DNA from: Comamonas fluminis
GTDB lineage: Bacteria > Pseudomonadota > Gammaproteobacteria > Burkholderiales > Burkholderiaceae_C
Length of the DNA: 64,000 nucleotides
Direction of reading: 5' to 3'
NCBI RefSeq assembly: GCF_019186805.1
Contig: NZ_CP066783.1
Coordinates: forward strand, 1,308,501 to 1,372,500
Made by a program: the position numbers and the translations under genes
The notes under the pieces: model-generated
Databases searched by the model: none
What the model was told of the DNA's origin: nothing
What the model saw: only the letters and a program-made list of their open reading frames with translations
Shown here: piece after piece, positions 1 to 64,000 of the stretch
Numbering within the stretch: the stretch's first letter is position 1
Layout: each line of letters begins with the position of its first letter

Positions 1-291
1 CTGGGCGAGTATCTGAGCGACCCCAAGCCCAACGTCTGGTTTGAGCACGGTGATGAAAACGGCATGTTCGAAAGTGTGGTGCTCGATCGCCGCACCCGCA
101 TGATGTACGACGCAAAACACATTTTCATCAACGGCGAAAGCTATCTGGCGGGTGGCCGCGATGCCACGCTGATGCGCAAGCTGGCTGACACCAAGGCCTT
201 GTCCCGCAAGGATCTGGCGACAGCCAGCGATGATGCGCTGGAGCTGCTTTCCGCCTGGTTTGATGCTGGCTGGGTGCGCTCCGGCGACTGA
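1..291 (+). CDS. Cupin (JmjC-type) protein, probable ribosomal-protein hydroxylase family, C-terminal part
   Basis: The 5' end lies outside the window; the frame is open from base 1 and closes with TGA, leaving 96 residues. The visible part resembles the C-terminal region of RoxA/YcfD-type cupin oxygenases, which hydroxylate ribosomal protein L16 in the cytoplasm. Their catalytic His-x-Asp double-stranded beta-helix core would lie upstream and is not visible here. Typical features are the segment around YDAKHIFINGESY and a winged-helix-like tail rich in Leu/Ala (LMRKLADTKALS). No iron-binding residue can be checked in this fragment. The assignment rests on C-terminal character only and could instead be another cupin of the same superfamily. 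Confidence 0.6.
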   Translation: MGEYLSDPKPNVWFEHGDENGMFESVVLDRRTRMMYDAKHIFINGESYLAGGRDATLMRKLADTKALSRKDLATASDDALELLSAWFDAGWVRSGD

Positions 292-326
292 CGCGGGTGG
301 ACTTGTAACCAAGACCATGCTAACTT

Positions 327-353
327 CGAGGATTCCCTGGCGGGTGATCCTCG
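327..353. other. Strong hairpin after the cupin gene
   Basis: A 7-bp perfect stem (cgaggat / atcctcg) with an additional CCC/GGG inner pairing lies 36 bases after the cupin stop codon. It has no T-tract, so it is not a canonical intrinsic terminator. It may stabilise the 3' end of the mRNA. The rest of the 292-671 gap holds no ORF that I can support. Confidence 0.4.
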
Positions 354-546
354 TATCCCCTCTGTGATCCTGGGTGGCTTTAGTAAAGTTTTATGAAAGC
401 TTATTCAGGAATTTGACAGGAATGGATTTATGGTCCAAAGTGCGAAGCACGGCAGGCGAGAGCTTGCTTGGTAAATAGACATCGCATGAATCTGTGCAGA
501 ATTGTTTAGATGCTGTCAGTGTTAGTCAGCAATGGGCAAAACTACT

Positions 547-552
547 TATAAT
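547..552 (+). promoter_or_regulatory. Candidate -10 box for the small lipoprotein gene
   Basis: A perfect TATAAT lies 120 bases before the lipoprotein start. The matching -35 region is poor (best candidate TTAGTC at 522-527, spacing 19). A transcript from here would have a leader of about 110 bases. Low certainty. Confidence 0.35.
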
Positions 553-671
553 GCGATCTGAGTCGAATTTACTGTTTGACCTGATCTGCCAAAGCGATCA
601 ATAGCTGCAAAAGGCTGACCGTAATGGCAATCCACCTACTGTCTGCTGAACCTACAAACTAGGAAACTGTT

Positions 672-965
672 ATGAAGAACTCTCTGATTCTGGCTACCGT
701 GATCGCTGCTGCAGCTCTGGCCGCTTGCGGTGACAAGAAGCCTGAAGAAGCTCCTGCTGCTCCCGCTCCTGCTGTGGAAGCTCCAGCTCCCGCACCTGCT
801 GCTGAAGCTCCTGCCGCTCCTGCTGCTGAAACTCCCGCACCTGCTGCTGACGCACCTGCTGCTCCTGCCGCTGAAGCTCCTGCTGCTCCCGCCGCTGAAG
901 CTCCTGCTGCTGACGCTGCCAAGGCTAACGCTGACGCCGCTACTGGCGCTGCTACCGCCAAGTAA
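672..965 (+). CDS. Small Ala/Pro/Glu-rich lipoprotein
   Basis: This is a 97-residue protein with a lipoprotein signal peptide ending in the lipobox LAAC (Cys19 would be lipidated). It is followed by charged residues and then about 65 residues of degenerate repeats built from EAPAAPA-type units. Such a chain should be an extended, flexible linker-like polymer in the periplasm. No catalytic domain is present. The codons are dominated by GCT and CCT rather than the GC-ending codons of its neighbours, a bias shared with the abundant AhpC in this window, which suggests high expression. The gene is monocistronic, with a good intrinsic terminator 43 bases downstream. Many Burkholderiales carry similar small lipoproteins of unknown role. 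A long antisense ORF over the repeat is only a mirror of the alanine codons. Confidence 0.8.
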   Translation: MKNSLILATVIAAAALAACGDKKPEEAPAAPAPAVEAPAPAPAAEAPAAPAAETPAPAADAPAAPAAEAPAAPAAEAPAADAAKANADAATGAATAK

Positions 966-1007
966 GCACATTGCTTATGCAGTGATGGGGCTCAGGCCCC
1001 ATGGCGC

Positions 1008-1043
1008 AAAAAAACCGCTCCTGGATTCAGGTGCGGTTTTTTT
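1008..1043 (+). terminator. Intrinsic terminator of the small lipoprotein gene
   Basis: The stem aaaaaaaccgc/gcggttttttt (1008-1018 with 1033-1043) carries an inner CCTG/CAGG extension with a GATT loop, and a T-tract ends the 3' arm. Confidence 0.85.
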
Positions 1044-1146
1044 CGTCTGTCGGATATTGCTTCTGTGAACGGGGCGCTCAGCAGTGTGGTTGTACGGTTT
1101 GCCTTGTTGACTTTCTGGGCAGGGAAAAAGAGGCAAGAACGCCCAA

Positions 1147-1179
1147 GAAAAAAGCCACCGTGGCATGGCCAGGTGGCTT
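1147..1179 (-). terminator. Intrinsic terminator of bamC
   Basis: The stem AAGCCACC (1152-1159) pairs with GGTGGCTT (1172-1179). On the minus strand it is followed by a run of T from 1153 to 1148. It lies 20 bases beyond the bamC stop. Confidence 0.75.
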
Positions 1180-1198
1180 GATTGAATGATCCTGAGGC

Positions 1199-2314
1199 TT
1201 ATTTCAGATCATCAGTGATCACGCGAATGATGCGCTGACCGTTGGCGGTGCTATCAGGCTGGCCTTGTTCGTTGAACACGGAGACCTGCGACTGGTTGCC
1301 ATCGCCCTTGACCTGAATCTGGTACTTGACGGGCGGTGCAGCTTCCTTGCCACGGCTGAAGATCTTGCCGAAGAAGCCCTTGCTCTCTGTCTGGGCGTTG
1401 GGGTCCACATAGCGCACGTAGTAAGTGCCACGGCTGCGGTCGCGGTCTTCCACGGTGAAGCCGGTGCGGTCCAGGGCAACGCCAACGCGGCGCCATGCAC
1501 GCTCAAAGCCTTCGCCCAGCATCAGAACAGGTACGCCGTTGACGGTTTCCATACGGGCGGTGCTGGTGCTTGCCACAGCAGCGCTGCGGTCAGCCTTGGC
1601 GACAGCAGATGCCTGCTCTTCGCTCACACCCAGCTTGACCATGATGCGACGCAGGAATTCGGTTTCCAGCTCGGGGTCACGGGCGCGTGGTTGCCAGATG
1701 GTGTTGTCCTTGCGCTCGCTGGTGTAGACCTCCTGCATGCCACGGTGCGTGACATAGATGCGGGTCTTGCCATCAGCTTCGCGCTCCAGGCGGGTGCGGA
1801 ACTTGTCGCGCTCGCTGGTGGAGTACAGAGAGTCGAACACCTTGCCCAGTGTCTTGCGGATCACGTCCTGGGGCAGCTTGGCGCGGTTTTCGGCCCAGTC
1901 TGTTTCCAGAATGCCCAGCTGGCGGTCTTCCATCGAGTAGATGAAGCCGTTTTCCAGCCAGAAGTCGCGGGTGGGTTCCCAGAGCTTGTCGGCGCCACGG
2001 TCTACCACCAGCCAGTGCTCGGCGCCATCGCGCTCAATGCGCACGTCGCCGATCTTGTTGGAGGCTGTGTTGTTGTCCGTGGGCTTGGCAGCCTTGGCGT
2101 TAGCCTGAATGGCTGCCGCAGAGACCACGCCGCCAGGGACGATATAGCGCGAGTCTTGCGACAGCTGCGTCAGATCCGGAGGCACTTCGAGCGTAGGGGC
2201 TTGGTTTTTGCCTGCGCTCTTGTAGTCGATCTTGGTCTCTTGGAACGTGGTCGTGCAGGCTGTGAGGCCCAGCGCAAGGCTGAGCAGGCCCAAACGTGCA
2301 GTGTTTTGTTTCAC
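1199..2314 (-). CDS. bamC: Outer membrane protein assembly factor BamC (NlpB)
   Basis: This 371-residue lipoprotein is a subunit of the BAM complex, which inserts beta-barrel proteins into the outer membrane. The signal peptide ends in the lipobox LTAC, with Cys20 as the lipidation site. A low-complexity linker follows, containing the conserved early segment APTLEVPPDLTQL, and then two helix-grip domains (about residues 90-220 and 255-371). The start is GTG with AAGGA eight bases upstream. The gene lies downstream of dapA in the same orientation with a 63-base gap, which is the conserved dapA-bamC arrangement and suggests one transcript. The length matches the beta-proteobacterial family. Its own terminator lies just downstream. 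Confidence 0.93.
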   Translation of the reverse strand: MKQNTARLGLLSLALGLTACTTTFQETKIDYKSAGKNQAPTLEVPPDLTQLSQDSRYIVPGGVVSAAAIQANAKAAKPTDNNTASNKIGDVRIERDGAEHWLVVDRGADKLWEPTRDFWLENGFIYSMEDRQLGILETDWAENRAKLPQDVIRKTLGKVFDSLYSTSERDKFRTRLEREADGKTRIYVTHRGMQEVYTSERKDNTIWQPRARDPELETEFLRRIMVKLGVSEEQASAVAKADRSAAVASTSTARMETVNGVPVLMLGEGFERAWRRVGVALDRTGFTVEDRDRSRGTYYVRYVDPNAQTESKGFFGKIFSRGKEAAPPVKYQIQVKGDGNQSQVSVFNEQGQPDSTANGQRIIRVITDDLK

Positions 2315-2377
2315 GCGGATTGTCCTTGGGTAGCGTTCAAGCTATGTGCGAAAAACCGCTAGCTTAGCGCAACTCGA

Positions 2378-3274
2378 TCAGAGTACGCCAACTTTACGCA
2401 GCGCAGCCTCGACAACGGGCTCGAATTGTTCGCTCAGAGGGGTCATGGGCAGGCGCATGGTGGGGCCGCACAAACCCATGCGGGCTGCAGCCCATTTCAC
2501 GGGAATGGGATTGGCTTCCACAAACAGGCTCTTGTGCAGGGGCATGAGCTGGAACTGGATTTCCATGGCGCGCTGGATGTTGCCAGCCAGGGCTGCCGTG
2601 CACAGCTCGCTCATCAGGCGCGGGGCCACGTTGGCCGTCACGCTGATATTGCCGTGGCCGCCGCACAGCATCAGGGCCACTGCAGTGGGGTCATCACCGG
2701 AGTACACGCCAAAACCTTCGGGCACATCACGAATCAGCCACTGGGCGCGTTCGATGTTGCCGGTGGCTTCCTTGATGCCGACGATGCCGGGAATCTGGGC
2801 CAGGCGCAGCACAGTGTCGTGCTGCATATCGGCTACCGAGCGGCCGGGCACGTTGTACAGAATCACGGGCAGGTCACCAGTGGCTTCGGCAATCGCCTTG
2901 AAGTGCAGGTACTGGCCTTCCTGGGTGGGCTTGTTGTAGTAGGGCACCACTTGCAGTTGGCTGTTGGCACCAACCTTCTTGGCGTACTTGGCCAGCTCGA
3001 TAGCTTCATGCGTGCTGTTGGCACCGCAGCCGGCCATGATGGAGACGCGGCCTGCCGCCTGCTCGACAGCGACGCGAATGATTTCGCAGTGCTCGTCCAC
3101 ATTGACGGTGGGGGATTCGCCCGTTGTGCCGACCACGCCGATGCAGTGGGTGCCTTCGGCCACATGCCAGTCGATGAGTTTACGCAGCGCCGGGTAGTCG
3201 ACGCTACCGTCTTCGAGCATGGGCGTAATGAGGGCAACAATGCTGCCAGTCAGAGCAACGGAGGAAGATGTCAT
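2378..3274 (-). CDS. dapA: 4-hydroxy-tetrahydrodipicolinate synthase
   Basis: The enzyme condenses pyruvate with L-aspartate semialdehyde in the first committed step of lysine and diaminopimelate synthesis in the cytoplasm. The 298-residue chain is a single TIM barrel of family length. The GTTGES motif is at residues 49-54, the YNVPGR segment at 140-145 contains the catalytic Tyr140, and Lys168 in GIKEATG is the Schiff-base lysine. [10 protein letters not shown] is also intact. It is the first gene of a probable dapA-bamC operon. The family as a whole also contains sialate lyases, but the complete DapA motif set and the bamC neighbour make DapA the clear call. Confidence 0.96.
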
Positions 3275-3649
3275 ATCCGCAATCAGAAACGGGAAAGTTT
3301 CATTCTACAAAGAGGCTTGTCTGCTATTGCGCAGTTTGACCTTCATGTTGCCGAGCAAAAACAGGTTTTTGTCGATGTGTTGTCAATAAATGACGAAATG
3401 ATGAAAACTGAATCATATGCACATCAATTTGCTGTGCAGTTTTTAGAACGCTTTCGCCAGCTTGTGAACACGGCCTGCTCGGGGATGGCTGTTCAGGCCA
3501 TGCTCTCCACGGCGCTATCGACCCCGGTGATTTTGCGCCCTGAACAGGGCCGTCCATCACGGTTTCTGGACAAGCGCCTTGAACCTGGGGCTGGGTAAAA
3601 CTGTGGAAGAAAGCCGCAGCGGGCTTGCCCATGACGGTTCAAGGACGGT
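3275..3649. other. Intergenic region, no gene seen
   Basis: This 375-base gap lies between the dapA start and the end of the short WG-repeat gene. An ORF at 3324-3632 (minus) has no recognisable protein character. A possible minus-strand -10 (TAGAAT, from 3307 to 3302) sits 28 bases before dapA. A short imperfect direct repeat (GACGGTTCAAGG / GACGGTTCAAGGG) occurs at 3633-3657. Confidence 0.5.
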
Positions 3650-4684
3650 TCAAGGGCGGTTGAGCCGCGCATTCATATGCGCTTCCCAGGTCTGACCAGC
3701 GAGGGTGAGGCTGAAATCCTTGATGGAAAACATGGCGATTTCGCCTTGAGGTCCTTGCTGTGTCAGCGTAAGCAGCTCACCTTTTTTTACCTTGCGGTGC
3801 TGAACAGGACAGTAAACAGGGGGGGCGGCCAGCAGTTGGCCCTGGGTGTTGTAGATGCGCGGCTGGCCTTCGTCGCTAAAGGCCAGCAGCTTGCCGCCGG
3901 GGTGAACGCGGGGTGGTGAGCTGAAAAAGCTGCGGTCGATCAACTCAAATTCACAGGGCACGATGACCTGGCCGCTGAGGTGGATGACGCCCTCCAGCGC
4001 GCGGGAACTGGCGCTGCCATCGCTTTCAGTATGTGGCAGGCGAACAGCGGCCACGGCCAGGCCAGTTTTGGGGTCAAAGGCTTCGATGCGCTCGTAACAG
4101 CTCTCAAACAGAAGCTGGCCGTGAATGTCCATCACCAGGGCCTGTTCTCGCATTTCGCCACCGCGGTCGGCACGCAAGGTGTTGTCTTCGGGGCGCCAGC
4201 CTGCGTCGATGAGGGTGGCCTGCAGCAAGTCCATGGCGGGCAGGCTACGCAGGTCGTGGCGCTCAGGCACTTTGTCAGACAGGCATTGCACCACATGGGG
4301 TGTGATGGCCATCAGTTCCAGATAGCCAGCTGAGGGTGGCACAACCCAGTGGCCGCTCAGATCCATCACGCCGCTGGCGCGTCCCGTCTGGTGGGGGGCT
4401 TGGGGAAAATAGACATTGATGTGCTCGCCGCTCACGAACACCTGGCAGGCCCCTTCGCCGGGCTGCAGCAGCCAGCGGCCATCGGGGGTGACCAGGCCAA
4501 CAGGCCACGGTTCTTGTTCATCGCGCTCATCTTCCTCATGCTGCTGCGGCAAGGAGCGGCCCGTTCTGGGGTGCTTGCGCGGCATGACCAGCCAGGCCTG
4601 CGCTTGCGGCTCCCAGGCGCTGTCTTGGACGAGAAAGTCCTGGGTCAGCCAGTCGGGGACTTGCTGCGGTGCTTCTTCATTCAT
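3650..4684 (-). CDS. WG-repeat-like protein, short paralog
   Basis: This 344-residue protein has no signal peptide. It contains degenerate WG-type repeats: units such as GLVTPDGRWLLQPGEGA, VMDLSGHWVVPPSAGY and VIHLSGQVIVPCEFE, each a beta hairpin followed by a Trp/Gly or Pro-rich turn. This is a beta-rich repeat fold usually thought to bind proteins. It aligns throughout with residues of about 195-522 of the 711-residue neighbour upstream, sharing HPRTG, WPVGLVTP, VVPPSAGY, DLRSLP, KTGLAV and FSIKDFS. The two are therefore tandem paralogs, and a 23-bp stretch near the 3' ends (3711-3733 and 5409-5431) is still identical at DNA level. No enzymatic motif is visible and the function is unknown. 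Confidence 0.75.
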   Translation of the reverse strand: MNEEAPQQVPDWLTQDFLVQDSAWEPQAQAWLVMPRKHPRTGRSLPQQHEEDERDEQEPWPVGLVTPDGRWLLQPGEGACQVFVSGEHINVYFPQAPHQTGRASGVMDLSGHWVVPPSAGYLELMAITPHVVQCLSDKVPERHDLRSLPAMDLLQATLIDAGWRPEDNTLRADRGGEMREQALVMDIHGQLLFESCYERIEAFDPKTGLAVAAVRLPHTESDGSASSRALEGVIHLSGQVIVPCEFELIDRSFFSSPPRVHPGGKLLAFSDEGQPRIYNTQGQLLAAPPVYCPVQHRKVKKGELLTLTQQGPQGEIAMFSIKDFSLTLAGQTWEAHMNARLNRP

Positions 4685-4789
4685 GGGTTTTTTGGGGATT
4701 TAAGAGCAAAAAGCGCTGAAGTCCAAGATAAACAATGGGGTGGTGCTACAAGTTTGGTAGTGATGGTGGGCTGCTGCAGTGGAGGGCTA

Positions 4790-6925
4790 TCAGGCGCTGT
4801 AGTTCCACGCCGTAATGCTGGCTTGGGCCAGGCGGTCCAGAAAGTCCTCGGCGTCGTCGGCGCGCACCACGGTGATGCGGATGCTGTCGTCGTCCGTGGC
4901 CAGTTTGATCAGCGCCATGTCGCGGCCCGTCAAATGCTCGGCCAGGTGTTCCAGGCCAGATTCCACGCCGTCTGCCGGGGTGTCCCAGTGCCAGTCATCG
5001 GTGCCGGGCAGCCAGTGGGTGTCGGCAATGCCATCGGCGTCTTTCCAGTCAAAGCGGGCGAACTGGGTGGCGATGGGGATGAGGTGCACCCAGTACAGCG
5101 TCAGCGCGTTTTCGCCTGCGGGCAGGTGTATCTCATTGGGGTCGATCTCGTCATCTTCATCCCAGCCCATGTCGTCCGGGTCGGGCTCGGCCACGCAGTC
5201 GCGCCATTCCTGCAGCAGCTCGGCGGCTTCGTCCTCGTCGCCCAGGCACAGGATGCGGGTCAGGTCGCTCATCCAGACTTCGTCTTCGGCATCGATCAGC
5301 TCTGCGCGGGTCATGGTGGTGGTTTCGGCTTGGTCGCCGTCCAGCCCCTTGAACATGCCGCGCAGGGCGTTGCGGTAGTCGTCCCAGGTTTCGCCCGTGC
5401 GGATGATGCTGAAATCCTTGATGGAAAACATCACCATTTCTGCCTCGGGCCCTTCACCCATAAAGGTGAGCAGCTCATTTTTTTTCGGGCTGCAGTTCAA
5501 AGGCGGGCACCAGATATCGGGCGATGCCAGCAGCTTGCCCTTGGTGTTGTAAACATGGGGCTGGCCCTTGTCGGTAATGGCCAGCAGCTTGCTGCCGGGC
5601 AGCACCTTGGGGGGGGAGCTACTAAAGCCGCGCTCAATGGTTTTGTACTGGCAGGGGATGATTTCTTTACCGCTGATGTGCAGCACGCCTTCCCAGACAT
5701 GGCAGGCTTCTTCGCCTTTGTCGTCGATGTAGTTCTGGCGCACCGTCACCACGGCCAGGCCGGTCTTGGCGTTGAAATCGTTGATGTGCTCGTACTTGCT
5801 GGCGTCAAACAGTGGCTGGCCGTCTTGCTTGAGCAGCAGCTTGCGCGAGTTGCCGTACGGCCCCTGATCGGCGCGGATGAACTGGTCTTCTTCCTCGTTG
5901 TAGTAGATGCTGCTCACACCCTCATGCAACAGCGCAAGCCCCGGCAGGCTGCGCAGGTCATCCATGCCGGGCCCGCTTGCTGATTTGCAGGCCATGACCT
6001 GTGGCGTGATGGCGTAGGCATTGCGGTAACCCGCCGAGGGCGGCACCACCCAGTTGCCGTTCAAATCCTTGAGGCCGGATTTTTCGCCCATGCCTTCTGC
6101 TTCCTCGGGGTAGCGCACGCTGATGTAGCCGCCTGAGGTGAAGGCACCGTTTGCGCCCTCAATGGGTTTGACCAGCCAGCGGCCATAGGGCGTGACCAGT
6201 CCGACGGGCCAGTTGTCGCGGTGGTTTTCGCCGGGCAGCTTGGCGCCGGTGCGCGGGTGGATTTTGGGCATGACGTAGTAAGCGTCCGTGCCTTCATCCC
6301 AGGCGCTGTGATAGCGCTCCTGGTAATGGTCTTTGAGCCAGGCGGGCCAGTCATCGTCGTTGTCGCGCTCGATGACTTCGGTGCGCATCAGCACCGAATG
6401 GCTCCACCACCCCAGCTGGGCTTGTGGGTTCTGCTGCAAAACCTGCAGCGAATCGGGCAAGCCTTCAGCGCTGCAATCCCACTGCAGGCACTGGTCGCGC
6501 AACTGGTTGAGCGCCGCCGCGTACTCGGGCGTATCGGTGTCTTCGGGGATCAGCGTGGCGCAGTCCAGCAGCAGCCACTGGCGCTGGCTTTGCGTGACGA
6601 TGTCGTCAATCGCCTGCCACTGCTTTTTGACCGATTCGGGCCAGTTGGTGGGCAGCGGCTCCATCTGGGTTTTGAGCCACTGCCAGCGGGCCTTGACCTG
6701 ATTCATGGGCGCCGCCAGCGAGATCAGGCTTTCCTTGTCCTGATAAGCGCTGCAGGGCACCCGCTCGGGCGGGTGCTTGGCATCGCCCAGCAGCACGCTG
6801 AACAGCAGCGGCACACTCTCAAACCACTCGGCCCAGCCTTCGCAGGGGCCGCCGGGCTGGGCAGGCCAGTCGGTGGTGGGGCTGGGGTGTTCGTCGTGGG
6901 CGAGGAGCAGGGCGTAGTTGGGCAT
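4790..6925 (-). CDS. WG-repeat-like protein, long paralog with extra N- and C-terminal domains
   Basis: The protein has 711 residues and three parts. Residues 1-195 form an alpha-helical, Trp-rich domain I cannot name. Residues 195-522 are the WG-repeat-like region shared with the 344-residue neighbour. From 523 to 711 there is an acidic linker (MGWDEDDEIDPNE) and a compact domain whose end (DMALIKLATDDDSIRITVV) recalls the DUF6630 type; that name is a weak guess. No signal peptide or membrane segment is seen, so a cytoplasmic location is likely. The gene lies 105 bases upstream of its paralog on the same strand, consistent with duplication followed by loss or gain of the flanking domains. 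Function is unknown. WG-repeat proteins are often considered protein-interaction modules. Confidence 0.75.
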   Translation of the reverse strand: MPNYALLLAHDEHPSPTTDWPAQPGGPCEGWAEWFESVPLLFSVLLGDAKHPPERVPCSAYQDKESLISLAAPMNQVKARWQWLKTQMEPLPTNWPESVKKQWQAIDDIVTQSQRQWLLLDCATLIPEDTDTPEYAAALNQLRDQCLQWDCSAEGLPDSLQVLQQNPQAQLGWWSHSVLMRTEVIERDNDDDWPAWLKDHYQERYHSAWDEGTDAYYVMPKIHPRTGAKLPGENHRDNWPVGLVTPYGRWLVKPIEGANGAFTSGGYISVRYPEEAEGMGEKSGLKDLNGNWVVPPSAGYRNAYAITPQVMACKSASGPGMDDLRSLPGLALLHEGVSSIYYNEEEDQFIRADQGPYGNSRKLLLKQDGQPLFDASKYEHINDFNAKTGLAVVTVRQNYIDDKGEEACHVWEGVLHISGKEIIPCQYKTIERGFSSSPPKVLPGSKLLAITDKGQPHVYNTKGKLLASPDIWCPPLNCSPKKNELLTFMGEGPEAEMVMFSIKDFSIIRTGETWDDYRNALRGMFKGLDGDQAETTTMTRAELIDAEDEVWMSDLTRILCLGDEDEAAELLQEWRDCVAEPDPDDMGWDEDDEIDPNEIHLPAGENALTLYWVHLIPIATQFARFDWKDADGIADTHWLPGTDDWHWDTPADGVESGLEHLAEHLTGRDMALIKLATDDDSIRITVVRADDAEDFLDRLAQASITAWNYSA

Positions 6926-6953
6926 GGCAGATCGCTCAGGGTTTGCGGTGAAA

Positions 6954-7535
6954 TCAGGCTTGCAGCAAGACGGGGTGTGCGCTGTCAGCTCCTGGCTTGA
7001 TAGCGGCTATGCGCTGCACCACGCGCTCGGGCTGGCGCAGCTGGCCGTGTTCATAGGCCACGATGGTCCAGCCCTTGCAGACCTTGAGCAGCTCGCCAGG
7101 GGCCAGCAGAAAGTCGGCGCGTGAAGGCTTGCCAAAGGCTTCATTACCCTGAGCAAAGGTCTCATACAGCAGCAGGCCGCCGGGTTTGACGCTGTCCAGA
7201 ATCTGCGACCACAACGGGCGCCACAGGTAGTTGGTGACCACCACGGTATCGAACTGCTGGCCGGGCAGTGGCCAGGGGCCGTTCTCGATATCGGCCTGTA
7301 TGGCCTGGCCCAGGCTTGCTACAGCATCAATAGCGGCCTGCGCTTGATCTATGCCGACTACGCGGTGATTTTGTGCATGAAACAAGCGCATGTGGCGGCC
7401 CAGACCGCAGGCAATGTCCAGCACCTGACCCTGTGGGCGAGCCAGATGGGCGAAGCGGGTAATCCAGGAAGAGGGCGCTTGCGCGCCATGGGGGTCAGGC
7501 AGTGTGGGTGCCAGGGCAGGTGTAGAGCGATTCAT
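6954..7535 (-). CDS. Class I SAM-dependent methyltransferase
   Basis: This 193-residue protein has a Rossmann-type methyltransferase core. Motif I, VLDIACGLGRH (about residues 38-48), binds S-adenosylmethionine. An acidic residue ends strand beta-2 (VVGIDQAQ), and the motif IV region is FDTVVVTNYLWRPL. The short single-domain form and the motif set resemble the TehB/tellurite-resistance-like methyltransferase group, but the substrate cannot be read from the sequence. It ends 28 bases before the start of the long WG-repeat gene on the same strand, so the two may share a transcript. The IS110-family element lies directly upstream and may have separated this gene from its original promoter. Confidence 0.85.
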   Translation of the reverse strand: MNRSTPALAPTLPDPHGAQAPSSWITRFAHLARPQGQVLDIACGLGRHMRLFHAQNHRVVGIDQAQAAIDAVASLGQAIQADIENGPWPLPGQQFDTVVVTNYLWRPLWSQILDSVKPGGLLLYETFAQGNEAFGKPSRADFLLAPGELLKVCKGWTIVAYEHGQLRQPERVVQRIAAIKPGADSAHPVLLQA

Positions 7536-7633
7536 CTTGCTGAAAACTATAGCAGCGCTCCTGTCTGCCTGGGCTGCTGTTGCGCGGCGGTGTTGTAAGC
7601 GTTCTTTAGAGCCGCTTGTATGTTTACGGTGTC

Positions 7634-7833
7634 GGGGTGAGGGACAAGAGTCGCTATCGGCTGTTTGCGCAGACCGACTGAGTTAGATCCCTCCCACCCC
7701 ACCTCATAGCGTCGATAAGGAACTGAGCAGCACGTAGCCATCAGGCTGCGTGACTGCCGATCTGAAGGCAAGCCAACGCACGTAGGTGGAACAGGCACCC
7801 CGACAAGCCATTGTCTTTGTTGGAGGTGCTGTT
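7634..7833 (+). ncRNA. Candidate IS110 bridge RNA region
   Basis: IS110-group elements are known to encode a bridge RNA in the non-coding end upstream of the recombinase. Here 200 bases directly before the transposase fold into two clear structures. The first is a long stem, GGGGTG-AGGGA (7634-7644) with TCCCT-CC-CACCCC (7688-7700, two-base bulge), enclosing AGTCG/CGACT (7649-7653 with 7675-7679) and an internal loop. The second is a 9-bp hairpin with one G-U pair, CACGTAGCC-ATCA-GGCTGCGTG (7731-7752). Internal loops inside long stems are what a bridge RNA needs. The assignment is inference from position and fold. Confidence 0.5.
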
Positions 7834-8778
7834 ATGCAAACGACCTTTATCGGAGTGGATGTCTCCAAAGCGGAGTTGGTCATCAGCGTTGGTGATCAAG
7901 CTGCCGTGAGCGTGACCAATGACACATCTGCGATCATGCGCTGGTTGGCCTCGTTACCCCAAGATTGCTCTGTCGCCATGGAATCTACAGGGCGCTACCA
8001 CTTGCTGCTCGCACAACTGGCTTTGCAAGCAGGGCTGAATGTGTATGTGCTCAATGCCCGGGATGTGTTCTTTTATGCCAAGGCACTGGGCGCCAGGGCT
8101 AAAAGCGATGCTCTGGACTGCGTGGTGATTCGGCGCTATCTGCAGGAGCATGTTCAAAGCCTGTATCCCTGGCAGCCTGGCACACCCGTTCAGCAGCAGC
8201 TCCATCTCTTGCTGACTCGACGTGCGCAGCTTAGCGCGCACCAGGCAGCCTTGAAGCAGACGCTCAAGGCGGTTGACTTACCCGGGCCGCAGATGGTGCA
8301 CTTGATGGAATCGTTCAAAGCCCTGCTGCAGGCCATTGATGAGCAGGTTGTGCACCTGATCTCCAGTGACGACGCCATGCACCAAGGCTGCCAGCGACTG
8401 CAGTCGATTACAGGGATTGACCCACAAACCAGTGCACTGCTGACAGAGCTTTTAAGTCGCCTGCACTTTGCCAACTCGGACGCACTGGTTGCCTATAGCG
8501 GGCTGGACCCTCGTGCCAATGACTCTGGCACAAAGCGTGGGAGGAGGCGTTTAAGCAAACGAGGCCCAGCCTTGCTGCGCAGGCAGATGTATCTGGCCGC
8601 ATTCGCTGCCAGCCACAGCAAAGCGCTCAAGCCGCTTTATGCGCATATTCGCGCTAAGGGCTTCTCAACGACAGAGTCGATGGTGATCTTGGGGCGTAAG
8701 CTGCTTCGAGTGGCCCTTGCTGTTTGGCGAGGCAATACGGTGTTCAACCCCGAGCAATTGCTGCCGAAAACTGCTTGA
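7834..8778 (+). CDS. IS110 family transposase
   Basis: This 314-residue recombinase combines an N-terminal RuvC-like DEDD domain with a C-terminal transposase_20-type domain. Visible residues are Asp9 in IGVDVSK, Glu in VAMEST, and Asp in AKSDALDCVVI. The C-terminal half has the helix-hairpin-helix-like SITGIDPQTS, the SGLDP motif, and SKRGPALLRRQ, which carries the conserved serine thought to attack DNA in this family. I chose ATG 7834, preceded by GGAGG eight bases upstream; the frame is open for 48 bases further, but that part overlaps the structured leader. Length and domains are complete, so the enzyme looks intact. It acts by RNA-guided recombination if the leader really is a bridge RNA. 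Confidence 0.95.
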   Translation: MQTTFIGVDVSKAELVISVGDQAAVSVTNDTSAIMRWLASLPQDCSVAMESTGRYHLLLAQLALQAGLNVYVLNARDVFFYAKALGARAKSDALDCVVIRRYLQEHVQSLYPWQPGTPVQQQLHLLLTRRAQLSAHQAALKQTLKAVDLPGPQMVHLMESFKALLQAIDEQVVHLISSDDAMHQGCQRLQSITGIDPQTSALLTELLSRLHFANSDALVAYSGLDPRANDSGTKRGRRRLSKRGPALLRRQMYLAAFAASHSKALKPLYAHIRAKGFSTTESMVILGRKLLRVALAVWRGNTVFNPEQLLPKTA

Positions 8779-8791
8779 CGCGAAACATAGA

Positions 8792-8902
8792 ACCTAACAC
8801 CACCCAGCGAACCGAAGGTTTGCGGTTGAGACGAGGCGCGAAGCCGCAGGCAGTACAAATGTACGACAAGGCGAAGCTACGACGTATAAAGGGTTGTGTT
8901 AG
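8792..8902. repeat. Structured segment trailing the transposase gene
   Basis: The ends form an imperfect inverted repeat (CTAACACCACCC at 8794-8805 and GGGTTGTGTTAG at 8891-8902). Inside lie short hairpins, including GTAC-AAAT-GTAC. It may be the right end of the IS110-family element or a separate repeat it is inserted beside. The left end also matches the integron inverse-core pattern RYYYAAC, but the right end does not match GTTRRRY, so I do not call it attC. Confidence 0.4.
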
Positions 8903-8939
8903 CGGGTCTTAGCAAACAAGGCTGCCCGCTGCGGCAGCA

Positions 8940-9752
8940 TCAATGCGGCTTCACATCATCCTTGAGCGCTGCCAGGGCAATTTTTTCCACCAGTCCGGGG
9001 GCGATCAGTTTGAGAAAGCGGCCCAGCTTGCCTTTAGGGGTCATCACCACTTCGCGCTGGCGGCGGTTCATGCCGTTGATGATGAGCTGTGCGCATTCCT
9101 GCACCGTCATGGCTCCGTCTTCCTTGAGGCCGCTCACGCCTGCGGCCTGGCCCTTGGCGTTGTAGCCGTGGTAGCGAATGCGCGTGTCCACCACGCCGGG
9201 ATAGGCGGTGGTGACGCTGACGCCCGCCGGTTTCAGCTCGGCGCGCAGCGCTTCAAAAAAGCCGGTCATGGCGAATTTGCTGGCGCTGTAGGCCGTGCGG
9301 CCCGGCACACCAATCAGCCCGGCCAGTGAGGACACGGCGACGATAGCGCCCTTGCTGGTCTTGAGGTGCGGCAGCGCCGCATGGGTGCACCACACGCTGC
9401 CCCAGAGGTTGATGCGCATCAGCCGCTCATACCAGCCCAGGTCCTGGGCGCTGACTTCTTCAAACAGGGCGTGGGCCGAGACTCCGGCATTGTTGATAAG
9501 GGCATCCAGCCCGCCAAACTGCTGAACGGCGGCGTCGATCAGTGCGCGGCACTGGGCTTCATCGCCTACATCGGTGGGCACGGTCAGCACCTGCGCCCCC
9601 AGTGCGCGGCATTGGTCTGCCACGGTTTGCAAGTTGCTGGCATTGCGCGCGGCCAGGGTCAGCTGCAACTGGCTTTGATGGGTTTGCGCCAGCTGGCGTG
9701 CCATTTCGGCGCCGATGCCGTCGGATGCGCCGGTGATGATGATGCGGGGCAT
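8940..9752 (-). CDS. Short-chain dehydrogenase/reductase (SDR)
   Basis: This is a 270-residue classical SDR. The nucleotide-binding TGASDGIG motif is at about residues 7-14, NNAG supports the central beta sheet, and the catalytic YSASK (Tyr and Lys) is followed by FAMTGFFEALRAEL. It would reduce or oxidise a small alcohol or ketone with NAD(P)H; the substrate is not readable. The C-terminal tail (KLGRFLKLIAPGLVEKIA) is amphipathic and resembles SDRs that associate loosely with membranes. The gene belongs to a minus-strand cluster with a 43-residue membrane protein and an MFS transporter upstream, and is followed by the IS110-family element, which opposes it. Confidence 0.9.
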   Translation of the reverse strand: MPRIIITGASDGIGAEMARQLAQTHQSQLQLTLAARNASNLQTVADQCRALGAQVLTVPTDVGDEAQCRALIDAAVQQFGGLDALINNAGVSAHALFEEVSAQDLGWYERLMRINLWGSVWCTHAALPHLKTSKGAIVAVSSLAGLIGVPGRTAYSASKFAMTGFFEALRAELKPAGVSVTTAYPGVVDTRIRYHGYNAKGQAAGVSGLKEDGAMTVQECAQLIINGMNRRQREVVMTPKGKLGRFLKLIAPGLVEKIALAALKDDVKPH

Positions 9753-9794
9753 GCTCTCTCCCGGCCGGGCTGCGGGGCCGGGTGGCGCCCAGGG

Positions 9795-9926
9795 TCAGAA
9801 GCAGGCCCAGACCTGATCGGCCAGCGTAAGCATGAACTGCGGCTGCAGATACAGGGCAAACACGGCCAGCAGCACCGCGAGCACGGCGGCCCAGATCAGT
9901 GAGCGTTGCCAGAGTTTGAGGGGCAT
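9795..9926 (-). CDS. 43-residue single-span membrane protein
   Basis: This small ORF starts 4 bases after the stop codon of the MFS gene and ends 42 bases before the SDR gene, so it is probably translated in the same operon. It begins MPLKLWQRSLIWAAV, has one hydrophobic segment (about residues 10-27), then LYLQPQFMLTLADQVWACF at the end. The Lys/Arg residues before the hydrophobic stretch predict a cytoplasmic N-terminus. The terminal Trp-Ala-Cys-Phe and the position suggest a conserved small inner-membrane protein of this family. No function is known to me. Confidence 0.6.
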   Translation of the reverse strand: MPLKLWQRSLIWAAVLAVLLAVFALYLQPQFMLTLADQVWACF

Positions 9927-9930
9927 GGCT

Positions 9931-11157
9931 TCAGGCAGCTTTGGTAGCGGGGTTGCGGGTAATGGCCGATTCACGCACGGGCAGGTTGACCAGAGCGGCA
10001 AAAATGCCCAGGGCAATCGACAGATACCAGACCATATCGTAGTTGCCGTTGATGTCATACAGATAGCCGCCCAGCCACACGCCCAGGAAGCTGCCGATCT
10101 GGTGGCTGAAGAACACAAAGCCGCCCAGCATGGAAAGGTGCTGCACGCCAAAGATCTGGGCAATGGTGGCATTGGTCAGTGGCACGGTGGACAGCCACAG
10201 AAAACCCATGGCCGCGCAGAAGATATAGACCGACCAGGGCGACAGCGGGGCCAGCAGAAAGCACACCGTGGCGACCGAGCGCAGGCCGTAGATGCCCGAC
10301 AGCAGATAGCGCTTGGGCATTTTCTGGCCCAGATTGCCCGCCAGATAGGTACCAAAGATGTTGAACAGGCCCACCAGTGCCAGCGATGTGCTGGCTACCT
10401 GCGGCTCCATGCCAAAGTCTTTCAGATAGCTGGGCATGTGCACGCCGATGAACATGACCTGAAAGCCGCAGACAAAGTAGCCGGCCATCAGCAGCAAAAA
10501 GCTGGGATAGGTCCAAGCCTCTTTCAGCGCCTGGCCCACAGTCTGGTCGCGCTTGATGGGTGTGCCGCCGCCAAACCCCGGCTCGCGCAGGCCAAAGGCC
10601 AGTGCCATGATGAGCAGAGCAAAAATCGCCAGCACCAGCAAGGCGTTGGACCAGCCGAACTGGCCAATCAGGCCGCCTTCTACCGGCACCATGAAAAACT
10701 GGCCGAACGAGCCCGCTGCCGCAGTCACGCCCATGGCCCAGCTGCGCCGCGCCACGGGAATCTGGCGGCCCAGCACGCCGTAGATGACAGCATAGGTAGT
10801 GCCCGCCTGCGCAGCGCCAATCAGCACGCCGGCCGTGGCCAGAAACCAGATGGGCGTGGGCGCCAGCGCCATGCCCACCAGCCCCAGTGCATACAGAATG
10901 GAGCCGCCAATCAGCACCTTGAAGGCACCGATGCGGTCCGCCAGAATGCCCACAAAAATACCCAGCACGCCCCAGGAGAGGTTTTGCACGGCAATGGCCA
11001 GCGAGAAGCTCTCGCGCGTCCAGCCCATTTCCTGGGTGATGGGCAGCAGCCACAGGCCAAAGCCGTGGCGTATGCCCATGGAGAGGGTGACGATGGCTCC
11101 ACCGCACAGAAGAATCTGCACCATGGACATAGGCGCGGGAGTGTTTTTTGTAGTCAT
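9931..11157 (-). CDS. MFS transporter
   Basis: This is a 408-residue inner-membrane protein with about 12 hydrophobic helices in two halves separated by a charged loop (GGGTPIKRDQTVGQALKEAW, near residue 215). The motif GILADRIGAFKVLIGG after helix 2 is the MFS motif A. The overall pattern (MGWTRESFSLAIAVQNLSWG, and HQIGSFLGVWLGGYLYD near the end) resembles the oxalate/formate and monocarboxylate group of MFS carriers. The substrate is unknown, probably a small organic anion. It starts a minus-strand operon with the 43-residue membrane protein and the SDR enzyme; a shared pathway is possible but not shown. Confidence 0.88.
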   Translation of the reverse strand: MTTKNTPAPMSMVQILLCGGAIVTLSMGIRHGFGLWLLPITQEMGWTRESFSLAIAVQNLSWGVLGIFVGILADRIGAFKVLIGGSILYALGLVGMALAPTPIWFLATAGVLIGAAQAGTTYAVIYGVLGRQIPVARRSWAMGVTAAAGSFGQFFMVPVEGGLIGQFGWSNALLVLAIFALLIMALAFGLREPGFGGGTPIKRDQTVGQALKEAWTYPSFLLLMAGYFVCGFQVMFIGVHMPSYLKDFGMEPQVASTSLALVGLFNIFGTYLAGNLGQKMPKRYLLSGIYGLRSVATVCFLLAPLSPWSVYIFCAAMGFLWLSTVPLTNATIAQIFGVQHLSMLGGFVFFSHQIGSFLGVWLGGYLYDINGNYDMVWYLSIALGIFAALVNLPVRESAITRNPATKAA

Positions 11158-11475
11158 GCCGTGCGAGGGAAAAACGGGTCAGGGCGACACTTTAACGAAA
11201 CAAGTTGTTGTGTGCGTGTACACGACGTCACATGCGCGGCAGGCTCGCTTGCCAGAATGCGAAGCCCAAGAGCCGCGCGTAGTTAGCAACTTCAAAAACA
11301 GGAGCTGCCAGCGCTGGCTATGGAACGATTTCGGATGGAAAACGTTTTGAGATCCATGAACAGCAGGCGCTGGCAGCTCTGCTTTCAAGAGTTGGCAGAG
11401 TGTTCTGATCGTGGAAAAACACATGCGCGAGACAGATGTTCCTGCTTTGTGCAAGAGTATTGGGAGTAAACAACT
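11158..11475. repeat. Intergenic region with a pair of inverted 13-bp repeats
   Basis: The gap between the divergent MFS and parE genes holds GAGCTGCCAGCGC at 11302-11314 and its exact reverse complement GCGCTGGCAGCTC at 11367-11379, 52 bases apart. Each arm looks like a member of the short AGCTGC...GCGC repeat family found elsewhere in the window. No gene is supported here. Confidence 0.5.
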
Positions 11476-11523
11476 GTGAATTTATCCAGCTCTTATCTGG
11501 AGAGGCCACTACAATCCGCTTCC

Positions 11524-13494
<1,971 letters not shown>

Positions 13495-13555
13495 GCGGTT
13501 TGCAAGGCGCTAGCTGCTAGCTGTGAGTCGCCTGCCGCAGTGATGGGATCAAGTC

Positions 13556-14416
13556 ATGCCAAGTTTTCAGTCTTCACATCAGTCATCCGCGCTGGCGCTC
13601 CTTGGTGGGCGTCTGCGCAAGGCAGGTCTGCACCTGCTGCTGGCGGGCGCGGGCTGGCTGGCGCTGGCCCCAGCCGCCCATGCGGACCTGTGGGCCTATG
13701 TCGATGAATTTGGCGTGACCCACTTTGCGGCAGAGGCGCTGGACAGCCGCTACAAGCTCTTCTTCAAGGGCGACCTCTACGACAGCAGCAAACCCGGCCT
13801 GCAGCCAAACGCCAGCGTAGCCGCTGCAGGCCTGAGCGCCCGCACGCGCACCGAGAATTTCTTTGAAGTCTCGCCGCGCTATAAGAGCGTGCGTCCCCAT
13901 CTGCAAAAAGCCGCTGAAAAAACTGGCGTGGACTACGACTTGCTCAAGGCCGTGATTGCGGTGGAGTCGGGTTTTGACGCCGAAGCGGTGTCCCCCAAGG
14001 GCGCCGTAGGCCTGATGCAGCTGATGCCCGCAACGGCAGAGCGTTTTGGCGTTTCCGCCAGCAAAGCCCGCAATATGCAGCAGCAACTGGCGGACCCGGC
14101 TGTGAACGTCCCCGCCGGAGCACGCTACCTCAGTTATCTGATGGACCTGTTCCCCGGTCGTCTGGACCTGGTGCTGGCGGCTTACAACGCGGGTGAGGGT
14201 GCAGTTAAAAAATATGGCAAGTCTGTGCCGCCGTACAAGGAAACGCTGAATTACGTCAAGGCAGTCACTGGCATCTATGAACAGTTGCAGTCCGCCAATC
14301 CGCTGGCGGGCCGTGTGGCTTCAGGCAGTGCGCGTGGCGGTAAAAGCGGCGGCGCGGGTTCGCGTATTCGCATGACTTTGCCGGGGTCGCCCTCAGAGGG
14401 CGAAGCAAACCCATAA
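13556..14416 (+). CDS. Lytic transglycosylase, SLT domain
   Basis: This 286-residue exported enzyme is predicted to cleave the MurNAc-GlcNAc bond of peptidoglycan. A long signal peptide ends near APAAHADLW. A short domain follows that looks like the DUF4124 type (WAYVDEFGVTHFA). The SLT domain spans about residues 120-245: the catalytic glutamate lies in AVIAVESGFD, followed by SPKGAVGLMQLMPATA and LVLAAYNAGEGAV. The tail is Gly/Ser/Arg-rich. The gene lies between parE and parC, 61 and 45 bases from them, in the same direction. A 7-bp hairpin (TCGCCCT-CAG-AGGGCGA, 14387-14403) overlaps its end and a second one (14424-14436) follows, so some transcript may end before parC. Confidence 0.9.
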   Translation: MPSFQSSHQSSALALLGGRLRKAGLHLLLAGAGWLALAPAAHADLWAYVDEFGVTHFAAEALDSRYKLFFKGDLYDSSKPGLQPNASVAAAGLSARTRTENFFEVSPRYKSVRPHLQKAAEKTGVDYDLLKAVIAVESGFDAEAVSPKGAVGLMQLMPATAERFGVSASKARNMQQQLADPAVNVPAGARYLSYLMDLFPGRLDLVLAAYNAGEGAVKKYGKSVPPYKETLNYVKAVTGIYEQLQSANPLAGRVASGSARGGKSGGAGSRIRMTLPGSPSEGEANP

Positions 14417-14461
14417 ATTGAGTCGCCCCAAGGGCGCAATCTGAAAAATTACAAAGAATTC

Positions 14462-16852
14462 ATGAGCGATCAAACCATACTGGATTTGTCTCAACAAGCC
14501 GCTGGCGATGCACTGGACCTGGGTCAATACGCACAGCGTGCCTATCTGGAATATGCACTCTCCGTTGTCAAGGGCCGCGCCCTGCCGGATGTCAGCGATG
14601 GCCTGAAGCCCGTACAGCGCCGCATTCTCTACGCCATGGACCGCATGGGCCTGAGCTATAGCGGCCCCAATGGCAACACAGCAGCCAAGCCAGTCAAGTC
14701 GGCCCGCGTGGTGGGCGATGTGCTGGGTCGCTTTCACCCCCACGGTGACCAGTCCGCTTATGACGCGCTGGTGCGCATGGCGCAGGATTTCAACCAGCGC
14801 TACCCGCTGGTCGATGGTCAGGGTAACTTCGGCAGCCGCGACGGTGACGGCGCTGCGGCCATGCGTTATACCGAAGCACGTCTGTCCAAGATCACCAGCT
14901 TGCTGCTTGATGAAATCGACATGGGCACGGTGGACTTCACGCCCAACTATGACGGCAGCACGCAAGAGCCCAAGCAGTTGCCAGCGCGCCTGCCGTTTTC
15001 GCTGCTCAATGGCGCCAGCGGTATTGCCGTGGGTCTGGCCACTGAAATCCCCAGCCACAACCTGGTGGAAGTGGCGGCGGCCTGCGTGGCGCTGATCAAA
15101 AAGCCGCAATTGCCCGAGGAAGAGTTGCTGGCACTGATTCCCGGCCCCGACTATCCGGGCGGCGGCCAGATCATTTCCTCCAGCAACGATATTGCGGACG
15201 CCTATCGCACAGGGCGCGGCAGCCTCAAGGTGCGTGCACGCTGGAAGATTGAAGAGCTGGCGCGTGGCCAGTGGCAGCTGGTGGTCAATGAACTGCCACC
15301 CGGTGTCTCGGCACAGAAGGTGCTTGAAGAGATCGAGGACATTACCAACCCCAAGGTCAAGACCGGCAAAAAGGCGCTGACACAGGAGCAGACCCAGCTC
15401 AAGGCCAGCATACTGGCTGTGCTGGATGGGGTGCGTGATGAGTCCAGCAAGGATGCGCCGGTGCGCATCGTGTTTGAACCCAAGACGGGCAAGGTGCCGC
15501 AGGCCGAGCTGATTACGGCGCTGCTGGCACACACCAGCCTAGAGTCGTCCAGCTCCATCAACCTGACCAGCATTGGTCTGGATGGCCGCCCGGTGCAGAA
15601 GTCGCTGCGGCAGATGCTGGAAGAGTGGATAGCTTTTCGCTTTCAGACCGTCACGCGCCGCAGCCAGCACCGTCTGGAAAAGGTGCTGGACCGCATCCAT
15701 ATTCTGGAAGGCCGTCAGGCCGTCTTGCTCAATATCGACAAGGTCATTGCCATCATTCGCGCCAGCGACGAGCCCAAGCAGGCCCTGATCGATGCTTTCA
15801 ATCTGTCCGAGCGTCAGGCTGAAGACATTCTTGAAATTCGCCTGCGCCAGCTGGCACGCCTTGAAGCGATCAAGATCGAGCAGGAACTCAAGGAGCTGCG
15901 CACCGAGCAGGGCAAGCTCGAAGACATTCTGGGCAGCGAAGCCACCATGCGCCGCCTGATCTGCAAGGAAATTGAAGGCGATTCCAAGACCTTTGGTGAT
16001 GCGCGTCGCACGCTGATTCACGAAGAGAAAAAAGTCGTGGCCGAGGTCAAGGTGGTGGATGAACCGGCCACCGTCATTATTTCCGAAAAGGGCTGGGTGC
16101 GCACACGCCACGGCCATGGCGTGGATGCCAATACGCTGAGCTTCAAGGCGGGCGACAGCCTGCACGGCACCTTTGAATGCCGCACGGTTGATCAGTTGCT
16201 GGCCTTTGGCAGCAATGGCCGCGTGTACTCGGTGCCCGTGTCTGCATTGCCGGGTGGGCGTGGCGATGGCCAGCCTGTGACCACGCTGATCGAGCTGGAA
16301 GCTGGCACGCAGTTGCTGTACTACTTTGCGGGCAGTGAATCCACGCAGCTGCTGCTCTCGGGCTCTGGCGCTTATGGCTTCACGGCCAATGTGGGCGATA
16401 TGGTTTCGCGCCAGAAGGCGGGCAAGGCCTTTGTCACGCTGGGCGATGGTGAAACCCTGTGCGCACCTTCGGTGGTGCATGGCGTGCCCATGAATGCACG
16501 TGCTGAAACCGTGGAAGGCAGCGAGCAGGGCGCCGGTCTGCTGAACCCTGCGACGCATGTGATCTGCGCTTCGACGGGCGGACGTATTCTGACTTTCGAG
16601 ATCAGCGAACTCAAGGCCATGCCCAAGGGCGGTCGTGGTCTCATGCTCATCAGTCTGGAAGACAAGGATCAGCTGGCAGGTGCCGCAGCCTATACCCGCA
16701 GCATTCGCCTGGATGGCGTGGGCCGTGGCGGCAAGGTCAAGAGCGAGTCGCTGGAAATCCGCAGCTTGAACAACGCCCGCGGCAACCGTGGCCGCAAGGG
16801 CAAGGCTGCAGATCTGGGCTTCAAGCCGCAGCAGGTGACCCGCGTGGAATAA
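14462..16852 (+). CDS. parC: DNA topoisomerase IV subunit A
   Basis: ParC is the DNA-cleaving subunit of topoisomerase IV. The 796-residue protein has the winged-helix/tower breakage-reunion domain with catalytic Tyr136 in [10 protein letters not shown], the GyrA-like coiled coil, and a C-terminal beta-pinwheel of reduced length. In the quinolone region the motif reads [13 protein letters not shown], so Gln97 and Asp101 stand where E. coli has Ser80 and Glu84. This is probably a lineage feature rather than a selected resistance mutation. It lies downstream of parE and the transglycosylase, and a strong terminator follows 18 bases after the stop. Confidence 0.95.
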
Positions 16853-16870
16853 GCGATTCGGTCGCCGAGT

Positions 16871-16906
16871 AAAAAGCCGCACCAGTTTTCTGGAGCGGCT
16901 TTTTTT
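16871..16906. terminator. Bidirectional intrinsic terminator between parC and the MocR gene
   Basis: The stem AAAAAGCCGC/GCGGCTTTTT (16871-16880 with 16895-16904) has an inner CCAG/CTGG pairing. The plus strand ends in seven T and the minus strand in five, so it can serve both converging genes. Confidence 0.85.
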
Positions 16907-16934
16907 ATGGCTTTAGGGCGCAGAGAGCATGAGC

Positions 16935-18335
16935 TTAAATGACCGCAGACCCTGGTGATTCAGGCTGGCGTGCCAGCAACTGAGACAGCTTTTGCAGACC
17001 GGCCCGCAAGCGTTCGCGGTCTTTGATGCTGCCGAGGGAGATGCGGATGGCGTTGACCGGTTTGCTTTCTGCTCCATCGGCAGCGCCCGCTACAAAAGCC
17101 TCTGCGGGAGTGACTGCAATGCCTTCCTTGTCGGCGGCGTGCGCCAGTTGAGAGGGGGTCCAGTACCCTGGCAAGTTCAGCCATATATGCAGCCCATCGC
17201 CTGCCCCGCTGTAGCGGCCTGCCAGAACGTCTCTGGCCATCCAGTGCCTCAGCTGTGCTTCCTTGCGCACGCCATTCATCAGCTCGGTTGCAGAGCCATC
17301 CAGAATCCACTGCGTGGCCAGCGCTGCCGTCAGCGGTGCCACCATCAGCGCAAAGGCGCGCAGTGCGGCCAGAAACTGCTGGCGCTGCTGCGGATCGCGT
17401 ATCAGCACAAAAGCCACGCGCAAACCGGGTGTCAGGCATTTGGACAAGGTGGAGAGATAGATTACCTGCTCGAGCGCCAATGCGGCAATCGGTGGCGGTG
17501 GGCTCTCGGCCAGCAGCCAGTAGGGGTCGTCTTCGACAATGCGCACATTGCAGCGCTGGGCCACGCTGGCAAGCGCCCGGCGCCGCTGATCCGGCATGGT
17601 GATGGCTGTCGGGTTCTGCAGCGTGGGGTTGAGATAAATCAGCCCCGGATGGTGCTGGCGGCAGGCTTGCTCCAGCAGCTCTGGCACCATGCCGTGTTCG
17701 TCGGCAGGCACGGCAATGATGCGCCGCCCGAACTGCGCGGCTGCGCTGCGCATGCCGGGGTAGCTCATGGGCTCGGCCAGAATCACATCGCCAGGCTGGG
17801 TCAGCGTCAAAATCAATGCGGCGATGGCTGCCTGCGCGCCGGGGCAGACCACGATGTGCCCCGCATCCAGCGGCCCGAGCATGGGCTGCAGCCATTGCGC
17901 AGCGGCGCTGCGGTCGGCCTCGCTGCCTCCGCTCAGGTGGTAGTTCATCAGCAGGGCGCCATCGGTGCGCATCAGCACTTGCGACAGGCCTTGTTTCAGC
18001 AGTTCGTCAAAGTCCACATCGCCCGGCGGTGGCGGGGTGTTCATGCTGAGGTCGAGAATGGAATTCAGCTCTAGCTTTTTTGCCGCCACATAAGTGCCCC
18101 GTGCACCACGCCCTTCCAGCAGGTGGCGGCGGCGGGCTTCGTCGTAGGCGCGGGTGATGGTGGTCAGGTCCACGCCCAGCTGCGCTGCCAGCTGGCGCTG
18201 GGTGGGAAGGCGGTCGCCGGGTTTGAGAGAGCCGTCGGCGACGGCGGCCTGCAAGGCATCTGCAATCTGCAAAAAACGCGGCCCGCCCTGAGCGGCCAGT
18301 TGCGGCAACCAGATCGGTGCGTGCTTGTTTTGCAT
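16935..18335 (-). CDS. MocR/PtsJ-type regulator: GntR DNA-binding domain fused to a PLP aminotransferase fold
   Basis: This 466-residue protein has a GntR winged helix (about residues 15-85; GDRLPTQRQLAAQLGVDLTTITRAY) joined to a fold-type I aminotransferase domain. The PLP site is seen in ILAEPMSYPG, IVEDDPYW (Asp) and YLSTLSKCLTPGLR (the Schiff-base lysine). MocR proteins are transcription factors that sense PLP or a PLP adduct. I chose the ATG at 18335; the longer frame reaches 18410 but would read through the probable operator. The pyridoxal kinase gene pdxY lies about 0.5 kb away in the same direction, beyond a small divergent gene, which fits a role in vitamin B6 homeostasis like PtsJ. 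That target is inference. Confidence 0.88.
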   Translation of the reverse strand: MQNKHAPIWLPQLAAQGGPRFLQIADALQAAVADGSLKPGDRLPTQRQLAAQLGVDLTTITRAYDEARRRHLLEGRGARGTYVAAKKLELNSILDLSMNTPPPPGDVDFDELLKQGLSQVLMRTDGALLMNYHLSGGSEADRSAAAQWLQPMLGPLDAGHIVVCPGAQAAIAALILTLTQPGDVILAEPMSYPGMRSAAAQFGRRIIAVPADEHGMVPELLEQACRQHHPGLIYLNPTLQNPTAITMPDQRRRALASVAQRCNVRIVEDDPYWLLAESPPPPIAALALEQVIYLSTLSKCLTPGLRVAFVLIRDPQQRQQFLAALRAFALMVAPLTAALATQWILDGSATELMNGVRKEAQLRHWMARDVLAGRYSGAGDGLHIWLNLPGYWTPSQLAHAADKEGIAVTPAEAFVAGAADGAESKPVNAIRISLGSIKDRERLRAGLQKLSQLLARQPESPGSAVI

Positions 18336-18345
18336 GGGTCTTGCC

Positions 18346-18426
18346 TGGGACGTTTTGTCCCAATGTATGGAAATTGCTTTTAAGTAGTATCTGCCTGAAC
18401 GTATAGCCATACCATTCTTGTATGGC
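18346..18426. promoter_or_regulatory. Candidate MocR operator region
   Basis: Three elements lie between the MocR gene and the divergent small membrane protein gene. GCCATAC (18406-18412) and GTATGGC (18420-18426) form a perfect inverted repeat with a 7-base spacer. A third half-site, GTATGG, occurs at 18365-18370. TGGGAC-N5-GTCCCA (18346-18362) is a separate palindrome just before the start codon. MocR regulators typically bind paired short repeats next to their own gene, so autoregulation is plausible. Confidence 0.5.
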
Positions 18427-18527
18427 CATCGCTGACGTTTGCGCCTCTCTTAATCGAGATGTGGCGCGCATCGCGATAGATAACGCCAAGTTAGATAGCG
18501 CCAAGTCACTGGCTGGAAATTTTCAAA

Positions 18528-18764
18528 ATGATCGATTGGGTCCCCGTAGTCTTTGTGGTGTTCAAAGCGCTGATCTTTAGCGCCTGCATGTTTTTTGCCA
18601 TCAAGTGGCATTACGACCAGGGAAAGAAGAAGGGTCTGGACCGGCGCACGCTGGTGATGAACATCGTCAAGGTGATTGCCGCGTTCATCGTGGGGCTGGT
18701 GTGCGTGCTGGGCTTTACCTTTGGTATTGCCAAGATGCTGGGCATGGACCTGAGCATGCCTTGA
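18528..18764 (+). CDS. 78-residue membrane protein
   Basis: The protein has two hydrophobic segments (about residues 3-24 and 43-70) joined by a very basic loop (KWHYDQGKKKGLDRRTL), predicting a hairpin in the inner membrane with the loop in the cytoplasm. It is divergent from the MocR regulator and shares its upstream region with the candidate operator, so it may be a regulatory target. No Shine-Dalgarno motif is obvious; the ATG follows TTTTCAAA. A perfect 11-bp hairpin overlaps the stop codon. The family is unknown to me, but the composition and position support a real gene. Confidence 0.65.
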   Translation: MIDWVPVVFVVFKALIFSACMFFAIKWHYDQGKKKGLDRRTLVMNIVKVIAAFIVGLVCVLGFTFGIAKMLGMDLSMP

Positions 18765-18779
18765 AGGCAAGGCATGCTC
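18752..18779. terminator. Perfect 11-bp hairpin overlapping the stop codon
   Basis: GAGCATGCCTT (18752-18762) pairs with AAGGCATGCTC (18769-18779) around a 6-base loop. There is no T-tract on either side. It separates two converging genes and may block convergent transcription or protect 3' ends. Confidence 0.45.
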
Positions 18780-18808
18780 CCTGAGACTATGGGCTGATGT
18801 TTGCCCCG

Positions 18809-19720
18809 TCAGCCGGCAACAGGCTCGGCTGCAAAGATCTGCGCAGGTGCGTTGATCTGTTCACTGCAAGCGACCAGCGGCAGGTCACGCTGGCCGGGCT
18901 GGGTGCGAGAAACCAGCGCATACAAGCTGCTGACGGAGCGCGATACCGCATCGGCAATGGGCTTGCCCTGCAGCAAATGGCCCAGCAGCACGGCGGCAAA
19001 TACATCGCCCATGCCGTTGGGCAGTGGGTGCAGGTCGATATACGGCGTTTGCACCAACCAGGCCTGATCGGCAGTTACGGCCAGTGTGGCCAACTGGTCG
19101 GCGGGCAGGTCGCTGGTGCGCAGGCTGGTGATGACGATGAGCGCCGATTTGCGGTCGTGCATCTGCCCCAGCATGGTGCGTGCGGCGGCTATCGCGGCCT
19201 GCACGGACTCCAGCGGCTGGCCGCCGCACAGCAGCTCAAACTCGTAATGGTTGGGTGTGATGATGCTGGCCAGCGACAGTGCACGTTTGCGCAGAAAGTC
19301 GGGAATGCCGGGGCGTACAAAGACGCCGCGCCCCACATCGCCCATGACAGGATCGCACAGGTAATGCGCCTTGGGGTGGTTCACTCGCACTTCCTGCACG
19401 GCGGCCAGAATGGCTTCGCCCACACCTGCATCGCCCAGATAGCCCGAGAGCACGGCGGTGCAGCGCTCCAGCACACTGCGCGCGCGCAGGCCGTCCAGCA
19501 CGTCCTGCACATGGGCGGGGGTGAAGACTTGGCCCTTGAATTCGCCATAACCGGTGTGGTTAGAGAACTGCACGGTGTGCACTGCGACCGGTTCTATGCC
19601 CAGCAACTGCAGCGGCAGCATGGCGGCGTCATTGCCCACATGGCCGTAGGCGACGTGAGATTGAATGCTCAGAACCAGCGGCGGCTCCTGGTGCGCATGG
19701 TGCTCCTGGTGGTGGGGCAT
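18809..19720 (-). CDS. pdxY: Pyridoxal kinase
   Basis: PdxY phosphorylates pyridoxal with ATP to form PLP in the salvage pathway. The 303-residue chain has the ribokinase-like fold: an N-terminal substrate region ([18 protein letters not shown]), CDPVMGD in the centre, [12 protein letters not shown], and the anion-hole/catalytic motif NGMGDVFAA near the C-terminus. I chose ATG 19720, preceded by AAGGAA at good spacing; the frame is open 72 bases further but those residues do not look conserved. The His-rich start ([11 protein letters not shown]) is unusual. The nearby MocR-type regulator makes B6-dependent control likely. Confidence 0.92.
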
Positions 19721-19799
19721 GAAAATTCCTTCAAGCAATGGCTGGGGCAAGGCGGCAGAACCATAAAAAAGTGAGCTGCCCGCGCCAGTCAAATCATGG

Positions 19800-19823
19800 G
19801 TTCAGATGATATTCATTCTGAAC
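19800..19823. promoter_or_regulatory. Inverted repeat upstream of pdxY
   Basis: GTTCAGA (19800-19806) and TCTGAAC (19817-19823) form a perfect 7-bp inverted repeat with a 10-base AT-rich spacer. The repeat lies 80 bases before the pdxY start. It differs from the GTATGG motif near the MocR gene, so the binding protein is unknown. Confidence 0.35.
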
Positions 19824-19879
19824 TCTATGAATAACCAGCGCAGCATGCTCACTTTATGCAAGCGAAGTGGGTAAGCCGC

Positions 19880-20338
19880 TTAGTTCAGTTCAGCCATCAG
19901 CTCGATCTCTACGCAGCAGCCCATGGGAATCTGCGCCACGCCAAAAGCGCTGCGGGCGTGCTTGCCGGCTTCGCCAAAGACTTCGCCCAGCAGCTCGCTG
20001 CAGCCATTGGTGACCAGATGCTGCTCGGTGTAGCTGCTCGAAGAGTTGACCAGGCTCATCACCTTGACGATGCGCTTGACGCGGCTCAGATCGCCACCGC
20101 AGGCGTGCTGCAGCGTGCCCATCAGGTCGATGGCGATGGCGCGTGCGGCCAGCTTGCCTTCTTCGGTCGTCATGTTTTCGCCCAGCTTGCCCACCCAGGG
20201 CTTGCCGTCCTGCTTGGCCACGTGGCCACTGAGGAAGACCAGATTGCCTGTCTGCGCATAGGGCAGGTAGGCGGCTGCGGGAATGGCGACTTCGGGCAGG
20301 GTGATGTTCAGGGCTTTGAGTTTGTCGTACACGCTCAT
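19880..20338 (-). CDS. RidA family protein (YjgF/YER057c/UK114)
   Basis: RidA proteins hydrolyse reactive enamine and imine intermediates produced by PLP enzymes. This 152-residue form belongs to the longer RidA-like group. The conserved arginine and glutamate appear in ARSAFGVAQIPMGCCVEIELMAEL, and the strand LVFLSGHVAKQ is typical. I chose ATG 20338 with GGAG upstream; the longer frame to 20566 adds a stretch of non-conserved residues that overlaps the comEC start. The gene lies next to pdxY and a PLP-binding regulator, which fits a shared B6-related context, although that link is inference. Confidence 0.88.
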   Translation of the reverse strand: MSVYDKLKALNITLPEVAIPAAAYLPYAQTGNLVFLSGHVAKQDGKPWVGKLGENMTTEEGKLAARAIAIDLMGTLQHACGGDLSRVKRIVKVMSLVNSSSSYTEQHLVTNGCSELLGEVFGEAGKHARSAFGVAQIPMGCCVEIELMAELN

Positions 20339-20481
20339 GACGGGCTCCAAAAAGTGCGGAAGATGAAAGATGACCGAGTTTGACACAGGCCAGCGCTGGC
20401 ATGGCTCAGGCGGCGCACGGCATGGACGCAGGCAGGGATAGCCGCAATCGTGGGCGCTGATTCGCGCATCTAGCATGGGGC

Positions 20482-23007
20482 ATGAACTCTGTGCCCACAC
20501 CGCCCGCCGAGCGCGTTCGCCTTTCATGGCTGGCGCCGCTATGGGGCTGTGTGCTGGGCGCGTCATGGCAGGTCACGCAGCCGCAGCTGTGGCGGCTGTC
20601 GGCGTACCAGTTGCTGCTGGGCCTGGGTCTGCTGATTGCGCTGCTGGTTCTCAGGCGGCGTCTTCGGCCCTGGCTCAGTTGGTGGCTTTTGCTGGCAAGT
20701 GCGGCTTGCTGCGTGGCAGGCATGACAGGCTGGCGGGCGCACGACTATCTGGCGCAGACCCTGCCTAAGGCGCTGGAGACGGTGGATCTGGTGGTGGAGG
20801 GACGTATCGCTTCCATGCTGCAAAACACCAGCAACGGGCAGCGCTGGCGTTTTGAGGTCGATCAGGCGGCGAGCGGCGTGGAAGGTTTGCCACCGCTGAT
20901 GGAACTGTCCTGGTACGGGCCTTATGGCAAGGAGCTGGATGCCAGCCAGCCCTTGATTCCTGCATGGGCGCAGGGGCAGGCCTTGCGCCCTGGCCAGCGC
21001 TGGCGCTTTACGGTGCGCATCAAGCGGCCCCACGGCGCGCGAAACCCGCATGGTTTTGATTACGAGCTGCTGGCATGGGAGCAGGGCGTGCAGGCCACGG
21101 GCTATGTGCGCGATCAGCCTGCGCCGCAATGGCTGGAGCAGGGGGCTTCATATCGGCTGCAGCGCTGGCGCCAGTGGTTGCGCGATCGCATCCGTGGGCA
21201 GACATCGCAACTGCAGCAATGGTTTCCCGCACTTGAGCCGCAACGGCAGCAGGCGGCCATGGGTGTGGTGGCCGCACTGGCCGTGGGCGATCAGCAGGCC
21301 ATAGAGCGCAATGACTGGGCGCTGTTTCGCCAGACGGGCGTATCGCACCTGATGAGTATTTCAGGGCTGCATATCACCATGTTTGCCTGGTTGGCTGCAT
21401 TGCTGGTGGGGCGGCTGTGGCGGCTCAGTGCCACAGCCTGCCGCTGGCTGCCCGCACCACGCGTGGCTTTGCTGGCTGGCGTGCTGCTGGCAGCGGCATA
21501 CGCCATGTTCAGCGGCTGGGGCCTGCCCGCGCAGCGCACGGTCTGCATGCTGGCGGTGGTGGCAGCATTGCAATGGCTGGGCGTGCGCTGGCCTTGGCCC
21601 TGCGTGTGGCTGCTGGCGCTGGCCGTGGTGCTGGTGGCTGACCCGTGGGCGCTTTGGCAGGCAGGCTTCTGGCTGAGCTTTGTGGCTGTAGGTGTGCTGC
21701 TTGCTACAGATAACAGAGCTGCAAGCCCAGGAGAACAAAGCGCGGAAGGTGGATTTTCTTCGAAATGGGCCTCAAAGCTGGCAGCGCTGTGGCGTGAGCA
21801 GTGGTTGATCTCTCTGGCACTGGCGCCGCTGGCTTTGCTGCTTTTCGGGCAGGTTTCCATCGTGGGGCTGTTGGCCAATCTCATCGCCATTCCCTGGGTG
21901 ACTCTGGTGGTTACACCGCTGGCCTTGCTGGCGGCTCTTGTGCCGGTGGCGGCAGCAGGGGCCGCGGCTGCCATGCTGCCCCTGATGGCTTTGCTGCAGT
22001 GGCTGGCGCAGTTGCCCTGGGCTGTCTGGGCCCTGCCGCAGCCTGCTTGGTGGGCCAGCGTGCTGGCCATTGTGGCGGGGCTGTTGCTGATTGCGCCGCT
22101 GCCCTGGCGGCTGCGTCTGGCATCGGCAGGCCTGGCGCTGCCTGCGCTGTGCTGGCCGGTGCAGTGGCCGCAATGGGGCGAGTTCGAGCTGCTGGCCGCA
22201 GATATTGGCCAGGGCAATGCCGTCGTCATCAGCACGGCGGGGCGCCGCATGCTGTATGACGCGGGGCCGCAGTACAGCCGCAACAGCGATGCGGGGGAAC
22301 GGGTGCTGCTGCCGCTGATGGCGGCGCAAGGCCTGCGGCTGAACGCCATGCTGCTCAGCCACCGCGATCTGGACCACACCGGCGGGGCGCTGGCCGTGAA
22401 AGCGGCGCAGCCTGGGCTGAAGGTCATGGGCTCCAGCTCGGTTGTGGACGATGCGCCGCTCGCGGCTCTGGCGCCGGTGCAGCTTTGCACGCAGGGGCAG
22501 CGCTGGCAGTGGGAGGGCGTTGATTTTGAAGTGCTGCACCCACCGGCTGGCGATGCGTGGCTGAACGGGCGCAAGTTCAAGCCCAACTTTGCCAGCTGTG
22601 TGCTGCGCATACGTTCGGCCTCCGGGCGTGTGGCATTGCTGACAGGAGATATCGAAGCTGCTCAGGAGCAGCAATTGCTGCAGTCTGGCCAGATGACGGC
22701 GGTGGACTGGTTGCTGGTGCCCCACCATGGCAGCAAGACATCATCCACCCCAGCATGGGTGCAAAGCCTCAGGCCGCGCTGGGCGGTGGTGCAGGCAGGG
22801 TATCTCAATCGTTTTGGACACCCGGTGGCGGAAGTCAGCCAGCGTTACGTTGCAGCGGGCACATCGCTGGTGCTGCAGGATGGATGTGGGGCAGCGCTGT
22901 GGTCTTCGGCAAAGCCGCTGGATTTGCAGTGTGAAAGACAGCGTCAGCCGCGCTATTGGGATGTGCATGCACGGCCTGTGAAAGCGATGGAATCAGGCAC
23001 CCCTTGA
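20482..23007 (+). CDS. comEC: DNA internalization competence protein ComEC/Rec2
   Basis: ComEC is the inner-membrane channel that brings single-stranded DNA into the cell during natural transformation. The 841-residue protein starts with two or three membrane helices, then a DUF4131/OB-like domain, then the Competence domain with about eight helices (LMSISGLHITMFAWL). The C-terminus is a metallo-beta-lactamase domain: DIGQGNAVVI, LLSHRDLDHTGG and VPHHGSKTSST provide the metal ligands, so the nuclease-like site looks intact. Around 21705-21775 a hydrophilic insertion (TDNRAASPGEQSAEGGF) breaks the helices and has a lower-GC, repeat-like DNA sequence. Other competence genes are not nearby. Confidence 0.93.
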   Translation: MNSVPTPPAERVRLSWLAPLWGCVLGASWQVTQPQLWRLSAYQLLLGLGLLIALLVLRRRLRPWLSWWLLLASAACCVAGMTGWRAHDYLAQTLPKALETVDLVVEGRIASMLQNTSNGQRWRFEVDQAASGVEGLPPLMELSWYGPYGKELDASQPLIPAWAQGQALRPGQRWRFTVRIKRPHGARNPHGFDYELLAWEQGVQATGYVRDQPAPQWLEQGASYRLQRWRQWLRDRIRGQTSQLQQWFPALEPQRQQAAMGVVAALAVGDQQAIERNDWALFRQTGVSHLMSISGLHITMFAWLAALLVGRLWRLSATACRWLPAPRVALLAGVLLAAAYAMFSGWGLPAQRTVCMLAVVAALQWLGVRWPWPCVWLLALAVVLVADPWALWQAGFWLSFVAVGVLLATDNRAASPGEQSAEGGFSSKWASKLAALWREQWLISLALAPLALLLFGQVSIVGLLANLIAIPWVTLVVTPLALLAALVPVAAAGAAAAMLPLMALLQWLAQLPWAVWALPQPAWWASVLAIVAGLLLIAPLPWRLRLASAGLALPALCWPVQWPQWGEFELLAADIGQGNAVVISTAGRRMLYDAGPQYSRNSDAGERVLLPLMAAQGLRLNAMLLSHRDLDHTGGALAVKAAQPGLKVMGSSSVVDDAPLAALAPVQLCTQGQRWQWEGVDFEVLHPPAGDAWLNGRKFKPNFASCVLRIRSASGRVALLTGDIEAAQEQQLLQSGQMTAVDWLLVPHHGSKTSSTPAWVQSLRPRWAVVQAGYLNRFGHPVAEVSQRYVAAGTSLVLQDGCGAALWSSAKPLDLQCERQRQPRYWDVHARPVKAMESGTP

Positions 23008-23167
23008 GAAACTGGCACGGGGCTTGCATGATGTGTTCTGTCAGCTTCTGGCGGACGCAGACAGGTGCTGTTTGCTGGTCCCTGACTGGTCCGGGCCGGC
23101 ATCAGACGTGGCTAAACTGAAACGAGCGTGGCGGTATGTCGCAGCCACCGTGAACGAGAGGATTGGA

Positions 23168-24628
23168 ATGCGCACCTTCGATGAGATGTATCTGGACCCC
23201 GCTGCCCCGAATGCCGCGGTGCGAGAGCACTATCGGGACTACGCGCAGTGGCTTTCCAGGCAGTCGCCCGAGTTGCTGCGTGCGCGCAGCGAAGAGGCGG
23301 AAATCGTGTTTCGCCGCGTGGGCATCACCTTTGCCGTCTATGGCGACAAGGATGAGAGCGGCGCGGGCACCGAGCGCCTGATTCCGTTCGACCTGATTCC
23401 GCGTGTGATTCCCTCGCAGGAGTGGAGCCGCATGCAGGCCGGGCTGGCCCAGCGCGTGACGGCCCTCAACCGCTTTATCGGCGATTGCTATCACGGCCAG
23501 GACATGGTGCGCGCAGGCCTGATTCCGCAGGAGCTGGTGCGGGGCAACAGCCAGTACCGCCCGGAGATGGAGGGCATCAAGGTGCCCAACGATGTGTACG
23601 CCAATATTGCAGGCATAGACATCGTGCGAGCCCCCGATGCGGCGGGCAACGGCGTGTACTACGTGCTGGAAGACAATCTGCGCGTGCCTTCCGGCGTGTC
23701 ATACATGCTGGAAAACCGCCGCATGATGATGCGTCTGTTCCCCGAGCTGTTCAGCAAGCACGCCGTGGCGCCTGTCGCCCATTACCCGGACATGCTGCTC
23801 GATACGCTGCGTGCCAGCGCCCCGCCCGGTGTGGCCGAACCCACCGTCGTGGTGCTGACGCCCGGCATGTACAACAGCGCGTATTTCGAACATGCCTTCC
23901 TCGCTCAGCAGATGGGGGTGGAGCTGGTCGAAGGGCAGGACCTGGTGGTGGAAAAAGACGTGGTCTATATGCGCACCACGCAGGGCCTGCAGCGCGTGGA
24001 TGTGATCTACCGCCGTGTGGACGATGACTTTCTCGACTCCGAAGTTTTCCGCCCCACATCAACGCTGGGCTGTAAGGGCCTGATGCGCGCCTACCGCGCT
24101 GGTAACGTCAATATCTGCAACGCCGTAGGCACAGGGCTGGCTGACGATAAATCCGTCTACCCCTATGTGCCGGAGATGATTCGTTTCTATCTGGGTGAGG
24201 AGCCCATCTTGCAGAACGTGCCAACCTGGCTGTGCCGCAAGAGTGATGACCTCAAATACGTGCTCGATCATCTGCACGAACTGGTGGTCAAGGAAGTGCA
24301 CGGCGCAGGCGGCTACGGCATGCTGATTGGCCCGGCGGCAACCAAGGCCGAGATCGAAGACTTCCGCCGTGTGCTGGTGGGCAACCCGAGCAACTACATT
24401 GCCCAGCCCACGCTGAGCCTGTCCACCTGTCCAACCATGGTGGATGCCGGCATTGCGCCGCGCCATATTGACTTGCGTCCCTTTGTGCTGACGGGCACAG
24501 AAGTGAACATGATCGCTGGTGGCCTGACGCGTGTGGCGCTCAAGGAAGGCTCTTTGGTGGTGAACTCATCTCAGGGCGGTGGCACCAAAGATACCTGGGT
24601 GCTGGAAGAACAAGAGGGAGGCCGCTGA
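23168..24628 (+). CDS. Circularly permuted ATP-grasp protein (DUF404/DUF407 family)
   Basis: The 486-residue protein starts MRTFDEMYLDP with an excellent Shine-Dalgarno (GAGAGGATTGGA) before ATG 23168; the frame extends 144 bases upstream without conserved residues. Family signatures include FDLIPRVIPSQEW, NSQYRPEMEGIKVPNDVYANIAGIDIVR, YVLEDNLRVPSGVSYMLENR and VVKEVHGAGGYGMLIGP. The last two regions hold the permuted ATP-grasp nucleotide and metal sites. Such proteins are predicted to form amide bonds, probably peptide ligation, in the cytoplasm. It overlaps the alpha-E gene by one base (TGATG), so the two are translationally coupled. The reaction and substrate remain unproven for the family. 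Confidence 0.9.
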   Translation: MRTFDEMYLDPAAPNAAVREHYRDYAQWLSRQSPELLRARSEEAEIVFRRVGITFAVYGDKDESGAGTERLIPFDLIPRVIPSQEWSRMQAGLAQRVTALNRFIGDCYHGQDMVRAGLIPQELVRGNSQYRPEMEGIKVPNDVYANIAGIDIVRAPDAAGNGVYYVLEDNLRVPSGVSYMLENRRMMMRLFPELFSKHAVAPVAHYPDMLLDTLRASAPPGVAEPTVVVLTPGMYNSAYFEHAFLAQQMGVELVEGQDLVVEKDVVYMRTTQGLQRVDVIYRRVDDDFLDSEVFRPTSTLGCKGLMRAYRAGNVNICNAVGTGLADDKSVYPYVPEMIRFYLGEEPILQNVPTWLCRKSDDLKYVLDHLHELVVKEVHGAGGYGMLIGPAATKAEIEDFRRVLVGNPSNYIAQPTLSLSTCPTMVDAGIAPRHIDLRPFVLTGTEVNMIAGGLTRVALKEGSLVVNSSQGGGTKDTWVLEEQEGGR

Positions 24629-25584
24629 TGCTGAGTCGTACCGCCGATCATCTCTACTGGATGTCTCGCTACACCGAGCGGGCGGAGAACACCGCTCGAA
24701 TGCTGAGCGTGTCCTACGAAACCGCCATGCTGCCCCAGAGCATTCGCGATGCCGAGCGCGGCTGGCACAGCGTGCTGTCCATCAGCGAGCTGGTGCCTTC
24801 GTTCATGGATCGCTATCGCACGGTAGATCAGGAGACGGTGCTGGAGTTCATGGTCTCCGATGAGGCCAACCCTTCCTCCATCTTCGCCTGCCTGAAAGCT
24901 GCGCGAGAGAACGCCCGCGCCGTGCGCGGCGCTTTGACCACCGAGTCGTGGGAGACGCAGAACCAGACCTGGCTGGCGCTGCAGCGCAACTTCAGCAAAG
25001 GTGGCTGGAAGAAAGACCCGGCGCAGTTCTTTGAGTGGGTCAAATACCGCTCGCATCTGTGGCGCGGCGTTTCGCTGGGTACCATGCTCAAGGACGAGGC
25101 CCTGCACTTTGTGCGACTGGGCACTTTTGTGGAGCGAGCCGACAACACCGCCCGTCTGCTGGATGTGAAGTTTCACGCCATTGAGCGCGACTACCACGGC
25201 ATGCCGCGCGGGCGGGGCATGGCTAACTTTGACTTCTATCACTGGAGCGCGCTGCTACGCAGCGTCTCGGCCTTTGAGGTCTATCGCAAGGTCTATCGCG
25301 ACGTGATTACGCCAGAGCGTGTGGCCGAGTTGCTGATGCTGCGGGTGGACATGCCGCGCTCGCTGCTGGCCAGCATGCGCGAAGTGGTCAAGAACCTGGA
25401 GCGTGTGTCCAACGACCACTCGCAGGAAACCGAGCGCAAGGCGGGGCGCCTGCTTGCCGATCTGCAATATGGGCGCATCGACGAGATACTGACTACCGGA
25501 CTGCATGCTTACCTCACGCAGTTTCTGGACCGTATCAGTGATCTGGGCTCGGGCATCAGCCATGACTTCCTGATGCCAAGCTAG
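24628..25584 (+). CDS. Alpha-E domain protein (DUF403)
   Basis: This 318-residue all-helical protein begins MLSRTADHLYWMSRYTERAENTARML, the family signature, which is echoed by LGTFVERADNTARLLDV near residue 175. Alpha-E proteins are nearly always encoded beside the permuted ATP-grasp protein and often with a transglutaminase-like protease; no such protease gene is present here. A role as partner of a predicted peptide-ligase system is inference from published comparative genomics. The start overlaps the stop of the previous gene by one base, and a bidirectional terminator follows. Confidence 0.9.
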   Translation: MLSRTADHLYWMSRYTERAENTARMLSVSYETAMLPQSIRDAERGWHSVLSISELVPSFMDRYRTVDQETVLEFMVSDEANPSSIFACLKAARENARAVRGALTTESWETQNQTWLALQRNFSKGGWKKDPAQFFEWVKYRSHLWRGVSLGTMLKDEALHFVRLGTFVERADNTARLLDVKFHAIERDYHGMPRGRGMANFDFYHWSALLRSVSAFEVYRKVYRDVITPERVAELLMLRVDMPRSLLASMREVVKNLERVSNDHSQETERKAGRLLADLQYGRIDEILTTGLHAYLTQFLDRISDLGSGISHDFLMPS

Positions 25585-25597
25585 AGCCAACTGGCGC

Positions 25598-25629
25598 AAA
25601 AAAAGCGGTCCATCAGGGACCGCTTTTTT
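25598..25629. terminator. Bidirectional terminator between the alpha-E gene and bfr
   Basis: AAAAAAAGCGGTCC pairs with GGACCGCTTTTTT around a short ATCAG loop. It has a T-tract on both strands and serves converging genes. Confidence 0.88.
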
Positions 25630-25645
25630 ATGGGTAACCGTTGAG

Positions 25646-26122
25646 TTACTCGATCTCGCCCATCAGCGACTGCAGATAGTTCTGCGAGCCCACCTTGTCG
25701 ATCAGGTCGATCTGGGTTTCCAGGAAGTCGATGTGCTCTTCGGTGTCGTCCAGAATCTTTTGCAGCAGATCGCGCGAGACATAGTCACGCACGGATTCGC
25801 AGTGGGCAATGCCGTCCTTGATGGTTTGCTGGGCGGCTTGCTCCAGGCGCAGGTCGCTGGCCAGAGCTTCTGGCACGTCTTCACCGATCTGCAGCTTGCC
25901 CAGATCCTGCAGATTGGGCAGGCCGTCCAGCATGAAGATGCGGTCCATCAGCCAGTCGGCGTGCTTCATCTCGCCGATGGACTCTTCGTATTCCTTCTTG
26001 GCCAGCTTGTCGAAGCCCCAGTGCTTGTACATGCGGTAGTGCAGAAAGTACTGGTTGATGGCGGTCAGCTCGTTCTTGAGTTGGGCTTGCAGCCAGGAAA
26101 TAACTTGTGCATCACCTTTCAT
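25646..26122 (-). CDS. bfr: Bacterioferritin
   Basis: Bacterioferritin stores iron in a 24-subunit haem-containing shell. The 158-residue chain is the standard length. The haem ligand Met52 is present, and ferroxidase residues Glu18, Tyr25, Glu51, His54, Glu94 and His130 are seen. At position 127, where E. coli Bfr has a Glu ligand, this protein has Thr, in the sequence TEEH (127-130); Glu128 may substitute. I chose ATG 26122 with AAGGAG six bases upstream. It converges with the alpha-E gene and is divergent from ahpC, which fits shared control by oxidative stress or iron. Confidence 0.94.
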
Positions 26123-26519
26123 GGGGGACTCCTTCTTTGGCGGGTGTTGTGTTGCAGAGATTGTCGCTGCTTTATGCGACAGATCAATAAAGTCCACGCT
26201 CTGGCGCATTGGCTGCATATGAGGCGTGTTCTCGTTTAGCTTACGATTTGTGCGGTCACTGGCGCGCCTTTGCTTATTGACAGGCTGATGACAACAAAAG
26301 CTATGAGCGTGATTGAAGGACTATTGGCTTGAAGCGGGCAGATTCGGACCACAATACAAAGCTGAGCTGCAAAGCGATGCGCAGCTTGGCCTCAGAATCA
26401 CTGGAACAGGGTTTGATAGATTTATCAAATTGAATTGATTCAATCAATTGATTGGATCAATTGAAAAAGTCGACCTAAACTTCATCCTGTCATCAACACT
26501 AACCACAAGGAAACAGCAA
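26123..26519. promoter_or_regulatory. Divergent bfr/ahpC control region with palindromes
   Basis: Near ahpC, TTTGATA-GATT-TATCAAA (26412-26429) is a perfect 7-bp inverted repeat and CAATCAATTGATTG (26441-26454) is a perfect 14-bp palindrome. A plausible ahpC promoter is TTGGAT (26452-26457), 18 bases, TAAACT (26476-26481). A peroxide regulator such as OxyR is the obvious candidate for this AT-rich block, but the spacing does not match the textbook OxyR repeat exactly. Nothing coding is seen in the gap. Confidence 0.5.
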
Positions 26520-27098
26520 ATGTCTTCTCTGATCAATACGCAAGTTCAACCGTTCAAGACCGAAGCTTACGTGAACCGTAACGGCAAGGGTGAATTCATC
26601 ACCGTGACCGAAGAGAGCCTGAAGGGCAAGTGGTCTGTTGTGATCTTCATGCCTGCTGCTTTCACTTTCAACTGCCCTACCGAAATCGAAGACGCAGCCA
26701 ACAACTACGCCGAGTTCCAGAAGGCCGGTGCCGAAGTCTTCATCGTGACGACCGACACCCACTTCTCGCACAAGGTGTGGCACGAAACCTCCGACGCAGT
26801 GGGCAAGGCTCAGTTCCCCCTGGTTGGCGATCCTACCCACCAGCTGACCAACGCTTTCGGCGTGCACATTGCTGAAGAAGGTCTGGCTCTGCGCGGTACC
26901 TTCGTGATCAACCCCGAAGGCGTGATCAAGACCATGGAAGTGCACTCCAACGAAATCGCTCGTGACGTGTCCGAAACTCTGCGCAAGCTGAAGGCTGCTC
27001 AGTTCACCGCCGCCAACCCTGGCCAAGTGTGCCCCGCCAAGTGGAAGGAAGGCGCCAACACCATCACTCCTTCGCTGGACCTGGTTGGCAAGATCTAA
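26520..27098 (+). CDS. ahpC: Alkyl hydroperoxide reductase subunit C (peroxiredoxin)
   Basis: AhpC is a typical 2-Cys peroxiredoxin that reduces hydrogen peroxide and organic peroxides, and is recycled by AhpF. Of 192 residues, Cys52 in FTFNCPTEI is the peroxidatic cysteine and Cys171 in GQVCPAKW the resolving one. The second residue of the usual PADFTFVCP motif is Ala (PAAFTFNCP). I chose ATG 26520 with AAGGA upstream rather than the earlier in-frame codon at 26448, which lies inside the promoter. The codons are strongly biased to those of abundant proteins. ahpF follows after a terminator hairpin, so AhpC is probably made in excess over AhpF. Confidence 0.95.
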   Translation: MSSLINTQVQPFKTEAYVNRNGKGEFITVTEESLKGKWSVVIFMPAAFTFNCPTEIEDAANNYAEFQKAGAEVFIVTTDTHFSHKVWHETSDAVGKAQFPLVGDPTHQLTNAFGVHIAEEGLALRGTFVINPEGVIKTMEVHSNEIARDVSETLRKLKAAQFTAANPGQVCPAKWKEGANTITPSLDLVGKI

Positions 27099-27138
27099 GC
27101 CTGATTAATATCGGCTGAGCGCGAAAGCGCTCTCAAAG

Positions 27139-27183
27139 CCGGACGACGATCAGGCACCCGGTGCCTGTCCGTCCGGTTTTTTT
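27139..27183 (+). terminator. Terminator between ahpC and ahpF
   Basis: The outer stem CCGGAC/GTCCGG (27139-27144 with 27171-27176) contains an inner CAGGCACC/GGTGCCTG hairpin and is followed by seven T. It probably attenuates read-through into ahpF. Confidence 0.8.
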
Positions 27184-27273
27184 ACGCCCAGTTTTTGCTT
27201 TTATGGGCGGGCAAATGGCTTCAAGGCCTTTGCTGCACGGCATCAACAACTCAAAAATTGATAGGAATCCACC

Positions 27274-28830
27274 ATGCTCGACGATCAACTCAAAGCCCAA
27301 CTCGCCGCCTACCTGGAACGTGTGCAGCAGCCGTTTGAGCTGGTGGCTTCTCTGGATGACAGCGAGACCAGCGCCCAGATGCGCGATCTGCTGGAAACCA
27401 TCCAGTCCCTGCGCAGCAACAAGATCACGCTGCGCACTGATGGCAACGATGCGCGCAAGCCTTCGTTCCTGCTCAAGCGCGAAGGCGCTGACAACCAGCT
27501 GCGTTTTGCGGGTCTGCCCCTGGGTCATGAATTCACCTCGCTGGTGCTGGCCCTGCTGTGGACAGGCGGCCACCCACCCAAGGTGGAGCAGGATGTGATC
27601 GACCAGATCAAGGCGCTGGACGGTGACTTCAACTTCGAGGTCTACATGAGCCTGACCTGCCACAACTGCCCCGATGTGGTGCAGGCCCTGTCGCTGATGG
27701 CCATCCTGAACCCCAAGATCAAGACCACGGTGATTGAAGGCGGCGCCTTCCAGAAGGAAGTGACCGAGCGCGAAATCATGGCTGTGCCCATGGTGTTCAT
27801 GAACGGCTCCGTGTTCGGTTCGGGCCGCATGAGCATCGAAGAAATCGTGGCCAAGCTCGATACCGGTGCGGCAGCGCGTGAAGCCGAGAAGATCTCGGCC
27901 AAGGAAGCGTTTGACGTGCTGGTGATCGGCGGTGGCCCCGCTGGTGCCGCAGCGGCTGTGTATGCAGCGCGCAAGGGCATTCGCACTGGCGTGGCGGCTG
28001 AGCGCTTTGGCGGTCAGGTCAACGACACGCTGGCCATCGAGAACTACATCTCCGTGCTGGAAACCGACGGTCCCAAGTTTGCCGCAGCGCTGGAAGCCCA
28101 CACCCGTGCCTACGATGTGGACATCATGAACCTGCAGCGTGCCGAGAAGCTGATTCCCGCAGCGCAGCCTGGCGGTCTGGTGGAAGTGCAACTGGCCAAC
28201 GGCGGCTCGCTCAAGGCCAAGACCGTGATTCTGTCCACGGGTGCCCGCTGGCGCAATGTGAATGTGCCCGGCGAAGCCGAGTACAAGAACAAGGGCGTGG
28301 CTTACTGCCCCCACTGCGACGGCCCCCTGTTCAAGGGCAAGCGCGTGTCGGTGATTGGCGGCGGTAACTCCGGCATCGAAGCGGCGATTGACCTGGCGGG
28401 TCTGGTGGCCCATGTCACGGTGGTGGAATTTGCCGATCAGCTCAAGGCCGATGCCGTGCTGGTCAAGAAGTTGCACAGCCTGCCCAATGTGACCGTGGTC
28501 ACCAATGCCCAGACTACCGAAATCACCGGTGCCAGCGGCAAGGTCAACGGCCTGCGCTACAAGGACCGCACGACGGGCGTTGAGCACCAGGTTGAACTGG
28601 AAGGCGTGTTTGTGCAGATCGGTCTGGTACCCAACACCGAATGGCTCAAGGGCACCGTCGAGCTGAGCAAGTTTGGCGAAATCCTGGTGGATGCCAAGGG
28701 CCAGACGAATCTGCCTGGCGTGTTTGCTGCGGGTGACTGCACCACGGTGCCTTACAAGCAGATCGTGATTGCTGCGGGTGCTGGTGCTACGGCTGCGCTG
28801 TCGGCTTTCGATCACCTGATTCGCAACTAA
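27274..28830 (+). CDS. ahpF: Alkyl hydroperoxide reductase subunit F
   Basis: AhpF is the flavoprotein disulfide reductase that transfers electrons from NADH to AhpC. The 518-residue protein has a double thioredoxin-like N-terminal domain with the CxxC pair Cys129/Cys132 (TCHNCPD), a linker, then the thioredoxin-reductase-like module. That module has FAD motif [19 protein letters not shown], redox-active [16 protein letters not shown] motif [12 protein letters not shown], and [23 protein letters not shown] at the end. All key residues are present and the length is normal. It follows ahpC with a terminator between them. Confidence 0.96.
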
Positions 28831-28878
28831 GCATTAAAATGGCTTGAAGCGTATGTAGATAAAGCGCTGATAGCTATC

Positions 28879-28910
28879 AAAAAAGGACTGCATGGCGCAG
28901 TCCTTTTTTT
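28879..28910. terminator. Bidirectional terminator between ahpF and the NRAMP-like gene
   Basis: GGACTGC (28885-28891) pairs with GCAGTCC (28897-28903), flanked by A and T runs on both sides. A short dispersed repeat (TGATAGCTATCAAA) immediately precedes it. Confidence 0.85.
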
Positions 28911-28921
28911 GTGATCTGGGT

Positions 28922-30232
28922 TTACAGCGTCATCAGCATCACGATCACGGCGACGCCCATCAACGCGGTGGCGGCCCATCCCAATAAGCGGTGGCGGGTG
29001 GAGATCGTCAGCTCGCCCATGATGCGAGGTGACTGGCCCAGCCACAGCATCACAGCCATGATGGGCACCGAGATCACGCCGTTGACCACCGCGCTCCACA
29101 CCAGGGCATTGATGGGGTCCACCTCCAGCATGCCAAGCACCGTGCCCAGGCCCGTGGCCGCAATGATGAGGCCGTAGAAGCCGCGTGCCTCCTGAAAATC
29201 ATGCGAGAGGCTGGCCTTCCAGCCCAGCATGTCGCTGACGGCATAGGCGGCAGAACCGGCGAGCACCGGCACGGCCAGCAAGCCTGTGCCGATGATGCCC
29301 AGTGAAAACACGGTAAAAGCCAAATCTCCAGCCACGGGGCGCAGCGCTTCGGCAGCCTGTGCCGAGGTCTGAATCTCTGTGATGCCATGCAGATTCAGTG
29401 TGACGGCAGTGGCCACCACAATGCTCAGCGCAACGCCGTTGGACAGCAGCATGCCCACTGTGGTGTCCATGCGTATGCGGGCCAGGTGTTCCTGGACATA
29501 AGCCGGAATCTGGCGCAGTGCGCGGGCATCAGGCAGCAGGCGCTGGTCTTCGACTTCCTGCGCGGCCTGCCAGAAAAACAGGTAGGGGCTAATGGTCGTG
29601 CCCAGCACCGCAACCACCATGGCAGCGTAGTCGCGCAGCGATGCACCTGCAGGGAAAAATTTCCAGGGCTGTATCGATTCAATCGCCATTTGCTTGAGCG
29701 GCACATGCACCACCATCACCACGGCGAAATAGGCCAGCAGCGAAAGCGTGAGCCACTTGAGCAGGCGCACCGAGCGCTCATACGAAAAAAGCACCTGAGC
29801 CAGCAGGCAGATGGCGCCGAAGAACAGGCTCAGCAGCATGGGGTTGCCGCCCACAATGAGGCGCGCCGCCTCAGCCATGGCACCGATATCGGCTGCGATA
29901 TTGATGGTGTTGGCCACCACCAGTAGCGCGATCAGGCTGCGGGTCAGCCAGCGGGGGCACAGCGCCGTCATATTGGCGGCCAGCCCACGGCCCGTGGCCC
30001 AGCCAATGCGGGCAGACAGCATCTGAATGCCAATCATCAGCGGCGTGGTCACCAGCAGCATCCACACCAGACCAAAGCGCCATTGCGCACCGGCCTGCGA
30101 ATAGGTGGCAATGCCGCTGGGGTCGTCATCGGCTGCACCGGTGATAAGACCTGGGCCAAGACGGCGTGCGGCGGCGATGCTGCGAGGCACCAGCACAGAC
30201 CCGCGCAGAAATTTTGGGGTGAAATGTGACAT
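28922..30232 (-). CDS. NRAMP-family-like divalent metal transporter
   Basis: This is a 436-residue inner-membrane protein with about 11 helices of the NRAMP/LeuT fold. Canonical NRAMP carriers use DPGN in helix 1 and a Met/His-containing helix 6 to bind Mn or Fe. Here helix 1 reads GAADDDPSGI (residues 32-41), with three aspartates and no Asn, and the helix 6 region reads TTISPYLFFWQAAQEVED, without the Met-x-x-His pattern. It belongs to a divergent bacterial branch of the family whose substrate is unclear, so I do not call it mntH. The gene converges with ahpF at a bidirectional terminator. Confidence 0.8.
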   Translation of the reverse strand: MSHFTPKFLRGSVLVPRSIAAARRLGPGLITGAADDDPSGIATYSQAGAQWRFGLVWMLLVTTPLMIGIQMLSARIGWATGRGLAANMTALCPRWLTRSLIALLVVANTINIAADIGAMAEAARLIVGGNPMLLSLFFGAICLLAQVLFSYERSVRLLKWLTLSLLAYFAVVMVVHVPLKQMAIESIQPWKFFPAGASLRDYAAMVVAVLGTTISPYLFFWQAAQEVEDQRLLPDARALRQIPAYVQEHLARIRMDTTVGMLLSNGVALSIVVATAVTLNLHGITEIQTSAQAAEALRPVAGDLAFTVFSLGIIGTGLLAVPVLAGSAAYAVSDMLGWKASLSHDFQEARGFYGLIIAATGLGTVLGMLEVDPINALVWSAVVNGVISVPIMAVMLWLGQSPRIMGELTISTRHRLLGWAATALMGVAVIVMLMTL

Positions 30233-30468
30233 GACTCACTTCCTGCAGACCTGCGGCAGCAGGCTGCGAATGGCGGCTTTTAAAGGGCCCTCTCACACCC
30301 CTTGCCGCCGAGGTGTCAGCGCTGGAGTGAGGTGGCCCCGTGACTTCGGTCAGGGGACATGGTGAATCAACAGGAAATGCAGACAGGGCGGATCATGAAC
30401 CTGCGGCAAAGCGCTCGCAAGTGGCCGATCTCTGCATTCATGAAAAGAATGGGTAAAGTATTTTTAAT

Positions 30469-30496
30469 TTGTTATTGAGAATTATTCGCATATACT
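30469..30496 (+). promoter_or_regulatory. Fur box within the promoter of the heme-uptake operon
   Basis: TGAGAAT-T-ATTCGCA (30476-30490) is a 7-1-7 Fur-type palindrome with a single mismatched pair. It fills the spacer between a -35-like TTGTTA (30469-30474) and a -10 TATACT (30491-30496), so a bound Fur-iron repressor would block RNA polymerase. The start codon of the receptor gene is about 105 bases downstream. The rest of the 30233-30603 gap shows no gene. Confidence 0.75.
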
Positions 30497-30603
30497 AAGC
30501 ACCAATCAGCCAGCACATGCAGTAGCCAGCAACGGACTTCCTATCCGCGCCGCTAACCAGAAGCCAGCTCTTATCCATTCAATGAATCGAGAGGGTTTTC
30601 TGT

Positions 30604-32895
30604 ATGGCATCAGCTGCTGCTGAGCGCGCCTGTTTCAAGGCGTCTTTTCCATCTGTCATTCATCCGCTGGCATTGGCCTGTGCGCTCGTCTGTGCCACGA
30701 CCGCAGTGCAGGCTCAGCAGGCGCAACCTGAGCCCAATAGCGCTGCAGTCAAGGTTGCACAAGCAAATACCGCTATCCAAATTGCAGCAGCCCACGCTGA
30801 CCGCAATGCGCCCGTGATGCGCGATGTGGTGGTCAGCGCATCGCGTGATGAGCAAGATGCCGACAGCCTGCCCATGACGGTGGACGTCATCGACGCCAAG
30901 CAGATGGAGGAAGACCAGATTGGCGACATTCGCGAGCTGGCTACCAAGCTGCCCAACGTGGAAGTGGCGCGCAGCCCGGCGCGCTTTTCGCTGGCGGGTT
31001 TATCCACCGGGCGCGATCAGAACAGTGGCTTCAACATTCGTGGTCTGGATGGCAACCGCGTGCTGATGCTAGTGGATGGCGTGCGCCTGCCGCGCAGCTA
31101 CACCTTCAGCGCCAATTCTTTTGGTCGTGACTATCTGGATCTGGGTTTGGTGCAGCGCGTGGAAGTGCTGCGCGGCTCGGTGCCTGCGCTGTATGGCTCG
31201 GATGGCATGGGCGGCCTGGTCAACTTCATCACCATGCAGCCCGATGATTTGCTCAAGGATGGCAAGACCATTGGCGGCCGCGTTTCGGCCAGCTATGACG
31301 GTTCGGACAACGGCAAGCGCGTGGGTGCGACGATTGCCGGGCGCGCCAGCCCTGAATGGAGCTGGCTGGTGTCTGCCGGTATTGGCCGCTCAAGTGCGCT
31401 GGAAAACATGGGCAGCAATAGCGCAAACGGCGCATTGCGCACCACGCCCAACCCGGAAAAAGACAAAAGCCATTCGCTGCTGGGCCGGCTGGTCTACACA
31501 CCATCGGCTGTGCAAAAACATGTGTTCACGCTGGAAAACGTGGACAAGCACGCCGACTACGATTTGCTGAGCGCACGCTCGGCCACGGTGACCGATTCGC
31601 AGGCGCAAACCACCATGAAGCGCTGGCGTGCCAGCTGGCAGGGCGAGTGGCGCGATCTGAATACGGCGCTGGCCGACGAGATCAAGCTGATGGCCAGCTA
31701 TCAGAGCTCGGACTCGCGTGAGTTCGTGACCGAAACCCGTACCCCGCCGCTGGCCTATCGCGAACGCGATGTGACCTATGACGAAGATGCGCTGCAGCTG
31801 CATGCTCAGGCCGGCAAGACGCTGCGCTGGGGCGCCAATTCCAGTGGCAAGTTCACCTACGGTGTGGACTATCTGCGCGGCAAGGTGGTCAACACGCAGG
31901 ACGGCATCACCCCGCCAGCGGGCGAGAGCTTCCCGCTCAAGCGCTTCCCCGACACCACCGAAACCTCGACGGCGCTGTTTGCGCAGGCTGAGCTGCATTA
32001 CGGCGCTTTCAGCCTGACGCCCGGCGTGCGTGCCGAGCACTACAGCATCAAGCCCAAGCAGCAGGGCTTCGGTGGCACGGTGGTCAGCAATTCGGATTCA
32101 GCCATCTCGCCCAAGCTGGGCGCCATGTTTCAGATGAACGATGCCTGGTCGGTGTATGGCAATTACGCCGCGGGCTTCCGGGCGCCGAATGCAGGGCAGA
32201 TCAATGCCTTCTTCGAAAACCCGCTGGCCTTCTACAAAAGCATTCCCAATCCTGATCTCAAGCCCGAAAAGAGCAACACCTTCGAGCTGGGTCTGCGTGG
32301 TCGCCTGAATGCGCTGCGCCTGGATGCTGCTGCCTTCACGGGCCGCTACAAGGACTTCATTCAGGATCAGGTGCAGGTTGCAGGCCAGTACGGCGACCGC
32401 AACAACCCGGCCGTGTTCCAGTCCGTCAACCTGAACCGCGTGCATATCAGCGGCTTTGAGCTGAAGGCCGATTACGACTGGGGCCAGTTTGCGGGCGGTA
32501 ACTGGCGCACCAACGCTGCCTACGGCTATACCAAGGGCACGGACAAGAACACCAACAAGCCGGTGGACACCATCTCGCCGCAGCAGTTTGTGCTGGGCGT
32601 GCGCTATGACCGATCTACCGTTGGAGTTCAGCTCAGCGCGTCGCATTGGGCGGGCAAAAAGGCCAAGGACGCTGCAGCCGGTGCCTGGCTCAGCCCGTCG
32701 GCCACGGTGGTGGATTTGAGCGCGCAATGGCGCATTCGTCCCGGCACCCGCCTGAATGTGGGCGTCTACAACCTGACCGACAAAAAGTACTGGCGCTGGG
32801 CTGATGTGCGTGGCCTGACGGGCACCACACAGATTGCTGACGCTTACAGCCAGCCGGGCCGCAATGTGCGCGTGTCTCTGGTTCAGGACTTCTGA
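30604..32895 (+). CDS. hmuR: TonB-dependent heme/hemoglobin receptor
   Basis: This outer-membrane receptor is predicted to import heme with energy from TonB. Of 763 residues, a signal peptide ends near TTAVQAQQ, the TonB box/plug begins at DVVVSASRDEQD, and the plug domain includes SGFNIRGLDGNRVLMLVDGVRLPR and VLRGSVPALYGSDGMGG. The 22-strand barrel ends in VSLVQDF with a terminal Phe. The FRAP (GFRAPNAGQ) and NPDL (NPDLKPEKSNTFE) signatures of heme receptors are present near residues 523 and 549. The His expected between them in classical heme receptors is absent. It is the first gene of the operon and follows a Fur-box promoter. Confidence 0.93.
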   Translation: MASAAAERACFKASFPSVIHPLALACALVCATTAVQAQQAQPEPNSAAVKVAQANTAIQIAAAHADRNAPVMRDVVVSASRDEQDADSLPMTVDVIDAKQMEEDQIGDIRELATKLPNVEVARSPARFSLAGLSTGRDQNSGFNIRGLDGNRVLMLVDGVRLPRSYTFSANSFGRDYLDLGLVQRVEVLRGSVPALYGSDGMGGLVNFITMQPDDLLKDGKTIGGRVSASYDGSDNGKRVGATIAGRASPEWSWLVSAGIGRSSALENMGSNSANGALRTTPNPEKDKSHSLLGRLVYTPSAVQKHVFTLENVDKHADYDLLSARSATVTDSQAQTTMKRWRASWQGEWRDLNTALADEIKLMASYQSSDSREFVTETRTPPLAYRERDVTYDEDALQLHAQAGKTLRWGANSSGKFTYGVDYLRGKVVNTQDGITPPAGESFPLKRFPDTTETSTALFAQAELHYGAFSLTPGVRAEHYSIKPKQQGFGGTVVSNSDSAISPKLGAMFQMNDAWSVYGNYAAGFRAPNAGQINAFFENPLAFYKSIPNPDLKPEKSNTFELGLRGRLNALRLDAAAFTGRYKDFIQDQVQVAGQYGDRNNPAVFQSVNLNRVHISGFELKADYDWGQFAGGNWRTNAAYGYTKGTDKNTNKPVDTISPQQFVLGVRYDRSTVGVQLSASHWAGKKAKDAAAGAWLSPSATVVDLSAQWRIRPGTRLNVGVYNLTDKKYWRWADVRGLTGTTQIADAYSQPGRNVRVSLVQDF

Positions 32896-32967
32896 TTTTG
32901 TAGCTGACGGCGCATGATGCATAAGCGCCTGAGGCTGTTTTGACTCAAAAAACTGCGGGAGTGTGCC

Positions 32968-33342
32968 ATGTCTGTTTACGAGAACACCGCCAATGCCCAG
33001 AACAACACGGGCAGCCGCGACGAGGAATACCTGCTGACCGAAACCGAAGCCCAACTGGCGACGGTGCTGGCCCTGATGACGGGCTTTAGCCAGGGCTGCT
33101 GCGCGGTCCACCGCTCGCCCATGGCTCAGCGCGTGGCCGAGCAACTGGCACGCATGGCCGAGGGCCGCGATGGCAACGACCGATCTGACGACATGCGCCA
33201 CTTTCTGCAAAAGCTGGGACAGCGCTGGGCCACCGTGGCCCAGGTGCTGGCGCAGCCAGAGCAAGCCACAGAAGCCAGTTTTGACGACGAATTTTCCCAA
33301 CCACAACCGCACTGGCACCACAGCCCGGAGACCCTGCAATGA
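32968..33342 (+). CDS. Uncharacterised 124-residue protein of the heme operon
   Basis: The start has GGGAG upstream, and the stop overlaps the ATG of hmuS (ATGA), so the gene is translationally coupled inside the operon. No signal peptide is seen, which predicts a cytoplasmic protein. The central part is helical (EEYLLTETEAQLATVLALMTGFSQGCCAVHRSPMAQRVAEQLARMAEG). It contains a CCAVH cluster, and the C-terminus ends with HWHHSPETLQ. These Cys and His residues could bind heme or a metal, but no known motif is matched. I do not recognise the family. Its position between the receptor and the heme-degrading protein suggests a role in heme handling or in regulating the operon. Confidence 0.75.
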   Translation: MSVYENTANAQNNTGSRDEEYLLTETEAQLATVLALMTGFSQGCCAVHRSPMAQRVAEQLARMAEGRDGNDRSDDMRHFLQKLGQRWATVAQVLAQPEQATEASFDDEFSQPQPHWHHSPETLQ

Positions 33343-34451
33343 ACGCCATCAACCCAACTGAAATCCAAACCCTGACCGCGGTCCAGATTCGCGAGCAGTT
33401 TGCCCAGCAGCGTGAGCAAGGCCTGCGCGCCAAGGATGCCGCCGAGGCGCTGCATCTGAGCGAAGGTGCTGTCATTGCTGCTCATGGCGGAGAGCATGAG
33501 CGCACGCTCAAGGCTGTGCCGCTGCGCGCCGAATGGCTGGACATTCTCAAAGGGCTGGAAGCCTGCGGCACGGTGATGGCACTGACCCGCAACGAATCCA
33601 CCGTGCATGAAAAAGATGGCGTCTATCAAAAGCTTTCGGCGCAGGGCCCTGTAGGGCTGGCGCTGGGCCGTGAGATTGATTTGCGCTTGTTCTTCATGCA
33701 CTGGCATGCCGGCTTTGCCGTGACTGAAGCGGCTGCCAACGGCAACCGCCCCGCCATGCACAGCCTGCAGTTTTATGACGCAGCAGGTCGCGCTGTGCAC
33801 AAGGTGTTTGCCCGCGAAGCCACTGATATGAATGCATGGAGTGCGCTGGTAGATCGCTTTGCAGAGCCATCTGCGGGCTATGTGTTCCGTGAGCCCGCAG
33901 CCAAGCCTGCTATCAAGGCCGATAGCGAAATCGACGTGCCCGCTCTGACGCAGGCATGGGCTGATATGAAGGATACGCACGAGTTCTTCGAGATGCTGCG
34001 CAAGTTTGGTGCCGAGCGTCAGCAGGCATTCCGTCTGGTGCCCCAGTATTGCGAGCGCCTTAGCACCGATGCGATCACCCAGTTGCTGGGCAATGCGGCG
34101 GTGGATGGCGTCTCCATCATGGTGTTTGTGGGCAGCAGCGGCTGTATTCAGATTCACACCGGCCCGGTTTCCAATATTCAGCCCATGGACGGCAAGAACG
34201 GCGTGCGCTGGATCAATGTGCTGGACAAGGGCTTCAATCTGCACCTGCGCACTGACATGATTGCCAACGTGTGGCTGGTGCAAAAGCCGACTTCCGATGG
34301 CGTGGTGACCTCGGTCGAAGCCTTTGACGCCGAAGGCAACAACATGGCCATGTTCTTTGGCGAACGCAAGCCCGGTCAGCCCGAGCTGCAAAGCTGGCGC
34401 GAACTGGCAGAGGGCCTGCCGCGCAACGCGGCGATGGTGGAGGCAGCATGA
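33339..34451 (+). CDS. hmuS: Hemin-degrading factor HmuS/HemS
   Basis: HmuS-type proteins bind heme in the cytoplasm, hand it on, or degrade it to release iron. The 370-residue chain contains two tandem repeats of the family domain (about residues 10-180 and 195-360). Features include LRAKDAAEALHLSEGAVIAAH, LTRNESTVHEKDGVY with the candidate heme-ligand His, and the second-half equivalent VFVGSSGCIQIHTGPVSNI. It overlaps the preceding small gene and the following hmuT by four bases each (ATGA), so the five genes from the 124-residue protein to hmuV form one coupled unit. Confidence 0.93.
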   Translation: MNAINPTEIQTLTAVQIREQFAQQREQGLRAKDAAEALHLSEGAVIAAHGGEHERTLKAVPLRAEWLDILKGLEACGTVMALTRNESTVHEKDGVYQKLSAQGPVGLALGREIDLRLFFMHWHAGFAVTEAAANGNRPAMHSLQFYDAAGRAVHKVFAREATDMNAWSALVDRFAEPSAGYVFREPAAKPAIKADSEIDVPALTQAWADMKDTHEFFEMLRKFGAERQQAFRLVPQYCERLSTDAITQLLGNAAVDGVSIMVFVGSSGCIQIHTGPVSNIQPMDGKNGVRWINVLDKGFNLHLRTDMIANVWLVQKPTSDGVVTSVEAFDAEGNNMAMFFGERKPGQPELQSWRELAEGLPRNAAMVEAA

Positions 34452-35335
34452 GCGCGCAGCCAATCTCTCGCCGACAGGGCATGCAGTGGCTGGGCGCAGC
34501 AGTTGCAGGGGCCGCGCTGCCAGGGCTGGCGCAGGCCAGCACTGTAACGACACCGGCGGCCAAGCGGCTGGTGTCGCTCAGCGGCGCTTTGACTGAAGTG
34601 GTCTATCTGCTCAACGCCCAGAGCCTGCTGGTAGGCACGGACACCACCAGTCTGTACCCCGAGGCCGCGCAGAAAACGGCCAAGGTGGGTTATGTGCGCC
34701 AGCTCTCGGCCGAAGGCCTGCTGTCACTCAAGCCTGATGCCGTGGTTGGCACCAGCGATGCCGGGCCTCCGGTAGTGATTGAGCAGATTCGCCAGGCTGG
34801 TGTGCGCGTGGCGCTGATTGCTGCCAAGCACAACTGGGCCGAGGTGCAGGAAAAAGTCAAAGTCGTGGGCCGCGAAACAGGCCGTGTGGCGGAAGCTGAC
34901 AAGCTGCTGGCGCAGCTTGATGCCCAGTGGTCCGCAGTGCAGGCACAGGTGGCCAAGGCTGCGCGCAAGCCGCGTGTGCTGTTTGTGATGTCGCACGCTG
35001 GCAGCCCTCAGGTTTCGGGCAAGGGCACGGCTGCCAATGCGCTGATTCAGTACGCAGGCTGCGTCAACGCCATTGACCAGTTCGACGGCTACAAGCCGCT
35101 GACCGCTGAAGCGCTGGCCAGTGCTGCACCTGAGGTCATCATCAATACCACGCAGGGTATAGAAGCGCTGGGCGGTGAAGCCGCTTTCTGGAAGCGGCCC
35201 GAGCTGGCGCTGACGCCTGCATTTGCCAAGAAGGCACTGGTCACGCTGGAGGCCAGTCACCTGCTGGGCTTTGGCCCGCGCCTGCCCAGCGCAGTGCAGG
35301 CACTGCATATGCGTGCCCTGCAGTGGGTGGCCTGA
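34448..35335 (+). CDS. hmuT: Periplasmic hemin-binding protein
   Basis: This is the substrate-binding component of the heme ABC importer. The 295-residue protein has a signal peptide with a twin arginine (ISRRQGMQWLGAAVAGAALPGLAQA), so Tat export is possible. It has the class III binding-protein fold with two lobes joined by a long helix: lobe one starts KRLVSLSGALTEVVYLL with VGTDTTSLYPEAA, and lobe two includes VLFVMSHAGSPQVSGKGTAANALI. The Tyr ligand used by HmuT/ShuT-type proteins may lie in the SLYPEAAQ loop. Coupled by overlap to hmuS and hmuU. Confidence 0.92.
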   Translation: MSAQPISRRQGMQWLGAAVAGAALPGLAQASTVTTPAAKRLVSLSGALTEVVYLLNAQSLLVGTDTTSLYPEAAQKTAKVGYVRQLSAEGLLSLKPDAVVGTSDAGPPVVIEQIRQAGVRVALIAAKHNWAEVQEKVKVVGRETGRVAEADKLLAQLDAQWSAVQAQVAKAARKPRVLFVMSHAGSPQVSGKGTAANALIQYAGCVNAIDQFDGYKPLTAEALASAAPEVIINTTQGIEALGGEAAFWKRPELALTPAFAKKALVTLEASHLLGFGPRLPSAVQALHMRALQWVA

Positions 35336-36456
35336 TGAGCGCCGTGGCCGTCAAACCCGGGTCGCTGCCTGCGCAGGTGCCTGTTGCCGTATCGCGCTGG
35401 CGCACACCGGCAGGCCGGCTTAACCGCAGCGCAGCGCTGCTGCTGGGCGCGGTGCTGGTGGTGTTGGCCATGGTCTGGGGCGCGGCCAGCGGTGCTTATG
35501 CGATTGCGCCAGCGCAGTTGCCAGGCATTGTCTGGGATGGTCTGCGCTGCCTGTTGGGCAGCGATGTGCAAACGGGCGCAGAGCATCTGGTGTTCCTCAA
35601 TATCCGCCTGCCGCGCCTGCTGATGGGCGTGGCTGCTGGTGCTGGATTGGGGCTGGCGGGTGCGCTGATGCAAGGCCTGTTTCGCAACCCGCTGGCGGAC
35701 CCGGGGCTGATTGGTGTGAGCAGCGGCGCAGCGCTGGCTGCGGGCATCACCATCGTGCTGGGCGGAGTGTATCTACCCTGGCTGCCGCGCCATCTGGGCA
35801 GTTGGGCGCTGGTGGCCATGGCCTTTGGCGGCGGTCTGGCTGTCACGGCTGTGGTCTATGTGCTGGGCCAGGTGCAGGGCACAACACGTATTGGTCTGAT
35901 GCTGCTGGCCGGTATTGCCATCAATGCACTGGCCGGTGCGGGCCTGGGTTTCTTGAGTTTTGTCTCCACCGATGAGCAGCTGCGCAATCTGCAGATGTGG
36001 CTGCTGGGCAGTCTGGGCGCATCGCGCTGGAGTGCTGTGGGGCTGGTGGGCAGTGCGGTGGCTGTGAGTGTGCTGGCGGCGCTGGCGCTGGCCAGACCAT
36101 TGAACGCGATTGCACTGGGTGAGGCGCAGGCCAACCTGCTGGGTGTGGCGGTAGAGAAAACCAAGCGCCGCGCGGTAATGGTGGCGGCACTGGCGGTGGG
36201 GGCTGTCACGGCCACCACGGGCATCATCGGCTTTATCGGTCTGGTCGCGCCGCACTGGGTGCGGCTGATAGCTGGGCCCGATCATCGCGTGGTGCTGCCG
36301 GGCTCGGCCTTGCTGGGGGCGGCGCTGGTAGTCAGTGCCGATGCAGTGGCACGCACCATTGCCAAACCGGCTGAGCTGCCGCTGGGTGTGTTGACTGCAT
36401 TCATTGGTGTGCCATTGTTTCTGGCCATGCTGCGCCAGTTCAGGAGCAAAGTATGA
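35335..36456 (+). CDS. hmuU: Hemin ABC transporter permease
   Basis: The 373-residue inner-membrane protein belongs to the FecCD/BtuC permease family. It has about ten hydrophobic helices and the family landmarks RLPRLLMGVAAGAGLGLAGALMQGLFRNPLADPGLIGVSSGAALAA and GIIGFIGLVAPHWVRLIAGPDHR, where the coupling helix contacts HmuV. I chose ATG 35335, which overlaps the hmuT stop by one base; an in-frame codon 12 bases earlier is less likely. It works as a dimer with two HmuV subunits to pass heme from HmuT into the cytoplasm. Confidence 0.94.
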   Translation: MSAVAVKPGSLPAQVPVAVSRWRTPAGRLNRSAALLLGAVLVVLAMVWGAASGAYAIAPAQLPGIVWDGLRCLLGSDVQTGAEHLVFLNIRLPRLLMGVAAGAGLGLAGALMQGLFRNPLADPGLIGVSSGAALAAGITIVLGGVYLPWLPRHLGSWALVAMAFGGGLAVTAVVYVLGQVQGTTRIGLMLLAGIAINALAGAGLGFLSFVSTDEQLRNLQMWLLGSLGASRWSAVGLVGSAVAVSVLAALALARPLNAIALGEAQANLLGVAVEKTKRRAVMVAALAVGAVTATTGIIGFIGLVAPHWVRLIAGPDHRVVLPGSALLGAALVVSADAVARTIAKPAELPLGVLTAFIGVPLFLAMLRQFRSKV

Positions 36457-37265
36457 ATCCCTCCACACTGGAATGCCGCAATCTGGGTGTAGGCGTGGGC
36501 AAAGGCCCGCGTCTGGCCACTGTGGATGTGGTGCTGAATGCAGGGCGCTTTACCGCTATTCTTGGCCCCAATGGCGCGGGCAAATCCACGCTGATGTCCA
36601 TGCTGGTGGGGGAACGCGCGCCGCAGTGCGGGCAGGTGCTGCTTGATGGCGCAGAGCTTTCCCGCCATGCCCCGCAGGCGCTGGCCATGCGGCGGGCCGT
36701 CATGCCCCAGGACTGCAGTGTGGCTTTTGATTTCACCGCGCAGGAAGTGGTGGAGCTGGGGCGCTACCCGCATCGTCAGCACGCTGGTGCGCAGGAGCCG
36801 CAGATTGTGCAGCAGGCCATGGCGCTGACAGGTGTCGATCACTTGGCGCAGCGCAGCATCAACACCCTGTCAGGTGGCGAGCGGGCTCGCACCCATCTGG
36901 CCAGAGCCCTGGCACAGATCTGGCATGCGCCGGACGGTGGCAGCGCCCGCTGGCTGCTGCTGGATGAGCCCACTGCAGCGCTTGACCTGGCCCATCAGCA
37001 CCACGCCATGCGCTTGCTGCAGCAATGGGCTGCAGAGCAGGGCGTGGGCGTGGTGGCGGTGATTCACGACCTGAATCTGGCCCTGCGCTATGCCGATGAT
37101 GTACTGGTGCTGGGAGGCGCAGCAGGTGTGAACCACGGCGCTGTGCTGGATGTGCTGCAGCCCGCGCTGGTGCAGCAAGTCTGGGGTATGCAGTGCGATG
37201 CAGTGCGCAGCAGCGACGGTGCGCTGCAATATATTTTTGTAGCGGATAGCGCTTTGGCTGCTTGA
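36453..37265 (+). CDS. hmuV: Hemin ABC transporter ATP-binding protein
   Basis: This ATPase powers the heme importer. The 270-residue chain has Walker A GPNGAGKST, the Q-loop near MPQDCSVAFDF, signature LSGGERAR, Walker B WLLLDEPTAAL, and the H-loop VIHDLNLALRYAD. All catalytic elements are intact. It is the last gene of the heme operon and overlaps hmuU by four bases. Its 3' end (TAGCGGATAGCGCTTTGGCTGCTTGATA) runs into sequence that resembles the window's dispersed AGCTGC/GCGC repeats, so the C-terminal few residues may have been contributed by a repeat. Confidence 0.94.
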   Translation: MNPSTLECRNLGVGVGKGPRLATVDVVLNAGRFTAILGPNGAGKSTLMSMLVGERAPQCGQVLLDGAELSRHAPQALAMRRAVMPQDCSVAFDFTAQEVVELGRYPHRQHAGAQEPQIVQQAMALTGVDHLAQRSINTLSGGERARTHLARALAQIWHAPDGGSARWLLLDEPTAALDLAHQHHAMRLLQQWAAEQGVGVVAVIHDLNLALRYADDVLVLGGAAGVNHGAVLDVLQPALVQQVWGMQCDAVRSSDGALQYIFVADSALAA

Positions 37266-37375
37266 TATTTCAGAGGTTTCAATATGAATCCGAAGCCAGT
37301 CGGGCGCAGGCTGCTTCAGATAAATGAGCAGATCAAACAGTTGTAAAACAGGTTTGAAACTGGCGTTACCTATGT

Positions 37376-37469
37376 GAGAGACAGCAAGCAAGGGCCGCCC
37401 CGCAGCGAGGCTGTCGTCCCCCTCCGCGAAGCAGAGAGGGGGAAGGCGCGGAAGCGCCTCAGGGGGAGC
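37376..37469. repeat. 3'-end-associated intergenic repeat, copy A
   Basis: This 94-base element is homologous to the segment at 57417-57495. It contains the shared blocks AGCAAG, GCCGCC(C/T)CGCAGCGAGG and GTCGTCCCCC, a C-rich/G-rich stem and a terminal hairpin AGGCGC-GGAA-GCGCCT (37444-37459). It lies 8 bases beyond the ppsR stop codon, in the same orientation relative to the gene as copy B has to ppiB. Confidence 0.8.
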
Positions 37470-37477
37470 TGCACCAA

Positions 37478-38299
37478 TCAATGCCCCAGATGCTGCGGCA
37501 GCACTTCCTGCAAGATCGTGGTGGCGATTTCTTCGATGGACTTGGTCGTGCTGGACAGCCACTCAATGCCGCTGCGGCGCATCATGGATTCGGCCTCGGC
37601 CACCTCATAGCGGCAGTTCTGCAGGCTGGCGTATTTGGAGTCGGGGCGGCGCTCATTGCGAATCGATGACAGGCGGGCCGGGTCAATCGTCAGGCCAAAT
37701 AGCTTGGAGCGGAATGGCACCAGCGCCGGCGGCAGCTGCTTGCGGTCAAAGTCTTCGGGAATCAGCGGGTAGTTGGCAACCTTCAGACCAAACTGCATGG
37801 CCAGATACAGGCTGGTGGGGGTCTTGCCCGAGCGGCTTACGCCCACCAGAATCACGTCGGCGCCCGTCAGGTCGGTATTCGTCTGGCCATCATCGTGGGC
37901 CAGCGTGTAGTTGATGGCCTCCATGCGCTCCAGATATTCCTTGCTTTCGCTGATATCGGCAAAGCGGCCCACGCGGTGCAGCGATTTCTGGCCCAGTTCC
38001 AGCTCCAGCGGGCGCACAAAAGTGCCAAACATGTCGAAAACCTTGCCCTTGCAGGTGGTCTCGATCAGCTCCAGAAATTCCTGATTGACCAAAGTGGTGA
38101 ACACAATGGGCTTTTTGCTCTCCACGGAGGCCACATGGTTGATCTGGCGAATGGCCTGATGCACCTTGTCCACCGAGTCCACAAACGGCACTCGCACGAT
38201 GCGCGGCTTGGTGTCGAACTGCGCCATGATGGCGGTGCCAAAGGTCTCAGCGGTGATGCCTGTGCCGTCAGAAATGACAAAAATTGTATGGGTATGCAT
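37478..38299 (-). CDS. ppsR: PEP synthase regulatory protein (bifunctional kinase/pyrophosphorylase)
   Basis: PpsR inactivates PEP synthase by ADP-dependent phosphorylation and reactivates it by phosphate-dependent removal. The 273-residue protein has the DUF299 fold. The start [22 protein letters not shown] and the P-loop-like [15 protein letters not shown] (about residues 152-166) are family hallmarks, with [10 protein letters not shown] and [11 protein letters not shown] toward the end. It is divergent from ppsA with a 254-base shared upstream region, the usual arrangement. Its own 3' end is followed within 10 bases by repeat copy A. Confidence 0.94.
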
Positions 38300-38553
38300 G
38301 GTGCGCGCAGTGATTAGATAAGGGGCGGGTTGGCAATGCCATGTCCCGCACTCTGAAACAGGTTTGAGCCACGCGAAGCTCGCCAGCTCGGCCTACAATG
38401 ACGCCCATTATTCCCAAATTCCAGCCCATGCTCGTTGACGGTCAACATCCAGAACAGCAAAGCACTGCATTGATGCGGCATGGGTTTGCGTGCCCCGGGC
38501 CATTGCGCCCCGGCGGACGCCAGCGTACCGATTTTTAACTTTGGAGCTTTCCC

Positions 38554-40944
38554 ATGTCTCAACTGTTCGAAGCGACCGCACTGGTCGTTCCGTTTGAAAA
38601 ACTGAGAATGTCTGATGTCGAGTCCGTAGGCGGCAAGAACGCCTCGCTCGGCGAAATGATCTCGCAACTGCCTCAGGGCGTGCGCGTGCCTACCGGCTTC
38701 GCCACCACAGCCCATGCATTCCGCGACTTCCTGGCCTACGAAGGCCTGGCAGGCAAGATTTCTGCGAAGCTGGCCGCTCTGGATGTGGACGATGTCCGTG
38801 CCCTGGCCGCTGTGGGCGCTGAAATCCGCGCCATGGTGGAAAACCAGCCTTTCCCTGCCGATCTGGAAAAGGCCATCCGTGAGGAATTCGTTCGCCTGCA
38901 AGGCGGCAATGCCGAAGCCTCTTTCGCCGTGCGTTCTTCTGCCACCGCAGAAGATCTGCCTGACGCATCGTTTGCTGGCCAGCAGGAAACCTTCCTGAAC
39001 GTGGTGGGTATCGAAGACGTGCTGCACAAGATGAAGGAAGTGTTCGCGTCGCTGTACAACGACCGCGCCATCTCCTACCGCGTGCACAAGGGCTTCGAGC
39101 ACGACGTGGTGGCTCTGTCCGCTGGCGTGCAGCGCATGGTACGTTCTGACCTGGGCGCTGCTGGCGTGATGTTCACCATCGACACCGAATCCGGCTTTGA
39201 AGAAGTGGTGTTCATCACTTCCAGCTACGGCCTGGGTGAGACCGTGGTGCAGGGCGCCGTGAACCCCGACGAGTTCTATGTGCACAAGCCCATGCTCAAG
39301 GCTGGTAACAAGGCACTGATTCGCCGCAATCTGGGCTCCAAGCTGATCCAGATGGTGTTCTCGACTCCTGAAGAGAAGGCTGTGGACGGCAAGCTGGTCA
39401 AGACCACCGATGTGGCTCATGAACTGCGCAACCGTTACTCCCTGACCGACGCCGACGTTGAGCAACTGGCTCGTTACGCGTTGGTGATCGAAGAGCACTA
39501 TGGTCGCCCCATGGACATCGAGTGGGGCAAGGACGGCACCGACGGCCATCTGTATATCCTGCAGGCACGTCCTGAAACCGTGAAGAGCCAGTCCAAGGGC
39601 CAGGCCGAGCTGCGCTACAAGCTCAAGGGCACCGGCAATGTGCTGGCCGAAGGCCGCGCCATTGGCCAGAAGATCGGTACCGGCCCTGTGCGTCTGGTGT
39701 CTGATATTTCGCAGATGGACCAGGTGCAAGCTGGCGACGTGCTGGTGACAGACATGACCGACCCTAACTGGGAACCCGTCATGAAGAAGGCTTCGGCCAT
39801 CGTCACCAACCGTGGCGGTCGTACCTGCCACGCCGCCATCATTGCGCGCGAACTGGGTATTCCTGCTGTCGTGGGCTGCGGCAACGCCACCGATCTGCTC
39901 AAGGCAGATACGCTGGTGACCGTGTCCTGCGCTGAAGGCGATACTGGCAAGATCTACGACGGTCTGATCGAGACCGAAGTGACCGAGGTCAAGCGCGGCG
40001 AAATGCCCGCGATCCCGACCAAGATCATGATGAACGTGGGCAACCCCCAGCTGGCTTTTGACTTTGCCCAGCTGCCCAACGAAGGCGTGGGTCTGGCCCG
40101 TCTGGAATTCATTATCAACAACAACATCGGTGTGCACCCCAAGGCCATCCTGGACTACCCCGCCGTGGCTCCTGACCTGAAGAAGGCTGTGGAATCCGTG
40201 GCCCGTGGTCACGCATCGCCCCGTGCTTTCTACGTGGACAAGGTCGCCGAAGGCGTGGCAACCATTGCCGCCGCTTTCTGGCCCAAGCCTGTCATCGTGC
40301 GTATGTCGGACTTCAAGTCCAACGAATACCGCAAGCTGATTGGCGGCAGCCGCTATGAGCCCGAGGAAGAGAACCCCATGCTGGGCTTCCGTGGCGCAGC
40401 ACGCTACATCTCCCAAGAGTTCGGCGAAGCCTTCAAGATGGAGTGCGAAGCTCTCAAGCGCGTGCGCGAAGAGATGGGTCTGAGCAACATCAAGATCATG
40501 ATTCCGTTCGTGCGTACGCTGGGCCAGGCCAAGCGCGTGACCGAGCTGCTGGCTGAAAATGGCTTGAAGCGCGGCGAGAACGGCCTGCAGCTGATCATGA
40601 TGTGCGAAGTGCCTTCCAACGCCATCCTGGCGGACGAATTCCTCGAGTACTTCGACGGCTTCTCCGTGGGCTCCAACGACCTGACTCAGCTGACCCTGGG
40701 TCTGGACCGTGACTCCGGTCTGGAACTGCTGGCTGCTGACTTCGACGAGCGCGATCCTGCGGTCAAGAAGATGCTCAGCCGCGCCATCAAGGCTTGCCGC
40801 GACCAGGACAAGTACGTGGGTATCTGCGGCCAGGGCCCTTCGGATCACCCGGATTTTGCCAAGTGGCTGGCTGACGAAGGTATTTCGTCCATCTCTCTGA
40901 ACCCTGACAGCGTGGTCTCCACCTGGCAGAAACTGGCTGAATAA
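38554..40944 (+). CDS. ppsA: Phosphoenolpyruvate synthase
   Basis: PpsA makes PEP from pyruvate and ATP for gluconeogenesis. The 796-residue enzyme has the N-terminal ATP-grasp domain ([45 protein letters not shown]), the swivelling phosphohistidine domain with [23 protein letters not shown], and the C-terminal PEP-binding TIM barrel ([40 protein letters not shown]). All sites look intact and the codon use is that of a highly expressed gene. It is controlled by PpsR, encoded divergently. The symporter genes begin 14 bases downstream and may be co-transcribed. Confidence 0.97.
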
Positions 40945-40958
40945 GCCCGCGCATCGCC

Positions 40959-41366
40959 ATGCAGACGCATCAAGCGCCCATGCATGACGATGCTGCGTCG
41001 GACGCTTTGTTCGACGCCTTTGGCAAGCCGCGGGAAGTGACCTTCCCGCCGGACTTCCACGACATACACCACCTGAGACTCAAGGCCTTGTTGCTGACGA
41101 TCTGGGTGGTGTTTTCATTTGGCACCAGCTACTTTGCGCGGGATCTGCAGGCCTTGTTTCCCAACTGGCCGGCGGCTTACTGGATGGCAGCGCAAGGCGC
41201 TGTGCTGGTGTTTCTGGCGCTGATCGTGGTGTACTGCGTAGCCATGAACTATTTCGAGCGCAAGCAGGCCAAGACGGCCACAGAGGCGCAAGTGCAAGGC
41301 CCGGTTTCGCAAGCCCCGGTTTCGCAAGCCCCGGTTTCTCGCGACTTTAACGACTCTCATGTCTGA
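40959..41366 (+). CDS. DUF4212 small subunit of a sodium/solute symporter
   Basis: The 135-residue protein has two membrane helices (about residues 45-63 and 75-98) and the family features FHDIHHLRLKALLLTIWVVFSFGTSYFARDL. DUF4212 proteins are the small subunits paired with VC_2705-type sodium:solute symporters. The stop overlaps the start of the large subunit by eight bases. Near the end, a 15-bp DNA unit (CCGGTTTCGCAAGCC) is repeated in tandem at about 41301-41339, giving PVSQAPVSQAPVS; such tracts may vary in copy number. A second in-frame ATG at 40980 is also possible as start. Confidence 0.88.
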   Translation: MQTHQAPMHDDAASDALFDAFGKPREVTFPPDFHDIHHLRLKALLLTIWVVFSFGTSYFARDLQALFPNWPAAYWMAAQGAVLVFLALIVVYCVAMNYFERKQAKTATEAQVQGPVSQAPVSQAPVSRDFNDSHV

Positions 41367-43443
41367 GCGGCCGCAGCTCAGTCGCGCTTATCACTGGCGC
41401 CTGCATCGCATTCTTTTCCTTTATGTGCTGGGTGTTCTGGGCTTTCTGGGTGCCATGTTCTGGGCCGAAGCTCGGGGTCTGTCGCGGCACTGGATAGGGC
41501 CGATCTTTCTGTTTTGCACCGTGATGGTCTATGCAGGCATTGGCGTGTATTCACGCACCAGTGACGCAGAAGAGTATTTCGTGGCCGGGCGGCGCATTCC
41601 GCCGTTCTACAACGGCATGGCCGCCGCTGCGGACTGGATGAGCGCCGCCTCTTTCATCAGTCTCTCCGGTGCGCTCTATCTGCAAGGCTTTTCGGGGGCA
41701 GGCACGCAACCCGGGGGGCTGGCCTATGTGCTGGGCTGGACGGGCGGGTTCTGTCTGGTGGGCATGCTGATCGCCCCTTATTTGCGGGCCATGAATCTCT
41801 ACACCGTGCCGGACTTTTTTCAGGCCCGGTTTGGCGGGCGCTGGCCGCGCATTATTGCGGCACTGGCTGCGATTACCTGTTCATTTACCTATGTGGTGGC
41901 GCAGATCTATGGCGTGGGCCTGATTGCCGCGCGGCTGACAGGGGTGCAGTTTGAGATCGGCATCATGCTGGGGCTGGGGGGCGTGCTGCTGTGCTCGTTT
42001 CTGGGTGGCATGCGGGCCATCACCTGGACGCAGGTGGCGCAGTATGTGGTGATCTTGCTGGCCTTTATGCTGCCTGTGTCCTGGCTGGCTTACAAACAGC
42101 TGGGCACGCCCTGGGCGCCCGCTGCCTACGGGCAGCAACTGAGCAAGATTGCCCGTATGGAGCAGCAGCTCATGGCGTCTGAGGCCGAGCAGTCTGTCGT
42201 GGCCGCCTATCGCACCCGCGCCGAGGTGCTGCAGGCCAAGCTGCGCGATGTGCCCAATGTGCTGACGGCCGAGCGTCAGGCGCTGGCCGAGCATATTCGT
42301 GAGCTGCGCACCAGCAGCGGCAATATTGGCGCCATCATGGAGGCCAGCCGGGAACTGGCTTCCATGCCCAAGGACGAAGCTGCAGCACGCGAGCGCTGGA
42401 CCCGCGAGCTGCGCGAGGCCTATGAAAAAGCCCAGCCTCTGGGCGGCATTCCGCCGCAAAGCCAGCCCTTTGCTGGTAACCCGCATGGCAGCCCGCAGGA
42501 GCAGCAGGCCTATGAAGTCAGTCGCCGCAATTTTCTGGCGCTGGTCTTTTGCCTGATGGTGGGCACCGCAGGTCTGCCGCATCTGCTCACTCGCTACTAC
42601 ACAGCGCCCTCGGTGGCTGCGGCGCGCAGCTCGGTGGCCTGGTCTCTGTTCTTTATCGGCCTGTTGTATCTGAGTGCCCCGGCGCTGGCGGTGCTGGTCA
42701 AGTACGAGGTCATGAACAATCTGGTGGGCACGCATTTCGATGCCCTGCCCAACTGGATGGCGCAATGGGCCCGCGTGGATGGGGCTTTGCTGTCGGTGGA
42801 GGATATCAACGGCGACGGCATTTTGCAGTTTGGCGAAATTCGCATGGGCGCCGATCTGATCATGCTGGCCACGCCAGAGCTGGGTGGCATGCCCTATGTG
42901 GTGTCTGGGCTGGTGGCTGCGGGTGGGCTGGCTGCGGCGCTGTCCACGGCAGATGGTTTGCTGCTGACCATCAGCAATGCGCTGGTGCGTGATCTCTACT
43001 ATCAGGAGCGCCAGCGCATGGAGACCGTCAAGCGCCGCATCTCACCCGAGCAGCGTGTGATTCTCTCCAAGTTTGCCCTGCTTCTGGTGGCGCTTTCTGC
43101 CGCTTTTGTGGCGGCACGGCGTTCGTCGGACATTCTGCCCATGGTCTCCGCCTCGTTCTCGCTTGCGGCCTCAGCCTTTGTGCCGGCCATGGTGATGGGG
43201 ATTTTCTGGCGGGGCACCACAAGGCGCGGCGCGGTGGCGGGCATGCTCAGCGGTCTGACGGTGACCCTGTATTACATGGCTGCCCATGTGCAAGGCCTGC
43301 AAGGCGTTCTGCCCGAGGTTCTGCGTACTGAAACGCTGTGGTGGGAAATTCAGCCCGTCTCCGCAGGCGTGTTCGGTGTACCTGTCGGGTTCGCCGTCAC
43401 ACTGCTGGTCAGCTGGTGGGATGGTCGGCGCACGGTGCGCTGA
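41359..43443 (+). CDS. Sodium:solute symporter, VC_2705 subfamily (large subunit)
   Basis: The 694-residue inner-membrane protein has the SSS fold with about 13 helices: DAEEYFVAGRRIPPFYNGMAAAADWMSAASFISLSG is the family signature, and GLAAALSTADGLLLTISNAL lies near the sodium site. An insert of about 120 residues (255-375) is charged and predicted to form a coiled coil (ARMEQQLMASEAEQ, TAERQALAEHIRELR). A loop at residues 482-493 reads DINGDGILQFGE, a full EF-hand-like calcium pattern. The substrate is probably a small organic acid such as acetate, since relatives resemble ActP and ppsA lies upstream. This is inference. Confidence 0.87.
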   Translation: MSERPQLSRAYHWRLHRILFLYVLGVLGFLGAMFWAEARGLSRHWIGPIFLFCTVMVYAGIGVYSRTSDAEEYFVAGRRIPPFYNGMAAAADWMSAASFISLSGALYLQGFSGAGTQPGGLAYVLGWTGGFCLVGMLIAPYLRAMNLYTVPDFFQARFGGRWPRIIAALAAITCSFTYVVAQIYGVGLIAARLTGVQFEIGIMLGLGGVLLCSFLGGMRAITWTQVAQYVVILLAFMLPVSWLAYKQLGTPWAPAAYGQQLSKIARMEQQLMASEAEQSVVAAYRTRAEVLQAKLRDVPNVLTAERQALAEHIRELRTSSGNIGAIMEASRELASMPKDEAAARERWTRELREAYEKAQPLGGIPPQSQPFAGNPHGSPQEQQAYEVSRRNFLALVFCLMVGTAGLPHLLTRYYTAPSVAAARSSVAWSLFFIGLLYLSAPALAVLVKYEVMNNLVGTHFDALPNWMAQWARVDGALLSVEDINGDGILQFGEIRMGADLIMLATPELGGMPYVVSGLVAAGGLAAALSTADGLLLTISNALVRDLYYQERQRMETVKRRISPEQRVILSKFALLLVALSAAFVAARRSSDILPMVSASFSLAASAFVPAMVMGIFWRGTTRRGAVAGMLSGLTVTLYYMAAHVQGLQGVLPEVLRTETLWWEIQPVSAGVFGVPVGFAVTLLVSWWDGRRTVR

Positions 43444-43631
43444 TTCAATGCGCTATCAACTCCTGATTTCATAGCTGCTTGCGCTTTCATCTATTGGGCT
43501 GCAGCAGTTTTTCTTGAATTTTTGCATGGGCTTTGCGCTTGCGCAGCCGTGCCGCATGGCTTGCACGTAAACCCGCTTTGCATGCGCAGCCAAGCCTGTC
43601 ACGCTGCTCAGGTTCAATAGAAAGCACAGCC

Positions 43632-44123
43632 ATGCATCTGATTAAAACAGCAGAGGGACAACAGGCCTTCAAAGAGCGTCATGCGGATTTAGGCCAGCGT
43701 CTGCGGTCGGCATTTTTGCTGTTCGATGGCAACCGCAGCCTGCTGCAGGTGCTGGAAGCCACTTCTGCCATGGGCATCAGCAAGGATGACATTCTGGCGC
43801 TGGTCAGCAGAGGCTGGCTGGCCGAGAAAACCGGCGCTGCCGTACCTGCGGCTGCGCCCGTGTCGGAGCTTCAGCCCCCGGCACTGGCTCCTGCCGAGGT
43901 GGATGAAAAAAGCATAGCTGGCCGTTACCAGAAGGCTTATCCCATGGCTGTCAGCATTACGGGTGGGCTGGGCTTGAAAGGCTTTCGTCTGAATCTGGCC
44001 GTGGAAGCCGCCATGGGCTATGAGCAACTGGTGGAACTGGCACCGCGCATCCGTTCTGCGGCGGGCGACAAGGCTTATGCGCCGCTGCACAAGGCTTTGT
44101 TTGAGGCAGAGAAAACGCAGTAG
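43632..44123 (+). CDS. Uncharacterised 163-residue protein with a winged-helix-like N-terminus
   Basis: The N-terminal 60 residues (RLRSAFLLFDGNRSLLQVLEATSAMGISKDDILALVSRGWLAE) look like a small winged-helix module of the type found in several uncharacterised Burkholderiales proteins. A Pro/Ala-rich linker follows, and then a helical domain (KSIAGRYQKAYPMAVSITGG, MGYEQLVELAPRIRSAAG). No enzymatic motif is seen and there is no signal peptide. I chose ATG 43632; the longer frame from 43533 overlaps a dispersed repeat and is not protein-like. Function is unknown. Confidence 0.7.
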   Translation: MHLIKTAEGQQAFKERHADLGQRLRSAFLLFDGNRSLLQVLEATSAMGISKDDILALVSRGWLAEKTGAAVPAAAPVSELQPPALAPAEVDEKSIAGRYQKAYPMAVSITGGLGLKGFRLNLAVEAAMGYEQLVELAPRIRSAAGDKAYAPLHKALFEAEKTQ

Positions 44124-44150
44124 AGCTGAATTGAGTGGCGTGTCGCCATG

Positions 44151-44180
44151 AAAAAAGCGACCTTTTCAGGTCGCTTTTTT
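44151..44180. terminator. Bidirectional intrinsic terminator
   Basis: AGCGACC pairs with GGTCGCT around TTTTCA, with A and T runs on both sides, between the 163-residue gene and the FKBP gene, which converge here. Confidence 0.85.
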
Positions 44181-44205
44181 GTGAAGTGCTTGCGCGGGAC
44201 GTAGA

Positions 44206-44559
44206 TCAGACAGCCAGCAGTTCCACGTCGAACTTCAGGGTGGCGTTGGGAGGAATCACGCCGCCCGCGCCACGTGCGCCGTAGCCCAGTTCAGCGGGGA
44301 TCAGCAAAGTGCGCTGGCCGCCAACCTTCATGCCTTGCACGCCTTCGTCCCAGCCCTTGATCACCATGCCGGCGCCCAGAGGGAAGACGAAGGGATCATT
44401 GCGGTCCTTGCTGGAGTCGAACTTGGCGCCTTGCACGCCATTGTTGTAGAGCCAGCCGGTGTAGTGCACGGTCACGTTCTTGCCGGCCTGGGCTTCGGCA
44501 CCTTCACCCACAACGGTGTCTTCATATTGCAGGCCAGAGGCGGTAGTGTTGAAAGCCAT
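44206..44559 (-). CDS. FKBP-type peptidyl-prolyl cis-trans isomerase
   Basis: This 117-residue single-domain FKBP catalyses proline isomerisation during protein folding. Landmarks are VTVHYTGWLYN, FPLGAGMVIKGWDEGVQGMKVGGQRTLLIPAELGYGARGAGGVIPPNATLKFDVELLAV, with the usual Tyr, Asp-like, Phe and Trp residues of the active-site pocket. It has no signal peptide and should be cytoplasmic. It converges with the 163-residue gene on a shared terminator; an HxlR-like regulator gene lies upstream in the same direction. Confidence 0.93.
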   Translation of the reverse strand: MAFNTTASGLQYEDTVVGEGAEAQAGKNVTVHYTGWLYNNGVQGAKFDSSKDRNDPFVFPLGAGMVIKGWDEGVQGMKVGGQRTLLIPAELGYGARGAGGVIPPNATLKFDVELLAV

Positions 44560-44693
44560 GATGGATTTCCTTTCAGCGCGAAAAGCAGAAAAAGGCGATG
44601 GAAAAAAGGGCCGGCCAAGCTTGCTTGGGGCCCCTGGATGATATCGATGGATGCGTTGGCTGACGAGGGCGCGGGGCCACTGTAGCCCAAGCT

Positions 44694-44999
44694 TTACTTC
44701 TTGGCGCGCGCTGCCACCCAGCGGTTGGCAAAGGCTTGCACATCAGACAGGCGCTTGAGCAGGTCCTGACCCGCCAGCGTCACGGTGTAGCCGTCGCTGC
44801 CGTGTTCCAGCAGGCCGCATTCACGCAGTTCCTTGATGCGGGTGTTCAGGGTGTTGGGGGTGATACCGCCCACGCTGTCTTGCAGCAGTCGGAAGGTCTG
44901 GGGATGACCATCCCGTAGAGCCCACAGCACGCGCAGAGCATATCGGCACTCGAGCTTCTCGAACAGCTGGTTGATGGCGGCGTTTTCTTTGGAGCTCAT
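44694..44999 (-). CDS. HxlR-family transcriptional regulator
   Basis: This 101-residue winged-helix protein has the HxlR layout: KLECRYALRVLWALRDGHPQTF, recognition helix region TPNTLNTRIKELRECGLLE, then the wing (SDGYTVTLAGQDLLKRL). One cysteine (Cys18) lies near the position used for redox or aldehyde sensing in some HxlR proteins, but this is only suggestive. The gene is alone, with a 366-base gap upstream. Targets are unknown. Confidence 0.8.
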   Translation of the reverse strand: MSSKENAAINQLFEKLECRYALRVLWALRDGHPQTFRLLQDSVGGITPNTLNTRIKELRECGLLEHGSDGYTVTLAGQDLLKRLSDVQAFANRWVAARAKK

Positions 45000-45097
45000 G
45001 GACGCTTCTCCTTGCGCAGTGATGTTGTTAGAGCCTGACGCACTAGCCTGTGCGCTCAGTGCCTAGTCGGGTTGACTATAGCGGTTAAATTATTTTG

Positions 45098-45289
45098 CTA
45101 CAAGTTTAGTAGCTCCAAATCTGCAACTGCAACGCCTTGAGGTGATAAACACGACAAACTACGTGCAAGTGTTGCAGGGTTGCCACGAAACCCGAGTGCC
45201 GAGCCGCGTGCTTCAGGGTTTATAGCAATGTGCAGAGCTTGCGAGCGCCATTGCTGGCGATTGACAGGAGAATCCCCAATAGCAAGCAC
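45098..45289 (-). pseudogene. Possible remnant of a gene (TIM-barrel isomerase-like)
   Basis: A 63-codon frame in the gap between the HxlR gene and panE has protein-like composition (AINPEARGSALGFRGNPATL, then GVAVADLELLNL before a TAG). The last segment recalls an early strand of xylose-isomerase-like TIM-barrel proteins. It has no continuation, and the stop lies where a short dispersed repeat begins. I rate it a possible decayed gene fragment; it may equally be chance. No other coding is seen in 45000-45365. Confidence 0.25.
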
Positions 45290-45365
45290 TGGCTTTCATG
45301 AGTTTTGGAGCGCTTTTGGCTTCAGCTCAAATGAATATATGCGCTGATAGCTATGAAAATCATAG

Positions 45366-46301
45366 TTAACCAAGCTTGCTGCTTGCTTGCTGAAGCTGCA
45401 CCAGCAACTGCAGCAGCCGGTTGGCTGGTGTGGCAATGCCCAGCGCCTGCCCGCGCTGCACCACATAGCCATTGAGATGGTCGATCTCGGTCGCTTTGCC
45501 GCGTGCCAGATCCTGCGCAGTGGATGAAAGCTGGCCGGGCATGGTGCGGGCTATTGCAGCCACTGCTTCGTCCAGTTGCGGGGGCAGATCCACGCCATCG
45601 GCCTGGGCCACGGCCTTGCATTCACGGATGATGTCCTGCATGACTGCCTCTGTGCCTGCCTGGGCTACCAGCCAGCCGTAGGACTGCTGGGTGAGTGCAG
45701 ACAGGGCGTTGTACACGCAGTTGATGATGAGCTTTTGCCACAGCGCTGCACGCACGCCATGCGAAACCTCGGTGGGAATGCCTGCGGCGCTGAACTGCTG
45801 TGCGATGCAATCGCTTTTCGGGCCGGGGGCAATGACCAGCTCGCCCCGCCCGAAATGGCGCACATGGCCAGCGCCCGCCATGGCGGTAGCCACATAGACC
45901 ACAGTGGCCGCCACGGGCTGCGCGCCAAGAATGCGGCGCACGCGCTCGTCGTTGTCCACGCCGTTTTGCAGGCACAGCACCTGCGTGTGCGGGGCAAGAT
46001 AAGGCTGGATCTGGGCTGCGGCGTGTTCGGTATCGGTGGACTTTACGCAGAAAAGCACTACATCAGCCCCGGCAATACTGGCGGCATCGGTGCTGGCCGT
46101 CACGGGAATGAAGAGGTCCTGGCTGGACGTCTGCAGTCTCAGCCCTTGCTGGGCAATGGCTTGCACATGCGCAGCCCTGCCAATCAAAGTCACGGGATGA
46201 CCGGCTCGGGCCAGCAGCGCTCCAAAATAGCAGCCCACGGAGCCTGCGCCCATGACGGCAATGGACAGTGGGTGCGATGGTGAGAGTGTGGGCTCTGTCA
46301 T
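45366..46301 (-). CDS. panE: 2-dehydropantoate 2-reductase
   Basis: PanE-family enzymes reduce ketopantoate to pantoate with NADPH in coenzyme A synthesis. The 311-residue protein has the Rossmann motif IAVMGAGSVGCYFGALLARAGHPVTLIGR, VLFCVKSTDTEHA, the conserved LQNGVDND, and the catalytic lysine region LWQKLIINCVYNALSALT. The C-terminal helices include ATEIDHLNGYVVQRGQALGIATPANR. This is a large paralogous family and the true substrate may be another 2-oxo acid. The start lies 11 bases after the predicted natural end of the upstream Bug gene, so the two probably form an operon. Confidence 0.88.
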   Translation of the reverse strand: MTEPTLSPSHPLSIAVMGAGSVGCYFGALLARAGHPVTLIGRAAHVQAIAQQGLRLQTSSQDLFIPVTASTDAASIAGADVVLFCVKSTDTEHAAAQIQPYLAPHTQVLCLQNGVDNDERVRRILGAQPVAATVVYVATAMAGAGHVRHFGRGELVIAPGPKSDCIAQQFSAAGIPTEVSHGVRAALWQKLIINCVYNALSALTQQSYGWLVAQAGTEAVMQDIIRECKAVAQADGVDLPPQLDEAVAAIARTMPGQLSSTAQDLARGKATEIDHLNGYVVQRGQALGIATPANRLLQLLVQLQQASSKLG

Positions 46302-46411
46302 GGTGATGAAGCTCAGGTCTTGAGCTTGAGCAGGTGGCTCATGAGCTGAGCGGTGGAGGTTTCAATTTCCAGAAAGTCCTGCAGCGATTTGCCAGTCTGC
46401 CATGAGGCATT

Positions 46412-47326
46412 TCAGCTATTGCTGCTCAGGCTCTGTTTCCAGCTGTCCTGGCCTGTTGCAAATTCAATAGCGCTAATCATTTGCTGGACGCGCGCTGCCG
46501 GCAGATCTTTGCCTGTGAAAACGGCACGCCAGTTGGACATCTCTGCATCCACCCCCTGTTCGCGCAGGGAGGGTATGCCAAACATGCTGCGGCGCGAAGA
46601 CACTCCAAGTGCGCGCAGCTTGCCGCTTTGCAGTGCAGCGCGGAATTCGCTGTAGCCAGAGATGCCGACCTGGACCTGCTTTTGCAGCAGGGTCTGCACC
46701 ACCTCGTTGCCACCGGGGAAGGCCTTGTATTGCAGCTGCTCGACATTGGCTTTGGACAGACGGGCCAGCATGCCGGCGTACATATGGTCCACGCCGCCTG
46801 CGGAGCCCCCGGCAATCGTCACGGAGGCCAGGTTCTCGCGCATGGCCTTGGTTAAAGCCTTGGGGTCGGTGATGGGGGAGTCCGCAGGCACGGCCACGAC
46901 CAGATAGTCGCTGGTCAGTCGTGCCAGCGCCTGCACCTTCTGCAAATCATTGGAAGTCTTGTTCAGTGCCAGTGCACCCACCATGACCATGCCGCCAATC
47001 AGCAGGCTATTGGGGTCGCTGCCATAGCGCTGGGTGTACTCGGCCAGACCGATGGTGCCGCCCTTGCCGCCAATGTTTTCGTAGATGACTTTGTCCACCA
47101 TGCCGCTGCTGGTCAGCGCAGCGCCCAGTGCACGGCCGGTCTGATCCCAGCCGCCGCCGGGGTTGGCGGGAATCACGATGCGCAACTGAGCGCCCAGACG
47201 CTGCGCCGGGTTGGCCAGCGCGCTGTTCAGGCTCAGGCTGGAGCCCGCCAGCAGGGCGGAGGCGTAGCCCAGCCATTGACGGCGTGAAAGGGGTTGAGTC
47301 TTGGTTTTTTGTATATGCCCAGTCAT
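46412..47326 (-). CDS. Bug-family (TctC-like) solute-binding protein, shortened by an in-frame TGA
   Basis: Bug proteins capture carboxylates in the periplasm for tripartite transporters or for sensing. A twin-arginine signal (PLSRRQWLGYAS) is followed by the fold typical of the family: IVIPANPGGGWDQTGRALG, VYENIGGKGGTIG, NSLLIGG, and VTIAGGSAGGVDHMYAG. Translation stops at a TGA (46412-46414) after 304 residues. In the same frame the sequence continues for 32 more family-like codons to a TGA at 46313-46315, just before panE. TGG to TGA is the obvious change. The shortened protein lacks its last helices and may be inactive. Start ATG 47326 follows GAGGAG. No transporter subunits are nearby, as usual for orphan Bug genes. 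Confidence 0.82.
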   Translation of the reverse strand: MTGHIQKTKTQPLSRRQWLGYASALLAGSSLSLNSALANPAQRLGAQLRIVIPANPGGGWDQTGRALGAALTSSGMVDKVIYENIGGKGGTIGLAEYTQRYGSDPNSLLIGGMVMVGALALNKTSNDLQKVQALARLTSDYLVVAVPADSPITDPKALTKAMRENLASVTIAGGSAGGVDHMYAGMLARLSKANVEQLQYKAFPGGNEVVQTLLQKQVQVGISGYSEFRAALQSGKLRALGVSSRRSMFGIPSLREQGVDAEMSNWRAVFTGKDLPAARVQQMISAIEFATGQDSWKQSLSSNS

Positions 47327-47397
47327 GTCTTGTCTCCTCTTTGTTGGCGGCAATGGGCTGGCGTGCAAGCAAAGGCTTGCTGACCAGACCCCCATGC

Positions 47398-47430
47398 AAA
47401 AAAGCCCCGACCGAAAGGGTCAGGGCTTTG
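47398..47430 (-). terminator. Intrinsic terminator of rpoD
   Basis: On the minus strand the stem AAAGCCCTGACC/GGTCGGGGCTTT (one G-T pair) is followed by a T run. It lies about 40 bases after the rpoD stop. Confidence 0.85.
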
Positions 47431-47467
47431 TTGTGGAAATTGGCTAAAGGCCAGTTCCTTGTGCAGC

Positions 47468-49906
<2,439 letters not shown>

Positions 49907-49988
49907 GAACACCTCTCACGGTACGAACACACACAAACACACAAAGGAAAACGGAATATGCAAACAAACGCCACGCATGCTGGCGCGC

Positions 49989-50007
49989 GATCAGGCCAAG
50001 CCTGATC
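49989..50007 (-). promoter_or_regulatory. Hairpin in the rpoD leader
   Basis: GATCAGGC (49989-49996) and GCCTGATC (50000-50007) form a perfect 8-bp stem with a 3-base loop in the 270-base gap between dnaG and rpoD. There is no T-tract. It lies about 90 bases before the rpoD start and could affect mRNA stability or translation. Confidence 0.5.
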
Positions 50008-50160
50008 TGATTGAGCAAGAAGCTCCAAGGCAAGATGTTGGGGCGATCATTTGGTGTGCAGTCCTTGCGGAAATTGGGCCATGCAGTTGCTGCCATCACG
50101 TGATTCCTTCACGGGGCCCTGGCCGGAGGTGCTGCTGTCGCTCTTGCCTGTAACCTCTAA

Positions 50161-50185
50161 ATTATACCTTTTATTCAGATGTCAA
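50161..50185 (-). promoter_or_regulatory. Candidate rpoD promoter overlapping the dnaG stop codon
   Basis: On the minus strand, TTGACA (50185 to 50180) and TATAAT (50166 to 50161) are both perfect consensus hexamers, but only 13 bases separate them instead of 16-18. The -35 overlaps the dnaG TGA. A different -10 (such as TTTAGA, spacing 18) would fit the distance better. Transcription from here would produce a leader of about 250 bases. Confidence 0.45.
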
Positions 50186-52176
50186 GAGCTGGCACTCATA
50201 ATTACAGATAATTTTTTTCTTCTCTGCTGAAATTCAATGTAGCGCCTTGCAGCAGTAGGGTCTGTAGCTATCTCTTTGAGAGCTTTTCCCTCTTCGCGCT
50301 TCAGGTGTTCTACCAAGATCAGGTTCAAAGTGCCGCGCAATTCGCGGCGCAATTCTTCGACTTCACCTTCTGGCGTGGCATGGGCGCCATTCATCAGTTT
50401 GCTGGCCAGAACTTCGCAGGCAGCGCCTTGCATCTGCTCGCGCAAAACTGCCCAGGAACGAGGGCCTGATTCAGTAAATTGGGCTTCCAGCCAGCGAAAC
50501 AAGGGGGCATGCGTGCTGTTGCAGCTGGCCAGGGCGTCAAAGTCTTCATGGGTCATTTCTTCCATGAATTCCATGTGGCACATCAGCATGCGGGCGGCCT
50601 GGTCTTCGCGGCTGACCGGGGTAGGGCGCGGGCCCAGCTGTGGCGGGTTCCAGTCCTCGCCTTTTTTGCCCCAGGGCTTGCGGGGGCGGTTACCAAACTC
50701 ACGGCGACCGCGCCAGTTGCCGCCATCCTGCTGTGGGTAGCTGGGCTGACTGTTGGGCGCATCCCATTCGGGGGCGCTGTCCCAGCTGGAGGGTGGCGCA
50801 TCCCATTCGGGCGGTTGGCTATCAGGGGCGGTGGGCGTGGCAGGTGCGGCGCGGCGCGCAATGGGGGCGGTGCGTGCGGCTTCCTGCGCCCAGATGTCCG
50901 TGAGGTCGCGGCTGTCCAGCTGTGCCAGCGAGGCAATCTCGGACAGCAGCTGGCGCTTGAGTGCGCCATCCGGCAGCAGCGACCACAGCGGGCGCGCATT
51001 GCTGGCCATGTGGGCACGGCCCTCGGTCTGGCCCAAGTCGCAGCCTTCGCTGGCTGCATCAATGAGAAAGCGACTCAGCGGCGTAGCATCGCCCACGTAG
51101 CGCGAGAACGCTTCCGGCCCGAACTCGCGGATAAAACTGTCCGGGTCATGCTCGGACGGCAGAAACAGAAATTTGACGGAGCGGGTGTCGGTGGCCAGTG
51201 GCAGGGCCGCATCCAGCGCCTTGCGTGCGGCGCGGCGGCCTGCGCCGTCACCGTCAAAGCTGAAGACCACGGCATCGGTAAAGCGAAACAGCTTTTGCAC
51301 ATGCTCGGGGGTGCAGGCCGTTCCCAGCGTGGCCACGGCATTGGCAAAACCCAGCTGTGCCAGGGCCACCACGTCCATATAGCCTTCGGTAACCAGGGCG
51401 TAGCCCATGTCGCGCAGGGACTGACGGGCTTCGTACAGACCGTACAACTCGCGGCCCTTGTGGAAGACCGGGGTTTCAGGCGAGTTCAGGTATTTGGGCT
51501 TTTCATCGCCAAACACGCGCCCGCCAAACCCTATGCATTCGCCTTTGACATTGCGAATGGGGAACATGAGCCGGTCGCGGAAGCGGTCATAGCGGCGGCT
51601 GTCTTCCTCGCCCACGATGACGAGGCCGCATTCTTCCAGCTGCGGGTTGTCGTATTCGGCAAACACGCTAGCCAAGCCATGCCAGCCCGGTGGTGCATAG
51701 CCCAGGCCAAAGCGCTTGGAGACCTCGCCAGAGACACCGCGCTTTTTCAGATATTCAATGGCTTTGGGCGCCGCCTTGAGCTGCTTGCGGTAGGATTCGC
51801 CTGCTTTTTCCAGCAGGTCGCTCAGGGTTTCGGCCTTTTGTTTTTGCTGGGCCTGGCGCTGGCGCTCGGCCGGGCTGATGTCATCTTGCGGAACTTGCAG
51901 GCCGCACTGGTTGGCAAGTTCCTGCACGGCTTCCACAAAGCCCATGCCGGCATGCTCCATCAGAAAACCGATGGCATTGCCGTTCTTGCCGCAGCCAAAG
52001 CAGTGAAAGAACTGTTTGCTGGGGCTGACAGTGAAGGAGGGCGACTTTTCGCCATGAAATGGGCACAGGCCCATAAAGTTGGCGCCGCCCTTTTTGAGCT
52101 GCACATAGCGACCCACGATATCAACGACATCGACGCGGGAGAGCAACTCTTGGATAAACGATTGGGGAATGGCCAC
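50182..52176 (-). CDS. dnaG: DNA primase
   Basis: DnaG makes the RNA primers for DNA replication. The 664-residue chain starts at GTG 52176 (AIPQSFIQELLSRVDVVDIV is the usual beginning); the open frame reaches 52308 but those residues run through a terminator hairpin. The zinc-binding domain has Cys38, His41, Cys59 and Cys62 (CPFH, CFGCG). The RNA polymerase core/TOPRIM domain includes GFGGRVFGDEKPKYLNSPET, VTEGYMDVVAL and FSFDGDGAGRRAARKAL. A Pro/Trp-rich linker (DSQPPEWDAPPSSWDSAPEWDAPNS) connects to the C-terminal DnaB-interaction domain. rpoD follows, but rpsU is not upstream as it is in E. coli. Confidence 0.96.
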   Translation of the reverse strand: MAIPQSFIQELLSRVDVVDIVGRYVQLKKGGANFMGLCPFHGEKSPSFTVSPSKQFFHCFGCGKNGNAIGFLMEHAGMGFVEAVQELANQCGLQVPQDDISPAERQRQAQQKQKAETLSDLLEKAGESYRKQLKAAPKAIEYLKKRGVSGEVSKRFGLGYAPPGWHGLASVFAEYDNPQLEECGLVIVGEEDSRRYDRFRDRLMFPIRNVKGECIGFGGRVFGDEKPKYLNSPETPVFHKGRELYGLYEARQSLRDMGYALVTEGYMDVVALAQLGFANAVATLGTACTPEHVQKLFRFTDAVVFSFDGDGAGRRAARKALDAALPLATDTRSVKFLFLPSEHDPDSFIREFGPEAFSRYVGDATPLSRFLIDAASEGCDLGQTEGRAHMASNARPLWSLLPDGALKRQLLSEIASLAQLDSRDLTDIWAQEAARTAPIARRAAPATPTAPDSQPPEWDAPPSSWDSAPEWDAPNSQPSYPQQDGGNWRGRREFGNRPRKPWGKKGEDWNPPQLGPRPTPVSREDQAARMLMCHMEFMEEMTHEDFDALASCNSTHAPLFRWLEAQFTESGPRSWAVLREQMQGAACEVLASKLMNGAHATPEGEVEELRRELRGTLNLILVEHLKREEGKALKEIATDPTAARRYIEFQQRRKKLSVIMSASS

Positions 52177-52217
52177 CGGCGTATTTTGCCTCTTCGCGCC
52201 GTTGCCAGTCGGCAGAC

Positions 52218-52247
52218 AAAAAAAAGCCTGCACCCATGGGTGCAGGC
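52218..52247 (-). terminator. Strong terminator hairpin in the leader of dnaG
   Basis: On the minus strand GCCTGCACCC-ATGGGTGCAGGC forms a near-perfect self-complementary hairpin (52226-52247) followed by eight T (52225-52218). It lies only 42 bases before the dnaG start, downstream of a candidate promoter, so it would end transcripts before dnaG unless read through. Confidence 0.8.
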
Positions 52248-52260
52248 CTGGTCTCCGGTT

Positions 52261-52279
52261 GTCTGGATCTTGTCCAGAC
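52261..52279 (-). ncRNA. Leader hairpin upstream of the dnaG terminator (possible sRNA or attenuator)
   Basis: GTCTGGA (52261-52267) and TCCAGAC (52273-52279) form a perfect 7-bp stem with a five-base loop. A further hairpin, TGCCA-GCGT-TGGCA, lies at 52361-52374. With the promoter at about 52400 and the terminator ending at 52218, the minus strand can produce a discrete transcript of about 175 bases. Confidence 0.45.
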
Positions 52280-52398
52280 TCTCCTCTAAAAAGTCTCCTC
52301 CTCCACACCGTCTTGAGCGATTCAGGCCGGGCTTCGTGCGGGGAGGAAGCAAGGCATGTCTGCCAGCGTTGGCAGTCATCGTCTCAGGACATGGCTGC

Positions 52399-52428
52399 AT
52401 TCTAAGAGCGATTTGAGCAGTGCATCAA
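52399..52428 (-). promoter_or_regulatory. Candidate dnaG promoter
   Basis: On the minus strand, TTGATG (52428 to 52423) is followed 18 bases later by TAGAAT (52404 to 52399). RNA would start near 52392, giving a leader of about 215 bases to the dnaG start with three hairpins and a terminator. Confidence 0.5.
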
Positions 52429-53008
52429 AGCTATGTCAGATAAATGATGTCTTATAGATGACTTGTATAAATATTGCGCATGAGGCTATTCATGTGCTGT
52501 GTATGCAGGCGCTCTAGTTGATTGTTTTTAATGAATTTAATTGGGTTTCAGGAATTACTGAAAGAGGTGTTCATTCCTAATGACCCTGCGCAAAGCTTTG
52601 GAATATTTGGCATGAGGACTGCATGAAAGTGCGCAGCAAGCTGTGTTGCACGCATGACGCCGATGAGCAGACGGGCTTGGCAGCCACCGTGTGTACCTGA
52701 ACTTCTGTCAAGGCCTGTTCACCTGCACCAGCCGTCGAACTGCCGGCTAGCTTCTGCTGGGGCGCCGAATACGCGGGTTCGATGTGTGAATCCTCTTTCA
52801 ACGAGGCGGCGCAGGCAGGAACAAGCCTTGGTATCGCCACTTTTGCTATCTATTCAGAAGCTGCTTGCACAGATCTATCAAAGATTCCATGGTGTTTTTT
52901 ATAAAAAACTGAATGGGTTCCATGCGCCCAAATTACCAAGTTTCAGTGATATGCACCGGGGCCAATAGAACATCCAATAGCAGCCAATTCTTCCCACTTT
53001 TGAACGAG
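52429..53008. other. AT-richer intergenic region, no gene seen
   Basis: This 580-base stretch is clearly lower in GC than the flanking genes (for example around 52441-52560). The ORFs in it (for example 52577-52840, minus) show no protein character. It separates the dnaG promoter from an unrecognised lipoprotein gene and may mark a point of insertion or a former gene. Confidence 0.45.
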
Positions 53009-53017
53009 ATGGCCACT

Positions 53018-54535
53018 ATGAACCGCACAGCACTCCGCCTCAGCACCTTGGCCTCAGCCACCGCTCTGCTCGTCGCTTGTGGTGGCGGTGGTGACGCGAG
53101 CGATGCGCCGGTCACGCCAGTTACGCCCGAGGCCCGTGAGCTGAAAGTCGGCGACCAATACACCGTTGCCGTGCAGGTGGGCGATCAGGCGCCCAGCAGC
53201 CAAAGCTTTCGCGTCTACGGCATCAGCGAGCAGCTCAAGGTTGTCGGCAGTGACTCCGGCAATTTGGTGGCTGGCAGCTTGTTTGCCCTGCCCGAAGACA
53301 TGGAAAGCGCGAAGAGCCAGACGGGCGCCTCTTCGTACAAGCTGTCGGTGGGCGCGTTTGAGGAAGCGCTTGAGTCCCTGCTGCTGGCGCAGTCTCAATC
53401 GCAATCAACGAGCGTGCTCAAGTTGGCCAAGGCCTCCAGCGCCGATACCAGCTCTGCCGCCCCTGCTGCCGTGGTGCGCGAGTTGGCTGACCTCGATTCT
53501 GACCTGCCTGCCGTGGTAACAGACCTGTTGCGCTCGGGCCTGACGCCGCTTGAGTATGTGCAGTTCTACGACGCGCTGGACGGCGCGCCTGGGTTTGTTG
53601 ACAAGGAAGACGCCGAAGGCCAGTTGCTTGGCTTCTTCCAGACCGTGCAGGACGAGGTCGAGCAAGGCCCCAGCTGCGGCAACATCAGGCACAGCATCAA
53701 CTGGTGTTCCAAGACCCCTACCACTACTGCTGGCATCACCAAGCCTTCTACGGGCTACGTGCCCAACCAGAAGGATTTCCTGGCTGCGCTAGCTGCACAA
53801 GGCCTGAGCTGGCAAGACTTTCTGGCGCGCATGAACGCGCGCGGCCAGGACTATGCGGACCTGTTGCTGGCCTTCAACGAATGGGCTGTGAGGACTGCGC
53901 CCGCGTTCGATGCCAACCTCTTCCCTGCCTTCATCGCCGCCTACCTGGCGGGCGACGCTGGCAATGCCGCAACTGTGCAGTCCAGCGCAGCCAGCAAGGC
54001 CGCTGTCGCCGTGCAGGCGCAAAACAGCATCGACATGAACGCCGTGATGCAGGGCTTGGGCTCGATAGTGGCGCCAGTCTGGGACTTCCTCAAGAACGCC
54101 AGCGGGTTGCCAGGTGGCTACAACCTGACGAACTTTGTGCTGTCCTCGAAGGACATTGAGCCAGCGCATTACGCCAACGCCACATCGGGCCAGTCCGAGC
54201 AAGTAGTCGTGAGAGTTTTTGATGGCGATCGCGTCTGGACGAAGGCGCAGTTTCGCCTGGCAGGCCAATACAACGCCACGCACCAGACGCTGGGCGGGCG
54301 CTGGATACCGAAGCTCAGCTTTGAGGTGATCTCGGAACCTGCCGCGCGCAACATCGGGCTGACGGCGCGGGCCAATATGGTCAGTGTGGTCAACGCAGGC
54401 AGCCAGGACGAGCCCATTCCCCAGGCCGTGGTGCGCGTGGACATTACGCAGGGTAGTGCGTTCAATACGAAAATCAACAATGTCTGGTTCCTTGCACATG
54501 GCACAGAAGGCTTCAGCCTCATCGACGAGAACTAG
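53018..54535 (+). CDS. Unrecognised 505-residue lipoprotein
   Basis: The signal peptide ends in the lipobox LVAC, with Cys21 as lipidation site, followed by a Gly-rich and Ser/Asp spacer (GGGGDASDAP). The mature part begins with a beta-rich region (ELKVGDQYTVAVQVGDQ), has a predicted helical middle, one nearby cysteine pair (SCGNIRHSINWC) that could form a disulfide, and a beta-rich C-terminal domain (VVVRVFDGDRVWTKAQFRL, VVRVDITQGSAFNTKINNVWF). ATG 53018 is preferred because the shorter signal is typical; an in-frame ATG at 53009 is also possible. I recognise no domain. The adjoining low-GC gap and the lack of functional neighbours suggest an accessory or lineage-specific gene. Confidence 0.72.
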   Translation: MNRTALRLSTLASATALLVACGGGGDASDAPVTPVTPEARELKVGDQYTVAVQVGDQAPSSQSFRVYGISEQLKVVGSDSGNLVAGSLFALPEDMESAKSQTGASSYKLSVGAFEEALESLLLAQSQSQSTSVLKLAKASSADTSSAAPAAVVRELADLDSDLPAVVTDLLRSGLTPLEYVQFYDALDGAPGFVDKEDAEGQLLGFFQTVQDEVEQGPSCGNIRHSINWCSKTPTTTAGITKPSTGYVPNQKDFLAALAAQGLSWQDFLARMNARGQDYADLLLAFNEWAVRTAPAFDANLFPAFIAAYLAGDAGNAATVQSSAASKAAVAVQAQNSIDMNAVMQGLGSIVAPVWDFLKNASGLPGGYNLTNFVLSSKDIEPAHYANATSGQSEQVVVRVFDGDRVWTKAQFRLAGQYNATHQTLGGRWIPKLSFEVISEPAARNIGLTARANMVSVVNAGSQDEPIPQAVVRVDITQGSAFNTKINNVWFLAHGTEGFSLIDEN

Positions 54536-54768
54536 GCCTGCTGATATGCGCTCAGGCTTCTGGCTTTCGCCGCTTTTTTGATCGCTGCGCGCCCATGATG
54601 CAGGCCATGCTTGTTTGGCGCGACGCCTGTGTGCAGGACTGCAGGGCAAGCGAATGAGGCTTGATCCAGGTCAGTTGTCAGCAACTTGCCAGTGAGCTGA
54701 CTGGGAAACCGTGCAGTTGTAAGGCTGGCGTTCAGCTAGTTGGGGTAGAAAAGCTGCAGGAGACAAAT

Positions 54769-56391
54769 ATGACAAGTTCTTTCGACCTGCACCTGGCCCC
54801 CAATACCGCTAACTACGCTGCGCTGACGCCTTTGAGCTTTATTGCGCGCACCGCCGAGGTTTACCCCGACCGTCTGGCCATTGTTCATGGCGATTTGTGC
54901 CAGAACTGGGGGCAAACCTATGCGCGTTGCCGCCAGCTGGCCTGCAGCCTGCAGAAAATCGGTATCGGCAAGAACGATACCGTGGCCGTGATGTTGCCCA
55001 ACACACCGCCCATGGTGGAAGCGCACTTTGGTGTGCCCATGTCGGGCGCGGTGCTCAATACGCTCAACACCCGTCTGGATGCCGAAACGCTGGCGTTCAT
55101 GCTCGATCATGGTGAAGCCAAGGCCTTGATCGTGGACCCCGAGTTTGTGGGTGTGATGGCCAAGGCGCTCAAGCTGCGCCAGGGCACGCAGCCCATTCAT
55201 GTGATTCAGGTGGAGGATGCCGTCTACGGCCAGGCCGCCGAGCAGATTGGCGACACTGATTACGAAAGCTTTGTGGCGCAGGGCGATGCCAGTTTTGACT
55301 GGCAACTGCCCGCCAATGAGTGGGATGCGATTGCGCTGAACTACACCAGCGGCACCACGGGCAACCCCAAGGGCGTGGTCTATCACCACCGTGGCGCGCA
55401 CAACAACGCCATCAGCAATGTGCTGGAGTGGGACATGCCCAAGCATGCCGTCTATCTGTGGACGCTGCCCATGTTCCACTGCAATGGCTGGTGCTTCCCC
55501 TGGACGGTGGCGGCGCGTGCGGCTGTGAACGTCTGCCTGCGCCGTGTGGATGCGCAAGCGATTCTGGACGCCATTCGCAACCACGGCGTCACCCACTACT
55601 GCGGCGCGCCTATCGTGCACAGCCTGCTGGTCAATGCGCCAGCGGCGATGAAAGAGGGCGTGCCCGCAGGCGTCAAAGCCATGGTGGCGGGTGCAGCGCC
55701 ACCGGCGTCGATGATTGAAGGTATGGAAGCCATGGGCTTTGACATCACCCATGTCTATGGTCTGACGGAAACCTACGGGCCTGCCACGGTCTGCGCCAAG
55801 CATGAAAGCTGGAACGAACTCGACATTGGCGAGCGCGCCCGTTTGAACTCACGCCAGGGGGTGCGCTATCACCTGCAGCGCTCTGCCGCCGTGCTGGACC
55901 CTGAAACCATGCAGCCCGTGCCGCATGACGGCCAGACCATGGGCGAGATCATGTTCCAGGGGAATATCGCCATGAAGGGCTACCTCAAGAACCCGGCTGC
56001 CACTGACGAGGCCTTCCGTGGCGGCTGGTTTCACAGTGGTGACCTGGCGGTGCAGCACCCCGATGGCTATATCCAGATCAAGGACCGCAGCAAGGACATC
56101 ATCATCTCGGGCGGCGAAAACATCTCGTCCATTGAAGTGGAAGACGTGCTGTACCGTCACCCCGCCGTGCTGGCGGCGGCGGTGGTGGCCAAGCCCGATC
56201 CTAAGTGGGGCGAGACGCCCTGCGCCTTTATTGAACTGAAAGCTGGCGCCGAGACCACCGCTGAAGACATCATTGCCCACTGCAAAAAGCATCTGGCGGG
56301 CTACAAAGTGCCGCGCGCCGTGGTGTTTGGTGAGTTGCCCAAGACCAGTACCGGCAAGATTCAGAAGTTCGAGTTGCGCAAGCAGGTGTAA
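54769..56391 (+). CDS. AMP-dependent acyl-CoA ligase (fatty-acid/short-chain type)
   Basis: The 540-residue enzyme belongs to the ANL superfamily and would activate a carboxylic acid with ATP and CoA through an acyl-adenylate. P-loop-like YTSGTTGNPKGVVYHHRG (A3), VYGLTETYGP (A5), GWFHSGDLAVQHPDGYIQIKDRSKDIIISGGENISS (A7-A8) and the catalytic lysine near the end (TSTGKIQKFELR) are intact. Its organisation resembles methylthiopropionyl-CoA ligase (DmdB)-like and medium-chain fatty acid ligases; the substrate is not certain. I chose ATG 54769 with AGGAG upstream. No beta-oxidation genes are nearby. A good terminator follows. Confidence 0.9.
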   Translation: MTSSFDLHLAPNTANYAALTPLSFIARTAEVYPDRLAIVHGDLCQNWGQTYARCRQLACSLQKIGIGKNDTVAVMLPNTPPMVEAHFGVPMSGAVLNTLNTRLDAETLAFMLDHGEAKALIVDPEFVGVMAKALKLRQGTQPIHVIQVEDAVYGQAAEQIGDTDYESFVAQGDASFDWQLPANEWDAIALNYTSGTTGNPKGVVYHHRGAHNNAISNVLEWDMPKHAVYLWTLPMFHCNGWCFPWTVAARAAVNVCLRRVDAQAILDAIRNHGVTHYCGAPIVHSLLVNAPAAMKEGVPAGVKAMVAGAAPPASMIEGMEAMGFDITHVYGLTETYGPATVCAKHESWNELDIGERARLNSRQGVRYHLQRSAAVLDPETMQPVPHDGQTMGEIMFQGNIAMKGYLKNPAATDEAFRGGWFHSGDLAVQHPDGYIQIKDRSKDIIISGGENISSIEVEDVLYRHPAVLAAAVVAKPDPKWGETPCAFIELKAGAETTAEDIIAHCKKHLAGYKVPRAVVFGELPKTSTGKIQKFELRKQV

Positions 56392-56410
56392 ACCGGTTGA
56401 ATGAGTCGCA

Positions 56411-56446
56411 AAAAGCCCGAGTCATCCAAGCTCGGGCTTTTGTTTT
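56411..56446 (+). terminator. Intrinsic terminator of the acyl-CoA ligase gene
   Basis: AAAGCCCGAG (56412-56421) pairs with CTCGGGCTTT (56431-56440), followed by a T-rich tail. Confidence 0.85.
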
Positions 56447-56540
56447 GATAGCTGCTTGCGCAGAGTATTAATAGAGTTTCATCGCTTTTTTATTAGAACT
56501 CTATGAATATCAAGCGCTATCAGCTCTTGTTTAGATAGCG
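56446..56540. repeat. Dispersed short intergenic repeats (AGCTGC/GCGC family)
   Basis: Two members lie in opposite orientation: TGATAGCTGCTTGCGC (56447-56462) and AAGCGCTATCAGCTC (56512-56526). The same motif family occurs at 28863-28882, 43449-43506, 45340-45366, 62993-63017 and in the arms at 11302 and 11367. All copies are in non-coding DNA near gene ends. Confidence 0.55.
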
Positions 56541-56567
56541 ATGACAGCCAGTGATCCAGGCAGCGAT

Positions 56568-57374
56568 TCAAGCTTGTTCCGGTGCAATGCGCAGCCAGCC
56601 TTCTGGGGTCACACGCAGCACCTCGGCGCGGTGCGTGCTGGCGTCGATATGCCAGTCGCTCAGCACAATGCGCCACTGGTCCTTGCCCAAAGCGTGGTCG
56701 GCAGGCTGGTGGGTGTGGCCATGAATCAGCCAGGGCGCTTGGGCGGTCTGCATCCAGGTCGTGGTCATCTGCGCATCGGCATCCGCATAGGGGGCGCCGC
56801 TTTGCTTGCGCTGCTCGCTTTCACTGCGGGCGGACTTGCCAATCGCGCGGCGCACAGCCAGTGGCTGGGCCAGCAACTGCTGCTGCCAGGCGGCAGAGCG
56901 CGACAGAGCGCGAAACTGCTGGTACTCCACATCGCCCAGACACAGTGCATCACCGTGGCTGAGCAAAATATTCGGGCCTGCCCAGTGCAGCACGGTGGGC
57001 TCAGTCAGGCCGGTCATGCCGCTGCGGCGCAAAAATTCATTCCCCGCCAGAAAGTCGCGGTTGCCCACCATGAAGAACAGGGGGCGTTTTTGGGCGGCCT
57101 CACGCAGCAGGCCAGCGCATTCGGCTTCAAAGCTGCCCGCCTCATCCAGCGCATCGTCACCCACCCAGACTTCAAACAGATCGCCCAGCATAAAGATGGC
57201 GTCTGCCGTGCTGCGCTGCAGATAGTTGCGCCATGCCTGCACAGTCTGTGGTTCTGTGGGCTGCAGATGCAGATCGGAAATAAAGTCGATCACGCGCCAG
57301 TCCGGCGCGCCTTGCAGTTGCGCGACCTGAGGAGCAGTCGTGCGGGGATCTGAATGAACGATGGATTCAGTCAT
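56568..57374 (-). CDS. lpxH: UDP-2,3-diacylglucosamine diphosphatase
   Basis: LpxH makes lipid X from UDP-2,3-diacylglucosamine in lipid A synthesis, at the inner face of the membrane. The 268-residue protein is a calcineurin-like phosphoesterase with two metal sites: DFISDLHLQP, MLGDLFEVWVGDD, VGNRDFLAG, LLSHGDALCLGD and IHGHTHQPADH supply the ligands. I chose ATG 57374 because the 123 bases upstream in frame run through a repeat element. The gene follows ppiB, whose own 3' end carries repeat copy B; the two may be co-transcribed. Confidence 0.94.
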   Translation of the reverse strand: MTESIVHSDPRTTAPQVAQLQGAPDWRVIDFISDLHLQPTEPQTVQAWRNYLQRSTADAIFMLGDLFEVWVGDDALDEAGSFEAECAGLLREAAQKRPLFFMVGNRDFLAGNEFLRRSGMTGLTEPTVLHWAGPNILLSHGDALCLGDVEYQQFRALSRSAAWQQQLLAQPLAVRRAIGKSARSESEQRKQSGAPYADADAQMTTTWMQTAQAPWLIHGHTHQPADHALGKDQWRIVLSDWHIDASTHRAEVLRVTPEGWLRIAPEQA

Positions 57375-57416
57375 TTGAAAAAGTAAGCCGCTTCGAAAAC
57401 AATAACGGCCCCGAGC

Positions 57417-57495
57417 GAGAGACGGCAAGCAAGAGCCGCCTCGCAGCGAGGCCGTCGTCCCCCTTGGGGGGAAGCCGCAAAGCGGCTCAGGGGGC
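57417..57495. repeat. 3'-end-associated intergenic repeat, copy B
   Basis: This 79-base copy shares most of its blocks with 37376-37469 but lacks about 15 bases in the C/G-rich stem. Its terminal hairpin reads AGCCGC-AAA-GCGGCT (57473-57487), against AGGCGC-GGAA-GCGCCT in copy A; the change preserves base pairing. It lies 3 bases beyond the ppiB stop codon. Confidence 0.8.
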
Positions 57496-57498
57496 AAA

Positions 57499-58026
57499 TT
57501 ACAGGGCCACTGCCTTATCGATCACCACGGCGTCAAAAGGCACGTCGTCGTGGAAACCCTTGCGAGTGGTGCGCACCTTCTTGATGGCGTCAACAATCTC
57601 TTCGCCCTTGACCACCTTGCCGAACACGGCGTAGCCCCAGCCCTGGCCGGTAGGCGCAGTGTGGTTCAGAAAAGCGTTGTCCACGGTGTTGATGAAGAAC
57701 TGAGCCGTGGCGCTGTGAGGATCGCTGGTACGGGCCATGGCGATGGTGTACTTGTCGTTCTTCAGGCCGTTCTTGGCTTCGTTCTCGATGGGGGTGCCCG
57801 ATTCCTTTTGCTTCATGTCGGCCGTGAAGCCGCCGCCCTGGATCATGAAGTTCTTGATCACGCGGTGAAAGATCGTGCCGTTGTAGAAGCCCTGGTTCAC
57901 GTAGTTCAGGAAGTTCTCGGTGGACTTGGGTGCGTTCACAGCGTCCAGTTCCAGGGTGATCACGCCTTGGGTTGCTGTGTCAGCCACGTTGATGGTCACG
58001 TGCAGTTCGACTTGTGGGTTGCTCAT
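57499..58026 (-). CDS. ppiB: Cytoplasmic peptidyl-prolyl cis-trans isomerase (cyclophilin)
   Basis: The 175-residue cyclophilin has no signal peptide. Catalytic residues appear in [30 protein letters not shown] and [16 protein letters not shown]. It is a tandem paralog of the exported cyclophilin encoded just upstream, sharing long blocks such as [13 protein letters not shown] and [10 protein letters not shown]. One duplicate evidently gained or kept a signal peptide. Repeat copy B lies directly after its stop. Confidence 0.94.
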
Positions 58027-58101
58027 GTCTGTGCTTTCTTGAGGTTTGAGAGGGAGTGGGGCGCTGTCATGTTCTGCAGCGCCGCCAGGGTGGAAGAGGG
58101 T

Positions 58102-58686
58102 TTACTTGACTTCGGTCGCCGACAGAATGGTGATCGGCGTTGTGGGCACATTTTGGTGCATGCCGCGGTTGCCCGTGGCGACGACGCGGATTTTGTCCAC
58201 CACATCCATGCCGCTGATGACCTTGCCAAAGACGGCGTAGCCATAGCCATCAGGCTTGGGAGCGTTGAGCATGTCGTTGTTCACCACGTTGATGAAAAAC
58301 TGCGAAGTGGCCGAGTTGGGGTTGCCAGTGCGTGCCATGGCAATCGTGCCGCGGTCATTCTTCAGGCCGTTGTTGGCTTCCAGCGGGATGGGGGCGCGGG
58401 TGGCTTTTTCCTTCATATTGGCGTCCATGCCGCCGCCCTGAATCATGAAACCGTCCATCACGCGGTGAAACACGGTGCCGTCATAGTGCTTGTCGCGCAC
58501 GTATTGCAGAAAGTTGGCGGCGCTCTTGGGGGCCTTGGCCTCGTTCAGCTCCACCACGATCTTGCCCATGCTGGTGTTGAGTTCTACCTTGGACTGAGCC
58601 TGGGCAAAGCCGGGTGCTGCAAAAATAGTAGCTGTTAGCGCAATAGCGGAAAGGGCTTTAAGGCTGTTTCGGCGAAATTTCAGCAT
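58102..58686 (-). CDS. ppiA: Periplasmic peptidyl-prolyl cis-trans isomerase (cyclophilin)
   Basis: The 194-residue cyclophilin begins with a clear signal peptide ([31 protein letters not shown]), so the mature enzyme works in the periplasm. The catalytic [30 protein letters not shown] and [18 protein letters not shown] are intact. I chose ATG 58686; the frame continues 99 bases upstream without signal character. It is followed by ppiB 75 bases downstream and preceded by the TPR gene, all on the minus strand. Confidence 0.92.
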
Positions 58687-58810
58687 GGTTTTATCCTGAG
58701 GTTGGAAAGCCTGGTTTCTCCATGAATCTGGAGAGGCAGACTGGGAGCTGAGGGCGCCCAGCCTCTTGTGCAAGAGGGCGGGCATAAAAAACAGATGGGC
58801 TCAAGAGGCT

Positions 58811-59353
58811 TCAGCGCGGCGCAGCTGCGGCGGCTGGCGGCTGCAGCAACTCCTTGAGCTGCTTGAGCTTGGGGTTCAAAAGCGCAGGGCGACCCCCTTT
58901 GGCCAGAGACTGCGCATAAGACTGGTAAGCCAGACGGGCGTAGATATCGCCCAGGTTTTCATGGGCCACAGCGTAGTTCGGGTTGTTGCGCACGGCGGAT
59001 TCCAGCGCAGCGCGGGCCTTGTCCAGATCACCCTGGCGGGCATAAATCACCGCCAGATTGTTATAGGGCTCGGGCAGCTCCGGATATTCCTCGGTCAACA
59101 GGCGAAAGGCAGTGATGGCTTCTTCCGTCTTGTTGTCATTGGTCAGTGCAATGGCGCGCAAAAAGCGCATCTGAGGGTCACGGGCGTTCTTGGCCAGATA
59201 TTCGTCAGCTTTTTGCAGGGCCTGAGGTGCTTTGCCAGTTTTGAGCAACTGGGCAACATCTGTGTAATCGTCAGCGTAGGCGCTAGTGGCGGCCAGCATG
59301 ACAGCAACCGCTGCCACACGTGCTGCCGAACCAAACAAGTTGCGTACAGGCAT
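58811..59353 (-). CDS. Exported TPR-repeat protein
   Basis: This 180-residue protein has a signal peptide (VAAVAVMLAATSAYADDY) and three to four tetratricopeptide units (for example ELPEPYNNLAVIYARQGDLDKARAALESAVRNNPNYAVAHENLGDIYARLA). Such repeats form a scaffold for protein contacts in the periplasm. A Pro/Ala-rich tail follows. I chose ATG 59353. It lies upstream of ppiA on the same strand and may assist folding or envelope assembly, but that is inference. The divergent neighbour is cysS. Confidence 0.85.
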   Translation of the reverse strand: MPVRNLFGSAARVAAVAVMLAATSAYADDYTDVAQLLKTGKAPQALQKADEYLAKNARDPQMRFLRAIALTNDNKTEEAITAFRLLTEEYPELPEPYNNLAVIYARQGDLDKARAALESAVRNNPNYAVAHENLGDIYARLAYQSYAQSLAKGGRPALLNPKLKQLKELLQPPAAAAAPR

Positions 59354-59573
59354 GTAGGTGCTTTCTATGTGCCGCAAGAGAGCTCTGCGACGCGGGCTTA
59401 TACTGGCGGGAATTGTAGCTGAGGGGTGTGCGGAGCTTGGGCGTCATCAGGGACTGTGAGGTGTCCGGGTGCTTGCGTGCATTATTTCAGCCTCAGGGTA
59501 TGGCAGATCCGGGCTATGCAAAGCAGCAGGCCGGAGCGGCTGGTGGCCACCCTCTCTCCCTAATTCAAGATTC

Positions 59574-60959
59574 ATGAGTTTGCGCATCTACAACACGCTG
59601 TCGCGTGCATTGGAATCGTTTTCGCCCATCGAACCGGATCATGTGCGCATGTATGTGTGCGGCATGACGGTGTATGACCTGTGCCATCTGGGGCATGCCC
59701 GGTCCATGGTCGCATTTGACGTCGTGCAGCGCTGGCTGCGCGCCAGTGGCCTGCGTGTGACCTATGTGCGCAATATCACCGACATTGACGACAAGATCAT
59801 CAAGCGCGCGGTGGAAAACGGCGAAACCATTCGCAGCCTGACCGATCGCATGATTGATGCGCTGCACCAGGATGCCGATGCGCTGGGCATCGAGCGCCCG
59901 ACCATGGAGCCACGCGCCACCGAATATGTGCCGCAGATGCTGTCCATGATCGGCGCGCTGCAGACCAAGGGGCTGGCCTATCAGGCTGGTAATGGCGATG
60001 TGAACTATGCCGTGCGCAAGTTCCCCGGCTACGGCAAGTTGTCCGGCAAGTCGCTGGACGAACTCAATGCTGGCGAGCGCGTGGCAGTGGCCGATGGCAA
60101 GCATGACCCGCTGGACTTTGTGCTATGGAAGTCTGCCAAGGCCGAAGAGCCTGCCGATGTGAAATGGCAAAGCCCGTTTGGCGAAGGCCGCCCCGGCTGG
60201 CATATCGAATGCTCGGCCATGGGTTGCGAGCTGCTGGGCGAGAGCTTTGATATTCATGGCGGTGGCGCAGACCTGCAGTTTCCCCACCACGAAAACGAAA
60301 TCGCCCAGAGCGAAGGTGCGACAGGCAAGACCTTTGCCCGCACCTGGATGCACAACGGCTTCATCAACGTGGACAACGAAAAGATGTCCAAGTCGCTGGG
60401 CAACTTCTTCACGATTCGCGATGTGCTCAAGGAATACGACGCCGAAACCGTGCGTTTCTTCGTCGTGCGCAGCCACTACCGCAGCCCGCTGAACTATTCC
60501 AATGTGCACCTGGACGACGCCCGCAGCGCGCTCAAACGCCTGTACACCGCGCTGAGTCTGGTGGCGGCTGATGAAGTTCAGATCGACTGGAGCAATCCTC
60601 ATGCAGCCCGTTTCAAGGCGGCTATGGATGAAGACTTTGGCACGCCCGAGGCGGTGGCTGTGCTGTTTGAGCTGGCCGCCGAGGTCAACCGCAACAAGTC
60701 TTCTGAGACTGCAGGCCTGCTGAAGGCGCTGGGCGCTTGCCTGGGTCTGCTGCAGGACGAGCCGCAGAAGTTTCTGCAGGCTGGCACTGCTGGTGTGGAC
60801 GCTGTGGCCATCGAGGCGCAGATTGCCGCCCGCGCTGCTGCCAAGGCCGAGAAAAACTGGGCCGAAGCGGACCGCATTCGCAAGGTGCTGCTGGAGCAGG
60901 GCATTGTGCTCAAGGATTCGCCCACGGGGACGACCTGGGAAGCGGCGGCCAAAGGTTGA
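59574..60959 (+). CDS. cysS: Cysteinyl-tRNA synthetase
   Basis: CysS charges tRNA-Cys. The 461-residue enzyme is the standard length, with the HIGH-type motif in [14 protein letters not shown], the KMSKS loop as EKMSKSLGN, and the zinc ligands in [14 protein letters not shown] and [11 protein letters not shown] chose ATG 59574 because conserved sequence starts at [11 protein letters not shown]; the longer frame from 59469 is not conserved. It begins a conserved Comamonadaceae order cysS, alkA-like glycosylase, accA, tilS. Confidence 0.96.
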
Positions 60960-61008
60960 CCCTCATGCATAGCCCTGTGAACTGCCTGTGCGGTGTTGGG
61001 AGTCGTGC

Positions 61009-61860
61009 ATGAGCGCGGTCAAGCACCTGGACACCATGGAGTATGAGCAGCTGCCGCTGGTGGCTGACCTGCCCGTGCTCGTCGGCCCCAAGGCACCTTT
61101 GCCTGTGGCGCCGATGGGCGTTGCCGCGCATGCAGAAGGCTCCGCAGAGGCGCCCAAGGCCGCAGCTGCGGCTAAAGCGGCACCTGCTGCAAAACCTGCA
61201 GCACCCAAGGTAGTGCTGGCGCTGCCTGATGGCGTTCCAGACTACTGGGCTGAAGCTTGCCGCCAGCTCATGCGCCGTGATCGCGTGCTCAAGCGCTTGA
61301 TTCCGGCACTCAGTGCCCAGGCCATGCTGCCGCGCGCGCAGTGCCGTGACGAAGCCTTTGCCACACTGGCCCGCTCCATCGTGGGACAGCAGATTGCCGC
61401 CAAGTCTGCCAAGACGCTGTGGAACAAGTTTGCCAAGCTGCCTGCAGAAATGACGCCTGAGCTGGTGCTCAAGCTCAAGGTGGACGATATGCGTGCGGCA
61501 GGTCTGTCGGCACGCAAGGTGGACTATCTGGTGGATCTGGCGCTGCACTTCACTGAAAACCGGCTGCGCATGGATGAGTGGGCTGGCATGAGTGATGAGG
61601 CCATCGTTGCCGAACTCATGGCCATTCGTGGCCTCAGCCGCTGGACGGCAGAAAACTTTCTGATTTACTACCTGGCGCGGCCCAATGTGCTGCCGCTGGA
61701 TGATGCTGGTTTGATACAGGGCATCTCTCTCAATTATTTTTCGGGTGATCCTGTCAGTCGCAGCGATGCCCGTGAGGTTGCCGAGGCTTGGAAACCGTGG
61801 TGTACGGTTGCAACTTGGTATATTTGGCGCTCGCTCGAGGCGCAGCCTGTGGCTGGATGA
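61009..61860 (+). CDS. DNA-3-methyladenine glycosylase, AlkA/HhH-GPD family
   Basis: This base-excision repair enzyme removes alkylated bases. The 283-residue protein has an Ala/Lys/Pro-rich N-terminal extension (about residues 45-73) not seen in E. coli AlkA, then the helix-hairpin-helix GPD fold: ARSIVGQQIAAKSA, MAIRGLSRWTAENFLIYYLARPNVLPLDDAG. The catalytic Asp lies in the last motif. It starts at ATG 61009 with GGGAG upstream and is 49 bases from cysS, with accA 57 bases downstream, so the four genes probably share a transcript. Confidence 0.9.
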   Translation: MSAVKHLDTMEYEQLPLVADLPVLVGPKAPLPVAPMGVAAHAEGSAEAPKAAAAAKAAPAAKPAAPKVVLALPDGVPDYWAEACRQLMRRDRVLKRLIPALSAQAMLPRAQCRDEAFATLARSIVGQQIAAKSAKTLWNKFAKLPAEMTPELVLKLKVDDMRAAGLSARKVDYLVDLALHFTENRLRMDEWAGMSDEAIVAELMAIRGLSRWTAENFLIYYLARPNVLPLDDAGLIQGISLNYFSGDPVSRSDAREVAEAWKPWCTVATWYIWRSLEAQPVAG

Positions 61861-61917
61861 CATCTGTCCACTGGCCGATTGCAAGCGTTGCAACAGGCTG
61901 GCACAAGGAGAAATACG

Positions 61918-62895
61918 TTGGCGAAAAAGAACTTTCTGGATTTTGAGCAGCCCATCGCTGAACTGGAATCCAAAATCGAAGAACTGCGTTATGTGCAAAC
62001 CGAAAGCGCAGTCGATATCTCTGAAGAAATTGATCAGCTCAGCAAGAAAAGCCTGCAGCTGACCAAGGATATCTATAGCGACCTGACCCCCTGGCAGATC
62101 ACCAAGATTGCTCGTCACATCGAGCGTCCCTATACGCTGGACTATGTGCGCGAATGCTTTACCGACTTTGTCGAAATGCATGGCGACCGCCACTTTGCCG
62201 ATGACCAGTCCATCGTGGGCGGTCTGGCGCGCTTCAATGGCCAGCCCTGCATGATCATTGGTCACCAGAAGGGCCGTGACACCAAGGAGCGCACGCTGCG
62301 CAATTTCGGCATGACCCGCCCCGAAGGCTATCGCAAGGCTCTGCGCCTGATGAAGACGGCCGAGAAGTTCAAGCTGCCCGTGTTCACCTTTGTGGATACA
62401 CCCGGCGCGTTTCCTGGCATTGATGCCGAAGAGCGTGGTCAGTCCGAAGCCATTGGCCGCAACATCTTCGAGATGGCGCAGCTGCAAACCCCCATCATCA
62501 CCACCATCATTGGTGAGGGTGGCTCGGGTGGCGCGCTGGCGATTGCCGTGGCCGACCAGGTGCTGATGCTGCAGTACTCCGTGTACTCCGTGATCAGCCC
62601 CGAAGGCTGCGCTTCCATTCTGTGGAAGACCGGAGAGAAGGCGCAGGAAGCGGCCGATGCCATGGGCATCACTGCCCACCGTCTGAAGGCTCTGGGTCTG
62701 GTGGACAAGATCGTCAGCGAGCCCGTGGGCGGCGCGCACCGCGACCCCAAGCAGATGGGCGCTTTCCTCAAGCGTGCTCTGGGCGATGCCATGCGTCAGC
62801 TGTCGGACCTCAAGCCCAAGGAGCTGCAGGATCGCCGCTACGAGCGCATTCAAAGCTACGGCAAGTTTGCCGATACCAAGGCGGACAACCGCTGA
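61918..62895 (+). CDS. accA: Acetyl-CoA carboxylase carboxyltransferase subunit alpha
   Basis: AccA with AccD transfers carboxyl from biotin to acetyl-CoA, the first step of fatty acid synthesis. The 325-residue chain has the crotonase-like fold: [98 protein letters not shown]. The best start is the TTG at 61918, preceded by AAGGAG seven bases upstream, giving [13 protein letters not shown]; the earlier in-frame codon at 61879 has no ribosome site. TTG starts are rare and often mark translational control. Confidence 0.95.
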
Positions 62896-62921
62896 TCGCC
62901 GAGGCTCGGCCTCATGCGCAC

Positions 62922-62950
62922 AATGGCTCCCAAGGGAGCCATTTGCTTTT
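62922..62950 (+). terminator. Intrinsic terminator after accA
   Basis: AATGGCTCC pairs with GGAGCCATT around a short CAAG loop, followed by a T-rich segment. Transcription into tilS may therefore start from a separate promoter or by read-through. Confidence 0.65.
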
Positions 62951-63040
62951 GTGCCATAGAAATTCAATGAAATATGCCTCAAGCCATTACTGATAAAGCG
63001 GTATCAGCTATCAAAATGATTGTGATGGAGCTTGTTTCTC

Positions 63041-64000
63041 ATGCTACTCAAGCCTGAGGTGGGGGGGGCTGATCGTGAAATGCACCCCGTCGATCAGGCT
63101 GTAAAGGCATTTCAGCCGGAACTGCCCCTGGCTGTCGCATTCAGTGGCGGTGCGGATTCATCGGCGCTGCTGCTGGCCTGTCATGCGCGCTGGCCCGGGC
63201 AGGTGAGGGCGATTCACGTGCACCACGGCCTGCAGGCGGCGGCTGACGGTTTTCAGCTGCATTGCGAAGCTGTATGTGCGGCGCATGGCATTCCCCTCAA
63301 AGTCTGCAAGATTGATGCGCGCAAGCAGCCAGGCCAAAGCCCGGAAGATGCAGCGCGGCAAGGGCGCTATCAGGCACTGATCGAGGCTGCAGAGCAGGAT
63401 TGGCTGGATGAGGGCAGGCTGGCGCTGCAGCCCGTTCGTTCCATGGCGCTGGCCCAGCATGCCGATGACCAGGTTGAGACATTGCTGTTGGCGCTTTCCC
63501 GTGGCGCGGGAGTTGCAGGCTTGGCTGCCATGCCTGCCCACTGGCAAAGAGCAGGGCTGCAATGGTTCAGGCCTTTGCTGGAAGTGCCAGGCCAGGCCTT
63601 GAGGGATTGGTTGCAGCAGCGCAATATGACCTGGGTGGAAGACCCGACCAATACCGATCAAGGCTATACGCGCAACCGCATTCGCGCCCAGCTGCTACCG
63701 GTGCTGGAGCAGATATTTCCGCAATTTCGCAGCACCTTTGCCCGCAGCAGTGCGCACTGCGCGCAAGCCGCTGATTTGCTGCAAGAGCTTGCGGCATCGG
63801 ATTTGCAGGCGGTGGGCAGCCCGCCGCGTATCCGTGATCTGCAGGCTTTGTCGCACCAGCGTCTGGCCAATGTTTTGCGTCACTGGCTGCGCAGTGAATA
63901 CGGCACCACGCCTAGCGCAGCGCAGCTGACGCAGCTGGTTCAGCAGGTGTATGCATGCACTACGCGAGGGCACCGTATCCATATCAAGGTGGGTCGAGGC
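63041..64000 (+). CDS. tilS: tRNA(Ile)-lysidine synthetase TilS, 5' part
   Basis: TilS converts the CAU anticodon cytidine of tRNA-Ile2 to lysidine. The frame is open from ATG 63041 to the window edge (320 codons), with the PP-loop AFSGGADSSALLL (residues 33-45), AIHVHHGLQ, AQHADDQVETLLLALSRGAGVAGL, and EDPTNTD followed by the conserved R.RIR-like arginines (YTRNRIRAQLLP). GGAG precedes the start by ten bases. A run of eight G (63061-63068) lies early in the gene, and a second in-frame ATG is at 63080 after it. The conserved part begins downstream of both. The 3' end lies outside the window. Confidence 0.93.
   Translation, partial: MLLKPEVGGADREMHPVDQAVKAFQPELPLAVAFSGGADSSALLLACHARWPGQVRAIHVHHGLQAAADGFQLHCEAVCAAHGIPLKVCKIDARKQPGQSPEDAARQGRYQALIEAAEQDWLDEGRLALQPVRSMALAQHADDQVETLLLALSRGAGVAGLAAMPAHWQRAGLQWFRPLLEVPGQALRDWLQQRNMTWVEDPTNTDQGYTRNRIRAQLLPVLEQIFPQFRSTFARSSAHCAQAADLLQELAASDLQAVGSPPRIRDLQALSHQRLANVLRHWLRSEYGTTPSAAQLTQLVQQVYACTTRGHRIHIKVGRG

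What the first reader, a model, noticed from the sequence alone, without database searches (positions are those of the whole stretch)
7634..7833. Structured leader of the IS110-family element looks like a bridge RNA
The 200 bases just before the transposase fold into a long bulged stem with an internal loop (7634-7700) and a separate 9-bp hairpin (7731-7752). IS110-group recombinases are guided by a bridge RNA encoded in this position, whose loops pair with target and donor DNA. A programmable RNA-guided recombinase with its own guide may therefore be intact here.
Basis: partly seen in the sequence, partly recalled or inferred. Interest (0 to 1): 0.72.

Follow-up and report, generated by a model that had tools for sequence, protein, structure and literature searches.

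The report
Bridge RNA of an IS110 element
The stretch before this jumping gene encodes a guide RNA of the known 'bridge RNA' kind, and its two loops can be read: one matches the DNA the element inserts into (the end repeats of another, unrelated jumping gene), the other matches the element's own ends.

Summary
The leader is a bridge RNA. The element (7615-8793, 1179 bp, core CT) encodes a 314-aa DEDD/Ser recombinase. Its predicted RNA (7630-7805) folds better than all 200 shuffles (z -4.19). A covariance model from 12 relatives, no window copy among them, finds it as its only hit in 64 kb (E 4.8e-33); base pairs covary. The first loop matches the flanks: in 12 elements, window copy included, left guides fit their own left flank (77 of 84; permuted 41.2; 0 of 200,000), and in 12 elements right guides fit their own right flank (44 of 60; 23.6; 0 of 200,000). 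The second loop matches the element's ends. Joining the ends puts promoter-like boxes 17 nt apart. The target is the terminal repeat of an IS5-type element and of a genus-wide palindromic repeat with the same arms. The window copy's recombinase alone has Gly196Asp, at a site that is Gly in 24 of 24 relatives: the guide is intact, this copy's enzyme may not be; the other copies lack the change. It is a new member of a known kind. The one unusual feature is a likely closing helix joining the RNA's two ends. Activity is untested.

The parts
7615..8793 (+). complete IS110-group element, 1179 bp, counting one core dinucleotide
   Evidence: ends found by comparing copies at different sites; three sister copies identical to each other over 1181 bp
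7608..7614 (+). left half of the target site, AGAGCCG
   Evidence: flank of the element; AGAGCCG also left of L002, L003 and L004, AGAGTCG left of L005
7615..7616 (+). left core dinucleotide CT
8794..8800 (+). right core CT and right half of the target (AACAC)
8775..8780 (+). -35-like TTGACG in the right end, overlapping the stop codon; meets the -10-like box only in the circular form, 17 nt apart
   Evidence: TTGA 17 nt from TATG in 11 of 11 elements with both ends read in full, and in L047, whose first core base I supplied; layout only, no chance control, related elements
7619..7624 (+). -10-like TATGTT in the left end
   Evidence: predicted start of transcription near 7630-7632 (inference)
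7630..7805 (+). predicted bridge RNA
   Evidence: fold z -4.19; covariance model hit 7629-7805, E 4.8e-33
7630..7639 (+). 5' strand of closing helix P0 (pairs with 7796-7805)
   Evidence: in the RNAalifold consensus of the 12 relatives
7796..7805 (+). 3' strand of closing helix P0
7640..7692 (+). target-binding loop: basal stem 7640-7644/7688-7692, apical stem 7657-7664/7669-7677
   Evidence: apical stem has compensatory changes at 6 of 9 pairs in relatives (helix 3)
7647..7655 (+). left target guide AGAGUCGCU (one G.U against AGAGCCGCT; exact for the target of copy L005)
7680..7686 (+). right target guide GAGUUAG (6 of 7 against CTAACAC)
7687..7688 (+). putative handshake positions AU of the target loop
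   Evidence: by position against IS621 as described in PMC11208158; the second could pair with donor position 6 (A), the first cannot with position 7 (C) (inference)
   Evidence: closing-stem strands fit their own partner, 0 of 20,000 permutations, 11 elements
7717..7724 (+). left donor guide AAGGAACU against element right end ATAGAACC
   Evidence: sequence; LDG base and donor position 7 agree in 13 of 13 elements (9 C/C, 4 T/T)
7769..7772 (+). right donor guide CAAG, preceded by G7768, against CTTGT of the left end
   Evidence: sequence; CAAG invariant in the 13 aligned leaders
7773..7774 (+). handshake positions CC of the donor loop; the first can pair with target position 7 (G)
   Evidence: C or U in the first place and target G7 in 11 of 11 elements with both; nothing varies enough to test covariation
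7834..8778 (+). IS110 DEDD recombinase, 314 aa, ATG start, SD GGAGG 7822-7826
   Evidence: Pfam DEDD_Tnp_IS110 and Transposase_20; NCBIfam NF033542 above cut-off; model closest to ISCro4 and IS621
8419..8421 (+). codon 196, Asp here, Gly in the other copies and in relatives
7609..8908 (.). short palindromic repeat (about 121 bp without the element) interrupted by the element; 3-bp TTA at both ends (7606-7608, 8909-8911)

Best explanation
The leader encodes the bridge RNA of an IS110-group element. When the element is excised as a circle, its right end (-35) and left end (-10) join to make a promoter that transcribes the leader. The RNA folds into two arms. The first arm's internal loop holds two guides that pair with the two strands of the target AGAGYCG-CT-AACAC. 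The second arm's loop holds guides for the element's own joined ends, ATAGAAC-CT-TGTAT. The DEDD/serine recombinase uses this RNA to bring both DNAs together and recombine them at the CT core. The target lies in the terminal inverted repeats of an IS5-type element and of a dispersed palindromic repeat with the same arms, so each repeat arm is a landing site. Shown here by computation: element ends, core, target, guide-target matching across relatives, conserved RNA structure, layout of the junction promoter. Inferred from the published IS621 work: transcription, binding, catalysis and circle formation.
For: Anchored left guides fit their own left flank: 77 of 84 in 12 elements (window copy included) against a permuted mean of 41.2 (sd 5.5), 0 of 200,000 permutations; with one element per cluster of similar guides the true assignment is the best of 5040 orders in both subsets tried. 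Right guides, 12 elements: 44 of 60 against 23.6 (sd 3.6), 0 of 200,000. Free search of the leader, not anchored: left (12 elements) 0 of 100,000, right (13 elements) 126 of 100,000; left with one per cluster, 2 to 3 of 5040. Six of 12 left guides match all 7 flank bases. Covariance model without the window copy: single hit, E 4.8e-33. Structure counts beat all 500 shuffles on all five measures. Promoter-like boxes 17 nt apart across the joined ends in 11 of 11 elements with both ends read in full, and in L047. Recombinase model: the 11 best Foldseek hits are ISCro4 and IS621 chains from complexes with bridge RNA, TM 0.72-0.75. Nine of nine sites with AGASCCGCTAAC, among the 24 pattern hits, overlap copies of the palindromic repeat.
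Against: No RNA or activity data. The window's right target guide has a mismatch at one position and its left donor guide is imperfect (one mismatch, two wobbles in 8). One of the two handshake positions in each loop lacks its partner. The window copy's enzyme has a unique substitution. Own scores for L044 and L086 are only 5 of 7 on the left and for L082 2 of 5 on the right; in the free search L044 fits some other flanks better and L086 peaks at the wrong place. One relative (L053) has the left end but no recognisable right end or matching leader and was left out. The target-loop outer stem alone gave no significant strand-partner signal (1670 of 20,000). The genome pattern, at two mismatches, is no more frequent than its reversed control (24 versus 45 matches), so only the closest sites are informative. 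In the model the loop holding the catalytic serine (228-241) has pLDDT under 50.
Confidence: 0.94

Rival explanations
1. The leader is only a regulatory 5' untranslated region that hides the ribosome-binding site of the transposase gene, as described for ISPpu9, and does not guide anything.
For: In the window's leader the sequence around CACCCCGACAA can pair with the region of the Shine-Dalgarno box (duplex -20.7 kcal/mol), and over 11 elements own partners are better than permuted ones (314 of 20,000). PMC8450116 (passages read) reports such repression in ISPpu9, a member of the same family.
Against: It does not predict that loop sequences follow each element's insertion site, or promoter boxes brought together only when the ends join. 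RBS pairing is weak in L049, L051 and L052. Regulation could exist besides guidance.
Confidence: 0.03
2. Target choice is made by the recombinase protein reading DNA, and the similarity between leader loop and flank is left over from past insertions or shared repeats.
For: Several relatives (L049, L050, L082) share one target type, and the window copy and L048 share the IS5-type repeat.
Against: Matches occur on both strands at fixed places of the loop in elements with unrelated targets; with one element per cluster the true pairing is the best of 5040. IS621 has been shown to work by RNA (PMC11208160, sections 4, 5, 6 and 12 read).
Confidence: 0.02
3. The unit was a bridge RNA system but this copy is dead.
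For: Gly196Asp is found only in the window copy. The position lies in a Gly-Ile-Gly turn conserved also in IS621 and ISCro4.
Against: Reading frame, D9, E50, D92, D95 and Ser231 are present; in 24 relatives these are invariant except one N at 92. The guide RNA is identical to that of the other copies, and those could act in trans. The effect of the substitution is untested.
Confidence: 0.35

Closest known systems
IS621 (IS110 group) bridge RNA system, PMC11208160 and PMC11208158
   Same: leader position upstream of the gene, target loop first and donor loop second, 5' side of each loop pairs with the bottom strand and 3' side with the top strand, CT core, junction promoter, DEDD plus Ser recombinase, insertion into dispersed palindromic repeats
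   Different: recombinases 24-25% identical in the structural alignments; different guides; predicted closing helix joining both RNA ends, and no separate 5' stem-loop in the window's RNA
IS1663-like elements (name taken from NCBI for a Comamonas piscis protein, 80% identical)
   Same: probably the same subgroup (inference from protein identity)
   Different: leader and guides of that record were not read
ISEc21 seekRNA (IS110 type), PMC11187229 (passages read)
   Same: upstream non-coding region, order of bottom- and top-strand matches, target in another insertion sequence, natural re-direction between relatives
   Different: ISEc21's target is inside an IS3-family transposase gene; here it is a terminal inverted repeat
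IS1383 inserting into the inverted repeats of IS1384, and IS4321/IS5075 into Tn21 ends (titles seen in reference lists only)
   Same: one element using the terminal repeats of another as landing site
   Different: other elements; IS4321 and IS5075 are IS1111 type; details not read

Membership tests
IS110 group with bridge RNA | DEDD RuvC-like N-terminal domain and C-terminal Transposase_20 domain with conserved Ser | tested here: met
IS110 group with bridge RNA | long non-coding left end upstream of the gene holding the RNA, short right end | tested here: met
   left end 219 bp, right end 15 bp (and coordinates)
IS110 group with bridge RNA | structured RNA with two internal loops, conserved in relatives | tested here: met
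IS110 group with bridge RNA | first loop complementary to both strands of the target, varying with the target | tested here: met
IS110 group with bridge RNA | second loop complementary to the joined element ends | tested here: met
   sequence; imperfect in the window's left donor guide; donor ends vary little, so covariation rests on one change shared by four elements
IS110 group with bridge RNA | promoter rebuilt at the circle junction | tested here: met
   11 of 11 with both ends read in full, plus L047; layout only, no expression data
IS110 group with bridge RNA | RNA is made, is bound and directs recombination | not testable with these tools
   needs RNA-seq, binding and recombination assays
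IS1111 group | bridge RNA in a long right end | tested here: not met
   RNA is in the left end; the right end is 15 bp
IS1111 group | subterminal inverted repeats of 7-17 bp | not tested
   no search of the element ends for inverted repeats was made
Rfam families | match above the gathering score | tested here: not met
   weak chance matches only

The most novel reading that the evidence does not exclude
Bridge RNAs of this Burkholderiales subgroup have their own architecture: a closing helix (P0) joins the RNA's 5' and 3' ends so that target arm and donor arm leave a three-way junction. Its 5' strand is shared with the outer target-arm stem, so the RNA could switch between a closed and an open form during synapsis.
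Probability: 0.4. Interest if true: 0.55.

Novelty: new member of a known kind. Interest (0 to 1): 0.4.

Why it matters
It is a small, readable bridge RNA system whose recombinase is about 25% identical to that of IS621, with ends, core, guides and target worked out and a set of naturally re-programmed relatives. That makes it a ready test object for what the guides tolerate and for alternative RNA architectures. Its target, the terminal repeats of an IS5-type element and of a genus-wide repeat, shows how an RNA-guided element can be aimed at the spread of another mobile element. For the field as a whole the result is expected rather than surprising, since bridge RNAs were already predicted in 85.7% of IS110 elements (PMC11208160, section 12 read).

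Tried and rejected
A switch in which P0 frees the Shine-Dalgarno box when the target arm opens: not supported by folding. Forcing P0 lowers the box's mean unpaired probability from 0.20 to 0.01.

Rfam as a source of a bridge RNA family: no match. The palindromic repeat as a described RNA: no Rfam match over the repeat in eight copies. An integron attC site was considered and set aside because the copies are scattered through the chromosome; it was not tested further.

More relatives from plasmids and viral contigs: none. The one scan of genome contigs gave one locus. Genome searches, at differing E-value limits and own genome included each time, gave 4 of 399, 2 of 399, 3 of 53, 8 of 399 and 6 of 369 genomes with a match.

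An allele of the window's site without the element: in nine congeneric loci (L104-L112, of the 16 fetched, one of them the window's own) neither the palindromic repeat nor the element is found by blastn, so the repeat probably arrived after these lineages split, and no strictly empty site was found. L113-L118 were not examined.

Rows dropped before the counts: L046 (same leader and flanks as L044), L053 (no right end, leader not alignable), L006 and L007 (distant). L047 and L051 lack a left flank and L086 lacks a right flank, so each was used only where possible; L052 (only 4 flank bases) was in the free right-guide test but not in the anchored one; P0 counts used 12 elements without L085; the duplex tests used 11, without L048 and L085.

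A first test of the target-loop outer stem used a window that cut the strand short (432 of 20,000); repeated with the full strand it gave 1670 of 20,000, not significant. The first joint alignment (A3) misplaced the 3' strand of P0 in some rows, so P0 was counted on hand-placed strands.

Full report
What was checked first. Rfam has no match at its own thresholds in the window. The gene behind it is an IS110 recombinase: Pfam PF01548 and PF02371, NCBIfam NF033542 at 175 bits with a cut-off of 140. The ATG at 7834 with GGAGG at 7822-7826 gives 314 aa.

Element ends. The genome holds five copies at 99-100% protein identity, one of them truncated by another insertion sequence, and two weak distant matches. 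Comparing their flanks gives left end CT-TGTATG and right end CATAGAAC-CT, so the element is 7615-8793 with CT as core. Copies L002, L003 and L004 are identical over 1181 bp; the window copy differs at two bases, one silent (7893) and one giving Gly196Asp (8420); the leaders of all five copies are identical.

Relatives. Related elements were taken from genome searches. Fourteen loci (L044 and L046 having the same leader and flanks, L045, L047-L052, L082-L086; 37 to 74% protein identity by tblastn) carry a leader of the same kind. Right ends of the form ATAGAA[CT]-CT were found in all of them except L086. Left ends CTTGTATG were found except in L051 and in L047, where the available sequence starts inside it.

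Guides. The first loop carries, on its 5' side, the bases that stand left of the element, and on its 3' side the reverse complement of those to its right. In the window: AGAGUCGCU against AGAGCCG-CT (one G.U pair), and GAGUUAG against CT-AACAC (one mismatch). The truncated copy L005 has AGAGTCG as its flank, an exact match. The guides change with the site: L083 guide TTAGCGG, flank TTAGCGG; L052 ATCCGGG, ATCCGGG; L084 ATGTCCG, ATGTCCG; L049 CGACAGG, CGACAGG. Six of 12 left guides match all seven bases. With guides placed by their position in the loop, 12 elements (window copy and 11 relatives) give 77 of 84 for the left side against a permuted mean of 41.2 and a maximum of 69.5 in 200,000 permutations. 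Twelve elements give 44 of 60 for the right side against 23.6, 0 of 200,000. Without anchoring, the left signal stays at 0 of 100,000 and the right is weaker, 126 of 100,000. Weak rows are L044 and L086 (5 of 7 each on the left) and L082 (2 of 5 on the right).

Donor side. The second loop has GAAC or GAAT where the element's right end has GAAC or GAAT (9 and 4 of 13); the four T cases are probably one event. It has CAAG against the CTTG of the left end. The base after CAAG can pair with target position 7, which is G in 11 of 11 elements with both data, as expected for the handshake pairing described in PMC11208158 (sections 7, 8 and 11 read); since it does not vary, this is agreement, not covariation.

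RNA structure. The predicted RNA 7630-7805 folds at -73.6 kcal/mol, z -4.19. A covariance model from 12 relatives without the window copy has one hit in the window, 7629-7805, 132.5 bits. On that alignment 91.3% of cells pair, 12 of 30 pairs have changes on both sides, no shuffle of 500 reaches any of the five measures, and sliding the partners drops pairing to 36-46%. The donor-arm closing stem, poorly aligned there, was tested by duplex energy: each strand fits its own partner better than others' (0 of 20,000 permutations, 11 elements).

Promoter. Joining right and left ends puts TTGA at a 17-nt spacing from TATG in 11 of 11 elements whose two ends were read in full, and in L047, where I supplied the missing first core base. 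In the window this gives TTGACG-17-TATGTT; L048 has TTGAAT. These elements are related and no chance control was run, so this is a layout that fits the published junction promoter, not a test of one. The predicted start is at the first bases of helix P0.

Closing helix P0. In the window TGTCGGGGTG (7630-7639) can pair with CACCCCGACA (7796-7805) over all 10 positions. In 12 elements the third pair is T-A in four and C-G in eight, always paired; the fourth is C-G in six, T-A in three and mismatched in three. Over all positions 107 of 120 pairs form, permuted mean 101.8, 176 of 100,000; over the four outer pairs, which the target arm does not use, 38 of 48 against 34.3, 885 of 100,000. By duplex energy 119 and 198 of 20,000 permutations are as good. 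RNAalifold chose P0 by itself for the 12 relatives. These tests do not remove relatedness, so I call P0 likely rather than shown. With the start region of the gene included, the unconstrained fold prefers the target-arm stem over P0. [quoted passage not shown] Other architectures among IS110 relatives are mentioned there, so P0 may not be unique; the words 'three-way' do not occur in the main text of that paper or of PMC11187229, and figures were not seen.

Target. The sequence right of the element in L001, L002 and L004 is a palindromic repeat; 12 places in the genome match it, some partly, and 25 of 31 genomes of the genus searched carry it, own genome included. In L002 the repeat lies in the opposite orientation, so both arms are used. 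Its arms, GAGCCGCTAACACCACC, are also the ends of an IS5-type element of about 0.9 kb in congeneric genomes: in 8 of 11 loci examined the end has an inverted copy, 15 to 18 of 21-22 bases, some 850 bases away; two loci gave 13 of 22 and one no hit (no chance control). Pfam DDE_Tnp_1 and DUF4096 match the copy beside L003. Three of three repeats carrying an element have the same 3-bp TNA at both ends, and of the eight others printed three do by eye (L009, L015, L016), as a transposed unit would. So the repeat is best read as a small non-autonomous relative of that IS5-type element. L003, and L048 in another species of the genus, lie at the right end of such an IS5-type element. The element thus lands in the terminal repeats of another element; IS1383/IS1384 and IS4321/Tn21 are precedents by title.

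Protein. The AlphaFold model (pLDDT 85.3; 228-241, with the catalytic serine, under 50) matches ISCro4 and IS621 chains best (TM 0.72-0.75), then TIGR-Tas proteins (query TM 0.54 and below). D9, E50, D92, D95 and S231 stand where IS621 has its catalytic residues in the printed alignment; the roles of the four acidic residues are recalled, Ser241 of IS621 is in the paper text. They are invariant in 24 relatives except one N at 92, and residue 196 is Gly in 24 of 24.

Verdict. The system works like IS621 in every feature that could be tested here. It is a new member of a known kind. What remains open is activity, the effect of Gly196Asp, and whether P0 is a real part of the working RNA. The genus is taken to be Comamonas from an NCBI name on an 80% identical protein; the genome itself is unnamed.

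Noticed in passing
window 7609-7614 and 8794-8908; L009-L018: Genus-wide palindromic repeat of about 110-140 bp whose arms equal the terminal repeats of an IS5-type element; some copies (L016, L017) keep the core but have different arms that still largely pair with each other.
   Followed up: partly
G000:C2 about 386,600-390,400 (L003, L005): Cluster in which IS110 copies sit on both sides of an IS3-type and an IS5-type element; L005 is cut short by the IS3-type element, and the two copies may occupy the two terminal repeats of one IS5-type element.
   Followed up: partly
window 8419-8421: The window copy alone carries Gly196Asp in the recombinase.
   Followed up: yes
L049, L050, L051, L082: Several relatives carry guides for TTCGACAAGCTCAGCCCGAACGG-like sequences, apparently a second kind of repeat used as target.
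   Followed up: no
L104 (G817): At the orthologous intergenic site another insertion with ends that look like inverted repeats (GAGCGTGTTCACGATC, GATCGTGAACACGC) is present.
   Followed up: no
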